This document shows positions 1 to 64,000 of a stretch of 64,000 nucleotides of DNA, one piece after another. A model generated the notes under the pieces. It had not been told where the DNA came from, ran no database searches, and saw nothing but the letters and a program-made list of their open reading frames with translations. Made by a program: the position numbers and the translations under genes. Within the stretch, counting starts at the first letter, position 1, and the number at the start of each line of letters is the position of its first letter. This stretch comes from Alkalidesulfovibrio alkalitolerans DSM 16529 (GTDB lineage: Bacteria > Desulfobacterota > Desulfovibrionia > Desulfovibrionales > Desulfovibrionaceae): the NCBI RefSeq assembly GCF_000422245.1, contig NZ_ATHI01000011.1:54817-118816 (forward strand), written 5' to 3'.

Positions 1-899
1 ATGCCGTCCACGTCGTAGTCGGCCAGGAGGATGGGCCAGAACTGCTCCGGATGGGGAATGACGACGCCCGCGCCCAAGGAGCGCGCCTCCTCGATGATCT
101 CCGAGGCGCGATAGAAGTAGGTCAAGGAGAAACCCTGCTTGACCAGCTCCTTGAGGGCCTTGAGGTAGACCTGGGCCCTGTTCACGGCGAGATCGCCGTA
201 AGCGGGCCGGTACTCGTCGAGAAAGTTGCGCAGGAGCTTGTTCTTGATGGTCTCTCGCGGGGTTTCGCCCCACGTGTCCTCGATGAGCCGCTTGAGCTTG
301 GCCGCGATGATGCCTGAGAACTCCACGATCTCGGCGTCGGCGTTGGAAAGCGCGGCCGCCTGCTGGCGACGATGTTCCATGCCCGGAAGCGTGGCCGCGT
401 CCAGGAACTCGAAAAGCTGCCCGGAGCGGTATTCGAAGGTGTGGGCGAGCATGGACTTGAGTGTCTCGGCCTGGTGCTCTCCCTCCACCTTGTCGCGCCG
501 AAAATGCAACAGAAGCTGCACTTTGCGGTTGAAGCCGGAGGAGTAGCAGTCCACCTCCACGCCCGCGTAGTCGTCCCAAAAGAGCAACTCGTTATGCTGC
601 GTGGGAATGATCAGTTCCTTGCCGCTGTTGGGGTACAAGGCCCGGATCCGCGCACGGATGAGATCCATGGGCACGAATTCGGGGTGCCAGTGCACGGCCA
701 TGGTCTCGGCCTGCATGGGGAAGGTCTTGCCCGGTTCGGCGATGCGGGCGGCCTGCTCCGGCGTGAGGGTGGTGTCAATGACGCGCGCGTAAGCGCGGGC
801 GTCATCCTCCGTGACCTCGCGCGGCACGGCGTCGAGGTCGAGGAGGGCGCAGCGGCGATTCGCGCCCTGCTTGAGCGAAACGACTTCCATTGCGTTCAT
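1..899 (-). CDS. PHP-domain-like protein, 3' end outside window
   Basis: An open frame of about 299 codons runs to the window edge without a stop, so the C-terminus is missing. The N-terminal half contains a histidine-rich segment (HWHPEFVP, then IPTQHNEL). The visible C-terminal part contains GVVIPHPEQFWPILL followed by ADYDVDG. Such spaced histidines and acidic residues suggest a PHP-type metal-dependent phosphoesterase fold, but I cannot see the complete metal site. The start is the ATG at 899 in a MNAMEV context; the ribosome binding site is weak. It lies upstream of nothing visible but just downstream of the amphi-Trp/XXXCH gene on the same strand (57 bp gap), suggesting co-transcription in a GAK-type cluster. 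Family assignment is tentative; coding potential is strong. Confidence 0.6.
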   Translation of the reverse strand, partial: MNAMEVVSLKQGANRRCALLDLDAVPREVTEDDARAYARVIDTTLTPEQAARIAEPGKTFPMQAETMAVHWHPEFVPMDLIRARIRALYPNSGKELIIPTQHNELLFWDDYAGVEVDCYSSGFNRKVQLLLHFRRDKVEGEHQAETLKSMLAHTFEYRSGQLFEFLDAATLPGMEHRRQQAAALSNADAEIVEFSGIIAAKLKRLIEDTWGETPRETIKNKLLRNFLDEYRPAYGDLAVNRAQVYLKALKELVKQGFSLTYFYRASEIIEEARSLGAGVVIPHPEQFWPILLADYDVDG

Positions 900-956
900 G
901 GCTATCACCGTATTGTTACATCCCGGTTGCGAGGGGCCGAAAGGTCCGGCCGGGCG

Positions 957-1547
957 CTATTTGTAGCGCCTGTGACATTCCTTTTTCAGGCGCTCGACAA
1001 GGGCGGCGGCCTGCCTGGCGCGCTCCAGATCGCCTTGCGCCACTGCCTCCTGCAACTCCTCCAGGGCCTTGCGGTTCTCCTCGTAGTGCTCGTCGCCCTT
1101 GCCCGGATAGGTCAGCATGGCCCTGAAGTCCCCGCCCAGAAGGTCCATGAGTATCTTTTCGGGCAAAACTCCCAGGGCCAGCCCCTCGCGCACGGTCTTC
1201 CAGGTCTTCTCCAAACGCTTCTTGAGCCCTTTGTACTTGGGCTTGCCGCCCGCGCCGGGCTCCGCGCCCATCTGCTCGGCCAAGGCCTCGGCCGCGCCAC
1301 AGGCGCAGACGTTCTCCTCGCAGACGCAAACCGGTCCCACGGCCTCGCGCTTGACGCTCAGGGAGACGAACACGGATTCGCCCACTCCCTTGGCCGCGAG
1401 CTTGATGGAGGAAAAGTTCCCGAATTCAAGGGCAACGCCCGAAACATCCATACTCCCGGCCTCGAGCCCGTCCGCGAGCCTGCGGAAGAAGGCGGCCGTC
1501 TCGTCGCGCCTCAAGGCCATCTCGATCTTGGATTTCTTGCCACCCAT
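957..1547 (-). CDS. GAK-system amphi-Trp / XXXCH domain protein
   Basis: 196 residues. The first ~65 residues (GGKKSKIEM...VSLSVKRE) fit the amphi-Trp domain. The C-terminus ends in LKKECHRRYK, the XXXCH motif that looks like a cytochrome c' CXXCH with the first cysteine lost. A cysteine cluster (CVCEENVCACG) sits in the middle. As I recall, amphi-Trp and XXXCH families were defined in the poorly understood GAK system, together with an ATP-grasp enzyme and a CofD-related protein. Those partners would be expected to the left of the window. An upstream in-frame GTG at 1556 is possible, but the ATG at 1547 has GGAGG eight bases upstream and is preferred. The biochemical function is unknown. Confidence 0.72.
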   Translation of the reverse strand: MGGKKSKIEMALRRDETAAFFRRLADGLEAGSMDVSGVALEFGNFSSIKLAAKGVGESVFVSLSVKREAVGPVCVCEENVCACGAAEALAEQMGAEPGAGGKPKYKGLKKRLEKTWKTVREGLALGVLPEKILMDLLGGDFRAMLTYPGKGDEHYEENRKALEELQEAVAQGDLERARQAAALVERLKKECHRRYK

Positions 1548-1725
1548 GCGTCGCACCTCCGGCTGATTCCTTGCGGCCGTCCCACTTGGGAAACGAGCCG
1601 TAAAGAATCGCTCTACACAAAAATCGCCGCTTTATCATGTCGCGTCAACAAATCCTTTGTACCCCGGTCCGCACAGCCCTGACCGCACTTGCCCAATGCG
1701 CCCGGCCGAGGCTATCCTGCCCGCC

Positions 1726-2976
1726 ATGACAGAACCGAACCCGGCGCACAATTTCCTGACGCTGATGCCCGCGGACGAGTTCCGCGCCCTGCTCGCCGCC
1801 TGGCCCCGCCTGCCAGCCGAGGAGGCGGACCTCGCCACGGCCCATGGCCGCTTCCTGGCCGACGACCTGTCCGCGCCCGAGGATCTGCCGCCGGCCGCGC
1901 GTGCCTCCATGGACGGCTACGCCGTACGCGCGGCCGACCTCTTCGGGACCTCGGAATCCGGCCCGGCCTACCTGGAAAAGGCCGGGAGCGTGGCCATCCA
2001 CGAGCCGCCGACGTTCGCGCTCCTTCCCGGCCAGTGCGCGGCCATCACCACGGGTGGCTGGCTGCCCGAGGGCGCGAACGCCGTGGCCATGGTCGAGCAC
2101 ACCCACGACCTGGGGGCCGGAACCGTTGAGTTCAGAAAGCCGCTGGCGCCCAACGACAACGTGCTCCTGCGCGGCGAGGACGCCACAAAAGGCGAGATCG
2201 CGCTGCGCGCCGGAACGCTCCTGCGCGCGCCGCAGATCGGCCTTCTGGCCGCGCTCGGCATCCGGGCCGCGCGCGTGGGCCGTTTGCCGCGCGTGGCCAT
2301 CCTCTCCACGGGCGACGAGCTCGTGCCCGCGCACGAGACCCCGCCGCCGGGCCGCATCCGCGACGTGAACGCCCACGCGCTCTCGGCCATGGTGCGCGAG
2401 GCCGGGGCCCTGCCCTCCATGCTCGGTATCGTCCCCGACGAGACGCCCGCCCTGGCCAAGGCGCTTGGGGCCGCGCTCGCCGATCACGACGTGGTGCTGC
2501 TCTCGGGCGGCAGTTCCGTTGGCGCGCGCGACTGCACCGTGGCCGCGCTGGACAGCCTGCCGCAGGCGCGGGTGCTGGTCCACGGCGTGGCCGTGAGCCC
2601 AGGCAAACCCACGATCCTGGCCGAGGCGAACGGCCGCGCCATGTTCGGCCTGCCAGGCCAAGTGACCTCGGCCCAGGTGGTGATGCACGTCTTCGTGCTG
2701 CCTTTCCTGCGCCACCTGGCCGGAGCGTGCGACGCCTTTTCCCGTGCGGCCGGACGCTCGGCCGTGCTGGCGCGCAACGTGGCCTCGCGCCACGGACGCG
2801 AGGACTGGTTGCGCGTGGCCCTGGAGGAACGCGAGGGCGACCTGCCCCTGGCGCACCCGCGCCTGGGCAAATCCGGCCTCCTGCGCACCCTGCTCGACGC
2901 GCAGGGGCTGGTGCGCATCCCGGCCACCCGCGAAGGGCTCGGCCAGGGCGCGAGGGTCGAGGTCCATCCCTTCTGA
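1726..2976 (+). CDS. moeA: Molybdopterin molybdenumtransferase MoeA
   Basis: 416 residues. MoeA inserts molybdate (or tungstate) into adenylylated molybdopterin in the cytoplasm, the last common step of molybdenum cofactor synthesis. Visible hallmarks are the N-terminal ASMDGYAVRA segment, the MPT-binding core with ILSTGDELVP and RIRDVN, LLSGGSSVGARD, VSPGKPT and the C-terminal GLPGQVTSA followed by the small MoeA domain IV. The ATG at 1726 (MTEPNPAHNF) starts the conserved region; the open frame extends upstream to 1657 with no family similarity. The next gene, shikimate kinase, begins 27 bp downstream on the same strand, so the two are probably co-transcribed although unrelated in pathway. 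Formate dehydrogenases and other Mo/W enzymes would be likely clients. Confidence 0.93.
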   Translation: MTEPNPAHNFLTLMPADEFRALLAAWPRLPAEEADLATAHGRFLADDLSAPEDLPPAARASMDGYAVRAADLFGTSESGPAYLEKAGSVAIHEPPTFALLPGQCAAITTGGWLPEGANAVAMVEHTHDLGAGTVEFRKPLAPNDNVLLRGEDATKGEIALRAGTLLRAPQIGLLAALGIRAARVGRLPRVAILSTGDELVPAHETPPPGRIRDVNAHALSAMVREAGALPSMLGIVPDETPALAKALGAALADHDVVLLSGGSSVGARDCTVAALDSLPQARVLVHGVAVSPGKPTILAEANGRAMFGLPGQVTSAQVVMHVFVLPFLRHLAGACDAFSRAAGRSAVLARNVASRHGREDWLRVALEEREGDLPLAHPRLGKSGLLRTLLDAQGLVRIPATREGLGQGARVEVHPF

Positions 2977-3003
2977 TCATCGGCACGTGAAAAGGACCAG
3001 ACC

Positions 3004-3633
3004 ATGAACAAGACCCCGAAAGACGCCATCAAGCTGCGCCACGACGTGGCCGAGGCCGACCTGACGCGCACCTACGGCCGCAGCGACTGCGGGCCAGTGG
3101 CCGCGCCCCGCAACATCTATCTCGTGGGGCCGCGCGGCAGCGGCAAGACCACCGTGGGCCGCCTGGCCGCCGAACGACTGGGGCTTCGGTTCGTGGACGC
3201 GGACGAAGCGCTGGTCCAAAGCCTTGGGCAGAGCATCGCGGACTACGTGGCCGCGCACGGCTGGGAGGCCTTTCGCGAGCGCGAGCACGAGACGCTGGCG
3301 CGCATCGCGGCCTCGCATGGCCAGGTCGTGGCCACGGGCGGCGGCGTGGTGCTTCGGGCCGACAATCGCGAACTCATGGCGAAAAGCGGCGCGGTCTACT
3401 ATCTCATGGCCGATCCCGGCCTGCTCTTCACGCGCCTCTCGCACGACCCCGGAACCGAGCAGCGGCCCGCGCTCACGGACCTGCCCCTGCGCGAGGAGAT
3501 CGGCCGCACCCTGGCCGAGCGCGAGCCCCTGTACATGGCCGTGGCCGGATTCGTGCTGCAGGCGGGGGGAACGCCCGAGGAGATCGCGGCCGACCTCGTG
3601 GAGAAACTCGACCTCTTCCACATGCGGCCCTGA
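3004..3633 (+). CDS. aroK: Shikimate kinase
   Basis: 209 residues. It phosphorylates shikimate to shikimate 3-phosphate with ATP in the aromatic amino acid pathway. The P-loop GPRGSGKTT is near residue 42. The shikimate-binding VDADE and FREREHE segments, the TGGGVV loop and the lid QRPALT all follow in the usual order. The first ~35 residues precede the P-loop domain and are an extension beyond the usual ~170-residue enzyme. The start ATG at 3004 follows moeA by 27 bp. A short reading frame just after the stop codon looks like a decayed gene end (see 3654-3728). Confidence 0.9.
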   Translation: MNKTPKDAIKLRHDVAEADLTRTYGRSDCGPVAAPRNIYLVGPRGSGKTTVGRLAAERLGLRFVDADEALVQSLGQSIADYVAAHGWEAFREREHETLARIAASHGQVVATGGGVVLRADNRELMAKSGAVYYLMADPGLLFTRLSHDPGTEQRPALTDLPLREEIGRTLAEREPLYMAVAGFVLQAGGTPEEIAADLVEKLDLFHMRP

Positions 3634-3653
3634 GCGCGCGTCAGCTCGGCTAG

Positions 3654-3728
3654 GCCTCGGCGCTCGGGCTGCCCGAGCAGGAGACCATCGACGCCCTGTG
3701 CGACCGGCTCCTGACCGCTTTCGCCTGA
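3654..3728 (+). pseudogene. Possible gene remnant after shikimate kinase
   Basis: Between a TAG at 3651 and a TGA at 3726 a frame reads ASALGLPEQETIDALCDRLL and then TAFA. It has coding-like composition and looks like the C-terminus of a protein, but no upstream frame or start supports it. I do not recognise the family. It may be the end of a deleted gene or chance. Confidence 0.22.
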
Positions 3729-3763
3729 CGGCAAAACCCCAGCGAACGGACGGCAGGATACTT

Positions 3764-3802
3764 TGTGGATAACCCATATCGTCATTTCGTGGAGAATCCA
3801 CG
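3764..3802. promoter_or_regulatory. Isolated perfect DnaA box and adjacent palindrome
   Basis: TGTGGATAA at 3764-3772 is an exact match (reverse strand) to the DnaA box TTATCCACA. Sixteen bases on, 3788-3802 reads CGTGGA-GAA-TCCACG, a perfect 6-bp inverted repeat, followed by another CGTGGA. The rest of 3730-4300 has no gene I can support. The function is unknown; it is about 21 kb from dnaA. Confidence 0.4.
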
Positions 3803-4300
3803 TTCCGTGGATGGATTTCGGCCTCTTCGGATATTGCAACATCCCGAAATAATTGATCTACGTTCGATGGCACGGGAGATGCTTGCAGCCATGCCGAATC
3901 GGGCGGCCCGCTCGCGGGGCGCTCGATCGGGCATTGCGTCGGGCAATGCCCGTCCATCCCCGCGCACCAGGGCGAAACCTCCCCCTCGCCCCTGTTGCCG
4001 CCCCGGGAACGTCCCCCCGTTCCCGGGGCGATTCCTTTTGCGCCATCTCGAAACTCCCGTCGGCCATGGTCCGCCCTATTGAACACACCACAATTACAGG
4101 ATTTTCAGCCTGAGCCTTCGCTGTTTCATGGATTTTCCCCGCATCGCGTACTGGCCCCAAGACCCGGCATCGGCGCTTTTCTTCAATTAAAGATCACGCC
4201 AAAACAAGGTCTTAACAAACATAGTCAAAAAAATCAGTCACGGCACGTTTCGTGCTCTGCACAGCATTGAGAATGAGCGTGTTGACAAACTCGTTTGCCA

Positions 4301-4416
4301 GGGTGCTCTAAAAGCATCGGATACAAGGCGTTGGAAAAGCGCCAACCCGACGCGCAATTTGACCAACGTGAGGGTTTGGACTTTTCGCGGCAACGCCGCA
4401 GATGGAGTTTTTCAAC
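4301..4416. repeat. Dispersed palindromic repeat, family A (diverged copy)
   Basis: A diverged copy of the ~125-bp intergenic repeat, lying directly before a better copy. It retains GGTGCTCTAAAAGC on the left and the conserved right arm CTTTTCGCGGCAACGCCGCA followed by GATGGAGTTTTTC. The central ACGCGTAT/ATACGCG stem is degraded. Confidence 0.7.
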
Positions 4417-4420
4417 CGCC

Positions 4421-4542
4421 AGGGTGCTCAAAAAGCTCCAGATGCAAGGCGCAAGAAAAGTTCAAGACCGACGCGTATTACCAATACGCGAGGATTTGAA
4501 CCTTTCGCGGCAACGCGGCAGATGGAGTTTTTTCAGCACCCT
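4421..4542. repeat. Dispersed palindromic repeat, family A
   Basis: The ends AGGGTGCT and AGCACCCT are perfect inverted copies. Inside are two non-identical arms: one with CCAGATGCAAGGCGCAAGAA, the other with TTCGCGGCAACGCGGCAGAT. They meet at a central stem of CGCGTATT / AATACGCG. The run of T's before the right end could serve as a terminator. The downstream small ORF has its ribosome binding site immediately after the repeat. Confidence 0.85.
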
Positions 4543-4557
4543 GGAAGGAGGTGCGCC

Positions 4558-4803
4558 ATGCATGAAGTGACCGACGTGCTGCTCATGGTTCTGGATACGG
4601 CTCGCACCTTCGCCGAGCGGTCCGCGAACCTCGCCGGCCTGACCAACTCCACCGCCGTGATGCATCTCTTCGCCCTGTATTCCGGGCTGGCCGCCTTCCT
4701 GGCCGTGGGCCTGCCCCTGCTCGCGATCCGCCTGCTGCGCGGCAGACGAGATATCCCCTCGTCCTCGGGCGAGGGCCTCTTCATGCGTCGCCGCCGACTC
4801 TGA
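4558..4803 (+). CDS. Small predicted membrane protein
   Basis: 81 residues; not recognised. It begins at ATG 4558 with a strong AAGGAGGTG site five bases upstream, good evidence that it is translated. Residues ~35-62 (MHLFALYSGLAAFLAVGLPL onward) form one transmembrane helix, followed by a positively charged, arginine-rich tail that would stay in the cytoplasm. It lies 216 bp upstream of the sensor kinase on the same strand and could be co-transcribed with it. Confidence 0.6.
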   Translation: MHEVTDVLLMVLDTARTFAERSANLAGLTNSTAVMHLFALYSGLAAFLAVGLPLLAIRLLRGRRDIPSSSGEGLFMRRRRL

Positions 4804-5019
4804 CCATCCATGAACCTTCCTCAATCGCCACCCGACCTGCGTCGTGTAAAACGACGCGCCGGGCGGAGGTCTTTCCTTGCCCGCCCGGAGCGATCCGGCT
4901 GTCGACCCGGGGGGTGGCGCGGCGAGGCGAGGCGGTGTAGTGTGCCGCCACGCGGCGGTTCGCGATCCGCCCGCCGCGTGTGTCCGCCACAAAACCCCCG
5001 CGCGTCGGGAGAAAGAAGG

Positions 5020-6471
5020 ATGCCGGTGCCGTCCGCCACGCCCCCCACAGGCCCGTTTCAGGCCGCCAAGGTCATCACCGTGACCATCTTCGTACTCATC
5101 GTCGGCAGCAACCTCGTGCTCTCGGTGTTCCTCTCGGACTATGCCCGCCGTGCGCTCCTGGAAAAGCAGGAGGACTACGCCCTGCTCTTGGCCGAGAACC
5201 TGAACCACCAGATATTCCAGCGCTTCACCCTGCCGAGCATTCTGGCCTTCGGCAACGTGGACCTGACCGACCCCCGCCAGTACGAACGCCTCGACCAGAT
5301 CGTGCGCACCACGATCCACGGTTTCCACGTCATCGAGGTCCGCATTCACGGCTTCGAACGCAAGGTGGTCTATTCCATGACCCCGGAAGAAGTCGGCGAG
5401 ACCGGACGCTCGGGCGCGGCCGTGGAGCGCGCCCTGGAAGAGGGCGAGAACCACTTCCAGATTCTCAACAAGCACAGCACCTGGGGCTCCATCTTCGTGC
5501 TCGACTTCGAGCCCGAGGACGTGACCATGAGCACCATCCACGCCTTGCGCGCCGACCGCCGCCTGAGCCCGGACGAGCCGCGCGGCCCCATCATCGGCGC
5601 CATCGAATTCACCCAGGACATCACCAAGGACTACCTGAAGGTCGTGAACTTCGAGCGGCTTATCGTGGCCTCGACCTTGGTCACCTCCCTGGCGCTGTTC
5701 ATGATCGTGATGATGGTCCTCAGGCGGGCCGACCGGTTGGCCGTGGAGAGGGCGCTCGAAAAGGAACGGCTGGAGCGCGAACTGCATCAGAGCGAAAAGC
5801 TGGCCAGCATGGGCCGCATGGTGGCGGGCGTGGCCCACGAGATCCGAAACCCCCTGGGCATCATCCGCTCCACGGCGGAGCTTCTGCTCCAGAAGGCCAA
5901 GGCCGAGAACCCCGCCGGGGCCAACGCCAAGCTGCTCACGGCCATCTTCGACGAATCCAAGCGCCTCTCGCGCACGGTCAACGATTTTCTGGACTACGCC
6001 AGGCCCAAGCAGCCGCGCCAGGACGACGTGGACATGGCCCGCGTACTGCACCAGGTGGCCGTGTTTATGGAGCACAAGTGCCGCGAGCAGGGTGTGGACA
6101 TCGAAAGCGACTACGCCGAGCCGCTGCCCCTGAAGGGCGACGCGGACCTGCTCTACCGCGCGGTTTATAACCTAGTGGCCAACGCCCTGGACGCCATGGA
6201 CGGTCCGGGAACCATCCGCCTGACCGCAGCCAGGGACGAGCACGGCCTGACCCTCGTGGTCGCGGACACCGGGCCGGGTTTCCCGGCCGAGGCTCTGGAC
6301 CACGTCCGCGATCCCTTCTTCACCACGAAACAAAACGGCACCGGCCTTGGGCTGACCATCGTGGACAACATCATCCGCGCCCACGGCGGCAGCCTGGACA
6401 TCTCCAACAACGAGGACGGCGGCGCGCGCGTCACCGTCACCTTCTCCTCGGACGCACGAAAGGACGCATAG
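5020..6471 (+). CDS. Membrane sensor histidine kinase (NtrB/ZraS-like)
   Basis: 483 residues. A transmembrane helix at ~16-38, an extracytoplasmic sensor region to ~210 and a second helix at ~212-233 precede a cytoplasmic kinase core. The phosphoacceptor motif VAHEIRNPLG puts the histidine at residue 273. The N, G1 and G2 boxes are visible as NLVANALDAM, DTGPGF and GTGLGLTI. The start ATG at 5020 has AGAAAGAAGG just upstream; the frame is open further upstream, but that part has poor composition. The stop abuts the response regulator start (ATG directly follows TAG), so the two form one operon and a cognate pair. The sensed signal is unknown. Confidence 0.88.
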   Translation: MPVPSATPPTGPFQAAKVITVTIFVLIVGSNLVLSVFLSDYARRALLEKQEDYALLLAENLNHQIFQRFTLPSILAFGNVDLTDPRQYERLDQIVRTTIHGFHVIEVRIHGFERKVVYSMTPEEVGETGRSGAAVERALEEGENHFQILNKHSTWGSIFVLDFEPEDVTMSTIHALRADRRLSPDEPRGPIIGAIEFTQDITKDYLKVVNFERLIVASTLVTSLALFMIVMMVLRRADRLAVERALEKERLERELHQSEKLASMGRMVAGVAHEIRNPLGIIRSTAELLLQKAKAENPAGANAKLLTAIFDESKRLSRTVNDFLDYARPKQPRQDDVDMARVLHQVAVFMEHKCREQGVDIESDYAEPLPLKGDADLLYRAVYNLVANALDAMDGPGTIRLTAARDEHGLTLVVADTGPGFPAEALDHVRDPFFTTKQNGTGLGLTIVDNIIRAHGGSLDISNNEDGGARVTVTFSSDARKDA

Positions 6472-7845
6472 ATGGCCGAGCACATTCTGATCATCGACGA
6501 CGAGCAGAACTACCTGCTCATCCTCGACGCCCTGCTCTCGGACAAGGGCTACTCCGTGACCGCCCTGAACGATCCCGAGACCGCCCTGGAATTCCTGGAG
6601 GAGTCCGAGGTGGACGTGGTCATCACGGACATGAAGATGCCCAAGCTCACGGGCCGCGACGTGCTGGAGCGGGTGCGCAAGCACTATCCGCACATCCCCG
6701 TGCTGATCATGACCGCCTTCGGGAGCATCGAGGCCGCGGTGGAGGCCATGCGCATCGGAGCCTTCGACTACATCACCAAGCCCTTCTCCAACGACGAGTT
6801 GCTGCTCTCCGTGACCAAGGCCGTGCAGTTCGCGGCCACCTCGCGCCAGAACAGGCTCTTGCGCGAGACCCTGGCCGACCGCTACGGCCTGCACAAGATC
6901 ATCGGCAAGAGCCGGGCCATCCGCAAGGTTCTGGAGATGGTGGACCGGGCCGCGCCCACCAAGTCAACGGTGCTCATCACCGGCGAATCCGGCACGGGCA
7001 AGGAGCTCATCGCCAAGGCGCTTCACTTCGCTTCTCCACGCAAAGACGAGTCCTTCGTCTCCATCAACTGCATGGCCTTCAACCCCGGCGTGCTCGAATC
7101 CGAACTCTTCGGCCACGAGAAGGGCTCCTTCACCGGCGCGGTGGCGCAGAAGCGCGGCCGCTTCGAACTGGCTCACGGCGGAACCCTCTTCCTCGACGAG
7201 ATCGGCGAGCTCTCGCACGACTTGCAGGTGAAGCTTTTGCGCGTGCTGCAGGAGCGCTCCTTCGAGCGCGTGGGTGGGGCAAAGCCCATCGAGGTGGACA
7301 TCCGCATCGTGGCCGCGACCAACAAGGATCTGCAAAAGGCCGTGGCCGAAGGGGCGTTCCGCGAGGATCTCTACTACCGCCTGAACGTGGTCCAGATCGA
7401 GCTGCCGCCGCTGCGTGAGCGGCGCGAGGACATCCCGCTGCTCGCGGCCCACTTCCTGGACACCTACGCCAAGCACAACGAAAAGCATTTCAAGGGCTTC
7501 ACACCCGACGCCCTGGAATACCTCACGGCCTACGAGTGGCCGGGCAACGTGCGCCAGCTCGAAAACGTCATGGAGCGCTGCGTGGTCCTGGCGGACAAGG
7601 ACGTGGTCGGCGTGGAGGATCTGCCGCCGGAAATCAAGGACGAGGAAGCGCAGTACAAGAGCGCCGTGGACATGCTGCCCGAGCGCCTGGACCTGACCCA
7701 GACCCTGGAGAAGATCGAGGCCGCCCTGATCCGCCGCGCCCTGGTGAAGTCCGAATTCGTGCAGACAAAGGCCGCGGACATGCTCGGCCTCTCCAAGAGC
7801 AACCTCCAGTACAAGCTCAAGAAATACGGCATCGCAGGACATTAG
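6472..7845 (+). CDS. Sigma-54-dependent response regulator (NtrC family)
   Basis: 457 residues in three domains. The receiver (1-120) has acidic residues IIDDE, phosphoacceptor D53 (VITDMKMP) and the KPF lysine. The AAA+ domain (about 140-385) has Walker A GESGTGKE, the sigma-54 contact loop and Walker [10 protein letters not shown]. The C-terminal helix-turn-helix ends in [20 protein letters not shown]. The loop reads GSFTGA rather than the canonical GAFTGA; this substitution occurs naturally in some members of the family and usually remains functional. Transcribed with the upstream kinase. Target promoters would be of the -24/-12 type; none is evident nearby. Confidence 0.92.
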
Positions 7846-7970
7846 CAGACCGCCTCAAAAGCACCATCTGCCGCGTTGCCGCAAAAAATCCAGTCCCTCG
7901 CGTATTGTTAATACGCGTCGTGCCTGGATTTTCCTTGCGCCTTGCATCTGGCGCTTTTGAGACGGTCTGC
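7845..7970. repeat. Dispersed palindromic repeat, family A
   Basis: GCAGACCG at 7845 and CGGTCTGC ending at 7970 are inverted ends. The centre is CGCGTATTGTTAATACGCG. It begins on the last base of the response regulator stop codon. The remaining gap to 8273 contains only a small CCTGT/ACAGG hairpin near 7979. Confidence 0.85.
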
Positions 7971-8273
7971 CGAATTCCTGTGGATGACAGGGATTCGCCA
8001 ACGGCCTCATCGTCTGCCGGACTCCTGTAAGCCGGGTGTTTCACGCCAGCTTCAAAAAGCGTCCCGTCTGAAGTATGCTAATTTTTGCCGGTCACGGCCC
8101 GCCGCGTTCGCGCGGCGGCGGACACGCCCGCCCATGAAAAACGCCACTCCCGCATATCCCGTCTCGTCCCGCCCCGGACCCGGCCATGCGCGCACCGCTG
8201 CCTTGGCCGCCCGTGCGCGAACCAGTTGCGGGAGTTCGTTGCGGATGCGCGAAAAGTCCGGGAGGGCACAGCC

Positions 8274-11210
8274 GTGAGCGGCGTGCGCGACTTCGTCGCG
8301 GCGGTCATGGACTCGCCCGTGCTCGGGCCGGACGTGGTCCACCACCGCCTGCTGCCCGCGAGCGAGCCGAGTCTGGCCGAAACCGCCCGGCCCCTGCCCC
8401 AGGCCCTGCGCCTGCTCCTCTCCGCGCGCGGGGTCGCGAGCCTCTACAGCCACCAGGCCGAGGCCGTGGACCTGGCCCGCATGGGCCGCCACGTGGTCGT
8501 GGCCACACCCACGGCCTCGGGCAAGTCGCTGACCTACACCCTGCCCATGTTCGAGGAGTTTCTGGCCCGGCCCGACTCGCGCGCCCTGTGCCTCTTCCCG
8601 CTCAAGGCCCTGGCCCAGGACCAGCTTCGGACCTTCGGCGAGCTGGCCGCGCTCCTGCCCAGCCACGAGCGGCTGCGGGCCGCCTCCTACGACGGCGACA
8701 CCCCGGACCACGTCCGCCGCAAGCTGCGCCAGGATCCGCCCCACGTGCTCCTGACCAACCCGGAGATGCTGCACCTCTCGCTTTTGCCGCACCACGCCAC
8801 CTGGGCCGCGCTGTGGGCCTCGCTGTCCTTCGTGGTCGTGGATGAAGCCCACACCTACCGGGGCGTGATGGGCTCGCACATGGCCCTGGTCTTCCGGCGG
8901 CTTCGGCGCATGTGCGACTATTACGGCTCCTCGCCCACCTTCGTCTTCTGCTCGGCCACCGTGGGCAACCCCGTGGAACTGTCCGAGGGGCTGTCCGGGC
9001 TGTGCGTCTCGCCGGTGCTGGCCTCGGGCGCGCCCACGGGCAGCCGCCACGTGCTCTTCGTCAACCCCGAGGCCTCGCCCGCCACGGCCGCCATCCGCCT
9101 GCTCAAGGAATGCCTGGAGCGCGGGCTGCGCACCATCGTCTACGCCAAATCCAGGCGCATGACCGAACTCATCGCCCTGTGGGCGGCCGAGAAATCCGGC
9201 GAGTTCAAGGGCCGCATCAGCGCCTACCGGGCGGGCTTTCTGCCCGAGGAGCGGCGCGAGATCGAGGGCCGCATGGCCTCGGGCGAGCTCTTGGCCGTCA
9301 TCTCCACCTCGGCCCTGGAACTGGGCATCGACATCGGCGGCCTGGACGTGTGCATCCTGGCGGGCTACCCCGGCACGGTCATGCAGACCCTGCAGCGCGG
9401 CGGCCGCGTGGGCAGGAAGCAGCAGGACTCGGCCGTGGTCCTGGTGGCGGGCGAGGACAACCTGGACCAGTACTTCATGCGCCACCCCGAGGACTTCTTC
9501 GCCCGTCCGCCCGAGGCCGCGGTCCTCAACCCCTACAACCCGGTGATCGTGGCCCGGCACCTGGATTGCGCGGCCGCCGAACTGACCCTCGCGCGCGGCG
9601 AGCCCTTCCTGGCCGAGGAGCCCATCGCCATGGAGGCCGAGCGCATGGCGGCCGCAGGCGAGCTGCTCGTCTCGGCCGACGGCCGCGAACTGCACTCCAA
9701 GCGCAAGCGGCCGCACCGCGAGGTGGACCTGCGCGGCGCTGGCGCATCCATGCCGATCATCGACCTGGGCCCGGCCGGTCCCGGGGACGACGGTCAGGCA
9801 ACCCCCGAGGAGGGCGCGGCCAAGGGCCGCGTCATCGGCCAGATCGACGCCCACCGCGCCATGCGCGAGGCGCACGAGGGCGCGGTCTATCTACACCGGG
9901 GCCGCTCCTACGTCGTCGCCAAGCTGGACCTGCGCGGCAAGAGCGTCTTTGCGCGGCCCGCGCGCGTGGGCTACTACACCCGCACCAGGGCCGAGAAGGA
10001 CACCGAGATACTGGCCATCCACGACCAAGCCACGGCGCTCGGCTGCCGGGTCTTCCTGGGGCGGCTGCGCGTCACCGAGCGCATCACGGGCTACGAGAAG
10101 CGCCGCGCGGGAGACAACGGCCTTTTGACCCTCGTGCCGCTCGACATGCCTCCCCTGGTCTTCGAGACCGAGGGGTTGTGGTTCGAGATTCCGCGCGCCG
10201 TGCAGCAGGCCACGGAGGACACGCGCCACCATTTCATGGGCGGCATCCACGCCATGGAGCACGCGGCCATCGGCATCCTGCCGCTGCTGGTCATGGCCGA
10301 CCGCAACGACATCGGCGGCATCTCCACGCCCTTCCATCCCCAGGTGGGCCGCGCGGCCGTGTTCATCTACGACGGCCACCCCGGCGGCGTGGGCCTCACG
10401 CGCCAGGCCTTCTCCCAGGCAGCCGAGCTTTTGCGCACCACGCTGACCACGGTGCGCGACTGCGCCTGCGAGCTTGGCTGCCCCTCGTGCGTGCACTCGC
10501 CAAAGTGCGGCTCGGGCAACCGCCCCATCTCCAAGGACGCAGCCTGTTTCGTGCTCGAAGCCCTGGCCACGGCCACCCCGGAGACATTCCAACCCCTTGC
10601 GCCGACAGAGGAAAACATGCCTCCTCCAAGCTCCAACTGCGAACCGCGAGAACCCCGCGAGACCGCCACGCGCCCCCTGCCCGCCTACGGCGTGCTCGAC
10701 GTGGAGACGCGGCGCTCGGCCCAGGAGGTGGGCGGCTGGCACCGCGCCGCGCGCATGGGCGTGGCCGTGGCCGTGCTCTACGACTCGCGCGACCAGACCT
10801 TTCACGCCTACACCGAGGAGCGCATCCCCGAGCTGGCCGAGCGGCTGGCCGGGCTCGGTCTCGTGATCGGCTTCAACATCAAGCGCTTCGACTACCTCGT
10901 GCTCAGCGGCGCGCACGACTTCGACTTCGCCGCGCTGCCCACCCTGGACATGCTCGATACGGTCAAGGCGCGCCTGGGCTACCGCCTCTCCCTGGGCCAC
11001 CTGGCCGAGGAGACGCTGGGCGTGCCCAAATCCGCAGACGGTCTGCAATCACTGCAATGGTGGAAGGAAGGCCGCCTGGACCTGATCACCGAGTACTGCA
11101 CGCGCGACGTACAGATCACCCGCGATCTCTACCTCCACGGCCGCGAGCGCGGGCACCTGCTCTTCCGCAACAAACACGGACAGGTTGTGCAGGTACCGGT
11201 GGACTGGTGA
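8274..11210 (+). CDS. MrfA/YprA-like helicase fused to MrfB/YprB-like exonuclease
   Basis: 978 residues. The N-terminal part is a superfamily 2 helicase: Walker A PTASGKS (K84) and DEAH at 190-193, followed by the second RecA domain (ALELGIDIGGLD, QRGGRVGR). Cysteines 730, 732, 736, 739 and 745 (CACELGCPSC, then KCG) form the DUF1998-type metal site of YprA/MrfA. From ~800 on a separate RNase H-fold exonuclease is visible: D809-V-E811, D873 and the Y941-C-T-R-D945 motif, a complete DEDDy set. In Bacillus the helicase (MrfA) and exonuclease (MrfB) are separate proteins acting in mitomycin-C damage repair. Here they are one polypeptide. The GTG at 8274 has GGGAGG eight bases upstream and is preferred over an upstream ATG at 8085. 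Confidence 0.85.
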   Translation: MSGVRDFVAAVMDSPVLGPDVVHHRLLPASEPSLAETARPLPQALRLLLSARGVASLYSHQAEAVDLARMGRHVVVATPTASGKSLTYTLPMFEEFLARPDSRALCLFPLKALAQDQLRTFGELAALLPSHERLRAASYDGDTPDHVRRKLRQDPPHVLLTNPEMLHLSLLPHHATWAALWASLSFVVVDEAHTYRGVMGSHMALVFRRLRRMCDYYGSSPTFVFCSATVGNPVELSEGLSGLCVSPVLASGAPTGSRHVLFVNPEASPATAAIRLLKECLERGLRTIVYAKSRRMTELIALWAAEKSGEFKGRISAYRAGFLPEERREIEGRMASGELLAVISTSALELGIDIGGLDVCILAGYPGTVMQTLQRGGRVGRKQQDSAVVLVAGEDNLDQYFMRHPEDFFARPPEAAVLNPYNPVIVARHLDCAAAELTLARGEPFLAEEPIAMEAERMAAAGELLVSADGRELHSKRKRPHREVDLRGAGASMPIIDLGPAGPGDDGQATPEEGAAKGRVIGQIDAHRAMREAHEGAVYLHRGRSYVVAKLDLRGKSVFARPARVGYYTRTRAEKDTEILAIHDQATALGCRVFLGRLRVTERITGYEKRRAGDNGLLTLVPLDMPPLVFETEGLWFEIPRAVQQATEDTRHHFMGGIHAMEHAAIGILPLLVMADRNDIGGISTPFHPQVGRAAVFIYDGHPGGVGLTRQAFSQAAELLRTTLTTVRDCACELGCPSCVHSPKCGSGNRPISKDAACFVLEALATATPETFQPLAPTEENMPPPSSNCEPREPRETATRPLPAYGVLDVETRRSAQEVGGWHRAARMGVAVAVLYDSRDQTFHAYTEERIPELAERLAGLGLVIGFNIKRFDYLVLSGAHDFDFAALPTLDMLDTVKARLGYRLSLGHLAEETLGVPKSADGLQSLQWWKEGRLDLITEYCTRDVQITRDLYLHGRERGHLLFRNKHGQVVQVPVDW

Positions 11211-11297
11211 GCCGGACCGATCTCGGCGCATGTATCCGCATTCTGGCGAAGAAGGCGCTTGACGCGAGGATGTCTTCGTCTCATGAAGGGAACCGCC

Positions 11298-12350
11298 ATG
11301 AAAAACAGCTTCGACCAGGCCTTGCTGGGCCACCTTCGCTGTCCCGCAAGCGGCGAGCTGCTCGAACTTCGCGTGTTCGCCGGGAGTCCTGCCGATGGCA
11401 TCGAGGCAGGGGTGCTCATTGCGCGGGGCAGGGGGCTTTTCTACCCCGTTATCGGTGGCGTTGCGCATCTTCTGCCCCATGCCACCCCGGCCATGGAGGC
11501 GTTTGCCCGTCAGTGGTCCGAAGAAATCGGTACGCTCGGAGGCCTTCGCCTGCCCGCCCCGGCCAGAGAATCCTCGCCCGAGGAGGAGCACTTCGAGACG
11601 AGCGGCATTGAGGGCGTCGGTGGCGACTCCTTCGACATCGGACGCAGGGCTGCTGCCGTGGACTTGGTCCCGCATGAGGTGGACAGCCTGCTGGACGTGG
11701 GTGCCGGGCCGGGCCTCTTCCTGGCGGATTTCGAAACCGCTCGCCCCCACGTCCGAACCCTGGGGCTTGAACGTTCCGGCGCTGCGATCCGCGCCGCCCG
11801 GTGCACCTCCCCAATCCTCATGGGCACCGCGAACCGCCTTCCCTTGCCCGACGAGGCCGTGGATTGCGTCGTCACCATGGAAATGCTCGAACATCTGCCC
11901 TCCGCAATCCACGAGCAGGGACTCCGCGAACTTGCCCGCGTGGCACGACGCTTCGTTCTCGTCAATGTCCCCTACCGCGAACGCCGCCTGCAGGCCGAAT
12001 GCCCCGATTGCGGCTGCGTCTTCAACCCCAGCTACCACCTTCGCTCCTACGACGGCGACGCCTTGATGCGGCTGCTGCCCGGTTTCCGGCCACTGACGCA
12101 GCGATTGCTGCCGCGTCGCGAAAACCTGCTCAAAGCCATGGCCGCGCCATGGCGCACGCGGGTCTTCGGCGGCTTCACCGATTACGCGATCTGCCCCCAA
12201 TGCCGCTACCGAAGGCCGTCCGTACCGGCGGGCACGCCAGCAACCCGGGCCGGGGGCTGGCGCTCGACGCTGCATGCCCTGGCCGCGCGGCTGCCCCGCG
12301 TGGACGTGCGTGGTGAAATCCTTGTCCTGTACGAACGGAAGCACGACTGA
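11298..12350 (+). CDS. SAM-dependent methyltransferase with zinc-ribbon segments
   Basis: 350 residues. The N-terminus (HLRCPASGELLEL...FYPVIGGVAHLLP) is Trm112-like. A class I methyltransferase core follows, with the SAM-binding VDSLLDVGAGPGLFL and the acidic loop DCVVTMEMLEHLPS. Two cysteine pairs, CPDCGC and CPQC, bracket a later segment and probably bind zinc. This arrangement is typical of small-molecule or surface-polysaccharide methyltransferases, but the substrate cannot be told. The ATG at 11298 follows AAGGGA by six bases; an earlier ATG at 11283 lacks a good site. Convergent with the selenoprotein operon, whose last stop is 108 bp downstream. Confidence 0.75.
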   Translation: MKNSFDQALLGHLRCPASGELLELRVFAGSPADGIEAGVLIARGRGLFYPVIGGVAHLLPHATPAMEAFARQWSEEIGTLGGLRLPAPARESSPEEEHFETSGIEGVGGDSFDIGRRAAAVDLVPHEVDSLLDVGAGPGLFLADFETARPHVRTLGLERSGAAIRAARCTSPILMGTANRLPLPDEAVDCVVTMEMLEHLPSAIHEQGLRELARVARRFVLVNVPYRERRLQAECPDCGCVFNPSYHLRSYDGDALMRLLPGFRPLTQRLLPRRENLLKAMAAPWRTRVFGGFTDYAICPQCRYRRPSVPAGTPATRAGGWRSTLHALAARLPRVDVRGEILVLYERKHD

Positions 12351-12458
12351 GACCGGTTGGATGGCGTGTCGGGGGAGTAGGGGGAGCCTGTTTCCGCTTC
12401 TCGCTCGCTCTGCTTCAGGCCATGGGATCGTCACTTCGCTCCGACGCTCCCTGGCGCA

Positions 12459-12770
12459 TCAGCGGCCGAAGAGTCGGCCGAGCAACCCTCTTTTTTCCAG
12501 TTCGGGAAGCCCCAGGTGACGCCGGATGCAGGCTTCGAGTTCGTCCTCGGAAATGTCCGCGCCCTCGGTCACGATCTCATCGCCGACCATCACCGCTGGC
12601 GCGGCAGGCAGATCCAGTTCGAAATATTCGTCGCTCTGGTATTCCGCCATGGGCTTTGCGGTCACCTCGATCTGTACGTCGTATTTCGTGCCCAGCCTGG
12701 GCATCATGGCCTTGAAGTGCCTTCACGGCTTGCCGTTGGGCTCGTTGAGAAAAAACCTGACCATGAGCAT
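12459..12770 (-). CDS. Small thioredoxin/glutaredoxin-fold selenoprotein (Sec16)
   Basis: 103 residues if the in-frame TGA at 12725-12723 is read as selenocysteine. The frame reads MLMVRFFLNEPNGKP-Sec-RHFKAMMP and continues to a cis-proline-like segment LPAAPAVMVGDEIV, the pattern of a thioredoxin-fold redox protein with one active chalcogen. The ATG at 12770 has AAGGAG five bases upstream. The short downstream ATG at 12707 that a conventional caller would use has no ribosome binding site and would cut off the beta-alpha-beta start of the fold. A hairpin (12689-12703) follows the TGA at 19 nt. There is no signal peptide, so it is cytoplasmic. It starts 17 bp after the rhodanese-DsbD gene in the same operon, suggesting a redox partner role. 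Confidence 0.78.
12689..12703 (-). promoter_or_regulatory. Putative bacterial SECIS hairpin for Sec16
   Basis: TGCCC-AGGCT-GGGCA on the minus strand. The apical loop begins 24 nt after the UGA and carries G within its first two bases, as expected of a SelB-binding SECIS. The stem may also close one more A-T pair, leaving a GGC triloop. Confidence 0.6.
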
Positions 12771-12787
12771 GCGTTCTCCTTCGCGGC

Positions 12788-14521
12788 TCATTCGAGCACG
12801 CTTTCCATGCGCTTCACGAATTCCTCGGGCGGCAGATAGTCCACGAGTCGAAGCTCGGGCCTCTCGTGGCCGTCCCGATCCACAAAGACCACCGTGGGCA
12901 CGCCCCTGACCGCGTACTCGCTCACGAGCCGCTCGTGCAGCGGATCGCCGCCCCTGGTCAGGTCCACCTTGATCATGACCATCTTCTCGTCGGCCAGACG
13001 CACCACGGCCGGATCGCGGAAGGTCCGCTCGTCGAGTTCCCGGCAGGGCGTGCACCACGCGGCCGAGAAGTCGATGATAACGGGCCTGCCGTGCTCCCTG
13101 GCCTGGGCCAGGAGGTCGTCGGAATAGGTCTGCCAGAACACGGCCGGTCCCCGGAAAAGCAACGGTCCGGCGAGGACGATCGCCAGGACCACGCCGCCCA
13201 CGCCAACTGCGGCCTTGATCGCGCCAAAGACCCTGAAGTTCGCCGTGGCCCTGTCGATCCAGCCCAGATGCAGCCCGGCGCCCAGCGCCACAACGGCCAG
13301 GGCGAGAAGTCCGGTCGTCTCGGAGAGAAGCGGCCGCACGAAATACGCGGCCATGCCCACCAGCACCCAGCCCATGAGCTTTCGCACCCACAACATCCAC
13401 TCCCCGGACCGGGGCAGCTTCTCCAGCCTGCCCGAGAACATCGCCAGGACGAAGAGCGGCAGGCCGAGCCCAAGGCTCAGGGTGAAGAAGACCAGGAAAC
13501 CGAGCCACGGGCTGCCCAGGCTCGCCACCCAGGTCAGAAGGCCGAGCACGAACGGCCCGAGGCACGGCGCGGCCACCACGCCGAGCGTCAGCCCCATGAA
13601 GAAGGTGCCGAAATGGCCCGTGTAGGATTTGGACGCGGCCCGAGTGAGCCCCGAGGGGAGCCTGATCTCCCACAGCCCGAACAGGCTGGCCGCGAACGCG
13701 AGCAGAAGTCCGGCCACGGCCAGGAGCACGGCCGGGTTCTGGAGCAGCGCGCCCATCATCCCGCCGGTCAGCGCGGCGGCCACGCCGAGGAGCGAGTTCA
13801 TCAGGGCGAGCCCGAGCATGTACAGCGCGCCGTGCGCCACGAGGCTGCCCCGGCCCTGGCCGCTGCGGCCGCCGAAATAAGAGACCGTGATGGGGATGAG
13901 CGGATAGACGCACGGGGTCAGGTTCAGGGCCATGCCGCCCAGGAAGATGCCGAGCAGGGTCCAGACCATCCCCCAGCCGTAGAGCGGGCCGGGCGTGGGG
14001 TCCTCGGATGCGGCTTCACGGTGTGCGGCGTCGAAGGCCACCGGCAGCCCGGCGGCCTGCCAGTCGGGGTATCCATACGGATCGCGAAAGACGTTGCGGT
14101 AACCGAGGGAAACGGCCACACGGGCCGCAGAGTCGCTGCGGACTCAGGTCAGGCCCGCTCAGTAGAAGACGACGGGCCGTTCCTTGTCGGGTCCGAGCAT
14201 CCCGGCCAGTTCGCCCTTCTTGCGCCAGCGCGCGAAGGCCGTGGGCTCCATGGGAAAGAGGACCGCGCCCTCGATGTGTCCGGCGTGAAACTCCCAATCC
14301 TGGCGCGTGTCCACGAGGAGAAGGCCCGTCTCGTCGGCCCGCGCGTACCATTCGGCAAGTTCGACGGTCGTGACCAGGCGATATCCGCCCTCGCGGGCCT
14401 CGGCCACCGCGTCGTCCCAGGTGGCCGTCTTCGGGGTCACGGCCCTGTTGGTCAGCCACAGCGCGGTCACGGTCACGAACACGGCCAGGACCGCCACGAG
14501 CGTTGTTTTCGTGGTACGCAT
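12788..14521 (-). CDS. Rhodanese-DsbD fusion selenoprotein with two Sec (UAGLTU)
   Basis: 577 residues if the TGA codons at 14161-14159 and 14146-14144 are selenocysteine (positions 121 and 126). Residues 7-25 form a signal anchor. A rhodanese domain (30-155) has LVDTRQDWEFHAGHIEGA and an active-site loop PVVFY-U-AGLT-U-VRSD, where other rhodaneses have C-x-G-x-x-C. It then continues LGYRNVFRDPYGYPDW without interruption. From ~170 to ~440 is the DsbD membrane domain, with its two cysteines in LTPCVYPLIP and APCLGPF. The C-terminal thioredoxin domain carries WCTPC. In E. coli DsbD an N-terminal immunoglobulin-like domain takes the electrons; here a selenol rhodanese occupies that place. The ATG at 14521 has GGGAGAAG upstream. 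Literal translation would give two separate proteins. Confidence 0.85.
14113..14127 (-). promoter_or_regulatory. Putative SECIS hairpin for Sec126
   Basis: CGGCC-CGTGT-GGCCG on the minus strand. The loop starts 21 nt after the second UGA and has G at its second base. It shares two stem bases with the hairpin of the first UGA, so the two structures are alternatives that a translating ribosome could resolve in turn. Confidence 0.55.
14125..14141 (-). promoter_or_regulatory. Putative SECIS hairpin for Sec121
   Basis: CCGCAG-CGACT-CTGCGG on the minus strand, a perfect 6-bp stem. The loop starts 23 nt after the first UGA and has G at its second base. It lies downstream of both UGA codons but is only 8 nt from the second, too close to serve that one. 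Confidence 0.6.
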
Positions 14522-14586
14522 CGTCTTCTCCCTTGTCTGCGGCTTCCAGGAGGCTGCCGACAAGCTTGCTTTTACAGGTCGGCCTC

Positions 14587-15033
14587 CTAGAGTCTTCCCT
14601 CACGCCGGAGCTTGGATATCAGGAACCGCGCGCCGGAGCGCGACAGCCCCGTGGCCTCGGCAAGCTCATCCACATCCGTTCCCTGCGCCGCGGCGCAGCG
14701 GATGACCTCGTCCTCGAGTTCTTCGAGCCAGTTCTCGAACAGCGTGAGAATTTCGGGATGCGCCACGGCCATGAGCTGTTTGGACTGGGCGACCTTGTCC
14801 ACGAGACTTTGGCACATTGCGGTTGGATCGACACCTTCGTCCATGCATTCGGCCAGTCAGAGATGGACCATGCCGACGACCTTGTCCTCGCCGGGCTCAC
14901 CGAGCATCTGTTCGATGAATTCCCGGCGCGCCTCGTCGTCCAGGAGCGGGAACACGGCGCGCGCGGCCCTGGCCACTGCCGCGGCCGCTTCCTTGGGTTC
15001 CAGCCGCGCGACGATGGCTTCGATCTCGTTCAT
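14587..15033 (-). CDS. Helical protein of unknown function, candidate selenoprotein (Sec59)
   Basis: 148 residues if the TGA at 14859-14857 is read through. The frame gives KVVGMVHL-Sec-LAECMDEG, with the candidate selenocysteine four residues before a cysteine (UxxxC) in a predicted helix. The rest is charged and helical. The C-terminal part (VDELAEATGLSRSGARFLIS) resembles a helix-turn-helix. The ATG at 15033 has AAGGAG eight bases upstream, whereas the ATG at 14844 just after the TGA has none, which argues for one protein rather than two. It is the second gene of the ArsR operon, 20 bp after arsR. I do not recognise a named family. The alternative is a recent nonsense mutation, but the same feature in both downstream genes makes recoding likelier. 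Confidence 0.62.
14827..14844 (-). promoter_or_regulatory. Putative SECIS hairpin for Sec59
   Basis: ATGGAC-GAAGGT-GTCGAT on the minus strand, with one G-G mismatch in a 6-bp stem. The loop begins 18 nt after the UGA and starts with G. It is the weakest of the six candidate hairpins. Confidence 0.4.
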
Positions 15034-15053
15034 GCGAATTCTCCTTGCGAGGG

Positions 15054-15386
15054 TCAAAAGCGTGTGCGTTCCGCTACGAGCTTGCCGGCCAGATCGCGCA
15101 TGGCCTCGATGACATCCACGGCCGCGATGCGGGTGAGGCCGTAGAGGACGAACGGGCCGCGCCGCTCCACGTCCACGAGCAGGGCACGTTTGAGCTCCCG
15201 CAGATGGTGCGAGACCAGGGGCTGCGAAAGACCCAGCTCCTCGACGATCTGGCTCACGGACTTCCTGCCGTGGCGCACGAAGAGAAGGATGCGCAGCCTG
15301 TTCTCGTCCGCCAGCGCCCGGGCCAGAAAGGCCACGTCCGCAAGATGCCGCTCCTGGGACTCAGGATGTTCGATTGGCGATGACAT
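15054..15386 (-). CDS. ArsR-family transcriptional regulator
   Basis: 110 residues. A winged helix-turn-helix is clear: ALADENRLRILLFV, SVSQIVEELGLSQPLVSHHL and the wing VERRGPFVLYGL. There is no cysteine anywhere, so it cannot use the arsenite-type cysteine trio; the effector may be another metal, a redox metabolite or a (seleno)persulfide. The ATG at 15386 has AAGGAG five bases upstream. It is the first gene of the selenoprotein operon and probably represses its own promoter through an AT-rich inverted repeat directly upstream. Confidence 0.87.
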   Translation of the reverse strand: MSSPIEHPESQERHLADVAFLARALADENRLRILLFVRHGRKSVSQIVEELGLSQPLVSHHLRELKRALLVDVERRGPFVLYGLTRIAAVDVIEAMRDLAGKLVAERTRF

Positions 15387-15404
15387 GCGGTCTCCTTGGC
15401 GCCG

Positions 15405-15457
15405 ACATAAACATATAAATCGACGCTAATATGTATGACAGGGCAGGGTGTTGTCAA
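15405..15457 (-). promoter_or_regulatory. Promoter and likely ArsR operator of the selenoprotein operon
   Basis: On the minus strand TTGACA (15457-15452), a 16-bp spacer and TACATA (15435-15430) form a good sigma-70 promoter. Overlapping and following it is an AT-rich imperfect inverted repeat ending in ACATA / TATGT (about 15412-15434), the usual appearance of an ArsR operator. Confidence 0.55.
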
Positions 15458-15504
15458 GGACGGACTCGAGAAAAGTCACGCGCTCCGTCCCAATCACGGA
15501 ACGG

Positions 15505-15518
15505 CCGCAACGCATCCG
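15505..15518 (+). repeat. Left copy of 14-bp direct repeat flanking parDE
   Basis: CCGCAACGCATCCG, repeated exactly at 16287-16300. The segment between holds parDE. Downstream, 15528-15610 contains a frame ending KLAEPQPVDTKIDNLW, perhaps a decayed gene end. Confidence 0.45.
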
Positions 15519-15644
15519 TTGCGCCTCGCCGTGCGGTTCTCCACGATCTCCAAGGGCATCAAGCTGGCCGAGCCGCAGCCGGTCGATACAAAGATTGACA
15601 ATCTATGGTAAGGGGATAATTTGGAAATGGATTGAATGAAAATG

Positions 15645-15690
15645 AGCTTTTCGCGGCAACGCCGCAGATGAGACTTTTTCAGCAGCCTGG
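15645..15690. repeat. Half copy of family A repeat
   Basis: Only the right arm is present (GCTTTTCGCGGCAACGCCGC through TTTTTCAGCAGCCTGG). The left arm is missing. Confidence 0.65.
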
Positions 15691-15713
15691 GATCCTTTCA
15701 AGGAGGCGAACAT

Positions 15714-15971
15714 ATGCACGTTTCACTGACGCCCGAGCTTGAGGCCAGGGTGCGGCAAAAGGTCGAGAGCGGCCTGTACAACAACGCGAGCGAGGTCATC
15801 CGCGAGGCGCTTCGGTTCATGGAGACGCATGAGCAACTGATCTACCAGATGAAGCTCGACGCCCTGCGCCGCGAGCTTGCCCCCGGCGCCGCCCAGGCGG
15901 AGAGCGGCCAGTTCGTTTCGGGCGGAGTCAGGGACATCCTTGCGGAGGCCAAGGCGATCCGCCATGGCTGA
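15714..15971 (+). CDS. parD: ParD-family antitoxin
   Basis: 85 residues. The N-terminus (MHVSLTPELEARVRQKVESG and YNNASEVIREALR) is the ribbon-helix-helix DNA-binding domain of ParD/CopG antitoxins. The disordered C-terminal half would wrap the toxin. AAGGAGG lies six bases before the ATG. It overlaps the toxin gene by 8 bp, a standard type II arrangement with autoregulation by the complex. Confidence 0.87.
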   Translation: MHVSLTPELEARVRQKVESGLYNNASEVIREALRFMETHEQLIYQMKLDALRRELAPGAAQAESGQFVSGGVRDILAEAKAIRHG

Positions 15972-16260
15972 AGTCCGCATCACACCGGCCGCCAAGACGC
16001 ACCTGCTCGACATATGGGCCTATACCGAACAGACCTGGGGCGAGGCCCGCGCGGACGCCTATCTTTTGGAGATCGAAGCGGTTTTCCGGCAACTCGCCGC
16101 CGCTCCGCTGCTCGGCAGGCCGCGCCCGGAAATCCGCGAGGGCTTTCGGTCGATTCCGGCCGGAAGTCATGTGATCTTCCACACCGTCACGCCAGACAAA
16201 GCATACGTGAACATAATCGGCGTATTGCACGCGAAAATGGATGTGTCCTCACGTCTGTGA
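15964..16260 (+). CDS. parE: ParE/RelE-family toxin
   Basis: 98 residues. The fold pattern is ITPAAKTHLLDIWAYTEQTW (helical hairpin), RPRPEIREGFRSIPAG and SHVIFH...VNIIGVLHAKMD, typical of ParE toxins, which poison DNA gyrase. All conserved segments are intact, so it is likely active. Gyrase subunit gyrA is encoded less than 1 kb away, which is probably coincidence. Confidence 0.85.
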   Translation: MAEVRITPAAKTHLLDIWAYTEQTWGEARADAYLLEIEAVFRQLAAAPLLGRPRPEIREGFRSIPAGSHVIFHTVTPDKAYVNIIGVLHAKMDVSSRL

Positions 16261-16286
16261 GGCGCATGGCTTCGTCCACAGGGGGT

Positions 16287-16300
16287 CCGCAACGCATCCG
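16287..16300 (+). repeat. Right copy of 14-bp direct repeat flanking parDE
   Basis: CCGCAACGCATCCG, identical to 15505-15518. Confidence 0.45.
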
Positions 16301-16315
16301 CAAAGACTGCGGAAG

Positions 16316-17105
16316 CTACTTGATCTGGTCCAGCTTGGCCTGCACGGCCAAGGGATTGGGGTGCGTATCGAGGATGGAGGTCAAAAGCTCTTTCGCGCGC
16401 TCGGTCTGGCCCAGATGCAGCACGGCCTCGGCCAAGAGGAAGACGGCCACGCTCCTGTCCTCCCGATTCAGGGAGTCCGTGGCCACGGCCTCTTCGAGCA
16501 GTTCGGCCGCCTGCGTCCAGTTGTCCAGAAGAGCGTAGGTCTGGGCCAGCTCTATGCGGCATCGTGCGCGGCATCCCGGCTCCTGCGCGATTGTCAGACA
16601 CTCGCGTAGGGCGTCCTGGGCCAGATCGAAGTATCCAAGACTCACGTAGGCCCCTGAAAATCTGAGCGCCAGCACGCACGGGTCTGCCTGCCGCTCCTGC
16701 AGCCGCTGGGCCTTGAGCCAGGCCTCCACGGCCTGATTGACCTGCCCTTCGCCACGGTGCAGATCGCCCTTCCTGATGAGCACGGCCCGCGCCCGCTCCG
16801 GTTCCGAGCCGAATTCGAGCAGCATGGCTTCGAGGATGGCCTGGGCCTTCTCCGTGTCGCCCCGGATGCTGCCCACGATGTCCAAGAGCCGCGTCCAGGC
16901 CTGCCAGCGTCTGGGATCTGTGGGATTCTTTTGCAGGAATTCTTCGTAGAGCGATTCGGCTTGCAGATACAGCCCCTGGTCGTAGGCGCGCACCGCGTCG
17001 GCCAGGGGATCCTCCCGACGCTGCTCACGGCCGCACGCGACCGTAAGCAGCGTCAGGAGAAGGACCGGGAGCAGAACGCGCAGCGCCCCGCTCCAGGTCG
17101 GTCCG

Positions 17106-17125
<20 letters not shown>
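16316..17125 (-). CDS. TPR-repeat lipoprotein
   Basis: 269 residues. The N-terminus has a hydrophobic stretch ending [10 protein letters not shown], a lipobox that predicts lipidation of the cysteine near residue 31. The rest is built of tetratricopeptide-like helices ([23 protein letters not shown]-type repeats to [13 protein letters not shown]). Such proteins act as scaffolds at the envelope. The best start is a TTG at 17125 with GAGAGGA upstream; this overlaps the end of gyrA by 20 bp, so it is translationally coupled to gyrA. Confidence 0.75.
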
Positions 17126-19562
<2,437 letters not shown>

Positions 19563-19587
19563 GCAAGGCTCCTTACGGGTGATCCCG

Positions 19588-19629
19588 GGGGAGGAGGGAA
19601 ACCTTTTGGAAAAGGTTTCCCTCCTCCCC
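19588..19629. repeat. Family C palindrome between gyrB and gyrA
   Basis: A perfect 20-bp inverted repeat around a GG centre (core AAACCTTTTGGAAAAGGTTT). It resembles the palindromes at 48267 and 50065. A second hairpin, CCAGGGGACC-TCA-GGTCCCCTGG, lies at 19717-19740. Both could attenuate transcription into gyrA. Confidence 0.75.
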
Positions 19630-19764
19630 TGGACCCCCACCTTCCTTCCAAAACTTTTTGGCGCTCTCGTGCCCGGACCGCGCACTGTCCTTTCCGGCGG
19701 ACTCGGACCCTGGGGTCCAGGGGACCTCAGGTCCCCTGGCCGCCGGAGGCATATTCTCTTCTCT

Positions 19765-22176
<2,412 letters not shown>

Positions 22177-23343
22177 TTAGACTTCTTCCTCGGTGTAGTA
22201 GGTTTCCTCGGCGACCTTCATGGGCATGATGATGACCAGGTAGTCGGGGTCGTCGGAGCCGGTCACGCCGCAAGGGCCTTCGGTTCCGGAGAGGGTGTAG
22301 ACGAGCTGCTTGGAAGCGAAGTGGCTCATGATCTCGATGAGGTTTCTGGTCGGGAAGGCGATCTTCTGGATATCTCCGGTGAATTCCACGCTCAGCGACT
22401 CGTTGGCTGTGCCCACGTCCTGCCCCTGGGAGAAAAGGGCCATCTCGGCCGAGGTGAAGGAGAGGTTGGTGCAGCGGTTGTTCTCGGAGTTGAAAATCAT
22501 GATGCGGTCCAGGGCGTCCATGAATTCCTGGCGATCGACCTTGAGCGTGGCCGCGCCGCCGGACTGGATCTTGGAGAGAAACCCGCCGACGTCCGGATAT
22601 TGGTAGTAAGAAAGCGGCAGGCTGAAGGATTCCACCTTGTCGCCGGTGCGGAAGAACAACCGCTTGTCGCCGATGGCCAGTTCGATCTCGCCCGCCGGCA
22701 GCCATTTCTTGAGTTCGAGCAGATACTTTTTCTGGATCAGAATGCCGCCGTGCGGGAGCATGGCGTGCAGATCCTCGTTGCGGAAACCGAGCATGGCGAA
22801 CTGGTGTCCGTTCAACCCCTGGGCGCGGATGATCCGCTCGCCCGCTTTGTCCGTGCCGGGAACCACGTTCAGGCAGGCGATGGCCTCCATGGTGTCCTCG
22901 TCGGAGATGCAAAAGGCGGTCTTGTCGATGAGTTCGGAGAGGAAATCGCCCGACCAGACCACTGTTTCGCCGGAAGGGAACTCGGAAAATTTCTGAAACC
23001 AGCTCGGGTCGTTGGTGGGCAGCTTGTATTTGCGCTTGCCCTGCTCGATGAGCAGGTGCGTGCCCGCCTCGTCCGTCTTGATGGCGATCTCGCCCGGAGG
23101 CAGCTTGCGCACAAGATCGTAGAAGGAACGACCCTGTACGCCGACCAGTCCTTGGGTCTGCACGCGGGCGGGGTAGGCACCGCTGAATTCGAGGTTCGAA
23201 TCCGTGGACATGATGGACAGGGTTTCGCCCTCGGCCTTGAGCCAGATGGTGCGCAAAAAGGCGGCGCCCGTCTTGGCCGGAATGATGTTCGACGACTTCT
23301 GCAGGCCTTCGATGATGTCGTCGCGGAAGACTTTTACATACAT
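22177..23343 (-). CDS. dnaN: DNA polymerase III sliding clamp (beta subunit)
   Basis: 388 residues. Three clamp domains are visible, starting MYVKVFRDDIIEGLQKSSNI and carrying the partner-binding end segment ending in DDPDYLVIIMPMKVAEETYY. The sequence is slightly longer than the usual ~366 residues. It sits 135 bp downstream of dnaA; this AT-rich gap probably contains its own promoter. No recF follows, as in related Desulfovibrio chromosomes. Confidence 0.95.
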   Translation of the reverse strand: MYVKVFRDDIIEGLQKSSNIIPAKTGAAFLRTIWLKAEGETLSIMSTDSNLEFSGAYPARVQTQGLVGVQGRSFYDLVRKLPPGEIAIKTDEAGTHLLIEQGKRKYKLPTNDPSWFQKFSEFPSGETVVWSGDFLSELIDKTAFCISDEDTMEAIACLNVVPGTDKAGERIIRAQGLNGHQFAMLGFRNEDLHAMLPHGGILIQKKYLLELKKWLPAGEIELAIGDKRLFFRTGDKVESFSLPLSYYQYPDVGGFLSKIQSGGAATLKVDRQEFMDALDRIMIFNSENNRCTNLSFTSAEMALFSQGQDVGTANESLSVEFTGDIQKIAFPTRNLIEIMSHFASKQLVYTLSGTEGPCGVTGSDDPDYLVIIMPMKVAEETYYTEEEV

Positions 23344-23478
23344 ATAAAATCTCCTTGTTGTTGGAGTAGGCAGCGACGTGTTGTTCGTATTTCAGTCATC
23401 AGTTTGAAATGAATAAAAAAGTTAGATTCTGAAAAAGGAATCCGCCGGGAACGGAAGGAACAGCCCGCATGGAGGTGG

Positions 23479-24792
23479 TCATGTCCGGTCCTTGGTTAGG
23501 CACTTTTGTTTCAAAGTTATCAACAGTTGTTTCATATCTTTGCTAACCTTTTGCATTTTTTTGATTTTATTGACGGCATACAAGGCTGTTGAGTGGTCTT
23601 TGCCGCCGAAGATGCGGCCCAGGGCCGGGAAGGACGAGCCGAGCATCTCCCGGCACAGGAACATGGCCATCTGCCGCGCCCTGACTATTTCGTGGTGGCG
23701 CTTGGAGCCCTTGATTTCCTTGGGGTCGATGTTGAAGTGGTCGGCCACGGTCTCGATGACCATGTCAGCGGTCAGGGCCGGGCGCGGCGCGTCCTCGGTG
23801 TGGGAGAGAATGAGTTCGAAGTCTTTCTGCCCGATGTCCTTATTGACCAGTTCCTTGAAAGCGAAGATCTTGAGGAGGATTCCCTGTAGATAGCGGAAGT
23901 CGTGAAACCTTTGGCCAAGGGTGAGGATCTGTTCCTTGTCCAAGCTGATCTTCTTCTGGCGGCATTGGTTGCGGATGTATTGCACGCGGATGTCGAGATC
24001 CGGCGACTTGAGGTTGACGATGAGCCCCCATTCGAGTCGGGATTTCAGCGTCGGATGCAGGAAATCGTAGGACGTCAGCTTGTCCGAGCAGGCGAAAACC
24101 ATCTGTTTGCGGTTGTCGTAGAAGGAATTGAAGAGCAGGACGAGTTCCTGCTGCAGCGAGGGATTTTTTTGGATTTGCTGGAAGTCGTCGATGCACAGCA
24201 CGTCGAAGGAGGTGAAGTGCTCGCGGGCCTTGAAGACATCGCCCGCGTGACGGACCTGATAGACGTTGTTCACGTCTTCTATAGTCCCGAGATAGATGCG
24301 GTTCGCGTCGAGATTCTTGCTGATCTCGTTGGCGATGCCCCGTAGGAGGTGGGTCTTTCCTGAGCCGTTCTCGCCGCAGATGATGAAGGGGTTGAAGATT
24401 ATCGACTGCTGTTTGGCCACTTCCTTGGCCGAGGCCAGGGGGAAATAATTCTTCTGGTTGACCAGGAAGGATTCGAAAGTGAACTGGCTTCCGAAAGGAA
24501 AATCTATTGATTTTGATGTGTTATCAAGGAGAGGAAGGGCGCGGCCCTGGTGGGTGCTGTTGTTGCCCGTGGCGTAGGAAATGACGTAGCCGGGGCCGAG
24601 ATATGCGCCGAGTTGCTCCTCGAAGCGGCCCTGAATGTTCTGGGCGAACCAGGTGGAGAAGAAGGCGTGGGGAAAGACCACCAGCAGCCGTTTATCCTCC
24701 TTGGCGAAATCTAGGCCAAGCGGATCGAACCAGCGCTTGAGCTCCAGGTCGGAAAAAGTCCGCTCCAAATGGGCTCTGAGGGCGTTTTTCAA
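23479..24792 (-). CDS. dnaA: Chromosomal replication initiator DnaA
   Basis: 437 residues. Domain I at the N-terminus, then the AAA+ domain with Walker A GENGSGKTH and Walker B VLCIDDFQQI. Domain IV ends with the DNA-binding signature GGKDHSTALYAVNKI. Domain III has the box VII-like SRLEWGLIV. The sequence is diverged (for example IFNPFIICGENGSGKT instead of YNPLFIYGG), as usual in this lineage. First gene of the replication block and divergent from the DUF39 gene; the 369-bp gap between them is the likely origin. Confidence 0.95.
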   Translation of the reverse strand: MKNALRAHLERTFSDLELKRWFDPLGLDFAKEDKRLLVVFPHAFFSTWFAQNIQGRFEEQLGAYLGPGYVISYATGNNSTHQGRALPLLDNTSKSIDFPFGSQFTFESFLVNQKNYFPLASAKEVAKQQSIIFNPFIICGENGSGKTHLLRGIANEISKNLDANRIYLGTIEDVNNVYQVRHAGDVFKAREHFTSFDVLCIDDFQQIQKNPSLQQELVLLFNSFYDNRKQMVFACSDKLTSYDFLHPTLKSRLEWGLIVNLKSPDLDIRVQYIRNQCRQKKISLDKEQILTLGQRFHDFRYLQGILLKIFAFKELVNKDIGQKDFELILSHTEDAPRPALTADMVIETVADHFNIDPKEIKGSKRHHEIVRARQMAMFLCREMLGSSFPALGRIFGGKDHSTALYAVNKIKKMQKVSKDMKQLLITLKQKCLTKDRT

Positions 24793-25161
24793 GGCTTGAG
24801 GGGTGTGTTGTGGTTCATTGGGGAAAAGCCGTGGTGTCGTGTTCTCCGGACAGGGTCGCAGGACCTCTCCGCGACCGCCTCAACACAAGCCGTTATATAG
24901 CGTAAATCAAGGATTAAGCCAAGTGTTGAGGGGTAAAAAAAGCCCCTTTGTGAAGATTGTCTCACCCACTGTTCCAGACAGTGGAAAACCATGTTGGGGT
25001 AATTTGTTGAACAGGGGCGGGAAAGGCCGCCGCGAGCGGATATCCTGCGCTCGCCGCGCCACTGGCGAGTTGCCAAGCGCCGCGCTTTGCGCCACTATTG
25101 CCGAAATGCAAAGCGTCCCGGACCATTGCGAGAGCCTAGGGACCTCGAGGGAGATGAAGCC
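24793..25161. other. Putative chromosomal origin region
   Basis: The gap between dnaA and the divergent DUF39 gene. It holds a relatively AT-rich stretch (24888-24920), an inverted pair CCTCAACAC / GTGTTGAGG (24879-24930), a hairpin CCACTGT-TCCAG-ACAGTGG (24966-24984) and GTGA/TCAC arms (about 24950-24965). I found no exact TTATCCACA here, so the DnaA boxes must be diverged if this is the origin. Confidence 0.5.
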
Positions 25162-26334
25162 ATGGGTGGAGCCGCAAAGGCCTCCAAGACTATTTCTCAG
25201 ATCAACGAGCGCATCCGCAAGGGCAAGGCGGTCGTTCTCAACGCCTCGGAGATGGTCGAGGCGGTCAAGAGCATGGGTAAGGCCAAGGCCGCTCGTGAAG
25301 TGGATGTGGTGACCACAGGCACGTTCTCGCCCATGTGCTCGTCGGGCATGCTTTTCAACATCGGACAGGAGCCGCCTCTCATCAAGGTCCAGAAGATGCG
25401 GCTGAACAACGTGCCGTGCCACGCGGGCCTGGCCGCCGTGGACGCCTATCTGGGCGTGACCGAGCTCAGGAAGGACGATCCTCTGAACAAGATTCACCCC
25501 GGCCGCTTCAAGTACGGCGGCGGTCACGTCATAGAGGATCTGGTGCGTGGCCGCGCGGTTTCGCTGTGGTGCGAATCCTACGGCACGGACTGCTACCCCA
25601 AGCTCAAGCTGGAGAAGGAGATAACCCTGGCGGATCTCCCCTATGCGCAGCTTTTCAACCCGCGCAACTGCTACCAGAGCTACAACGTGGCCGTGAACAT
25701 GACCTCTCGGACCATCTACACCTACATGGGGCCGCTCAAACCCAACCTGAAAAACGCCAACTTCGCTACAGCAGGCGAACTCTCGCCGCTCTTCAATGAT
25801 CCTTTCTTCCGCACAATAGGGCTTGGCACCAAGATATTCCTGGGCGGCGGCGAGGGTTACGTGCTGGGCTCGGGCACGCAGCACAACCCGCGTCCCAAAC
25901 GCAGCGAGCGCGGTCTACCCCTGCACCCGGCCGGGACCCTCATGGTGCGCGGCGACCTGAAGCAGATGCAGGCGCGCTGGCTGCGCGGCGTGAGCTTCCT
26001 TGGCTACGGCAGCTCGCTGGCCGTGGGGGTGGGTATCCCCATTCCCGTCCTGGACGAGGACATGGCCTTCTTCACGGGTGTTTGCGATGCCGACATCACC
26101 ATGCCCGTGGTCGATTACGGCCACGATTACCCCAACGGCGTGAAACGGGTGCTGGCCCAGCCGAGCTACGCGGAACTCATGTCCGGCGAGATCAGGGTCA
26201 ACGGCGAGTCCGTGGCCACCACGCCGCTCACCAGCCGGGTCATGTCCCTGGAGATCGCGGACGCGCTCAAGGAGCGCATCCAAAGCGGCGCCTTCCTGCT
26301 CACCGAACCCCAGGAGCGCATCGCCTCGGTGTGA
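25162..26334 (+). CDS. Homocysteine biosynthesis protein (DUF39)
   Basis: 390 residues. DUF39 proteins are needed to make homocysteine from aspartate semialdehyde and sulfide in methanogens and sulfate reducers that lack the usual O-acylhomoserine route. Conserved features include TGTFSPMCSSGMLFN, LNNVPCHAGLAAVDAYLG, FNPRNCYQSYNVAVN and FLGGGEGYVLGSGTQHNPRP. The cysteines in these blocks are candidate catalytic or sulfur-carrying residues. The ATG at 25162 has GAGGGAGA upstream. The following LarE-like gene begins 2 bp after its stop, so they are coupled. The NIL/ferredoxin partner known from other species is not in this window. Confidence 0.9.
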   Translation: MGGAAKASKTISQINERIRKGKAVVLNASEMVEAVKSMGKAKAAREVDVVTTGTFSPMCSSGMLFNIGQEPPLIKVQKMRLNNVPCHAGLAAVDAYLGVTELRKDDPLNKIHPGRFKYGGGHVIEDLVRGRAVSLWCESYGTDCYPKLKLEKEITLADLPYAQLFNPRNCYQSYNVAVNMTSRTIYTYMGPLKPNLKNANFATAGELSPLFNDPFFRTIGLGTKIFLGGGEGYVLGSGTQHNPRPKRSERGLPLHPAGTLMVRGDLKQMQARWLRGVSFLGYGSSLAVGVGIPIPVLDEDMAFFTGVCDADITMPVVDYGHDYPNGVKRVLAQPSYAELMSGEIRVNGESVATTPLTSRVMSLEIADALKERIQSGAFLLTEPQERIASV

Positions 26335-26336
26335 GC

Positions 26337-27149
26337 ATGGACCGTCGCGTCGCCAGAAAGCTTGAGGCCGTCCGGCGGTTGGCCCGCTCCCAGGGGGGCT
26401 ACGGCGGGATTGTGGCCGTCTCCGGCGGCCTCGATTCGCGCCTTTTGGCCCACGTCTTGTGGAGCCTGGATCTGCCCTTCACGGCGGTGCATATCACCGG
26501 ACCGCACGTGCCCATGCGCGAGTCCGCGGCTGCGGCTGTCTGGCTTGCGGCTCAGGGCAGGCCTTTCGATATCTTGGAAGTCGATCCTTTGGGGCTGCCC
26601 GAGATCAAAGTCAACGACCGCGCCCGGTGCTACGCCTGCAAATCGCTCATGTTCCGGCGCATCAAGGCCCTGGCCAGGGAAAAAGGATTTTCGCTCGTGG
26701 TCGAGGGCTCCCACGCCACGGATCTGACCATGTATCGGCCAGGACTCAAGGCCTTGTCCGAACTGGGCGTAATCAGTCCCTGGGCCCTGGCCAACCTGAC
26801 CAAGCCGGAACTCAGAATCATCGCCCGCGAACTGTGCCTTCACGATCCGGAGCAGCCAAGCCGCCCCTGCGTCTTCACCCGGCTCGACTACGGCATGACC
26901 CCTACCCGGCGGCTTTTGTCGCGCATCGGCCAGGCCGAGGCGGCCCTGGAGGATCTGGGGCTGCGTGACTTCAGGCTCAGGGCCCATCCGGACAAAGGGA
27001 TGGTGATCCAGATCGCCGCACACGAGCGCGTTCACGCCCGCAGTCACGAGCGCGAGATGGAGTCGATCGTGCGCAGTCATTTCGACGTCGTGCCGCGAAT
27101 CCTGTATACCGAGTCCGTGAGCGGATATTTCGACGCCCCGCGTACCTGA
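26337..27149 (+). CDS. LarE-like ATP-dependent sulfur transferase
   Basis: 270 residues. The PP-loop VAVSGGLDSRLLAH near residue 28 activates a substrate by adenylation. Later cysteines (RARCYACKS and PSRPCVFTR) match the positions used by LarE-type sulfur donors. LarE sacrifices a cysteine sulfur, or uses an iron-sulfur cluster when extra cysteines exist, to build the nickel-pincer cofactor. Here the close coupling to DUF39 hints at a role in sulfur transfer to homocysteine instead; that is inference. It starts directly after DUF39 with no clear ribosome binding site. Confidence 0.75.
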   Translation: MDRRVARKLEAVRRLARSQGGYGGIVAVSGGLDSRLLAHVLWSLDLPFTAVHITGPHVPMRESAAAAVWLAAQGRPFDILEVDPLGLPEIKVNDRARCYACKSLMFRRIKALAREKGFSLVVEGSHATDLTMYRPGLKALSELGVISPWALANLTKPELRIIARELCLHDPEQPSRPCVFTRLDYGMTPTRRLLSRIGQAEAALEDLGLRDFRLRAHPDKGMVIQIAAHERVHARSHEREMESIVRSHFDVVPRILYTESVSGYFDAPRT

Positions 27150-27182
27150 ACCGGCCTCTTGGCCGCATCCACGGAGGAGCGC

Positions 27183-28292
27183 ATGGCCGCTTCCGTCTGG
27201 TTTTGGAATCTTCGTTCGACCCTGAAATCCCCCACGCGCACGAGGCTTTCCAGATTGCTTTCGCGCGCCGGGCTGGCCGAGGTCGTCTCGCCCGGGGACA
27301 TCACGGCTGTGAAGATGCATTTCGGGGAGGCGGGCGTCACAGGCCACTTACAGCCGCTGCACGTGCGGCCCGTGATAGAGGCCGTGCGAAAAATCGGGGG
27401 CAGGCCGTTCCTCACGGACACGGCAACGCTCTATGTGGGCCAGCGGGGCGATGCCGTGGCCCATAACCTGCTTGCCCGAGAGCACGGTTTCGACCCGGCC
27501 GTGCTCGGCGCGCCCGTGATCATGGCCGACGGGCTGAAAAGCACCCACGAGCGCACCGTGCCCTTCGCGGGCGAGCACATCGACCAGGCTCATCTGGCCG
27601 CCGACATCCTGGAGGCGGACGCCATGGTGGTGCTCTCGCACGTCAAGGGCCACGTGGCGGCCGGGTTTGGCGGCGCGCTCAAGAATCTGGCCATGGGGTG
27701 CGCCACGCGGCGCGGCAAGATGCACCAGCATTGCGTCATGGGCCCCAAGCTCGCGGCGGAGAAGTGCGTGGGTTGCGAGCAGTGCGTGGCCATCTGCGCG
27801 CCGGGCGCGCTCTCCCTGGACGCCGACAGGCGCATCACCTTGAACGTCGAGCGGTGCGTGGGCTGCGGCGCGTGTTTTCACGCCTGCGCCAAAGGTGCCC
27901 TGGAGGTGGACTGGAGCCTTGAGCACGGTCGTTTCATCGCCCGGATGATGGAATACGCCTCGGCCGTGGTCGCGGCCAGGGGTCGTGCGGCCATGTACGT
28001 CAACTTCATCCACGCCGTGACTCCGGAGTGCGACTGCATGGGCTTTTCCGACGCACCCATCTGCCCGGACATCGGCGTGCTCGCCTCCACGGACCCGGTG
28101 GCCGTGGATCAGGCTAGCCTCGATCTGGTCAACGCGGCCGTACCGCTCTACCCGAGCAAGCTGCCCAAAAACCTTGCCCCTGGCGATGACAAATTCCTGG
28201 CCCTCAATCCTAAGATGCCTGCCGGTTTTGGCTTGGCCCATGCCGAGACCCATGGCGCGGGATCGCGGGATTACGTTTTGCGGGAACTATAG
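27183..28292 (+). CDS. DUF362 protein with two [4Fe-4S] clusters
   Basis: 369 residues. The N-terminal DUF362 domain contains VKMHFGEAGVTGHLQP and VVLSHVKGHVAAGFGGALKN. Two ferredoxin-type clusters are evident, CVGCEQCVAIC and CVGCGACFHAC, both complete. A last pair ECDCMGFSDAPICPDIG may bind a further metal. GGAGGAG lies four bases before the ATG at 27183. Third gene after DUF39 and LarE-like on the same strand (33 bp gap), so a sulfur- or electron-transfer role is plausible. Its end overlaps the convergent cyclase gene by 22 bp. Confidence 0.85.
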   Translation: MAASVWFWNLRSTLKSPTRTRLSRLLSRAGLAEVVSPGDITAVKMHFGEAGVTGHLQPLHVRPVIEAVRKIGGRPFLTDTATLYVGQRGDAVAHNLLAREHGFDPAVLGAPVIMADGLKSTHERTVPFAGEHIDQAHLAADILEADAMVVLSHVKGHVAAGFGGALKNLAMGCATRRGKMHQHCVMGPKLAAEKCVGCEQCVAICAPGALSLDADRRITLNVERCVGCGACFHACAKGALEVDWSLEHGRFIARMMEYASAVVAARGRAAMYVNFIHAVTPECDCMGFSDAPICPDIGVLASTDPVAVDQASLDLVNAAVPLYPSKLPKNLAPGDDKFLALNPKMPAGFGLAHAETHGAGSRDYVLREL

Positions 28293-31200
28293 CCGGAACC
28301 GGAGGCTGGCGGGACGATTGGCCGTCGCGCGAAGCGGATGCCCGGGCAGGCCGCGCGGTCGGGCACGAAGGAACTCATGAGCGGCGGCTCTACGCAGTCC
28401 TGTTCCACGTGCGCGGCCAAAAATGCGTGCGGGTCGGTGATGATCGCGTCGTCCGAAACGTCCACGGTCTGGCAGAACATCTCGCCCCAGTTCGTGGAAT
28501 AGACAAGCGAGACCTGACGGATGCGGGGCGTTTCGCGCGGCAGGGTCAGGTTGAGCACGAACAGGGCCCGCGTCACCCGTTCGGGCGAAAGCCCTTCCTC
28601 GATGTTCGTCTCGAAGGTCTCGGCGTGCGGAAAGAACGCCGCCAGCGCCTGGAGCAGTTCCTCCACGTCCCTGGCGATAACCGGGGAGAGCGTGAAATCG
28701 GTTTTGACGGTCAATCCCGGAGCGAAGAGGCCGTTGGCCTCGATGAAGGCCACGAGCCAGCACAGGTCTTTGGCACGCTTGATTTCCACGGTCTCCACGC
28801 GCCGTGTGCGGGGGTCCATTTGCCCGCCCTGGGCCACGAACGCCTGCCCCCCGCCACGGCGCGTTTCGGCGGCGAAAGTGAGCAGCCCGACCATGGCCGC
28901 ATCCGTCTTCACGAAGCCCAGACGGTCTATCTTGTGCTTTCGCGGCGCGAAGACCGCGAAGATCTTGCGGCCGAGCTTGGTCAGGTCGTGGGGGTCGATG
29001 TTCGCCTGTGCGCTCTGGGGCTGCTTATTCTGCATCTCGCGCACGCGCAGGTAGGTGTTCAGGATGAAGGCGTTGACACGCTCGCCCACCTCCAGCATCC
29101 GCGCCAGGGACCAGTCTTTAGCGATGCCCAGATCCGTGAAGGCGAGCTTCCTCGCGCCGATGCCCCGGGTAAAGAAGCGGCGCATGGACTTTTCCTCGGC
29201 CCGGCTCGGGATGGTCGGCGCGAACGCCTCGCCCGCGATGTGCGATTTCAGGAGGAAACTCATCTTGATGAGCTCCACGGTCTGGGCTTCGCCCCGATCC
29301 GCGTAGTACTCAGCCACCTCCAGGAAGAGCATCACGTAGGGGTCGATGCGCCACAGTTCGTCGTGCCCGCCGAGCAGATTGGCCTTCAGCCGATCGCAAA
29401 GCAGAAGCTCCGTCTTGCCCTGCCGGGAAACGTACTTTTCCAGCAGGCCAAACTTCATGATCGACTTGAATGGGCTCTTGATGGCCTTGGCGATCTGCCA
29501 CAAGGACGCGCCAAAGAACTCACCGACCGGGATCTCCGGCACGTGGCCCAGATCGAGGAAGCGTCCGCCCGCTTCTCCAGAGGCCAGGCGGTGCATGGCC
29601 TCGTCGTAGCCCGCCTGGTCCGCGCCGGGCGGTGCGAGCCACCACACGGGTTTTTTGCCCGCCACGTGCACGGCCGTGCGGTAAAACTCCTCCTTGAGCA
29701 TGGCCGCCTGCGCCGTGCCTGAGGATTCGCTGTCCGAGGCCCCGAAATTGTTCTCCCGGACCCTCTTGGAATCCATGAGGAAGAAGTGGACCTCCAGGCC
29801 GAACTCCTGCGCGGCCCAGTCCTGGATTGCCTCGCATTTTTGATGCAACCCCTCCACGTCCTGCTCGGCGAGTTGGTCCAGGGCGCAGCACAGCCAGTAA
29901 TCGATGTCGGAATCCTCGGATTGGGCCACTGTGCCGAGGCTCCCGATGGTGTAGATGGCCTCGATGGGCACGGCGTCGGTTCTGTCGTCGGGCAGCGCGG
30001 CCGTTGGAAAGTACCGCCGCGCCAGGTCCAGGGCTGAATGGCCCGGCTGGTACGCCGTCACACGGCACGGGGGCGAGGTGGGATAAAGTCCGATGGCGTG
30101 GTCGAAAAATTCCGAATGCAGCAGCAGGGGGAGGATGTCGAAAAATTCCGAAGCCTTTGCGCCGAGCTTCTGCTTGGCCCAGGATATCCGGCGTTCGTTG
30201 TGGGCCAAGAAGGGGCGGCACAGCCCCTTGCGCTCGGCGATCTTGAACCATTCGTCCACCGCCCTGAACGCGACGGCCATTGCCGCTCGGCCGGGGCTTG
30301 CGGGCAGCCTGCCCGTCTCGAAAGCCTTCGCCGAACGGCGAAGGCGCGTAAGCAGGGTCTGGTCGGCGAGTTCCCCGAAGACGGGGTCGTCGCTGTCCAG
30401 CCCATCGACCGCGCAATCGACGAAAGTACAGGCCGTGATGTCCACAGTGCGCAGCGTCAGGGCCGAAAGGCGCGCGCTCTCGGCGTGGCAGTCGCTCAGT
30501 TCCAGACCCCGGGCTTTGAGCCGGTTCATCTCCGCTCCGCTCAGGTCCAGGGCGCGCAGGCTGCATGTGCGAAGGGTCATGCCCGTGAACAAGGCGTCGG
30601 TCATGGAGCCGCATTCGATCTTCACGACGGTCATCGTGCCGCCGGAAAAAGCCGTGCCCGTAAGCGCGCACAGCGAGAAGACGCAGTTTGTGAGGTCGCA
30701 GCGGAACAGGGCCGCGTCGCGCAACGCGCAGTTCACGAAACTGCAGTCAATGAAGCTCATATCCTTCAGCGTGGCATGGTCGAAGGAGCAGGAGTCGAAG
30801 ACGCAGGCCTCGAAGCGGCCGCGCTCGAGCGTGGCCCGGCTGAAGTCGGCCAGGTGGAAGGTGGTCGCGCTCGCGACCGGTTCAGGTAGATGACGGCCCG
30901 TGGCCGTGAAGCGCTTTGGCGACTCGCCCTTCATGTCCAGATGCAGCGGCCCGTTCGCGGTCGTCGTCGGGGCATTGCGTCCCCTGCCGGTCCCGTCCCG
31001 TGGATGGGCAGGCTCGGGCGGCGATGCGTGGTTCTGGGGCTCCGCGGGCTCGGCATGCGGCACGCGTGCGATGAGCACGAGCAGTTCGTCCAGGACGCCG
31101 CCGACGGCCATGTCTCGCCCATCCTCATCCGCCGTGTCCGGGGCATCGCCGTGCGCCGCGATGGACAGGCAGCGCTCCATGTTTACCGGATCGATCGCGC

Positions 31201-32203
31201 CCAGCAGCAGGAAGCATAGCACCTGCACGGCGGGCAGTTCGCGGGCGGGCACGCAGTCCATGAAGGCGCGGCGCTCGGCCGCAGGCATGAGCGGCAGCCG
31301 TGCGATGATCCCTTTTTTCAAGGACGGCCGCTTCGCGTAGAGCGAGGCCGTGACCTTGCCAAGGCGCGGCATGGCACAGCGCGCAAGGGTTTCGAGCGCC
31401 GTGAGGGCGAGGTCTCGGTTCTCATGGCCGAGCAGGCGGGCCACGGGCCGCGTGATGTCCAGGCTCGGCCTTGGCCCCAGGTCGGCCACGGCTCGAAGCA
31501 ACGTGTGCGCATGGTCCGGATTGGCCGTGCGCGCGGCCAGCGCGGCCAGCTTCTCGGCCAGGCCCTGGTGCGAGAGCGCGGCTAGGTGTTGGCACATGTC
31601 GAGCAATTCGAGCGGGGCCGTGTCCGCCTCGGCCATGCGGGTCAGTTGCGGACCGAGCGTTCCGTCGAGCAGAGCGCGCCGCACGGCATAGGCTGCGCGC
31701 GGACGGGCCGTGGCGAGCGCTCTGAGCAGCCGCGCCGCGTCCACGGCCAAGCTGTCGCGCAGCAAGGTCAGGGACTCGAGCGCGAACTCGCGCAGCTCGC
31801 GGCTGGTGCGCCAGGGCGAGAGAAGAATACGGTTGAAGAGCAGCCAGCGCTCACTGTCGGGCATGTCCGCCAGGATGGCGGCCACGTCGTCGAAGGGGAG
31901 TTTTTCCTGCTCGATCAGGTCGATGGCCAGAATACGGCCCATCACGCCCATACGCACCAGGCTGCGCAGGCAGATGTCGATCAGGGCGGGGTCGTCGGCC
32001 CGGCTTCCGAGTCCGAATACCGCCACGGCCGCCTCGGTCGTGGACCGCGCGAACTCCCTGGCGTCCTCGCCTTCCTTGGGACCCTCCGCAAACCCCTCGG
32101 CCAGCCGGGCCACTTCGGACCACAACCGTTTCGGGGGCGGGGTATGCACATAGGCGCGGATTGCCGCCGCCGCGCTCTCGTGCCGACTGCGCTCCTGGCT
32201 CAT
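28271..32203 (-). CDS. Very large class I adenylate cyclase-like protein with pentapeptide repeats
   Basis: 1310 residues. Residues 1-400 are helical HEAT-like repeats. Residues ~447-600 are pentapeptide repeats (ADFSRATLERGRFEACVFDS). The C-terminal half is a class I adenylate cyclase: the nucleotidyl-transferase motif IGSLGTVAQSEDSDIDYWLC near residue 750 carries the expected GS and D-x-D. The domain FLMDSKRVRENNFG and RIDPYVMLFLEVAEYY follow. E. coli CyaA has ~850 residues and neither N-terminal module. The ATG at 32203 is preferred to a TTG at 32245. The expected product is cAMP; the repeats may dock the enzyme to a partner. No CRP-like gene is nearby. Confidence 0.82.
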   Translation of the reverse strand: MSQERSRHESAAAAIRAYVHTPPPKRLWSEVARLAEGFAEGPKEGEDAREFARSTTEAAVAVFGLGSRADDPALIDICLRSLVRMGVMGRILAIDLIEQEKLPFDDVAAILADMPDSERWLLFNRILLSPWRTSRELREFALESLTLLRDSLAVDAARLLRALATARPRAAYAVRRALLDGTLGPQLTRMAEADTAPLELLDMCQHLAALSHQGLAEKLAALAARTANPDHAHTLLRAVADLGPRPSLDITRPVARLLGHENRDLALTALETLARCAMPRLGKVTASLYAKRPSLKKGIIARLPLMPAAERRAFMDCVPARELPAVQVLCFLLLGAIDPVNMERCLSIAAHGDAPDTADEDGRDMAVGGVLDELLVLIARVPHAEPAEPQNHASPPEPAHPRDGTGRGRNAPTTTANGPLHLDMKGESPKRFTATGRHLPEPVASATTFHLADFSRATLERGRFEACVFDSCSFDHATLKDMSFIDCSFVNCALRDAALFRCDLTNCVFSLCALTGTAFSGGTMTVVKIECGSMTDALFTGMTLRTCSLRALDLSGAEMNRLKARGLELSDCHAESARLSALTLRTVDITACTFVDCAVDGLDSDDPVFGELADQTLLTRLRRSAKAFETGRLPASPGRAAMAVAFRAVDEWFKIAERKGLCRPFLAHNERRISWAKQKLGAKASEFFDILPLLLHSEFFDHAIGLYPTSPPCRVTAYQPGHSALDLARRYFPTAALPDDRTDAVPIEAIYTIGSLGTVAQSEDSDIDYWLCCALDQLAEQDVEGLHQKCEAIQDWAAQEFGLEVHFFLMDSKRVRENNFGASDSESSGTAQAAMLKEEFYRTAVHVAGKKPVWWLAPPGADQAGYDEAMHRLASGEAGGRFLDLGHVPEIPVGEFFGASLWQIAKAIKSPFKSIMKFGLLEKYVSRQGKTELLLCDRLKANLLGGHDELWRIDPYVMLFLEVAEYYADRGEAQTVELIKMSFLLKSHIAGEAFAPTIPSRAEEKSMRRFFTRGIGARKLAFTDLGIAKDWSLARMLEVGERVNAFILNTYLRVREMQNKQPQSAQANIDPHDLTKLGRKIFAVFAPRKHKIDRLGFVKTDAAMVGLLTFAAETRRGGGQAFVAQGGQMDPRTRRVETVEIKRAKDLCWLVAFIEANGLFAPGLTVKTDFTLSPVIARDVEELLQALAAFFPHAETFETNIEEGLSPERVTRALFVLNLTLPRETPRIRQVSLVYSTNWGEMFCQTVDVSDDAIITDPHAFLAAHVEQDCVEPPLMSSFVPDRAACPGIRFARRPIVPPASGSGYSSRKT

Positions 32204-32346
32204 CTTCACCTGGTCCGACAGTCCCGGCGCGACCGGCCAAGGCAAGCCGGACCCGCCAGGAGCTTTCCCCCCGCGTCATCCTGCTTGTCGCACATTCGCG
32301 AAGCCCTGAAAAGCGGGCGAGGAAAAGGTTTCCGGCAGAAAATGCC

Positions 32347-33888
32347 TCAGGCGGTCTCGCCGCCGCCCCTGTCCAGGCTGCGGTAGCTGATGGCCTCGGC
32401 CAGGTGCCGGGCGGCGATGTCCCCCTCGCCCGCGAGGTCCGCGATGGTGCGCGCCAGGCGCAGGATACGCACGTAGGCCCTGGCCGAGAGCCCGAGCGTG
32501 CGCACCGCGCGTTCGAGAAAGGCGTGCTCACCGCTGCCCAGGCGGCAGTGCGCCTCCAACAGCCCGCCCGAAAGCTCGGCGTTCAGCCGTACGGCCGTGC
32601 CCCGATAGCGCTCGGCCTGCACTTCGCGCGCCGCCAGCACCCGGCCGCGCATGGCGGCCGAATCCGTGCCCGGCGTGAGCCCGCGCAGATCCTCGTAAGG
32701 CACGGCAGGCACCTCCACGTGTAGGTCGATGCGGTCCAGAAGCGGCCCGGAAAGGCGCGAGCGGTAGCGCTGCACCTGGGGCGGTGTGCAGGTGCAGGGG
32801 TGGCGGTCGTCGGTCAGGTAGCCGCAGGGGCAGGGGTTTTGCGCCGCCACGAGCATGAAGTCGGCCGGATACGACAGGGCCACGGCCGCGCGCGAGATGG
32901 TCACCGCGCCCTGCTCCAGGGGCTGGCGCAGGACCTCCAGCACCGGCTTCTTGAACTCGGGCAGTTCGTCCAGAAAGAGCACGCCCCGGTGCGCCAGCGA
33001 GACCTCGCCCGGCCTGGGATAGGCCCCGCCGCCGATCAGCCCCGCGTCCGAGATGGTGTGGTGCGGCGCGCGAAACGGCCTGGTCACGATCAAGGCCGCT
33101 TCCGGCGCGAGCATACCCGCCACGGAATAGATCGTCGTCACCTCCAGGGCCTCGTCGAAGGACAGGGGCGGCAGCACCGTGGGCACGCGCGCCGCGAGCA
33201 TGGTCTTGCCGCTGCCCGGCGGGCCTGAGAGCAGGATGTTGTGATTCCCCGCGGCCGCGATCTCGATGGCCCGCTTGGCGTGCTCCTGGCCCTTGACCTC
33301 GGCGAAATCCAGGTCGTGCGTCTCGCGCCGGGCCCACAGCCCGGCCACGTCGGCCATGACCGGCGAAAGCGCCTGCTCGCCCGTCACGTGGCGCACCACG
33401 TCGGCCAGGGTGGCCGCGCCGTAGACCGGCAGGCCATCCACCACGGCCGCCTCGGCCGCGTTGTGCGCGGGCACGATGAGCCCGGCCGCGCCCTCGGCCC
33501 GCGCCCGCACGGCCAGCGGCAAAACGCCTGGCACCGGCCGAAGCTCGCCCGTGAGCGACAATTCGCCCGCGAGGAAATACCCGGCCACGGCCTGGGCCGG
33601 GATGACCTCGGCCCCGCCCAGCAGCCCGAGCGCCAACGGCAGGTCGTAGCCGCTGCCCTCCTTGCGCACGTCCGCGGGCGCGAGGTTCACCGTGATGCGC
33701 GCGGGCGGCAGCCGGTAGCCGCAGTTCTTCAGGGCCGAGAAGACGCGCTCCTTGGCCTCGCGCACCGCGCCGTCGGGAAGCCCCACGAGGGTGAAGGCGG
33801 GCATGCCCTGCCTGGCCAGATCGACCTCCAGGCGCACGGTGAGCGCCTCGATGCCCAGAAGGGCTGCGGTGCGGACGGTGCAAAGCAT
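32347..33888 (-). CDS. comM: ComM/YifB family Mg-chelatase-like AAA+ ATPase
   Basis: 513 residues. A ChlI-type N-terminal domain (EVDLARQGMPAFTLVGLPDG, ITVNLAPADVRKEG) precedes the AAA+ core with Walker A GPPGSGKTML and Walker B GVLFLDELPEF. The cysteine cluster CPCGY...CTC and the C-terminal helical domain (RTIADLAGEGDIAARHLAEA) are typical. ComM promotes branch migration during natural transformation in several bacteria. The ATG at 33888 (MLCTVRTAALLG) starts the conserved region. It stands alone, divergent from nothing and followed by the adenylate cyclase gene. Confidence 0.9.
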   Translation of the reverse strand: MLCTVRTAALLGIEALTVRLEVDLARQGMPAFTLVGLPDGAVREAKERVFSALKNCGYRLPPARITVNLAPADVRKEGSGYDLPLALGLLGGAEVIPAQAVAGYFLAGELSLTGELRPVPGVLPLAVRARAEGAAGLIVPAHNAAEAAVVDGLPVYGAATLADVVRHVTGEQALSPVMADVAGLWARRETHDLDFAEVKGQEHAKRAIEIAAAGNHNILLSGPPGSGKTMLAARVPTVLPPLSFDEALEVTTIYSVAGMLAPEAALIVTRPFRAPHHTISDAGLIGGGAYPRPGEVSLAHRGVLFLDELPEFKKPVLEVLRQPLEQGAVTISRAAVALSYPADFMLVAAQNPCPCGYLTDDRHPCTCTPPQVQRYRSRLSGPLLDRIDLHVEVPAVPYEDLRGLTPGTDSAAMRGRVLAAREVQAERYRGTAVRLNAELSGGLLEAHCRLGSGEHAFLERAVRTLGLSARAYVRILRLARTIADLAGEGDIAARHLAEAISYRSLDRGGGETA

Positions 33889-33965
33889 TCTCGGCGCGGC
33901 TCCTTTGGGAACAGGGTGACGGGAAGCCGGGCAAGAAGGAGAGTTTGGTGACAACCCCTTTCTTT

Positions 33966-34090
33966 CAGGCTGCTCAAAAAGGTCCAGATGCAAGGTGCAA
34001 GAAAAGTTCAAGGCCGACGCGTATCAAAGAATACGCGAGGGTTTGAACTTTTCGCGGCAACGCAGCAGATGGGCTTTTTTCAGCAGCCTG
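33966..34090. repeat. Dispersed palindromic repeat, family A
   Basis: Best preserved copy. CAGGCTGCT and AGCAGCCTG form the ends and CGCGTAT-caaaga-ATACGCG the centre. The right arm ends in TTTTTTCAGCAG. The remaining gap to 34223 holds nothing I can identify. Confidence 0.88.
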
Positions 34091-34223
34091 AGGCCCCTAC
34101 CCCCTCCTCCAAAAACTTATGGTTCGGGCTGGACGGGAAGCGAAAACCTGTCGCCCGATTGGTATAGGCCAGGCTACGGCAAAAGACCAGGGCCGGTCGG
34201 GAAGCGGGAGCGCGGAAAGGGAA

Positions 34224-34479
34224 TCAGTCAGGCGTGCGCAAGAGCCAAGTCACGGCGATGATCGTTTCTTCCAGGTCGTTGCATTCGTCGAGCTGGCTTT
34301 GGATGTAGCCCGCGAAGAGGCCCCGGTCCGGCCACGTGCCGCCGCACGAGCCCGACGATGTCGTCGGGCTCGCTGCCAAGCTCCCACAGATCCTGGAGCA
34401 GATAGGGAAGAAACGGCAGAAGCTCCATGGGCCCGGCGGTCAGCGACCTGGCGAGCGCCTTCTTCTGGTCCTCGTTCAC
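34224..34479 (-). pseudogene. Small gene interrupted by a one-base frameshift
   Basis: From GTG 34479 the frame reads VNEDQKKALARSLTAGPMEL and on to DIVGLVRRHVA. After that it degenerates. Removing one G from GGCCGGACC (34325-34333) restores a coherent frame: DRGLFAGYIQSQLDECNDLE and ETIIAVTWLLRTPD, ending at TGA 34224. The restored protein has about 84 residues; I do not recognise it. It follows the radical SAM gene by 17 bp, as if co-transcribed. The extra base may be a sequencing error or a genuine mutation. Confidence 0.65.
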
Positions 34480-34496
34480 GCGGATGGATCCTCGGC

Positions 34497-35423
34497 TCAG
34501 CGGCAGGTGCGGCAGATTTCCAGGTTGCTGAAGTCGCCCGCGAAGTACTGGTGGATGAGGGAGACGAAATGCTTCGAGTTCCAGACCTCGGCGATGGATT
34601 TCTCCCGGATGTTGCCCACCACCACGGACTGCCGCCAGTCGTGGCAGCAGATGATCAGGTCGCCGTTCTCCACGATGTAGGCCTGCTTCAGGAACAGGTC
34701 GCAGTGCCGCTTGAGCTTCAGCGGCTCGTCCTTCGGCCTGTGGTCCGCGACGACCTCGCCCGCGCGGTTGTCCATGTGGTGGATCTTGAAGACCACGTCG
34801 CGCTGCTCCCAGTGCTTGCGGGCGTAGTCCAACTCGTTCTCCACGAGCTTGGTGCGCAGCGTGGTGATGACGATTTTGGGCCGTTTCTTGCCCATGCGGT
34901 CGCGGATGTCGAGGAAGTTGTCGATGTTGGCCAGGGTCTTGTTCAGGTCCAGACCCATGCTCGCCCGGTAGGTTTCGGGCGAATAGCCGTTCACGCTGAT
35001 CCACAGATTGTTCAGGCCCGAGGCGATGATCTCCTTGCTCATTTCCTTGGTCAGCAGGCTGCCGTTGGAGTTGATCTTGGTCTTGGTGCCCGGCCGCTTC
35101 CTTTTAGTGATGTCGGCCAGGATGCGCGGCATGCGCTCGTCCAAGAGCGGCTCGTTGGTCAGATAGGGGCTGATGCGGCTCATGAAGTGTCTGGAGCATT
35201 CGTCTACGATCTTGGCGATCAGCGCGTCGTCCATGCGGCCGTGCGGCACTTCCTTGGGCGTTTGCCCGTGCGGGCAGAAGATGCAGCGCGCGTTGCAGGT
35301 GGAGAGCGTCTGGAACTGGACGGTGCGAGGAAAGGGCGGCCGGAAGCGGCGGCCCGTGCGTGCCCAGGTCCAGAGCTTTTTCACGAGTCCGTCCGTCGGT
35401 GCGGGCATGTAGTACTTGGCCAC
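34497..35423 (-). CDS. Radical SAM protein with SPASM-type C-terminus
   Basis: 308 residues. The radical SAM cluster motif is CNARCIFC, followed by the typical TNEPLLD and NSNGSLL strands. The C-terminal region has HCDLFLKQAYIVENGDLIICCHDW and CRTCR, candidate ligands of a second cluster, as in SPASM peptide-modifying enzymes. The GTG at 35423 has GGAGG four bases upstream; the ATG at 35408 is an alternative. No obvious peptide substrate is encoded next to it, except possibly the small frameshifted gene downstream. Confidence 0.82.
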   Translation of the reverse strand: MAKYYMPAPTDGLVKKLWTWARTGRRFRPPFPRTVQFQTLSTCNARCIFCPHGQTPKEVPHGRMDDALIAKIVDECSRHFMSRISPYLTNEPLLDERMPRILADITKRKRPGTKTKINSNGSLLTKEMSKEIIASGLNNLWISVNGYSPETYRASMGLDLNKTLANIDNFLDIRDRMGKKRPKIVITTLRTKLVENELDYARKHWEQRDVVFKIHHMDNRAGEVVADHRPKDEPLKLKRHCDLFLKQAYIVENGDLIICCHDWRQSVVVGNIREKSIAEVWNSKHFVSLIHQYFAGDFSNLEICRTCR

Positions 35424-35648
35424 GTGTCCTCCAAGGTGAACGAGCCCAGGCGCGCCCGTCCGTCCGGGAGTCCGCGCGCGGCCCTTCGGTTTCCGATTCT
35501 TGCCGGGAAATCTATATGAAGCAGGACCGCGAGGCAATACGGGCAGCGAGAGAGAGCGGTTTTAGGTGAATGCTATCTCTGTACACTCTGTATAAACAAA
35601 GGAAGAAATGTTTTCCAATAGTGCGCTTTTGGTTTCCGTAATAGACGT

Positions 35649-36221
35649 TTAAAAAGATGGATGTTCTCCCTCTTTAAAGAGGAGATGCTTTCCATCTTGA
35701 GTGTTCTTTATCCAAAAACTCCAGCACGATTTGAGAGCATTGTGATACTCTGTGGCGTCAAAAGAATAAATTTCTTCTGATGATTCATTTTTTGGAAACA
35801 TTTCGCGTATGCTTTTTTTGTTTTTATCTATCACTAATTGACCACCTTTTTTCTTTCCACGCACACAGTGCTTATAGGCATTCGCAAGATCAAAAATAAT
35901 ATTCATTTCTGGACATTCACTTATTATTTTCTTTTTGATTTCACACATTTTATGTTCAGGTATATTTTTGTCGAATAACATGTAATCTGGTATGTTGTTA
36001 AGTGATTCAACAGCATTGAAGAGTTTTCTGAGAAGTCTTCGGCCCAAATTTTGTGTGCTTCCTCCTCGTTCACAGAGCCTCTCATATTCTTCGAAATACT
36101 CCAAACAATTGTCGAGAACGATCATCTGAATATATGATGCCGAATTTTTAAAAGGAAAAAAGAAATAATGCAGATCCTCTGCATCAAACTCTGGTGGAGA
36201 ACTTGGTGGCTTTTCCTGCAT
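35649..36221 (-). CDS. AT-rich orphan gene, possible HEPN-like protein
   Basis: 190 residues; not recognised. The base composition is strikingly AT-rich compared with every neighbour, with many AAA, ATT and TTT codons, indicating recent transfer. The protein is helical and charged. The segment IIFDLANAYKHCVRGKKKGG resembles small HEPN-type or phage-defence hypothetical proteins, but there is no RX4-6H motif I can identify. There is no convincing ribosome binding site. It sits between buk and the radical SAM gene, and the AT-rich tract extends to about 35540 on its 3' side. Confidence 0.6.
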   Translation of the reverse strand: MQEKPPSSPPEFDAEDLHYFFFPFKNSASYIQMIVLDNCLEYFEEYERLCERGGSTQNLGRRLLRKLFNAVESLNNIPDYMLFDKNIPEHKMCEIKKKIISECPEMNIIFDLANAYKHCVRGKKKGGQLVIDKNKKSIREMFPKNESSEEIYSFDATEYHNALKSCWSFWIKNTQDGKHLLFKEGEHPSF

Positions 36222-36241
36222 AATCTATCTATCGCTTTGGG

Positions 36242-37399
36242 TTAATAATTGAGGGTGGGGATTAGCCCGGTCAGCGCCAGGCGCGCGCCGTCGGCCAGGG
36301 CGTGCATCTCCTCCAGGCCAGTGACCGGGATCAGCGGGGCCAGGAAGGCGAGCCGGGCCGAGAGGTCGGCCACGAGGCGCGCGCTTCGGGCCATGCCGCC
36401 CGTGACCACGATGGCGTTAAGGTCCAGGCCGCGTCGGGCCGCCTCGCCGCCGGAAGGCCGTGCGGCCTGGGGCGCGATCTGGGCCGCGAACAGGGGCGCG
36501 AGCGAGGCGACGTCGCGCGCCACGGCGCGCACGAAGGCCTCGTACACCAGCGCGGCCCTCTCCTCGCCCGCGTCGATGCGCGCCTCGATCTCGCGCAGGT
36601 CGTTGCTGCCCAGGTGCGCGAAGAACCCGCCCTGGGTCAGGATGCGCCGCGTGAGCGCCGCTACGTCCGTCTCGCCGCATTCGAGCATCTTCAACACCGG
36701 CAGCACGGGCAGACGGCCCGAACGCTCCGGGCTGAACGGCCCCTCGCCGTCCAGGGCGTTCAAGACCTCGACAACGCGGCCGCGCAGGTGCGCGCCGATG
36801 CTGATGCCGCCGCCCAGGTGGGCCACAATGAACCCGGCGCGCTCGTAGCCAAGGCCCAGGGAGCGCGCGGCCGCGCGCGCCGCGCCGCGCTGCGACAGGG
36901 CGTGGAATACGCTGCGCCGCCGAATCTCCGGCAGGCCGGTCAGCCGCGCGGCCTCGTCCAGTTCGTCGGTCACGGGCGGGTCCACGATGAAGGCCGGGCA
37001 GCCGTGTTCGGCCGAAAGCTCCAGGGCCAGCGGCGCTCCGAGGTTGCAGGGATGCGCGCCGTAGCGCTCGGCCGAAAGGTCGTCGAGCATGGTTTGGTTG
37101 ATGGTGTAGACGCCGCCGGGGATGGGGCGCAAGAGCCCGCCCCGGCCGACCACGGCGGCAAGCCCGCCCTGCGCATCCGGACAGGCGGCCAGGGCCGCGC
37201 GGATGGCCGCGAGGCGGAAGTCTTTTTGCTCCGCGATGGTGGCAAAGCGCGCCAGATCGGCCTTGGGATGCTGGATTTCCTCGGAAAGCACCGGTTCGCA
37301 GGCGGCTGCCGCGCCTGGCGCGGCCTCTTCCGCGGCGCGGCAGGCGAACAGCGCCACGCGCGTGGAGGTGGAGCCGGGGTTGAGCGCCAGGATCAGCAT
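36242..37399 (-). CDS. buk: Butyrate kinase
   Basis: 385 residues. It converts acyl phosphate plus ADP to acid plus ATP. The acetate-kinase fold is marked by LALNPGSTSTRVALF, IVAHLGGGISIGAHLRG and VVTGGMARS. The length is that of butyrate rather than acetate kinase. The ATG at 37399 has AAGGGA eight bases upstream and matches the usual N-terminus; an ATG three codons earlier (37408) is the longer alternative. It follows ptb by 12 bp (3 bp from the alternative start), together forming a Ptb-Buk ATP-yielding pathway for short acyl-CoAs. Confidence 0.88.
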   Translation of the reverse strand: MLILALNPGSTSTRVALFACRAAEEAAPGAAAACEPVLSEEIQHPKADLARFATIAEQKDFRLAAIRAALAACPDAQGGLAAVVGRGGLLRPIPGGVYTINQTMLDDLSAERYGAHPCNLGAPLALELSAEHGCPAFIVDPPVTDELDEAARLTGLPEIRRRSVFHALSQRGAARAAARSLGLGYERAGFIVAHLGGGISIGAHLRGRVVEVLNALDGEGPFSPERSGRLPVLPVLKMLECGETDVAALTRRILTQGGFFAHLGSNDLREIEARIDAGEERAALVYEAFVRAVARDVASLAPLFAAQIAPQAARPSGGEAARRGLDLNAIVVTGGMARSARLVADLSARLAFLAPLIPVTGLEEMHALADGARLALTGLIPTLNY

Positions 37400-37411
37400 G
37401 TTCGGCATCCC

Positions 37412-38362
37412 TTATGCGCCCTGGGTCTTGGCCGCGTCCTCGGTCTGACCGGCCAGATACGCACCAAGGGCGATGGAGTAGAGCTTGGTGCGGTCCGAGT
37501 CGCCGCGCGAGGGCACCACGATGGGCGCCTGGCTGCCCATGACTACTCCGGCCATGTCGGCCTGCATGAAGGTGCTCAGTGACTTGTAGAGCACGTTGCC
37601 GCTCTCGATGTCGGGCACGCAGAGGATGTCCGCGCGGCCCGCCACGGGGTGCTCGTAGCCCTTGACCCTGGCCGCGCGCGCCGAGACCGCGATGTCCAGG
37701 GCCATGGGCCCGGCCACCAGCGCGTCGCCGAATTCGCCCTGTCTGGCCATGGTGGAGATCAGGTCGGCGTCGAGCGTGGCGGGCATGGCCGGGAAGTTGA
37801 CTTTTTCCGTGGCCGCGAGCATGGCCACGCGCGGCCGCGTCACGCCCAAGGCGCGCATGACCGAAAGGGAGTTTCGCACGATGTCGGCCTTGCGTTGCAA
37901 GTTGGGCCTGATGTTCACGCCGGGGTCGGTGAGGCACATCAGCCGTCCGCCGCCGCGGGTTCCTGGCCGCTCGAACACGGCCACATGCGAGAGCGCGCCC
38001 CTGGCCGGGATGCCGGTCTCCTTGTCGAGCACGGCACGCAAAAGCCGCGCGGTGCTGATCAGCCCCTTCATGATGAGCTGCGCCTCGCCCGCCTTGAAGA
38101 GTGCGAGCGCGGCGGCCAGGGCCGTGTCGTCGTCACTGGCCTCCACGGCCCGAAACCGCGCGAGGGAGAGCCCCAGTCGCGCGGCCGTCTCGCGGGCCTT
38201 GGCCATGTCGCCGATGAGGATGGGCTCGGCCACGCCCTTTGCGTGGGCGGCCACGGCCGCCTTGAGCACGTAGCCCTCGGCGCAGCGCACCACGGCCACG
38301 CGAGGCGGGCTTGAGCGCCGCGCGCAGGCGGTCACGAGATCGCGCAGGCGGCGGATGCGCAC
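37412..38362 (-). CDS. ptb: Phosphate butyryltransferase
   Basis: 316 residues. It exchanges CoA for phosphate on butyryl- or a related acyl-CoA. Conserved blocks are QLIMKGLISTARLLRAVLDK, FLTDPGVNI-type LCLTDPGVNIRPNL and GMEVVNxxM-like MALDIAVS. It starts with a GTG at 38362 that lies 3 bp after the ilvN stop. With buk it may link branched-chain or odd-chain acyl-CoA degradation to ATP formation. Confidence 0.87.
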   Translation of the reverse strand: MRIRRLRDLVTACARRSSPPRVAVVRCAEGYVLKAAVAAHAKGVAEPILIGDMAKARETAARLGLSLARFRAVEASDDDTALAAALALFKAGEAQLIMKGLISTARLLRAVLDKETGIPARGALSHVAVFERPGTRGGGRLMCLTDPGVNIRPNLQRKADIVRNSLSVMRALGVTRPRVAMLAATEKVNFPAMPATLDADLISTMARQGEFGDALVAGPMALDIAVSARAARVKGYEHPVAGRADILCVPDIESGNVLYKSLSTFMQADMAGVVMGSQAPIVVPSRGDSDRTKLYSIALGAYLAGQTEDAAKTQGA

Positions 38363-38365
38363 GGT

Positions 38366-38845
38366 CTAGTCGTCCCCGCGCTTGAGCGCGATCATGCCGC
38401 TTCGGCACAGGCTCTTGATGCCGAAGGGCTTGAGCAGCTTGATGAGTCCCTCCACGCGCTCCTGGTCGCCCGCCATCTCCACGGTGATGCTCTCCTGGCC
38501 CATGCCCACCACCGAGGCGCGGAAGACCTCGAATATCTGCATGAGTTGGGAGAGGGATTCGCGGTCCATGCGCACCTTGACCATCAGCAACTCGCGGTCC
38601 ACGAACTCGCGCCGGGCCAAGTCGTCCACCTGGATGACCACGTCCATGGCCGCCAGTTCGCGGGTCAGGCGCTCCATCTCCTCGCTGTCGCCGTCGAGGC
38701 TGATGACGATGCGCGAGATGTCGGGATTCTCGGTTTCGCCCGCGGCCAGGCTGCGGATGTTCAGGTTGTGGCGCTTGAACATGAGGGCCATGTCGGCCAG
38801 GACGCCCGGCCGGTTGGAGGCCAGGGCGGAGATGGTGTGCTTCAC
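38366..38845 (-). CDS. ilvN: Acetolactate synthase small (regulatory) subunit
   Basis: 159 residues. An N-terminal ACT domain, KHTISALASNRPGVLADMAL, is followed by the typical ILVH C-terminal domain ending FGIKSLCRSGMIALKRG. It confers valine feedback and stimulates the catalytic subunit, which is not encoded here. The GTG at 38845 has GGAG eight bases upstream. It is the first gene of the ilvN-ptb-buk string, an unusual association that would connect branched-chain amino acid and acyl-CoA metabolism. Confidence 0.88.
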   Translation of the reverse strand: MKHTISALASNRPGVLADMALMFKRHNLNIRSLAAGETENPDISRIVISLDGDSEEMERLTRELAAMDVVIQVDDLARREFVDRELLMVKVRMDRESLSQLMQIFEVFRASVVGMGQESITVEMAGDQERVEGLIKLLKPFGIKSLCRSGMIALKRGDD

Positions 38846-38951
38846 GGCGTCGCTCCGGGTGCTGGTGTGCGGCGACGGCCGTTTCTTCGGACCGCGCGCC
38901 GTGGCCGAGTCTAGCCGCAAAACGCCTGGAATGCCAGGGGGAGGCTCGCGT

Positions 38952-39197
38952 TCAGCAGGAGCTTCGGTCGGAGGCCGGTCCAGCGGCAAGGTGACGCGGA
39001 TGCCCCAGATGGTCGAGCCCGTCGTGGAGCGGGACGGGCAGGGGCGCGCACGGACCTTCGGAGCGGGTGCATAGCTCGGCGTCTGGCAGGGGGCAGAGGG
39101 CGCGCGAAAGGGGCGCGCCGTGCAGCGGGCAGGCGGAAGGCGGTGTGCGGCCAGTCACTCGGCAGCCGCAGGCGTAGATCATCGTGCACAGGTGCAT
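38952..39197 (-). CDS. Possible small cysteine-rich protein
   Basis: 81 residues from ATG 39197, or 76 from ATG 39182. Cysteines are spaced as in a zinc-binding protein (IYACGCRVTG, SACPLHGAP, ALCPLPDAELC). There is no clear ribosome binding site, and the surrounding gap (38846-39440) has no other gene, only a repeat at its far end. It could be a chance frame. Confidence 0.32.
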   Translation of the reverse strand: MHLCTMIYACGCRVTGRTPPSACPLHGAPLSRALCPLPDAELCTRSEGPCAPLPVPLHDGLDHLGHPRHLAAGPASDRSSC

Positions 39198-39299
39198 CTG
39201 GTCAAAGTGGCCGGACAAGGTTGCGTTTTGATGGCGGCCAGGCTGCCTTCTGGCGGCGTGGCGAGGGTTTTTCCAAGCTCGAACCGCAGGATTTTGAAG

Positions 39300-39425
39300 A
39301 ACGACGTTTCGTCGTCTCTTCAAGCAGCGCCGGGCGCATGGCGCGCAAAAGAGACAAGGCCGACGCGCAGGAGAACTACGCGTCGGCCTCGAACTTTTCG
39401 CGGCATCGCAGAGGATGCCATTATT
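39300..39425. repeat. Diverged family A repeat
   Basis: It keeps AAGGCCGACGCG, the central palindrome ACGCG...CGCGT (GACGCGcaggagaactaCGCGTC) and the arm GAACTTTTCGCGGCATCGCA. The outer ends are not recognisable. Confidence 0.6.
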
Positions 39426-39440
39426 TCAACGTGTTGGCGG

Positions 39441-40106
39441 CTAGCGGACGAGGGAGCCTATGCGATCCCAGCGCACGTCGGTGATGCCGCGCGGTCCCCA
39501 GGACCAGTAGAGGATCATGGCCTCGCCCAGGATCAACTCGCGCGGCACGAGCCCCCAGAAGCGCGAATCGTAGGATTCGTCGCGGTTGTCGCCCATGACG
39601 AAGTAGTGGTCCTCGGGCACGGTGAAGGCGGGCATCTCGTCGCGGCCCGGCGCGAAGCGCGGGTCCACGTGCTGCACGTAGGACTCCTGCAGGGCCTCGC
39701 CGTTGCGGTAGACCTGCTTCTCGCGGATCTCGATGACGTCGCCGGGCAGTCCGATGACGCGCTTGATGAAGTCCTTGCCGCTCTCGCCGAAGGACATCTG
39801 GCGGCCGAAGCCCCTGAATTCGATGTCGGGCGAGATGTCCCGCTCGCCGGGGAACTTGAAGACCACGATGTCCTGGAATTCAGGCTCGCCCACGGGGATG
39901 ATCTGGGTGTTCACGAAGGGCAGGCGCACGCCGTAGGCGAACTTGTTGACCAGCAGGTGGTCGCCGATCTGCAGCGTCTGGAGCATGGAGCCCGATGGTA
40001 TCTTGAAGGCCTGGACCACGAAGGTGCGGATGAACAGCGCCAGCAAGAGGGCGATGAACAGCGCCTCGGCGTAGTCCTTGATCGTTTTGAGCGTGCGGGG
40101 ATTCAT
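39441..40106 (-). CDS. lepB: Signal peptidase I
   Basis: 221 residues. A single N-terminal membrane helix (FIALLLALFIRTFVVQAF) is followed by the catalytic serine in IPSGSM, the catalytic lysine in KRVIGLPGD and the box GDNRDESYDSR. It cleaves signal peptides from exported proteins at the outer face of the inner membrane. Located 13 bp after lepA on the same strand, the common lepA-lepB operon. Confidence 0.95.
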   Translation of the reverse strand: MNPRTLKTIKDYAEALFIALLLALFIRTFVVQAFKIPSGSMLQTLQIGDHLLVNKFAYGVRLPFVNTQIIPVGEPEFQDIVVFKFPGERDISPDIEFRGFGRQMSFGESGKDFIKRVIGLPGDVIEIREKQVYRNGEALQESYVQHVDPRFAPGRDEMPAFTVPEDHYFVMGDNRDESYDSRFWGLVPRELILGEAMILYWSWGPRGITDVRWDRIGSLVR

Positions 40107-40119
40107 GAATGTTCCTTGT

Positions 40120-41919
<1,800 letters not shown>

Positions 41920-42105
41920 AGCGCCGCGGGTTTTGGTGGGCAAACGGTTCGCACTCGCTCTACCCGCTTTTTGACTCCCTGAAAAGCCAGTTCTTGTAAG
42001 GCATCCAGGGAGGGTTGTCCATGGCAGGCCCCCTCAATAGCGCCGTCTGCGGCGTTGCGGCGAAAGCGCCACCATCGCGAGATTTTCACGCCTCGCCCAA
42101 GGGTG

Positions 42106-43623
42106 CTAGTGCAGGCTACGCACCACCTCGCGCAATTCCTCGCCCAGGGCCGAAAGTTTGGCGATGGATTCACCCTGCACCCGCGTGCTCCCCTCCACTT
42201 CCTCCGCCACTTCGGCCACGGTCTGCGTACGCTGCGAAATCTCCTCCACGGCCGAGGACTGCTCTTCGGCGGCTGTCGCGATCTGCGTCGTCTGCGTGAC
42301 CACCGCGCCCACGCTTGTCAGGATGCGCTCCAGCGCATCACCCGTGCGATTGGAAAGGTCGGTCGTCTCGGCCACCTGTTGCGTGGTCTTTTCCATGGAA
42401 CCCTGCGCCGTGCCCACGGATTGCTGGATGCCGCTGACCAGATTCTCCACGTCCTTGGTCGCGTGCAGCGTCTTCTCGGCCAGCTTGCGCACCTCGTCGG
42501 CCACCACGGCGAAGCCGCGTCCGGCATCGCCCGCGCGGGCCGCCTCGATGGCGGCGTTCAGCGCCAGAAGGTTGGTCTGGTCGGCAATGTCGTTGATCAC
42601 GCGCAGGATCGAACCGATGTCCTTTGAGCGCGAAATGAGCGTGCGGAGTTCCTGTGACAGCTCGTTCGTGGAGGCTGAGACCGCGTCGATGGCGCGCATG
42701 GAGCGCTCCACCAGGGCCTTGCCCTCCATGGCCACGGCCAGGGCCTCCTCGCCCGCCTTGGAGTTGGCCGTGGCGTTGCCCGCCACTTCCAGCACCGTCG
42801 CGTTCATCTGGTCCATGGCCACGGCCAGCGAGGATGTCTCCTGTTGTTGCCGCGCCGCGCCCTGCGACATGGTCTTCGAGGCGCTTGAGATGTCCTCCGT
42901 TGCCTGGGCCAGACGTTCGGCCAGATCCGAGGCGATGCGCGCCGTGTCCACTATCAGGCGGCGTTGTTTCTCGGCGTCCTCCAAGGCCTGTCGCTTGGCC
43001 GCCAGGGGCACGAACTGCACGGCGCGCACCCGGCCCATCGGCGTCTCGAACGGCGCGCTCGCGATGCAGCGCGTGCGGATCTGCGTTCCGTCTGCCTTCT
43101 CAAGCGTCGTGACGTGTCCCTCGGGATAGCGCGCGTCGTCAAGGCCGTCGGCCAGCGCGCTCCCCAGAAGAACTCGGAAATCCGACCCCACAGCGTTGCC
43201 GTGGCCGGTGTAGTCGGCGAAATTCTCGCTTGCCAGCAGGATCACGCCTTTGTCGTCGCACACGCAGCAAGGGATGCCCGCCACCGCGAAGCTGGCGCCG
43301 AAAAGCGCTTCGCGCGCGGCCTGCTCCTCGAGTCTCCGCACTTCCTCGGCCCAGGGCCCGTTTTCCGGCGCGGCCCGCTTTGCCGCTTCCCAGTCGCGGC
43401 GCGCAAGGGCGTCGAGCATAACCTCGTAAACCCGGCGGCAACGGGCGGCCTCGATGCACGAGGCGACCGCGAGGACGCCTGCCGCGCCGAGCGCAAAGGG
43501 AAACGCCCAGGGAAGGAAATGATAGGCCGCGAGCGTGGCCAGAATGCACAGGACCGTGCCCTGCACGCCGATGAATAGCCATTTGGTTCTTTGAAGCCTC
43601 ACGGGATCCTCCGGTGCGTTCAT
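42106..43623 (-). CDS. Methyl-accepting chemotaxis protein
   Basis: 505 residues. Two N-terminal membrane helices (~16-55) are followed by a short linker, a PAS-like domain ([20 protein letters not shown] near residues 115-135) and the coiled-coil signalling domain with the hairpin tip [15 protein letters not shown]. There is no periplasmic ligand-binding domain, so sensing is likely internal, through the PAS-like domain; its CC pair might sense redox state. No HAMP domain is obvious. Isolated from other chemotaxis genes. Confidence 0.9.
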
Positions 43624-43890
43624 GAAACAACGCTAAAATAGATAAGACGATAGGCGCGCTTTTACCGCTGTTCTATCGTCTGGACTGTAGAACCGCTTTT
43701 TTTGGGGAGGCGGCGACGGCACGAAAACCGGCCGGCCGCCATCCAGGAGCACCCGAGGGATCGGCGCTTTTGCGGCAACGCAGTGATCGCGGGATTCTCA
43801 GCGACCCGCCCCCCTGCTGGTAGTAGCGGGGTATTACCCCCAAGCGGGATTATGGTGTATGCAGACCCCAAAACCATTTGGAGGAACGAC

Positions 43891-44454
43891 ATGGCAAAGA
43901 AACTTCTGCTCATATGCGGCGATTTCGTGGAGGATTACGAGATCATGGTGCCCTTCCAGGCCCTGATGGCCATGGGCTACCACGTGGACGCCGTGTGCCC
44001 CGGCAAGAAGGCCGGGGAGCAAGTGGCCACGGCCATCCATGATTTCGAGGGGCATCAGACCTACTCGGAGAAGCCCGGCCACAACTTCACCCTCAACGCC
44101 GCCTTCGACGAGGTAAAGCCCGAGGACTACGCCGGGCTGATCATCCCCGGCGGCCGCGCGCCCGAATACCTGCGCCTGAACGACAAGGTGCTGGCCATGG
44201 TCCGCCATTTCTACGACGCCAAGAAGGTCATCGGCGCGGTCTGCCACGGCGCGCAATTGCTGGCGGCCGCTGTCCGCCTGGACGGACGCCGCATCTCCGC
44301 CTATCCTGCCTGCGCGCCCGAGGTGCGTCTGGCCGGAGCCGAATACGTGGATCTGGCCATGGACGCGGCCCTGGCCGACGCCAACGTGGTCACCGCGCCC
44401 GCGTGGCCCGCGCATCCCCAGTGGCTGCGCAAGATCGCCGACCTGCTCGGATAG
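43891..44454 (+). CDS. DJ-1/PfpI family protein
   Basis: 187 residues. The class I glutamine amidotransferase-like fold has the nucleophile elbow [11 protein letters not shown] (cysteine followed by histidine) and [14 protein letters not shown]. Such proteins act as protease-like, deglycase or stress proteins. GGAGG lies six bases before the ATG at 43891. It is followed at 42 bp by the RHH gene, which may be co-transcribed. The 250 bp upstream contain a partial repeat arm near 43750-43800 and GC-rich hairpins. Confidence 0.9.
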
Positions 44455-44496
44455 CGCCCGGCGCTGGCGGCCGGGTCGGCACAACGGAGGCATGTC

Positions 44497-44784
44497 ATGT
44501 GTCACATCTATGCATCCACCGATCCGGCCGAATACGAACAGATCACGCGCTCGGTGCGTCTGCACGGCGCGGTCACGAGCGTCCGCCTGGAGCGCCGCTT
44601 CTGGGCCGTTCTGGAGGAACTCGCCGAAAGCGAGGGGACCGGGCTGCCCAAATTCCTCGAAACCCTGCACGACGAGGCCTCGGCCCTGCATGGCGAGGTG
44701 GGTAACTTCGCCTCGCTCCTGCGCGTGGTCTGCGCCACCTATCTCGATCGCGTGAAACAGCCCGGCAGGCGGCAAGTCGCCTGA
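44497..44784 (+). CDS. Ribbon-helix-helix domain protein (RHH_4-like)
   Basis: 95 residues. The segment TRSVRLHGAVTSVRLERRFW and VLEELAESEGTGLPKFLETL is the beta-strand/helix/helix pattern of the RHH_4 family; the tail LHGEVGNFASLLRVVCATYL is also characteristic. Probably a DNA-binding regulator; targets are unknown. GGAGG precedes the ATG at 44497 by five bases. Confidence 0.82.
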   Translation: MCHIYASTDPAEYEQITRSVRLHGAVTSVRLERRFWAVLEELAESEGTGLPKFLETLHDEASALHGEVGNFASLLRVVCATYLDRVKQPGRRQVA

Positions 44785-44805
44785 GCCTTTGCCGTGGCGC
44801 CAGGA

Positions 44806-44925
44806 GGAGGCGCTGCCTCCTCCTGACCTCCCCCGCCAGGGAACTAAGTTCCCTGGACCCTGGATTCGCTTCGAAACCATCGTTGGCACAGCCGACTCGG
44901 TGCGGCGATGATGGGTATCCGTCAA
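44806..44925 (-). repeat. Dispersed repeat, family B (reverse orientation)
   Basis: Contains CCAGGGAAC-taa-GTTCCCTGG, GGATTCGCTTCGAAACCATC and GACTCGGTGCGGCGATG. Its reverse complement matches 47990-48095 closely and 54255-54345 partly. Confidence 0.75.
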
Positions 44926-44962
44926 GGATTGCTCGCTTACTTCGCTGCAGGTGCTGCCTCTC

Positions 44963-45090
44963 GGGCGGGGCGTCAAAAACCGCGAGGGCAAGGCGCGAGA
45001 GCCGGTCAAGACCGACGCGTATCAAAGAATACGCGAGGGTTTGACCGGCTTGAAGCAACGCCGCCATCGCGAGTTTTTCATGCCCCGCCC
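44963..45090. repeat. Family A repeat running into the Mut7-C gene
   Basis: GGGCGGGGC and GCCCCGCCC are the ends; the centre is CGCGTAT-caaaga-ATACGCG, identical to the 33966 copy. The right end supplies the last codons of the Mut7-C protein (GLGGA and the TGA stop at 45078). Confidence 0.85.
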
Positions 45091-45818
45091 AAGCCCATGT
45101 CCGCGAGCATACGCAGCATACCGTCGTGGTGCGAACCGGGCCAGTAAACCCTGTCGCAGGACGGGCAGCGGTGGAAGGTATCAAAATAGCGTCTGGTCTT
45201 GGGCAGAAGGCGCGGTAGTATCTCGTCCTTGGCCACGGGCACCAGGGGCGCGTTGCAGCGCAGGCAGCGGCTGAAGGTTCTGAAGGGGCCAGAAAGGCCA
45301 TACAGCGTCAGGATTTCGGCAAGCTGCGCACGCGGCTCGTTGGCGCGCAGGAGACGGCCGTGCAGCACGGCTGAACGCCTGAGCAGCCGCCTGTCGCGGG
45401 TCAGGAGCACCCGGCCCTCGCGCGCTGCCCGGGCGGCCACCTCGCGGTCGGCCGCCTCTCCGGCGTAGGCCGTGTTCAGCCCGAGCAGCCTGAGCAGCGA
45501 GGCCAGCTTGCCCACGTTGGCGTCGGCCAGAAAGGCCAGCCGCATGAGCGGCGGCCGCAGCGGATGAGGTTGCGTGGGATCCAGGGGCGGGGAAGGCGGA
45601 TGCACGTCGATAGTCTGGCCTTCGGCCAGCCGCGTCGCGAAGTCCGCCTCGCGGCCGTTCACGAGCAGCTTGTCCACCTCGGTGTGCGGAACGCCCAGCG
45701 CCTCAACCGCGTCCTTCAGCGACGCCTCGCGATCGACCGGATAGACCACGCTCCCGTGCTCGTGCGGCCGCCTGAGCAGCGCGGCCAGGTCGTGGTGCAG
45801 GCGGATCAGGGCTGGCAT
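45078..45818 (-). CDS. Mut7-C RNase domain protein with ubiquitin-like N-terminus
   Basis: 246 residues. The N-terminal ~85 residues are a beta-grasp fold of the Ub-Mut7C type (SLKDAVEALGVPHTEVDKLL). Then comes the Mut7-C PIN-like domain, MRLAFLADANVGKLASLLRL with VLLTRDRRLL, and finally a zinc ribbon, CLRCN and CPSCDRVYWPGSH. The PIN-type acidic residues suggest RNase activity. GGGAGG precedes the ATG at 45818. The repeat at its 3' end gives the final residues. Divergent from the cobalamin-controlled cbiK operon. Confidence 0.88.
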   Translation of the reverse strand: MPALIRLHHDLAALLRRPHEHGSVVYPVDREASLKDAVEALGVPHTEVDKLLVNGREADFATRLAEGQTIDVHPPSPPLDPTQPHPLRPPLMRLAFLADANVGKLASLLRLLGLNTAYAGEAADREVAARAAREGRVLLTRDRRLLRRSAVLHGRLLRANEPRAQLAEILTLYGLSGPFRTFSRCLRCNAPLVPVAKDEILPRLLPKTRRYFDTFHRCPSCDRVYWPGSHHDGMLRMLADMGLGGA

Positions 45819-45939
45819 GCGGCCTCCCGTGGTTATTCCCGACATGCTCCCCTGGCGGGAACATGTCAACAATAAGTCAACACACCTTCCTTTTCGCACG
45901 CAATCGCGAAACGCGGGACAAAGCACGGCGCGGGCTTCG

Positions 45940-45968
45940 TTGACACCTGCACAGGCCGGTTGTAGTTA
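45940..45968 (+). promoter_or_regulatory. Promoter of the cbiK-cbiM operon
   Basis: TTGACA (45940-45945), a 17-bp spacer and TAGTTA (45963-45968) give a sigma-70 promoter whose start would lie just before the riboswitch. Confidence 0.6.
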
Positions 45969-45977
45969 TTACGACTG

Positions 45978-46150
45978 ATCCGGCTGGTTCTCCATGTGGA
46001 GACGAACAGGGAATCCGGTGCGAAACCGGAGCGGACCCGCCGCTGTAACCCCGGCTTGCGCCAGACGTAAGCCGCCCCACGCGCCACTGTCCAACAGGGA
46101 CGGGAAGGCGGGGCGAGTAACGGGGGAGCCAGAAGACCTGCCAGCCGAAG
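45978..46150 (+). ncRNA. Cobalamin riboswitch
   Basis: Closing stem CGGCTGG / CCAGCCG, then the core GAACAGGGAATCCGGTGCG, AAACCGGAGCGGACCCGCCG and CTGTAA, and the distal GCCAGAAGACCTGCC B12-box. All hallmark elements are present. It lies ~125 bp before cbiK and would turn the operon off when B12 is plentiful. Confidence 0.95.
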
Positions 46151-46273
46151 ACCCCAGGCAACGGGTATTTGCCGCCACGGGGAAAGGCGGTCGGCGCTCC
46201 TCGTCCCTCTCTCCCAAAGCCCTCCGTTTCTCCTCCCGGCAGGCGCGCAAGCCTTGTTCCGGCAGGAGAAGCC

Positions 46274-47296
46274 ATGTCATCGCACCATCCGCGCGGCCAC
46301 GAGCACGCGTGCGGCCATCATCACGATCATCATCACGGCCACGAGCATCACGGCTGCGGCTGCGGCCACCACCACGATCATGCCCATGGGCACGATCACG
46401 ACCACCATCACGACCATGACCATGGGCACGGCCACGGCCACTGTGGACAGCCCAAGGCCGCACGGCCGGGCATCCTGCTCGCGGCTTTCGGCGCGGCCAT
46501 CGCCGAGGCGCGCGGCGGCTACGACGCCTTCGAGGCCCTGGTGCGCGCCCGCTTTCCCGGTCTGCCCGTGCGCTGGGCCTACACCGCCAACAAGGTGCGG
46601 CGAAAACTGGCCGCGCGCGGCTATGAGCACGACTCCGTGGCCGTGGCCTTAAGCCGCCTGCACGACGAGGGCGTGACGCACCTGGCCGTGCAGTCGCTGC
46701 ACACCGTCCCGGGCGTGGAATTCCACTGGACCCGCGACCAGGCCATGGCCTTTCGCCACCCGCGCAAGGGATTCCTCGAAGTCTCCCTGGGTAGGCCGCT
46801 GCTCGATTCGGACGACGACCTCGCGCTCGCGGCCGAATGCCTTGCGGGCTACATTCCGGCCGAGCGCGCGCCAAGCGAAGCCGTGGTCCTGGTGGGGCAC
46901 GGCACCTACCACGCGGGCCACGAGCGCTATGCCGCCTTCGAGGCCGTGGCCAGACGGCGCGACGAGAACCTGCACCTGGGAACGCTCATGGGCCAGCCCG
47001 GCTGCGACGCCATTTTGCAGCGGCTGGCCGCCACGGGCGCGAAGCGCGTCTGGCTCGTGCCCTTCATGAGCGTGCCCGGCCACCACGTGCGCGTGGACAT
47101 CTGCGGCGACGGCCCGCGTTCCTGGAAGAGCCGCATGCAAAGCGCAGGGCTCACCGTGCTCACGCGGCTGAGCGGCACCATCGAGCACCCCTGTTTCCAG
47201 GCGCGCTGGCTCGACCATCTGGAAACGGCCATGGCCGCGCTACCCGGCCTGACCCACGCGCACGACGACGGCGAGGCCGCCCATGCACATCACTGA
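46274..47296 (+). CDS. cbiK: Sirohydrochlorin cobaltochelatase with His-rich N-terminus
   Basis: 340 residues. It inserts cobalt into sirohydrochlorin in the anaerobic B12 route. The C-terminal ~275 residues form the CbiK fold (GILLAAFGAAIAEARGGYDA, VLVGHGTYHAGHERYAAFEA, MSVPGHHVRVDICGDGP) with metal-binding histidines. Residues 1-58 are an alternating His/Asp/Gly metal-binding tail (HHDHHHGHEHHGCGCG), possibly storing cobalt. There is no signal peptide. AGGAGAAG precedes the ATG at 46274. The gene overlaps cbiM by 14 bp under the same riboswitch. Confidence 0.92.
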   Translation: MSSHHPRGHEHACGHHHDHHHGHEHHGCGCGHHHDHAHGHDHDHHHDHDHGHGHGHCGQPKAARPGILLAAFGAAIAEARGGYDAFEALVRARFPGLPVRWAYTANKVRRKLAARGYEHDSVAVALSRLHDEGVTHLAVQSLHTVPGVEFHWTRDQAMAFRHPRKGFLEVSLGRPLLDSDDDLALAAECLAGYIPAERAPSEAVVLVGHGTYHAGHERYAAFEAVARRRDENLHLGTLMGQPGCDAILQRLAATGAKRVWLVPFMSVPGHHVRVDICGDGPRSWKSRMQSAGLTVLTRLSGTIEHPCFQARWLDHLETAMAALPGLTHAHDDGEAAHAHH

Positions 47297-47912
47297 AGGC
47301 GTGCTCTCGGTCCCGGTGCTGCTCGCGGGCTTTGTCATCAGCGCGGCCGGAACCTGGCATGGCATACGGAATCTGCATGGCGAGCGGATCATGACCACGG
47401 CGGTCTTCGCGGCCGTCTTCTTCATGGCCTCGCTCGTGCATGTGCCCGTGGGCCCGAGCAGCGCGCACCTCCTGCTGCACGGCGTGGCCGGGCTCGTGCT
47501 CGGATGGGCGGCCTTTCCGGCCCTGCTCACGGCCCTTTTGCTGCAAGCCGTGCTCTTTCAGTTCGGCGGCCTGACTACCCTCGGGGTCAACACCGCGCTC
47601 GTGGCGGTTCCGGCCGTGCTCTGCCATCTCGCCCTGCGCGGCCTGCCCGGCCGGAGCAAACGGGCCACGGCCCTGGCCGGTTTCGCGGCCGGCTCCCTGT
47701 CCGTGCTCCTGACAGCGCTGCTCGCGGCCCTGGCCCTGGCGCTCTCCGGCGAGGGATTCCTTGCGGCGGCCTGGGTGGTGGTCGCGGCGCACGCGCCGCT
47801 CATGCTGGTCGAAGGCTTGGTGAGCATGTTCGTCGTCGGATTCCTGGCAAAGGCCCGGCCTGAAATCCTTACATTCGCGGGGCTCTGCCCCGCACCCCGC
47901 CGGGGGAGATGA
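47283..47912 (+). CDS. cbiM: Cobalt transport protein CbiM
   Basis: 209 residues. MHITEGVLSVP is the conserved metal-binding N-terminus of CbiM, the substrate-specific component of energy-coupling cobalt importers. Six to seven hydrophobic helices follow. CbiN, CbiQ and CbiO are not here. The last ~13 codons (TFAGLCPAPRRGR) and the stop come from a family B repeat, so the natural C-terminus seems replaced. Confidence 0.9.
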   Translation: MHITEGVLSVPVLLAGFVISAAGTWHGIRNLHGERIMTTAVFAAVFFMASLVHVPVGPSSAHLLLHGVAGLVLGWAAFPALLTALLLQAVLFQFGGLTTLGVNTALVAVPAVLCHLALRGLPGRSKRATALAGFAAGSLSVLLTALLAALALALSGEGFLAAAWVVVAAHAPLMLVEGLVSMFVVGFLAKARPEILTFAGLCPAPRRGR

Positions 47913-48095
47913 TCTCCCCCGGACCCCCTGCGGTTCCCGAAACCGTCTGCGACGGCTTCGGGAAGGCAGGGTTCTGGGGCGGACCATCGCCGCACCGAGT
48001 CGGCTTTGCCAGCGGTGGCTTCGAAGCGAATCCAGGGTCCAGGGAGCTACGTTCCCTGGCGGAGGAGGTCAGGAGGAGGCAGCGCCTCCTCCTGG
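47894..48095 (+). repeat. Dispersed repeat, family B
   Basis: Starts with a palindrome GGGGGAGAT-GATCTCCCCC and CCCCCTGCGGTTCCCGAAAC, shared with 54188. It continues with GACTCGGT-type and CCAGGGAGC/GTTCCCTGG segments shared with 44806. The rest of the gap to 48266 is unassigned. Confidence 0.78.
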
Positions 48096-48266
48096 TTCAA
48101 TCCGGTCGGCCTGCGTTCGAAAGAACAGTTTCGCAGGCCGTTCCAAAAGCGCCTTGTGCTCGCGGCTTTTGAGCTATCCGCCAAAAGACGAGGCGCTACG
48201 CCGGGCGTTGTCGGCAAGCCCCCGCGAAGCGGAACCAGAAGTTTTTGAAGGATGGGAGGGAGGGGT

Positions 48267-48320
48267 GCGGGGAGGGAGGGCAGGAAACTTTTGCAAAAGT
48301 TTCCTGCCCTCCCTCCCCGC
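48267..48320. repeat. Family C palindrome after ettA
   Basis: A perfect 27-bp inverted repeat with no spacer (core AAACTTTTGCAAAAGTTT, outer arms GCGGGGAGGGAGGGCAGG). It lies 22 bp after the ettA stop and could end its transcript. Confidence 0.85.
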
Positions 48321-48341
48321 CAGAAACGCCTATGCAGCCTG

Positions 48342-50024
<1,683 letters not shown>

Positions 50025-50064
50025 TGGGGTGCTCCGTGTGAAAGTGGGGGAAGGAAGGCAGGAA

Positions 50065-50113
50065 GCGGGGGAGAGGGAAGGACTTTTGCAAGCGGTCCTT
50101 CCCTCTCCCCCGC
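50065..50113. repeat. Family C palindrome upstream of ettA
   Basis: 19-bp arms (GCGGGGGAGAGGGAAGGAC and its complement) around an 11-nt loop TTTTGCAAGCG. A smaller hairpin, GAAAACTTCGGGTTC, follows. Confidence 0.75.
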
Positions 50114-50306
50114 GCCCCCTCTCCCTTCCCCGAAAACTTCGGGTTCCGCTTCGCGGGGAGGCCGCCGCAACCCGGCGACCGCACGGCCCTTCTATCGGAC
50201 CTGGGGTGGAAGTCAACGGCAGGCTATGACGACGAAGGCCGCCGAAGCCGATCAAACAGAAAGACTTTCTGACGAGTCGTGGAGAGAGGGTTTTCGCTCC
50301 CCTCCC

Positions 50307-52217
50307 CTACTCCTCTTCCAGCATCGAGATGTCGCCGGGTTCGGTGCCCAGTTCCTCGGCCTTGAGCAGGCGGCGCAGGATCTTGCCCGACTTGGTCTTG
50401 GGCAGGTCCTTGCGGAACTTGACCGACTTCAGCTCCGCCACCGGCCCAAGCTCCCGCTTCATGTGCTCCTTCAGCTCCTTGGCCAGCTCGTCGCTCTCCT
50501 CCACGCCCTCGCGCAGCGTCACGAACGCCTTGGCCACCTCGCCCTTGATCTTGTCCGGAATGCCGATCACCGCCGCCTCGGCCACGGCCCGGTGCGCCAC
50601 CAGCGCGCTCTCCAGCTCCGCCGTGCCCAGCCTGTGGCCAGCCACGTTGATGACCTCGTCCGCGCGGCCCTGCATCCAGAAATAGCCGTCCTCGTCGCGC
50701 CGGGCCACGTCGCCCGCCACGTAGCAGCCGGGAATCTTCTCGAAGTAGGCGCGGTAGGCGTCCGGGTCGTTCCAGACGTTTTGCATCATGCCCGGCCAGG
50801 GCTTCTTGATGACCAAAAGCCCGCCCTTGTCGCGCGGCACCGGAGCGCCCGTGCGGTCCACGATGTCGGCCTCGACGCCGGGCAGCGGCTTGCTCACGCT
50901 GCCGGGCTTGAGCAGCCCCACGGGCATGGGCGAGATCATGATCTGGCCCGATTCGGTCTGCCACCAGGTGTCCATGACCGGGCATTCGCCCCGGCCGATG
51001 GTCTGGTAAAACCACACCCAGGCCTCGGGGTTGATGGGCTCGCCCACGCTGCCCAGCATGCGCAGCGAGGTGAGGTCGTGCTGCCTGGGGAACAGGTTGC
51101 CGTAGCGCATGAGCATGCGGATGGTCGTGGGCGTGGTGTAGAGGATGGAGACCCCGTGCTTGGCCGTGATGTGCCACATGCGGTCGGCCTGCGGGTAGAG
51201 CGGGTGGCCCTCGTAGAGCAGCGTGGTGGTGCCCGCCAGCAGCGGCGCGTAGACCACGTAGGAATGGCCGGTGATCCAGCCGGGATCGGCCGTGCACCAG
51301 AAGATGTCCGTGGGCTTGATGTCGAAGACCCAGTTGAGGGTGTGGTGGATGCCCACCATGTAGCCGCCGTGGGAGTGCACGATGCCGCGCGGGCTGCCCG
51401 TGGTGCCCGAGGTGTAGAGCAGGAACAGCGGGTCGTCGCTCTCCATGACCTCGGTCATGGCCTCGGGCTTCTCGTGGCGCACGATGTCCTCGTACCAGAC
51501 GTCGCGCGCGGGGTGCATCTCCACCTCGATGCCCGCGCGCCGCACCACCACGCAGATGTCCACGGCGTCCTGCTCTTCCAGGATCTCGTCCACGGCGGGC
51601 TTGAGCGGCACCACGCGGCCGTTGCGGTAGAAGCCGTCGGCGGTGATCAGGCACCTGGCCCCGGCGTCGCGCAGCCGGTCCTTCAGCGCCTTGCCGGAGA
51701 ACCCGGCGAAGACCATGCAGTGCACCGCGCCGATCTTGGCGCAGGCCAGCATGGCGATGATCGTCTCGGGCAGCGGCGGCATGTAGAGCACCACGCGGTC
51801 GCCCTTGACCACGCCCAGGTTCTTGAGCGCCCCGGCCATCTTGTTCACGGCCCGGTAGAGTTCGAAATAGGTCAGCTTGCGCGTGTCGCCGGGCTCGCCT
51901 TCCCAGATCAGGGCCAGGCGGTGCTTGTTGGCGGTCTTGATGTGGCGGTCGAGCGCGTTGTGCACGATGTTGCAGCGCGCGTTGGTGAACCATTTGTAGA
52001 ACGGGGCCTTGGAGTCGTCGAGCACCTTGTCCCAGCGCCGGAACCATTGCAGCTCCAGGGCGGCGTTCTCCCAGAAGGCGAGCGGATCGTGGGCCGCGAG
52101 CTGGTAGGCCGAGGCCAGTTCCTGCGGATTGATGTTGGCCTCCATGACGAGGCCGGGGAGCGGGCGGAAGACGCGATCCTCCTGGAGGAGCGTTTCCAAG
52201 GCGCCTAGCTGATCCAT
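50307..52217 (-). CDS. acs: Acetyl-CoA synthetase
   Basis: 636 residues. It activates acetate to acetyl-CoA through an acetyl-adenylate. The AMP-binding motif is [14 protein letters not shown]; further conserved segments are [11 protein letters not shown] and [20 protein letters not shown]. The C-terminal acetylation-site motif [11 protein letters not shown] carries the regulatory lysine. AAGGAG lies ~8 bases before the ATG. It lies 136 bp downstream of the LytTR regulator on the same strand, which may control it. Confidence 0.95.
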
Positions 52218-52353
52218 GATGCGACTCCTTGATCTGCGAAGCCCCAGGCATCCTCATACGCGAAGCCGGGGCGGCGCGGGCGAACGATTCGGCCGGTGGT
52301 CGAAAGGATCGGGCAAGCGGCGGCGGGCCGGGTTATGGGGAACGTCTGCACGG

Positions 52354-53229
52354 CTACAGCCCCAATATCTGTTTGAGTTCGGCTATGCGCCTGCGGCTCA
52401 CGGGCAGTTCGATGCGCGTCTTGCCCTTGACCGTGGTGCGCAGCATGAAGTTGGAGCCCGGCAGCGAGGCGATCTCCGTGACCATGTCCAGGTTGACGAG
52501 GTATTTGCGGTGCACGCGGAAGAAGCGGTGCGAGCGCAGCCGCGCCTCCAGGTCCTTCAGCCGGTGCGAGGTCAGGAATTTGTTCTGCGAGGTGTGGACG
52601 TAGGAGTAGTCCTCGTAGGCCTCGACGAAGATGATCTCGTCGTAGGGCACGAGCAGGAGCTTGCCGTCCAGGGTGATGGGCAGCTTCTCGATCTCCGGGG
52701 AGCGGCCCTTGAAGTCCCAGGCCTGGCGCAGGGCCGAGAGGAAGCGGTCCTCCTCGTCCTCGGCCATGGGCACCTTGACCAGCCCGCCCTCGTCCTCGTC
52801 GTCCTCGTCGTCCGCGGCCCAGGCGCGCGGCTCGGGCATCGGCGCTTCCTTGAAGGTGGAGCGGAAGGCGCGCAGCCGCTGCATGGTCTTCTCGAAGCGC
52901 GAGGTCTCGCCCGGCCAGCGCAGGTAGTCCAGGGCCTCCAGTTCGAAGGCCTTGTAGGCCAGGGATTCGTCCTGGGCCACGAAGACCAGGGCCGGGCGGT
53001 GCTTGCGGCTGATGAGCATCTGGGCGAACTCCACGCCCGAGACCCCGCCCGGCAACTCGAAGCCCAGGAAGATCGCGCCGTAGGGGATGGCCTCGATCAA
53101 CTCCATGGCCTCGAACGCGGTCACGGCCTCGCCCACCACGCGCGCGAAATCCGTCCGGTCGAGCGCTTGGCGCAGCTCGGTGCGGACCTGTGCGTCGGGA
53201 TGCAGCAAGAGGATGCGGAACTTGTCCAT
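52354..53229 (-). CDS. LytTR regulator with degenerate receiver domain
   Basis: 291 residues. The first ~110 residues align with a receiver fold, but key residues are missing: the acidic pair is reduced to LLHPD, the phosphoacceptor position reads FLGFELPG with no aspartate, and the conserved KP lysine is W (LRWPGE). The C-terminal LytTR domain (LLLVPYDEIIFVEAYEDYSY, FFRVHRKYLVN) is intact and binds DNA. A DEDDEDEGG linker joins them. The protein is probably regulated without phosphorylation. It is upstream of acs in the same orientation. Confidence 0.85.
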   Translation of the reverse strand: MDKFRILLLHPDAQVRTELRQALDRTDFARVVGEAVTAFEAMELIEAIPYGAIFLGFELPGGVSGVEFAQMLISRKHRPALVFVAQDESLAYKAFELEALDYLRWPGETSRFEKTMQRLRAFRSTFKEAPMPEPRAWAADDEDDEDEGGLVKVPMAEDEEDRFLSALRQAWDFKGRSPEIEKLPITLDGKLLLVPYDEIIFVEAYEDYSYVHTSQNKFLTSHRLKDLEARLRSHRFFRVHRKYLVNLDMVTEIASLPGSNFMLRTTVKGKTRIELPVSRRRIAELKQILGL

Positions 53230-53318
53230 GCCCGTCCGTGGTGCTAGGGAGATGCCAATTGCGCGAGCCTAGCCGGATTTGCGCCCAGCCGCAAGACCGG
53301 TCGCGCCAGGGAGCGGAC

Positions 53319-54197
53319 ATGCGGCCTGATTTTGCATCCATCGCGGAAACGATCCGCGCCTTCGTCGCGGACCCGGCCGTGAACCGGCAGGGGCCGGACT
53401 GCGACGAGCCGTGCTTTCGCGAACCGCTCGTGGCCGTGGCCGCGGGCGACGATCCGCTGTGGGCCTTTTTCAAGCGCGACATCGGCGATTTCGTCTGGAC
53501 GCCCGAGGAGGCCTTCGCCCTCGCCTTTCCCGACGCCCCGGCCAGCGCCCCGGATCTGTGCGTGATCTCCTGGGTGCTGCCCCAAACCCCCCAGACTCTG
53601 GCCGCGCACGCGCGCGAGACCCGCTTTCCGAGCCTGCCCTGGAGCCGGGTGCGCCACTTCGGCGAGACGATCAACGAAAATCTGCGCCGCCACGTGACGG
53701 CCTGGCTTTGCAAGCGCGGAGTGCGGGCCTGCGCGCCCGCGCTTCTGCCCGGCTTCGAGCGCACGATATCCGCAAAATACCACTTCGCCTCGCCCTGGTC
53801 CGAGCGCCACGCGGCCTATGCGGCCGGGCACGGCACCTTCGGCCTGTCCGACGGGCTCATCACCCGCGCGGGCAAGGCGCACCGCGTGGGCTCGGTGGTG
53901 GCCGAACTTTCGCTTCAGGCGACGCCGCGCGCCTACGAAGGCCCCTACGACTGGTGCCTGCACCACGCGACAGGCAAATGCGGCGTCTGCGCCAGGCGCT
54001 GCCCGGCCGGGTCGGTTCGGCCCAGCGCACAAGGCCGCCGCGACAAGCAGAAGTGCTTCGACTACATCCGGGGCACGACCCAGGCCCACGTGCGCGACCG
54101 CCAACTGGGCATCGAGGTCTCGTCCTGCGGCCTGTGCCAGGCCGGTCTTCCCTGCTCCACGGGCATCCCCAGAGGGAAGCGTTCCCGGGGGAGATGA
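53319..54197 (+). CDS. QueG-like 4Fe-4S protein
   Basis: 292 residues. Two ferredoxin-type clusters are visible: CGVCARRCPAG, and C...CGLCQAGLPC nearby. The N-terminal part (SAKYHFASPWSERHAAYAAG, LSDGLITRAGKAHRVGSVVA) is like the epoxyqueuosine reductase core. At ~290 residues it is shorter than true QueG (~350), so it may be a related reductase of unknown substrate. The C-terminal residues (PRGKRSRGR) and stop lie within a family B repeat. AGGGAG precedes the ATG. Confidence 0.8.
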   Translation: MRPDFASIAETIRAFVADPAVNRQGPDCDEPCFREPLVAVAAGDDPLWAFFKRDIGDFVWTPEEAFALAFPDAPASAPDLCVISWVLPQTPQTLAAHARETRFPSLPWSRVRHFGETINENLRRHVTAWLCKRGVRACAPALLPGFERTISAKYHFASPWSERHAAYAAGHGTFGLSDGLITRAGKAHRVGSVVAELSLQATPRAYEGPYDWCLHHATGKCGVCARRCPAGSVRPSAQGRRDKQKCFDYIRGTTQAHVRDRQLGIEVSSCGLCQAGLPCSTGIPRGKRSRGR

Positions 54198-54345
54198 TCT
54201 CCCCCGGACCCCCTGCGATTCCCGAAACAGCCTGCGACGGTTCCGGAAAAGCCAAGGCCAGGAGCGCATCGTCGCCGCACCCAAGCGGGCTTTGCCAACG
54301 ATGGCCTCGAAGCGAATCGCGGGGTCCAGGGGGCATTGGCCCCTG
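54177..54345 (+). repeat. Dispersed repeat, family B
   Basis: It begins GGGAAGCGTTCCCGGGGG-AGATGATCTCCCCC and includes CCCCCTGCGATTCCCGAAAC and TCGAAGCGAATCGCGGGGTC. It ends next to the composite family A copy. Confidence 0.75.
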
Positions 54346-54361
54346 TTCAAGAAATCGATAG

Positions 54362-54608
54362 GCAGGCCGTTCCAAAGGTGCCGGATGCAAGGCGCAAGAA
54401 AGCGCCGGGCCCGACGCGTATAAAGACATATTACCCGGAGCAGAAAATATGCAATATTTTCGTGCTCCGGGTTATAAGTACGGCCCGCCGAAGGCGGGCA
54501 TGAGCGGCGAAGCCGCGGGAGCGCAAAGTCTCTGCTTTGCGCTCGTAATACGCGAGGGATCGGCGCTTTCGCGGTAACGCGGCAGACGGTGCCTTTGGGG
54601 CGGTCTGC
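54362..54608. repeat. Family A repeat interrupted by a hairpin-rich insert
   Basis: The outer arms (GGCGCAAGAAAGCGCC, GCGCTTTCGCGG) and split centre (GACGCGTAT ... AATACGCG) are those of family A. Between about 54421 and 54547 lies an insert of ~125 bp made of four hairpins: CCCGGAGC/GCTCCGGG around GAAAATAT-GCA-ATATTTTC, GCCCGCC-GAA-GGCGGGC, GCGGC/GCCGC, and GAGCGCAAAG-TCTCTG-CTTTGCGCTC. Confidence 0.8.
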
Positions 54609-55735
54609 TAATGCATCATTTCAAGGAAGGCCTCAATGCGCACCTTGAGCTGCTCGGTGTCCGCCTCGGAGTAGTCGGTCTCGATCTGCAGATAGGGCAG
54701 GCCCTTGTCCTGCACGAAGCGGCGCACCTTGCCCGCCTCCACGTTGTAGGTGTGGCAGGCCTGCCAGGTCAGGTCCACCACGGCGTCGGCGGAGAAGTCG
54801 CGGATCATCTCGTCGAGCAGGTCGAAGCGGGCCGTGTTGGGCGACATGATGGAGCAGGGCGTGGCCAGGTAGCGCTCGGCCAGGGCCTCCAGGGGCGGCT
54901 TGTCCGTGGCCACGGGCAGGGTCTTCTTGTAGCCGGTGCAGTTCTCGAAGGCCACCACGCGCGCCCCGGCGTCCTCGATGAGCTTGACCACCTTGTGCGA
55001 GCCCATGCCCACGGGCACACCCGTGAGCAGCACGCGCGGCCCTTCGCTCGCGCCGTTTTGCGGCGCGGCCGAGACCTCGGCCACGATCTCTTCGAGCATG
55101 TCGATGATCTCTTCCTTGTCCGCGAAGAAGCCGCTCTTGAAGAGCAGTTCGAGCATGGTCATGCCGCTCAGCGGCGCGGGCTTTTGGCGTGAGAGATCCA
55201 TCAGCCCCTTGAGCGCGGCGCGTTCGCGGTTGGCCAGGGCGATGGCCTTGGCCAGGTCGTCCTCGCCGATGGAGACGCCGAACTCCTTTTCCAGGCGTTC
55301 GACCAGCCGCCGCATCTCCGCCGCCCAGAAAACGCGGGCCTCTGGCAGGTGTGGGCCGTGCGGCAGATAGAGCAGGTGCAGCGGCTTGATCTCGGACATG
55401 TACTCGAACATCTTCTTCTTGCCGTCGCAGGTGGTGTCGGCCACGATGATGTCCGAGGCGCTGAAATAGGGGCAGGTGCCCTGCACGGCGAAGCCGTAGC
55501 TGCTTTTGATGAGCGGGCAGAGGTTGCGGGGCAGGGTCTCCTCGGCCGTGGCGATGGAATCGTTGCGCGTGCCGCACAGCACCATGGGCGCGGCCCCGGC
55601 GGCCAGGGCGATCTCCGCCGGGGAGTAGAGACAGTAGAGTCCGACGATCTTCTTGCCCTTCTCCTTGGCTTCCTTGACGACAAGCGGGTTTTTCTCGGCT
55701 GCGGTCTTCAGGCGCTCGACGGATGCAAAGGCCAT
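54608..55735 (-). CDS. 2-hydroxyacyl-CoA dehydratase-like / double-cubane cluster protein
   Basis: 375 residues. The fold matches the D-component family: VGLYCLYSPAEIALAAGAAP, NLCPLIKSSYGFA, CPYFSASDIIVADTTCDGKK and VLLTGVPVGMGSHKV. Conserved cysteines 35, 73, 87 and 102 (approximately) can hold a [4Fe-4S] or double-cubane cluster. Partner for the activase encoded 32 bp upstream. The substrate is unknown; related double-cubane proteins reduce small molecules at very low potential. The stop codon touches the composite repeat. Confidence 0.85.
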   Translation of the reverse strand: MAFASVERLKTAAEKNPLVVKEAKEKGKKIVGLYCLYSPAEIALAAGAAPMVLCGTRNDSIATAEETLPRNLCPLIKSSYGFAVQGTCPYFSASDIIVADTTCDGKKKMFEYMSEIKPLHLLYLPHGPHLPEARVFWAAEMRRLVERLEKEFGVSIGEDDLAKAIALANRERAALKGLMDLSRQKPAPLSGMTMLELLFKSGFFADKEEIIDMLEEIVAEVSAAPQNGASEGPRVLLTGVPVGMGSHKVVKLIEDAGARVVAFENCTGYKKTLPVATDKPPLEALAERYLATPCSIMSPNTARFDLLDEMIRDFSADAVVDLTWQACHTYNVEAGKVRRFVQDKGLPYLQIETDYSEADTEQLKVRIEAFLEMMH

Positions 55736-55767
55736 GGATTCCTCCGGTGGTTTTGGTGTCCTTGGGG

Positions 55768-56544
55768 TCAGGTTGCGGTCTCGGCGGCGATCAGGGCCGC
55801 GCCGAGGGCTCCGGCGAAAGGGGCTTCGGGCGGCGCGTGCAGTTCGACACCCAGGCCTTGCGCGATGAGCGCGGTCATGTCCGGGTTGCGGGCCAGGCCG
55901 CCGGTGAAGACCAGGACGGGCACGAGCGGCACGCGGCCGGTGAGGGTCTTAAGCCGCCTGGCCACCGAGGCCAGGATGCCCGCCGCGAGGTCATCCACGC
56001 GCGCTCCCTGGGCCGTGAGGCCGATGATTTCGGTCTCGGCGAAAACCGCGCACATGCTCGACAGGCTCACGGGCTGGCCGCGCGCGGCGGCCGCCCCGAA
56101 CTCGTCCAGGTCCAGGCCGAGCACGGCGGCCATGTTCTGGATGAAGCGGCCCGTGCCCGCGGCGCACTTGTCGTTCATCACGAAATCCTTGACCGAGCCG
56201 TCGGCGTGCAGGGCGATGAGCTTGGAGTCCTGGCCGCCGATGTCGAGCACGCAACGCGCCTCGGGCGTCAGGTGGCGCGCGCCACGCGCATGGCAGGTGA
56301 TCTCCGTGACCCGCCTGGCCGCGAAGGGCAGGCTGACGCGGCCGTAGCCCGTGCCTACCACCGAGGCCACGTCGCCGCGCGCGAAACCGGCTTTTGCCAG
56401 CGCCGCTTCGAGCACCTCCTCGCCCGCCTTGGGCGGGGAAAAGCCGGTGGGGGCCTCGGCCAGGCCGAGAATCCCGCCCGTGGCGGCGTCGAGGACCACG
56501 GCCTTGGCCCCGGTGGATCCCACATCCACGCCCGCGACGATCAT
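55768..56544 (-). CDS. Acyl-CoA dehydratase activase
   Basis: 258 residues. An ASKHA ATPase with GVDVGSTGAKAVVLD, DIGGQDSKLI and VFTGGLARN. The cysteines in KCAAGTGRF and MCAVFAETEI bridge one [4Fe-4S] cluster at the dimer interface. ATP hydrolysis drives single-electron transfer to the dehydratase-like partner. The ATG at 56544 (MIVAGVDVGS) is at the start of the conserved fold, despite an open frame to 56676. Confidence 0.9.
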   Translation of the reverse strand: MIVAGVDVGSTGAKAVVLDAATGGILGLAEAPTGFSPPKAGEEVLEAALAKAGFARGDVASVVGTGYGRVSLPFAARRVTEITCHARGARHLTPEARCVLDIGGQDSKLIALHADGSVKDFVMNDKCAAGTGRFIQNMAAVLGLDLDEFGAAAARGQPVSLSSMCAVFAETEIIGLTAQGARVDDLAAGILASVARRLKTLTGRVPLVPVLVFTGGLARNPDMTALIAQGLGVELHAPPEAPFAGALGAALIAAETAT

Positions 56545-56798
56545 GCCGCCCGGCCTCGGGAGAATGTATTTGGCCGCAGGCCGCCAGTGGCCGCGGCTTC
56601 GGCGGGTGCTCCGTGACGCATGCTTCCTCCGGGAAAAGGTACGAAAGTAGTCCACGGGAAAGGGCGGATGCGTCAAATCGTTTGTCCCGATTCAAACGGG
56701 CAAACGTATCACGCTCCTTGATACGAGTTGGAGCAAAGGGAGGGGAAAGCGGCTACAGTCCGCGAAAACGGAGGGCAGGCAAGGCTCGGGAAACCGGA

Positions 56799-58019
56799 TT
56801 ATTTTTCCAGGGCCGCCAGGAGTTTGTCGCCGATCACGGCCTTGCGCCAGCCGCGCAGTTCGTCGGGCAGGGGGTTGGTCAGGTTCATGATCACGTTCTC
56901 CGCCAGTTCGGTGACGGACTTCTTGCGGGCCAAAAGCTCGGGCGGGAGCTTGAGCGCCTCGGCCGTCTCGGCCACCACGGGCCTGAGCTTTTCCACTAGG
57001 CGGCCGACCTTGCGCGGGTTGGGCGGCCGCACTGGGCGCACGGGCAGGCTCTCTTCGGGCGTCTTCATGATCTCGCGCACAATGCGGGTCAGGGTGCGGC
57101 CGTAGCGTCTGGCGAAGGACGGCTTGACCTCCTCCATCTTGGAGATGTCGCGCATGGTCATGGGCATGGCTTTGGCGATTGCGCGCAGGGTCTTGTCCTG
57201 CATGATGAAGGTGCGCGGCAGGTCGCGGCGCATGGCCTGGCGCTCGCGCCAGGCGAAGAGGTCGCGCAGCGCGCCCAACTCGCGGCGGTCGCACTGCCAC
57301 AGACCACCGAAGCGCAGGTAGTAGTCCTCGGGCTCCACGTCTCGGGTGACCTCGCGGTTCATGCGCTCGATCTCTTCAAGGGCCCATTCCAGGCGGCCGA
57401 GTTTGCGCAATTCGCGGGTCAGGGCCCGGTGCATGGGCAAAAGGCAGACCACGTCCATGGCCGCGTAACGGATCTGGTTCTCGGAGAGCGGCCGGGCCAG
57501 CCAGTCCGAGCGCGTCTCGGATTTGCACATCTGCGTGCCGAAGAGGGTCTTGGACAACTGCTGGTATCCGGCCTGGAAGCCGAAGCCGAGAAAGGCCGCC
57601 GCGATCTGGGTGTCGAAGACCGGTCCGAGCGGCTCGCCCGTGAGGTAGGAGAGCACTTCCAGATCCTCGGAGCACGAGTGCATGACCTTGAGCACGGCGC
57701 GATCGCTGAGCACCCTGGCGAAGGGCGTCATGTCGCTCACGGCCAGGGGATCTATGAGCCAGGTGTTGCGCTTGTCCGCCACCTGGATCAGGCCGAGCAT
57801 GGGGAAATAGGTGCGAACGCGCACGAACTCGGTGTCCACGCCGATGGCCCCGGCGCGGCGGAAATGGGCGCAGGCCTTTTCCAGCGCGGCGTCCGTGGCC
57901 ACGAAACGGGGCCTGATTTCATCCTCGGCGACGATGGGGGATGGGGTCAGCGGACAATATTTGAGGACGGCACGTCCAATCAGTCGGCAGATGTTCAGGG
58001 CGTTCACGGCGCGCACCAT
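56799..58019 (-). CDS. rnd: Ribonuclease D
   Basis: 406 residues. A DEDDy exonuclease: GVDTEFVR, MHSCSEDLEVLS (D) and QIRYAAMDVVCLLP. Two HRDC-like helical domains follow. It trims structured RNA 3' ends. It stands alone on the minus strand, divergent from the secreted protein gene at 58179. Confidence 0.9.
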   Translation of the reverse strand: MVRAVNALNICRLIGRAVLKYCPLTPSPIVAEDEIRPRFVATDAALEKACAHFRRAGAIGVDTEFVRVRTYFPMLGLIQVADKRNTWLIDPLAVSDMTPFARVLSDRAVLKVMHSCSEDLEVLSYLTGEPLGPVFDTQIAAAFLGFGFQAGYQQLSKTLFGTQMCKSETRSDWLARPLSENQIRYAAMDVVCLLPMHRALTRELRKLGRLEWALEEIERMNREVTRDVEPEDYYLRFGGLWQCDRRELGALRDLFAWRERQAMRRDLPRTFIMQDKTLRAIAKAMPMTMRDISKMEEVKPSFARRYGRTLTRIVREIMKTPEESLPVRPVRPPNPRKVGRLVEKLRPVVAETAEALKLPPELLARKKSVTELAENVIMNLTNPLPDELRGWRKAVIGDKLLAALEK

Positions 58020-58178
58020 AGCCTAAAGCGCTGCGATGCGCCAGATGCCTTGCGTGGTCCGGGTGCGCGGGCGGCACGCTTTTGTACTGCGAGGCTTTGT
58101 CTTGACGCCGTGCTGTTTCCTTTCCTAGGATGCGCCACCATGGATCGAAACCCCTTCGGCCTGCGCAAGGAGGGTCGC

Positions 58179-58763
58179 ATGCGGCATTCACGCGTCTTAT
58201 TCCTGGCCTTGTGCCTTCTCGCCCTGGCCGTGTCCGCCTTTGCGGACGCCACGGCCGTGGTCGAGCACGATTTCTCCAAGGGCGTTCCCGCGCAGTGGTC
58301 CACGCGCCAAACGCTTTCCATCGACGGTCTGACCGCGCTCGGCCCTTTCAACGAAAAAAATTCCGCCGTGCCCGGCAAGGCCGAGCTTACGCTGCGCGGC
58401 CTGCCCAAGAGGGACTACGTGCTCTCCTTCGATCTGTACCTGATCGGAAGCTGGGACAGCGAGGGCGACAAGCTGGCCGACACCTTCACCCTCTACGACG
58501 GCAACAACGGGATACTTCTACACATGACCGAGTTCCCCTGCGCCATCGAGAACAACGACGAGAGCAGGCCCGTGGGCCACAAGGGGCTCGTGCGCACGCA
58601 GCTTTCGGAACGTGAACTGGGCTACTGGGTGGTGCCGGTGCGCATCGCGGTGGAGAGCGATTCCTTTACCGGCGAGACGCTGAAGCTGGTTTTCTGGGGC
58701 AAGCCCACGGCGCGCCGGGTCGAGTCCTGGGCATTGGCCAACGTGCGCCTTGAACGGCCCTGA
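58179..58763 (+). CDS. Secreted protein of unknown function
   Basis: 194 residues. A clear signal peptide (SRVLFLALCLLALAVSAFA) ends with cleavage after residue ~22. The mature part is rich in beta-strand and starts TAVVEHDFSKGVPAQWSTRQ, like carbohydrate-binding beta-sandwich proteins, though no family is certain. AAGGAGG lies five bases before the ATG at 58179. Confidence 0.7.
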   Translation: MRHSRVLFLALCLLALAVSAFADATAVVEHDFSKGVPAQWSTRQTLSIDGLTALGPFNEKNSAVPGKAELTLRGLPKRDYVLSFDLYLIGSWDSEGDKLADTFTLYDGNNGILLHMTEFPCAIENNDESRPVGHKGLVRTQLSERELGYWVVPVRIAVESDSFTGETLKLVFWGKPTARRVESWALANVRLERP

Positions 58764-58769
58764 AACTTG

Positions 58770-58895
58770 GCAGACTGCCCCAAAAACACCATCTGCCGCG
58801 TTGCCGCGAAAAGTTCAAACCCTCGCGTAGCTGTACGACGCGTCGGCCTTGAACTTTTCGTGCGCCTTGCATCTGGTGCCTTTTGAACAGTCTGC
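58770..58895. repeat. Dispersed palindromic repeat, family A
   Basis: GCAGACTG and CAGTCTGC form the ends; the centre is CCTCGCGTAGCTGTACGACGCGTCGG. It follows the secreted protein gene by 7 bp. Confidence 0.87.
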
Positions 58896-58997
58896 AAAGC
58901 GGTGTTTTCAACGACCCCATGGCGGCTTGCCATGCGTCCGGAGACGGGCTATAGGCGAAGACGTTCGTTACGAATCGCACAAGCCATGGAGGCGGAC

Positions 58998-59078
58998 ATG
59001 GACTTTTTCTGGTTCCTTCTGGGTCTGGCCAGCGTGATCATCACGCTTCGCATCATCTCCACCACTTTCCAGGACTAG
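58998..59078 (+). CDS. Very small membrane peptide
   Basis: 26 residues. It begins at ATG 58998 with GGAGG five bases upstream. The sequence is one hydrophobic helix (FFWFLLGLASVIITLRI). Its size, start signal and composition fit a small membrane protein. It sits between two family A repeats. Confidence 0.5.
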   Translation: MDFFWFLLGLASVIITLRIISTTFQD

Positions 59079-59172
59079 CAGTCTGTCCTAAAAGCGCCGT
59101 CTGCCGCGCTGACGCAAAAAGATCAAATCCTCCGGCATACTGCGCGCACGGAGGGTGTGAACTTTTTCTGCG
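59078..59172. repeat. Diverged family A repeat
   Basis: It starts GCAGTCTGTCCTAAAAGCGC and keeps the CGTCTGCCGCG...CGCAAAAAGATC arm; the right end is lost. It touches the stop of the small membrane peptide. A perfect palindrome with arms ACGTCCGTGA / TCACGGACGT follows at 59211-59252. Confidence 0.6.
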
Positions 59173-59612
59173 CGGCGGGAGAGGGGCTGTCGGCCCGTTT
59201 TCGGGCCCTGAACGTCCGTGATGCGGTGTGCCTGCGCGCCGCGTCACGGACGTTTCGCGTCTGGGCGCGCGGCTTTTCGCATTCCCGCCCGATCCTGGCC
59301 AGCGCGGCAAATGTTTCGCAGCCGCTTGGCATCATGCGAACAGGCCTTCGCCGGGGCCTGGGATTTGGCAAATGCGTCATTCGTAACCTTCCAGTTTGCA
59401 TTTTTGTGCATGTCTTCTCGCCTGTGCTGACGCATGGAGAATCAAGGCTTCGCCAAGGTATCGGCAGCCTCGACCCGTTGCGTGGCTGCTACAGGAAGGC
59501 GCTTTGTCGACGATTTTGTCGAAAAAATCCCACTCCCTGTGGGGCACTGGGTGTCCCTTGTGCCCGAATTTAAGTGTTAACATTTTGATATTGCAGATGT
59601 TGTTCAAAAAGT

Positions 59613-59740
59613 TGAGCGGCCTATCAGTCCTGGCACGCTCCCTGCTAAACCCTAGGTCAGGTCCGGCAGACCATACGCCTCCATTCACACAGACCCCGCC
59701 TTTACCTCTCTTTATAGGCCCCGTCCTGGGGCCTTTTCTC
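59613..59740 (+). ncRNA. Possible small RNA with partial SRP-RNA similarity
   Basis: A possible promoter (TTGTTC, 16-bp spacer, TATCAG) is followed by about 100 nt ending in a strong terminator. The stretch TGCTAAACC...AGGTCAGGTCCGG (59643-59664) matches the 5' part of bacterial SRP RNA, but the invariant AAGGAAGCAGCC that should follow is replaced by CAGACCATACG. It could be a remnant or a different RNA. The gap 59173-59612 has nothing else I can name. Confidence 0.3.
59716..59740 (+). terminator. Rho-independent terminator
   Basis: AGGCCCC-GTCCT-GGGGCCT followed by TTTCTCTTT. Confidence 0.75.
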
Positions 59741-59885
59741 TTTACGTGCCGCGTGAATCCGGGGGCGTGGCGGCCGTGGACAACGGGGCCGCGCCCGGCT
59801 AGATTCATAGGCTTGCGACGGCGAAGCCCTGGCCGCGCCGCCGCGCATGGTCGGAAAACGACCAAGCCGATCGACGATTTGCGGG

Positions 59886-60662
59886 ATGACGACGATGCGC
59901 ATCTGTTTTTGCGGCGTGGGCGAGGCCGTGGACGAGCGCCTGCCCAACACTTCCCTCTACTGCGACGCGGGCCCTGGGACGCCGGGGCTGCTCTTGGACT
60001 GCGGCTTCACAGGCGCGCACGCCCTGTTCGCGGCCGTGCCCGAGGCCGCGGACACGCTCATCGGGGTCTGGATTTCCCATTTTCACGGCGACCACTGGTT
60101 CGGCCTGCCCGCCTTGCTCGTGCGCCTGCACGTGGACGGCCGCACGGCCCCGCTGCACCTGATCGGCCAGCCGGGCGTGCGCGAACGGGTGGAGACGCTC
60201 GTGCCCATGGCCTACGGCATTCTCCCCCGCCTCGCCTTTCCCCTTGTTTTTCACGAGGCGGCGCCCGGCGCTTCGCTCGACCTTGGGCCGTTCACGCTCT
60301 CGTTCGCCCTGGCGGGGCATCCCGAACCCGCCTTGGCCGTGCGCGTGCAGGACGCGGCGGGCGCGTCCGCGTTTTACAGCGGCGACGGCCGCCCCACGCC
60401 CGAAAGCCTCGAACTCGCGCGCGGCGCGAGCCTTGTTGTCCACGAGGCCTTCAGCCTGCACGGCGAGGTGGAGGGCCATGGCACGGTGGTCACGGCCTGC
60501 GCCTTTGCCCGCGAGGCCGGGGCGAAGGCCCTGGCCGTGGTCCACGTGCGGCGCGAGGAGCGCCATGCGCGCGCGGCCGAGATCCGTGAGATGCTGGCGG
60601 CCGAGAAAGGCCTTGCCGCATTCATGCCCGAGCCGGGCGACTGGCGCGAGGTGCGGCCGTGA
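59886..60662 (+). CDS. Metallo-beta-lactamase fold hydrolase (RNase Z-like)
   Basis: 258 residues. The metal site SHFHGDHWFGLPALL is followed by GHPEPALAVRV and FYSGDGRP, and the histidine in VVHEAF. This is the pattern of RNase Z-like or phosphodiesterase enzymes. Start chosen at ATG 59886 (MTTMRICFCG); no strong ribosome binding site. The stop overlaps the GTG start of the AraC gene by 4 bp, so these are co-translated. Confidence 0.8.
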   Translation: MTTMRICFCGVGEAVDERLPNTSLYCDAGPGTPGLLLDCGFTGAHALFAAVPEAADTLIGVWISHFHGDHWFGLPALLVRLHVDGRTAPLHLIGQPGVRERVETLVPMAYGILPRLAFPLVFHEAAPGASLDLGPFTLSFALAGHPEPALAVRVQDAAGASAFYSGDGRPTPESLELARGASLVVHEAFSLHGEVEGHGTVVTACAFAREAGAKALAVVHVRREERHARAAEIREMLAAEKGLAAFMPEPGDWREVRP

Positions 60663-61531
60663 GCCGGGACGCGGGACAGGCGACAGCGCCGATTCCGGAG
60701 AAGGCCCGTTACTGGCGCGACGGCTGCCTGCCGGGGCTGGAGCTTTTATCCGCCACCTTCGTCACCCATCGCTTCAAGCCGCACGTGCACGATACCTACG
60801 CCATCGGCGTCTGCCTGTCCGGGGCCGAGGGCTTTGCGCACCAGGGCCGGCGGCACGTGCTGACCCCGGGCTCGGTGGTGACCATCAACCCCGGCGAGGC
60901 TCACACCGGCGAGGCCGCCGTGCCCGAGGGCTGGGTCTACCGCATGTTCTATCCCCACCCGGACCTCGTGCGCGGCATGCTCGACCTGGGCGACGGGCCG
61001 CCGCCGTGCTTCTCCGCGCCCTTGGCCCACGACGCGCAGGCCGCCCGCGACGTGGCCCGTCTGCACGCCGCCCTCTCCGCGCTGCCGCTCGATCTCGCCC
61101 GGGCCGGGCTGTTTTGCGAGGTTTTCGGGAATCTCTTCGCCCGCCACGCCAAGGCGCGGCCCCACGGCGAGGAGGGAGAGCGGCGCGCCGCCAAGGGCGT
61201 CGAACGCGCCAGGGAGCGCATGGAGGCGGACTTGGCCGGAGAGATGCGGCTCGATGACCTGGCCGCCTTGGCCGGGCTCTCGCCCTGGCACTTCCTGCGC
61301 AGCTTCAGGCAGCGCTTCGGCCTCACCCCGCACGCCTGGCTCGTGCAGCGCCGCGCGGCCCTGGCCGCGGAGCACATGCGGTGCGGCATGCCGCCCGCCC
61401 AGGCCGCCCTGGAGGCCGGATTCGCCGACCAGAGCCATCTGGCCCGCCACTTCAAGCGCGTCTACGGGGTCACGCCCGGAACGTATGCGCGCGGCAATTT
61501 CGTACAAGCCGGGGATGCCGCCGCAGTGTAA
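60659..61531 (+). CDS. AraC-family transcriptional regulator
   Basis: 290 residues. A cupin N-terminal domain (VTHRFKPHVHDTYAIGVCLS, GSVVTINPGEAHTGEA) binds an effector. The two C-terminal helix-turn-helix motifs are DDLAALAGLSPWHFLRSFRQ and AALEAGFADQSHLARHFKRV, with the end GVTPGTYAR. It is followed 9 bp later by azlC and likely controls the azlCD exporter. Confidence 0.9.
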   Translation: MSRDAGQATAPIPEKARYWRDGCLPGLELLSATFVTHRFKPHVHDTYAIGVCLSGAEGFAHQGRRHVLTPGSVVTINPGEAHTGEAAVPEGWVYRMFYPHPDLVRGMLDLGDGPPPCFSAPLAHDAQAARDVARLHAALSALPLDLARAGLFCEVFGNLFARHAKARPHGEEGERRAAKGVERARERMEADLAGEMRLDDLAALAGLSPWHFLRSFRQRFGLTPHAWLVQRRAALAAEHMRCGMPPAQAALEAGFADQSHLARHFKRVYGVTPGTYARGNFVQAGDAAAV

Positions 61532-61540
61532 ACGGCGCGC

Positions 61541-62239
61541 ATGCACGCGACTCCTTCCTTCACCCTCCAAGGGCTTCGCCGGGGCTTCACGGCCACATTG
61601 CCGCTCGGGCTTGGCGTCTTCGTCTACGGCCTCGTCTTCGGCGTGCTCTCGCGCCAGGCCGGTCTCACGGACCTCCAGGCCCTGGCCATGAGCGCCTTCG
61701 TCTACGCCGGGGCCTCGCAGCTTCTGGCCATGGAATTGTGGGGACCGGCCATGGACGTGGCGGCCGTGGTCCTGACCACGCTGGTGGTCAACCTGCGCCA
61801 CGTGCTCATGGGCGCGGCCCTGGCCCCGTGGTTCCAGGGCTTCGGCCCGGCCAAGGCCTACGGCTCGGTCTTCCTCATGGCCGACGAGAACTGGGCCATG
61901 GCCATGGGGGCCTACGCGCGCGGCGAGCGCGACGGGGCCATCCTGGCGGGCGGTGGGCTTTGCGTCTGGGTGTCATGGTTCGCGGCCACGGCCGTCGGCC
62001 GTGTGCTCACGGGCGGTCTGGCCGAGCCCGAGGCCTTCGGCCTGGATTTCGCCTTCACGGCCGTGTTCCTGGCCCTGCTCACGGGCTTTTGGCGTGGCCG
62101 GGCCGACCTGCCGCCGTGGCTCGCCGCGGCCGTCGTCTCGCTGCTCGCCTGGGCCGTTCTGCCGGGCAAGTGGTACATCCTGGCCGGGGGACTGGCCGGA
62201 AGCCTTTTGGCCTACATGACGTACAAGGAGCGCGCATGA
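61541..62239 (+). CDS. azlC: AzlC family branched-chain amino acid exporter subunit
   Basis: 232 residues. About six membrane helices. Conserved segments are FGVLSRQAGLTDLQALAMSA, YAGASQLLAMELW and VVNLRHVLMGAAL. With AzlD it exports branched-chain or related amino acids. The stop overlaps azlD by ATGA. Confidence 0.9.
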   Translation: MHATPSFTLQGLRRGFTATLPLGLGVFVYGLVFGVLSRQAGLTDLQALAMSAFVYAGASQLLAMELWGPAMDVAAVVLTTLVVNLRHVLMGAALAPWFQGFGPAKAYGSVFLMADENWAMAMGAYARGERDGAILAGGGLCVWVSWFAATAVGRVLTGGLAEPEAFGLDFAFTAVFLALLTGFWRGRADLPPWLAAAVVSLLAWAVLPGKWYILAGGLAGSLLAYMTYKERA

Positions 62240-62541
62240 GCCCGGACATGAAGGCTTGGCTGGCCATCGCGGGCATGGCCCTGGTGACCTATCTGACGCG
62301 CGCGGCCGGGCTGTTCCTGAGCAGCCGCATGAACCTCTCGCCGCGCGGGGAGGCGTTTTTGGGCGCCTTGCCCGGATCGATTCTCACAGCCATCGTGGCT
62401 CCGGCCGTGCTGGCCCAGGGCACGCCCGAGGCCCTGGCCTCGGCCATTACCGTGGCCGTGGCCGCGTGGCGCAAGAACCTGCCCCTGGCCATGCTGGCGG
62501 GCGTGGTCGCGGTGTATGTGCTGCGCCTGATCCTGAATTGA
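62236..62541 (+). CDS. azlD: AzlD family exporter small subunit
   Basis: 101 residues. Three to four helices with LVTYLTRAAGLFL and the terminal MLAGVVAVYVLRLIL. It is coupled to azlC by an ATGA overlap. Convergent with the selenoprotein gene. Confidence 0.9.
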   Translation: MSPDMKAWLAIAGMALVTYLTRAAGLFLSSRMNLSPRGEAFLGALPGSILTAIVAPAVLAQGTPEALASAITVAVAAWRKNLPLAMLAGVVAVYVLRLILN

Positions 62542-62550
62542 TAATGGTGA

Positions 62551-62569
62551 GTCCGGCGCACGGCCGGAC
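62551..62569 (-). promoter_or_regulatory. Putative 3'-UTR SECIS hairpin for Sec68
   Basis: GTCCGGC-CGTGC-GCCGGAC on the minus strand, a perfect 7-bp stem. The loop starts 21 nt after the second UGA and has G at its second base. It lies mostly after the true stop codon, as expected for a C-terminal selenocysteine. Confidence 0.65.
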
Positions 62570-62574
62570 CGGGT

Positions 62575-62787
62575 TCAAACCCCTCAGGAGCCCCCGGCGA
62601 AGCCCACCGTGACCTTGCCGCCCTCCACGATCACGGGCACGCGGCGCTGCCCGCCGGAGTGGGCAAGCATCTCCTCCATGTGCGCGGGCGAGGTCCTCAC
62701 GTCCTTGTACTCGGCATCCGCATAGGCCGACCTGGCCTTGTCGGTGTAGGGTCAGCCAGCCTTGCCGTAGATGATCGCGCGGGCCAT
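62575..62787 (-). CDS. Uxx-star family glutaredoxin-like selenoprotein (Sec12, Sec68)
   Basis: 70 residues with two selenocysteines. The frame reads MARAIIYGKAG-Sec-PYTDKARS, continues to RRVPVIVEGGKVTVGFAGGS, then Sec-G-V and TGA stop at 62577-62575. The first UGA (62754-62752) takes the glutaredoxin nucleophile position; the second (62586-62584) is the third residue from the end, the feature that names the Uxx-star family. AGGAGG lies five bases before the ATG at 62787. Both UGA codons have hairpins 18-21 nt on. It would be cytoplasmic. Literal translation would give only 11 residues and be discarded. Confidence 0.9.
62724..62738 (-). promoter_or_regulatory. Putative SECIS hairpin for Sec12
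   Basis: AGGCC-AGGTC-GGCCT on the minus strand. The loop begins 18 nt after the UGA and has the AGGUC sequence also found in the fdhF SECIS loop. Confidence 0.65.
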
Positions 62788-62956
62788 GGCGTCCTCCTCT
62801 CGATGGATTTGCCGTGAATCATAGATAAAACAGATGGGCGGGGCAACTTCGCCCACCCGTGTATTCTGGGTTGGTCTTCCTTGGGGGCGGGGATGGGTGT
62901 GCGGACTTGCCAGGATTCGCCGCCTTCGCGTACACCATCGGGCACGAGGAGAGCGC

Positions 62957-63889
62957 ATGGCTTCAGGACAGGTGAGCGCAAAGGCGGAGGCCAAGGCCAT
63001 CCGCGAACATGTCGCCAGGGCCAAGGCCTACGCGGGGCGTCTGGACATGGTCAAGGCGCTCGATTCGCTGTGCGAGGCCATGGAGCTTTACGTGGACACC
63101 AAGGTGGTGGGCCGCGAGAAATTCGAGATCACCATCCACCTCGACGAGGGCTTGCGCGCCTTTGCGGCCATGCCGCAGATGAAGAGCCTCTTCCCCTCGG
63201 GAATCGCGCTGCAAAAGGGCCAGGAAAAGAAACTCCTAGCCCAGCTCACAAAGGTCCGTGACAAGATCAGGGGGGCCATCGAACAGGCCGAATACGAAAA
63301 GATGTACGCCTACAAGCTGTCCATCGACCAAGCCCTGATCGCGGCCCAAAAGCTCATGGAGGAGGGGCAAAAGGACCAGGCGCGGCTGGCCTTTCGCAAG
63401 GCCTCCGAGAAGTTCGCTTCCGAGCCGGGCATCCTGCAGGACATCGGTTCGCGGCTGATGCGCGGCGGCATGACCGTCGAGGCGGTCGAGTACCTGGAGC
63501 AGGCCATCAAGGCCGACCCCCGCGACACGAGGCCCTACAGCCATCTCGTCACGGCCCTGGAGACCCTGGGCGAGTTTGAGAAGGCTGTGGCCGTGACAAA
63601 GGAAGCGCTCAGGAACTTCGGCCCCAACGACCGCGCCTACACCATCCTGGCCCGGCTGCATCTGGCCCTCAAACAATGGAGCGAGGCCTATGACATGGCC
63701 TCGGCCGCCCTGGATATGAATCCCTTCGCCCGCGACGCGGCCAAGATCGTGGAGAAGACCAAGGGCCGCATCTTCAGCCGTGCCGAGGCAGCGGGCAAGA
63801 CCCAGCCAGACGACGCAAAGGGCGGAAAAACGGGCAAAAGCGACGACGAACCGCCGCCGGAAAAGAAGGTCTATACGTTCAATATTTAG
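62957..63889 (+). CDS. TPR-repeat protein
   Basis: 310 residues. Helical throughout, with TPR pairs such as MTVEAVEYLEQAIKADPRDT and RPYSHLVTALETLGEFEKAV, and a lysine/aspartate-rich tail ending in KKVYTFNI. No signal peptide, so a cytoplasmic adaptor. GAGGAG is found four bases before the ATG at 62957. Confidence 0.75.
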   Translation: MASGQVSAKAEAKAIREHVARAKAYAGRLDMVKALDSLCEAMELYVDTKVVGREKFEITIHLDEGLRAFAAMPQMKSLFPSGIALQKGQEKKLLAQLTKVRDKIRGAIEQAEYEKMYAYKLSIDQALIAAQKLMEEGQKDQARLAFRKASEKFASEPGILQDIGSRLMRGGMTVEAVEYLEQAIKADPRDTRPYSHLVTALETLGEFEKAVAVTKEALRNFGPNDRAYTILARLHLALKQWSEAYDMASAALDMNPFARDAAKIVEKTKGRIFSRAEAAGKTQPDDAKGGKTGKSDDEPPPEKKVYTFNI

Positions 63890-63909
63890 TTGTCATTTCG
63901 TCATACCAA

Positions 63910-63971
63910 GCCGCTGAAAAAGCCCCATCTGCCGCGTTGCCGCAAAAGATTCAAGCCCTCGCGAATATCTT
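63910..63971. repeat. Truncated family A repeat at window end
   Basis: The left half (GCTGAAAAAGCCCCATCTGC, CGCGTTGCCGCAAAAGATTC, CCCTCGCGAATATC) breaks off near the centre of the palindrome, where the adapter begins. Confidence 0.75.
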
Positions 63972-64000
63972 AGATCGGAAGAGCGGTTCAGCAGGAATGC
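63972..64000 (+). other. Sequencing adapter (non-biological sequence)
   Basis: All 29 final bases, starting AGATCGGAAGAGCGGTTCAG, are identical to the Illumina paired-end adapter. This is an artefact of library preparation and not part of the genome. Confidence 0.95.

Follow-up and report, generated by a model that had tools for sequence, protein, structure and literature searches.

A four-gene tso operon lies on the minus strand at 12459-15386 of the window, the 64,000-nucleotide stretch of Alkalidesulfovibrio alkalitolerans DSM 16529 that we analyzed. An ArsR-type gene is followed by three genes with four in-frame UGA codons, each predicted to encode selenocysteine (Sec). Judged by its proteins, the operon is a member of an already catalogued type. 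TsoR, TsoA, TsoB and TsoC all score above the curated NCBIfam cut-offs (NF045707, NF045695, NF045694 and NF045708), UGA falls at the LULAxC, UxxxxU and NEPxGxxU motifs that mark the Tso operon, and the gene order is that of many of 80 relatives; the operon shows no essential difference from the catalogued type. Of the loci with a species name, those of Desulfoprunum benzoelyticum (L030) and Desulforhopalus sp. IMCC35007 (L032) contain the complete operon. The initial annotation knew of no described system with this composition. That was wrong, because NCBIfam has models naming all four proteins and a review of 2026 (PMC13188914) describes, in the passages at hand, the Tso operon or ‘three selenoprotein operon’, citing Haft & Tolstoy 2025 (mSystems 10:e0141724). 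Those passages contain no operator, tsoA hairpin covariation or fixed TsoR-TsoA pair. Our additions are a palindrome at the tsoR promoter, a constant tsoR-like gene 5' of tsoA and a changing set of downstream genes. For function, we tentatively favor, at a little short of an even chance, a relay that passes electrons through the inner membrane by way of selenols, under a predicted ArsR-family repressor.

Table 1. Coordinates of the tso features in the window. Counts at UGA sites are of loci covering the site, window included; they leave out L101 (the window's locus again) and L102 (identical in sequence to L024).
Feature	Position	Strand	Evidence
tsoC, thioredoxin-fold predicted selenoprotein, 103 aa, NEPNGKPU	12459..12770	-	NF045708 150 bits, cut-off 45
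tsoC bSECIS-type hairpin GCCC-AGGCT-GGGC	12690..12702	-	at least 5 pairs in 54/56 loci
tsoC UGA codon 16, predicted Sec	12723..12725	-	TGA in 56/56 loci
tsoB, 577 aa	12788..14521	-	NF045694 977.9 bits, cut-off 805
tsoB conserved hairpin GAGTC-N6-GACTC, likely bSECIS	14130..14145	-	at least 5 pairs in 49/51 loci
tsoB UGA codon 126, predicted Sec	14144..14146	-	TGA in 51/51 loci
tsoB UGA codon 121, predicted Sec, where rhodaneses have the catalytic Cys	14159..14161	-	TGA in 51/51 loci
tsoA, helical predicted selenoprotein, 148 aa, LULAEC	14587..15033	-	NF045695 211.9 bits, cut-off 170
tsoA bSECIS-type hairpin	14825..14842	-	at least 5 pairs in 80/80 loci
tsoA UGA codon 59, predicted Sec	14857..14859	-	TGA in 80/81 loci
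tsoR, ArsR/SmtB-type predicted repressor, 110 aa	15054..15386	-	NF045707 136.9 bits, cut-off 115
Palindrome ACATATTAGCGTCGATTTATATGT, predicted TsoR operator	15411..15434	-	score at least 15 of 18 in 50/77 loci
Sigma-70-like promoter TTGACA-18-CATATT	15428..15457	-	-10 inside the palindrome

Successive genes are separated by 20, 65 and 17 nt, and all four have a purine-rich AAGGAG/AAGGGAG stretch ahead of the start codon; tsoC has an alternative start at 12764. These measurements bear out the initial annotation, which had given a spacing of 17-65 bp on one strand, ribosome binding sites at the upstream starts, the gene coordinates and UGA codons 59, 121, 126 and 16. A terminator scan found no terminator-like site at the 3' end of the operon. 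The genome is equipped to decode Sec. It contains selA, selB, selD and a selC-type tRNA, with selB and selD over their cut-offs and the tRNA-Sec at 88.8 bits against a cut-off of 47; absence of these genes had been named in advance as evidence against selenoproteins.

The sites themselves are UGA across dozens of loci, far more often than chance would give. This supports the initial annotation of three predicted selenoproteins with four Sec codons behind an ArsR-type regulator. The single locus of 81 without TGA at the TsoA site (L098) has AGA. Among the best 120 database matches listed for each protein, six TsoB matches cover both sites (four with Cys at both, one with Gly and Arg, one gap), 34 TsoC matches cover the site (25 Trp, eight Cys, one Arg), and all 13 covering TsoA matches have Trp. 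Across genomes, 22 of the 23 TsoB places over the cut-off have two TGA codons and one apparently has Cys. Homologues carry Sec codons or Cys at the TsoB and TsoC sites; homologues with neither, their two halves existing as separate proteins, had been proposed as a sign against the selenoprotein reading. We considered that the four UGAs might be true stops in split or decaying genes, or be read as Trp. Most of the listed database matches are indeed fragments beginning after the UGA, with Trp assigned to that codon in some gene calls. The locus DNA is nevertheless TGA and never TGG, so the Trp entries are most likely gene calls under another code, and UGA also terminates tsoR, tsoB and tsoC within the same operon. 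Together with the Cys homologues of TsoB and TsoC and with the codon fixation and stem covariation described below, this makes stops or Trp extremely improbable. Sequence data could not make the predicted Sec reading of the four UGAs any more secure.

A bSECIS-type hairpin is found after each UGA, as in the Tso type, with codon fixation in three genes and covariation in tsoA. The initial annotation was right that hairpins follow; its spacing of 18-24 nt does not apply throughout, the window hairpins starting 16 (tsoB codon 121), 17 (tsoA) and 23 nt (tsoC) from the first base of the UGA. In tsoA, the stem pair between codons 65 and 69 is G-C in 49 loci and A-U in 31, with no exception among the 80; on the tree this amounts to six changes, of which at least four are forced. 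Fifteen further loci have 13 G-C or A-U pairs and two G-U, and two distant TsoA-like genes (L121 and L122) break the pair in the alignment used. In tsoC, the CCC and AGG codons of the hairpin are fixed. The tsoB hairpin overlaps the second tsoB UGA, and alternative pairings compete with it in the window. This second UGA has only the shared hairpin, so its bSECIS support is weaker. Codon entropy 3' of the UGA is reduced in TsoA (0.486 vs 0.843, p 1e-4), TsoB (0.474 vs 0.803, p 5e-5) and TsoC (0.437 vs 0.812, p 0.0011). We examined codon fixation and covariation because folding energies relative to synonymous shuffles back the hairpins only weakly (mean z -0.75, -1.21, -0.33 and -0.80, where control windows reach -0.5). 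An Rfam search of 12000-16000 returned chance matches only and no credible family.

TsoB consists of an N-terminal membrane anchor, a rhodanese domain with UxxxxU, a DsbD-type membrane domain and a C-terminal thioredoxin domain. The rhodanese-DsbD fusion of the initial annotation stands, with both domains over their cut-offs (PF00581, 49.1 bits, cut-off 22.2; PF02683, 132.7 bits, cut-off 27.1); it had left unnamed the third domain, a thioredoxin domain with WCTPC that is also over the cut-off (PF13899). The anchor is a hydrophobic segment (windows 3-28) whose beginning carries R2 and K5; no such segment was found in TsoA, TsoC or TsoR. TsoB resembles DsbD in its two-Cys membrane domain and its C-terminal thioredoxin domain. 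DsbD has an N-terminal domain of its own, in place of which TsoB has the di-Sec rhodanese domain, and against the full-length DsbD model (NF001419) TsoB scores 221.3 bits, below the cut-off of 330. The active loop of rhodanese sulfurtransferases is C-x4-R. In TsoB, Sec 121 would take the place of the catalytic Cys, and the loop is longer, U-x6-R (U121-AGLTUV-R128), with a second Sec. Conservation extends to the other redox positions: Cys 204 is kept in 49/49 covering loci, Cys 320 in 47/48, and Cys 490 and 493 in 43/43.

We infer the direction of electron flow, the substrate and the topology of the relay from DsbD; a trans-envelope selenol pathway had also been suggested in the initial annotation. 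With Sec inserted at the UGAs, as the machinery genes and constrained hairpins suggest, electrons would pass from a cytoplasmic thioredoxin reductase through thioredoxin or TsoC to Cys 204 and 320 in the TsoB membrane domain, then to Cys 490 and 493 of its thioredoxin domain and on to the rhodanese di-Sec pair 121/126. This pair would reduce persulfide-type sulfur in the periplasm or strip it off. TsoA, in the cytosol, would be the selenol partner of either TsoR or the relay. No TsoB match is present in 28/80 loci, in some because the contig ends, and the relay is therefore not a constant part of the operon.

TsoC has an AlphaFold2 model (pLDDT 90.6) with a thioredoxin fold, and scores below the cut-off of Pfam Thioredoxin_3. 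It differs from thioredoxin, SelW-like and ArsD folds in having no CxxC and a single Sec in GxxU (GKPU in the window); G13 and the UGA at 16 are kept in 56/56 loci. A Foldseek search with the model placed ArsD 2nd and 9th (E about 1e-3 and 2e-3). This raises the possibility that the operon handles metalloids or organometals, with TsoC a one-selenol chaperone like ArsD, for which ArsR-type control and ArsM-like genes near 12/80 loci also speak; by eye, TsoA-like genes adjoin genes resembling ArsM-type ones. However, ordinary thioredoxins rank as high as ArsD for the TsoC model, only seven of the 12 ArsM-like genes are on the same strand, the window's operon has none, and TsoR has no conserved Cys. 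We consider a metalloid function unlikely, at perhaps one chance among several.

Neighboring genes on the same strand are in part of a sulfur or redox type, which favors the relay: a DsrE-like gene in 12/80 loci (query DsrE_a), an SQR-like gene in 12/80 (in two, more than 4 kb distant), thioredoxin reductase in 8/80 (identity at least 66%) and TauE in 4/80. Thioredoxin reductase thus adjoins tso in part of the relatives. The ArsM-like genes weigh against the relay, pointing to metalloids rather than sulfur. DsrE_c matches at L068 and L063 overlap ArsM matches and are likely spurious; three of 11 thioredoxin reductase matches (L043, L064 and L054) are weak, at 24-36% identity, and were left uncounted. 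In L042 and L048, a complete selD follows tsoA (that of L048 by TIGR00476). Rhodanese and DsrE families handle chalcogens, and the Tso proteins might accordingly deliver selenium itself to SelD in the form of perselenide or selenide. We think this very unlikely, as selD follows tsoA in only 2/80 loci and genomes with selA (355/395) are far commoner than genomes in which TsoA exceeds its cut-off (33/395). With selA so widespread, its co-occurrence with tso is nearly uninformative. The genomes surveyed here and for the 23 TsoB places overlap with the 80 loci, ten of the fetched loci being identical in sequence, so the counts should not be added.

TsoR has the ArsR helix-turn-helix domain (PF01022, 52.5 bits, cut-off 22), which it shares with BigR and other ArsR-type sensors. 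It differs from BigR in scoring 40.1 bits against a BigR cut-off of 155 and in having no conserved Cys. A conserved Cys-type metal site is absent, the 60% consensus of 79 TsoR sequences containing no Cys. The initial annotation called the regulator cysteine-free, which is true of the window and not of all relatives: 49/79 have one Cys or more, though not in a conserved position. The palindrome consensus was derived from the same upstream regions that were later scored; shuffles, of single bases only, score at most 14. Allowing up to three mismatches, the palindrome occurs once in the genome, at tsoR, and a regulon search of the genome with it found the tsoR site alone. The tsoR promoter is the sole promoter-like site found in 12300-15700, where 0.3 are expected. 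TsoR would sit on the palindrome over the -10 of its own promoter and release it as sulfane sulfur or a related oxidant accumulates.

TsoR and TsoA are encoded as a fixed pair. A tsoR-like gene is 5' of tsoA in 78/80 loci and 5' of all 16 further TsoA or TsoA-like genes, while the genes downstream of the pair vary (TsoB/C, DsrE-, SQR- or ArsM-like). The AlphaFold2 model of TsoA (pLDDT 81.3, pTM 0.41) suggests a helix-turn-helix-like C-terminal part; a fold search that barely tested the N-terminal part listed no match to it. TsoR and TsoA could form a two-part sensing switch, with TsoB, TsoC and the other genes as exchangeable effectors. TsoA, which carries Sec 59, Cys 63 and Cys 74 besides the helix-turn-helix-like C-terminus, would sense the signal and alter repression, whereas TsoR lacks any conserved Cys. 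We hold such a switch to be a minority prospect. The boldest reading, similarly doubtful, is that TsoA is a Sec-based transcriptional sensor that has taken over the chemistry of TsoR, the two-gene switch being a constant core for different selenoprotein redox cassettes. A literature search by titles and abstract openings found no selenocysteine-using bacterial transcription switch among the matches listed.

With an operator predicted and TsoR and TsoA so regularly paired, function is directly testable through what releases TsoR. If TsoA is a sensor, the use of Sec would extend from catalysis to gene control. With four predicted Sec in three proteins, the tso operon may show which selenium chemistry is worth its cost to anaerobes.

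The window's operon runs on the minus strand, with intergenic gaps of 20, 65 and 17 nt from tsoR to tsoC and an AAGGAG-like stretch 5' of all four starts. The gene coordinates confirm the inner UGA codons read as selenocysteine (Sec) in the initial annotation. Also present, each above its cut-off, are the genes selA, selB, selC and selD to which that annotation pointed. The organism's own 3.2 Mb assembly gives 613.8 bits for selA, 389.7 bits for selB, 346.4 bits for selD (with one inner TGA of its own) and 88.8 bits for tRNA-Sec (cut-off 47). As far as its genes show, the host decodes Sec.

The tso genes and the adjacent gene pair in the window
Feature	Coordinates	Strand	Remarks
tsoR	15386-15054	minus	ends with UGA
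tsoA	15033-14587	minus	UGA at codon 59
tsoB	14521-12788	minus	UGA at codons 121 and 126; ends with UGA
tsoC	12770-12459	minus	UGA at codon 16; ends with UGA
short gene pair	15715-16250	plus	upstream of tsoR; by eye, presumably ParD/ParE-type toxin-antitoxin

All four proteins score above the curated cut-offs of the NCBIfam models TsoR, TsoA, TsoB and TsoC. A review (PMC13188914) lists TsoA, TsoB and TsoC and expands Tso as 'three selenoprotein operon'; its references include Haft & Gwadz 2023 and Haft & Tolstoy 2025. Since Tso is already named in both places, the earlier claim that this composition was undescribed does not hold. Judged from sequence, this is a real predicted selenoprotein operon, well conserved and belonging to an already catalogued kind.

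The predicted Sec reading of the tso UGAs is strongly supported. A TsoA-alignment scan of genome contigs found 158 relatives; the best 80 of these plus the window make 81 loci. The TsoA site is TGA in 80 of the 81, both TsoB sites are TGA in all 51 covering loci, and the TsoC site is TGA in 56/56. Only L098:2446-2883 has a sense codon in its TsoA at this position (AGA), either a true change or a sequence error; TsoB and TsoC of that locus retain all TGA codons. We also surveyed 395 genomes of the phylum, in part shared with the 80-locus set. TsoA scored above cut-off in 33, with one TGA in each of 34 such places; 52 TsoA places were listed overall, 43 with TGA and nine weak partial ones without. 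TsoB was above cut-off in 22 genomes (21 also with TsoA), with two TGA at 22 of 23 places and none at the other. selA occurs in 355/395 genomes and in 32 of the 33 with TsoA, the exception being a genome 62% complete. The operon is patchy within the window's own family, since only 2 of 59 genomes, its own included, have TsoA.

Codon choice after the UGA is far more fixed than in the rest of the gene. Taking the residues that at least 85% of loci share, we compared the normalised codon entropy of the 14 codons after the UGA with that of the rest by permutation. Means were 0.486 versus 0.843 for TsoA (10 and 36 columns; p 1e-4), 0.474 versus 0.803 for TsoB (16 and 245; p 5e-5) and 0.437 versus 0.812 for TsoC (6 and 32; p 0.0011). 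Codon 65 base 2 and codon 69 base 3 of tsoA, a predicted hairpin pair, combine as G-C in 49 of 80 loci and as A-U in the other 31, without exception; controls at codons 50, 63 and 74 gave p 0.19, 0.47 and 0.04. When residue 65 is masked in building the TsoA tree, six switches of the pair are seen, at least four of them forced by supported branches. Fifteen further TsoA genomes, from loci unused before, have 13 Watson-Crick and two G-U pairs (L105 and L127 come from one genome, as do L107 and L133, and each of these genomes was scored once; L138 is the window's own locus). Among three distant TsoA-like genes, the pair is kept in L123 and broken in L121 and L122. A hairpin of at least five pairs lies in the fixed stretch in 80/80 (TsoA), 49/51 (TsoB) and 54/56 (TsoC) loci. 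Folding energy against synonymous shuffles gave a weaker result than codon fixation or covariation, and an Rfam search of window positions 12000-16000 found no credible match. No separate hairpin is evident after the second tsoB UGA; a single one may serve both UGAs.

Cys replaces Sec, as the initial annotation had suggested looking for, at both TsoB sites in four proteins and at the TsoC site in eight (best 120 database matches listed for each), and at the TsoA site in none of the 13 site-covering matches among the best 120 listed. The TsoB place without TGA, L144, has no TsoR or TsoA match within the 8 kb retrieved, and its start resembles that of protein P0251, in which both sites are Cys; it is apparently a stand-alone Cys form. 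Its genome, G333, also has a two-UGA TsoB. Trp appears at the Sec site in metagenome gene calls P0006-P0017 and P0126-P0131, most probably because another code was used for translation. Three TsoA-like genes beside an ArsR-type gene (L114, L116, L120) have no Sec codon in the matched part.

By gene order, the constant part of the system is the TsoR-TsoA pair rather than TsoB, and the cargo is exchangeable. In 78/80 loci tsoR is found upstream of tsoA. Of the other two, L085 has its tsoA start 93 nt from the contig end, and L072 yielded no tsoR match, but an ArsR-like fragment is visible in a frame directly upstream. A tsoR-type gene is also upstream in 21/21 loci with TsoA (L104-L113) or weaker TsoA-like genes (L114-L123, L145), five repeated from the 80 and 16 new. 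In L118, L119 and L145 a VTT-domain-type membrane protein gene sits between the ArsR-type and TsoA-like genes. L118 and L119 have a UGA elsewhere in the TsoA-like protein (MVERUMQMC); L118 and L145 have ArsM-type-resembling genes beside it. Downstream of the TsoA-like gene lie an XdhC-type gene in L116 and a DGC-domain gene in L114.

Most loci carry a palindrome, ACATATAAA-N6-TTTATATGT, upstream of tsoR. It scores at least 15 of 18 in 50/77 with a consensus derived from these same regions; 385 single-base shuffles reached at most 14. Several of the loci that lack it have a thioredoxin reductase gene, or some other gene, ahead of tsoR. The window's copy covers the -10 of the sole promoter-like site found in positions 12300-15700 and is single in the genome at up to three mismatches. 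At least one Cys occurs in 49 of 79 TsoR proteins, and none is conserved at any column of the 60% consensus. Because TsoR-TsoA is constant and TsoB is not, the boldest reading makes TsoA the selenol sensor of a TsoR-TsoA switch, which we consider unlikely.

The cargo varies between loci. It includes TsoB and/or TsoC and, with counts over the 80 loci, thioredoxin-like TsoX-type proteins, named from their motif (10), DsrE-like (12), SQR-like (12), thioredoxin reductase (8, each with at least 66% identity), fatty-acid-hydroxylase type (15), TauE (5), GcvH-related (5) and selD (2; in L042 and L048, inside the tsoA gene row with its own in-frame UGA). DsrE-family genes near tsoA in L086 (6508-6816) and, similarly, L090 have an in-frame UGA before G-x-C (UGVC) and are likely further selenoproteins; the DsrE-like frame in L040 and L053 also meets a UGA there. 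ArsM-like genes occur in 12/80 loci, seven on the tso strand, and metalloid handling is nearly as open a role as the one we prefer, sulfane-sulfur chemistry. From what is known of DsbD and rhodanese and from the gene neighbours, the anatomy fits a trans-membrane path in which electrons would pass from the cytoplasm to the membrane Cys of TsoB, then to its thioredoxin domain and on to a periplasmic di-Sec rhodanese pair, whose substrate would most likely be sulfane sulfur.
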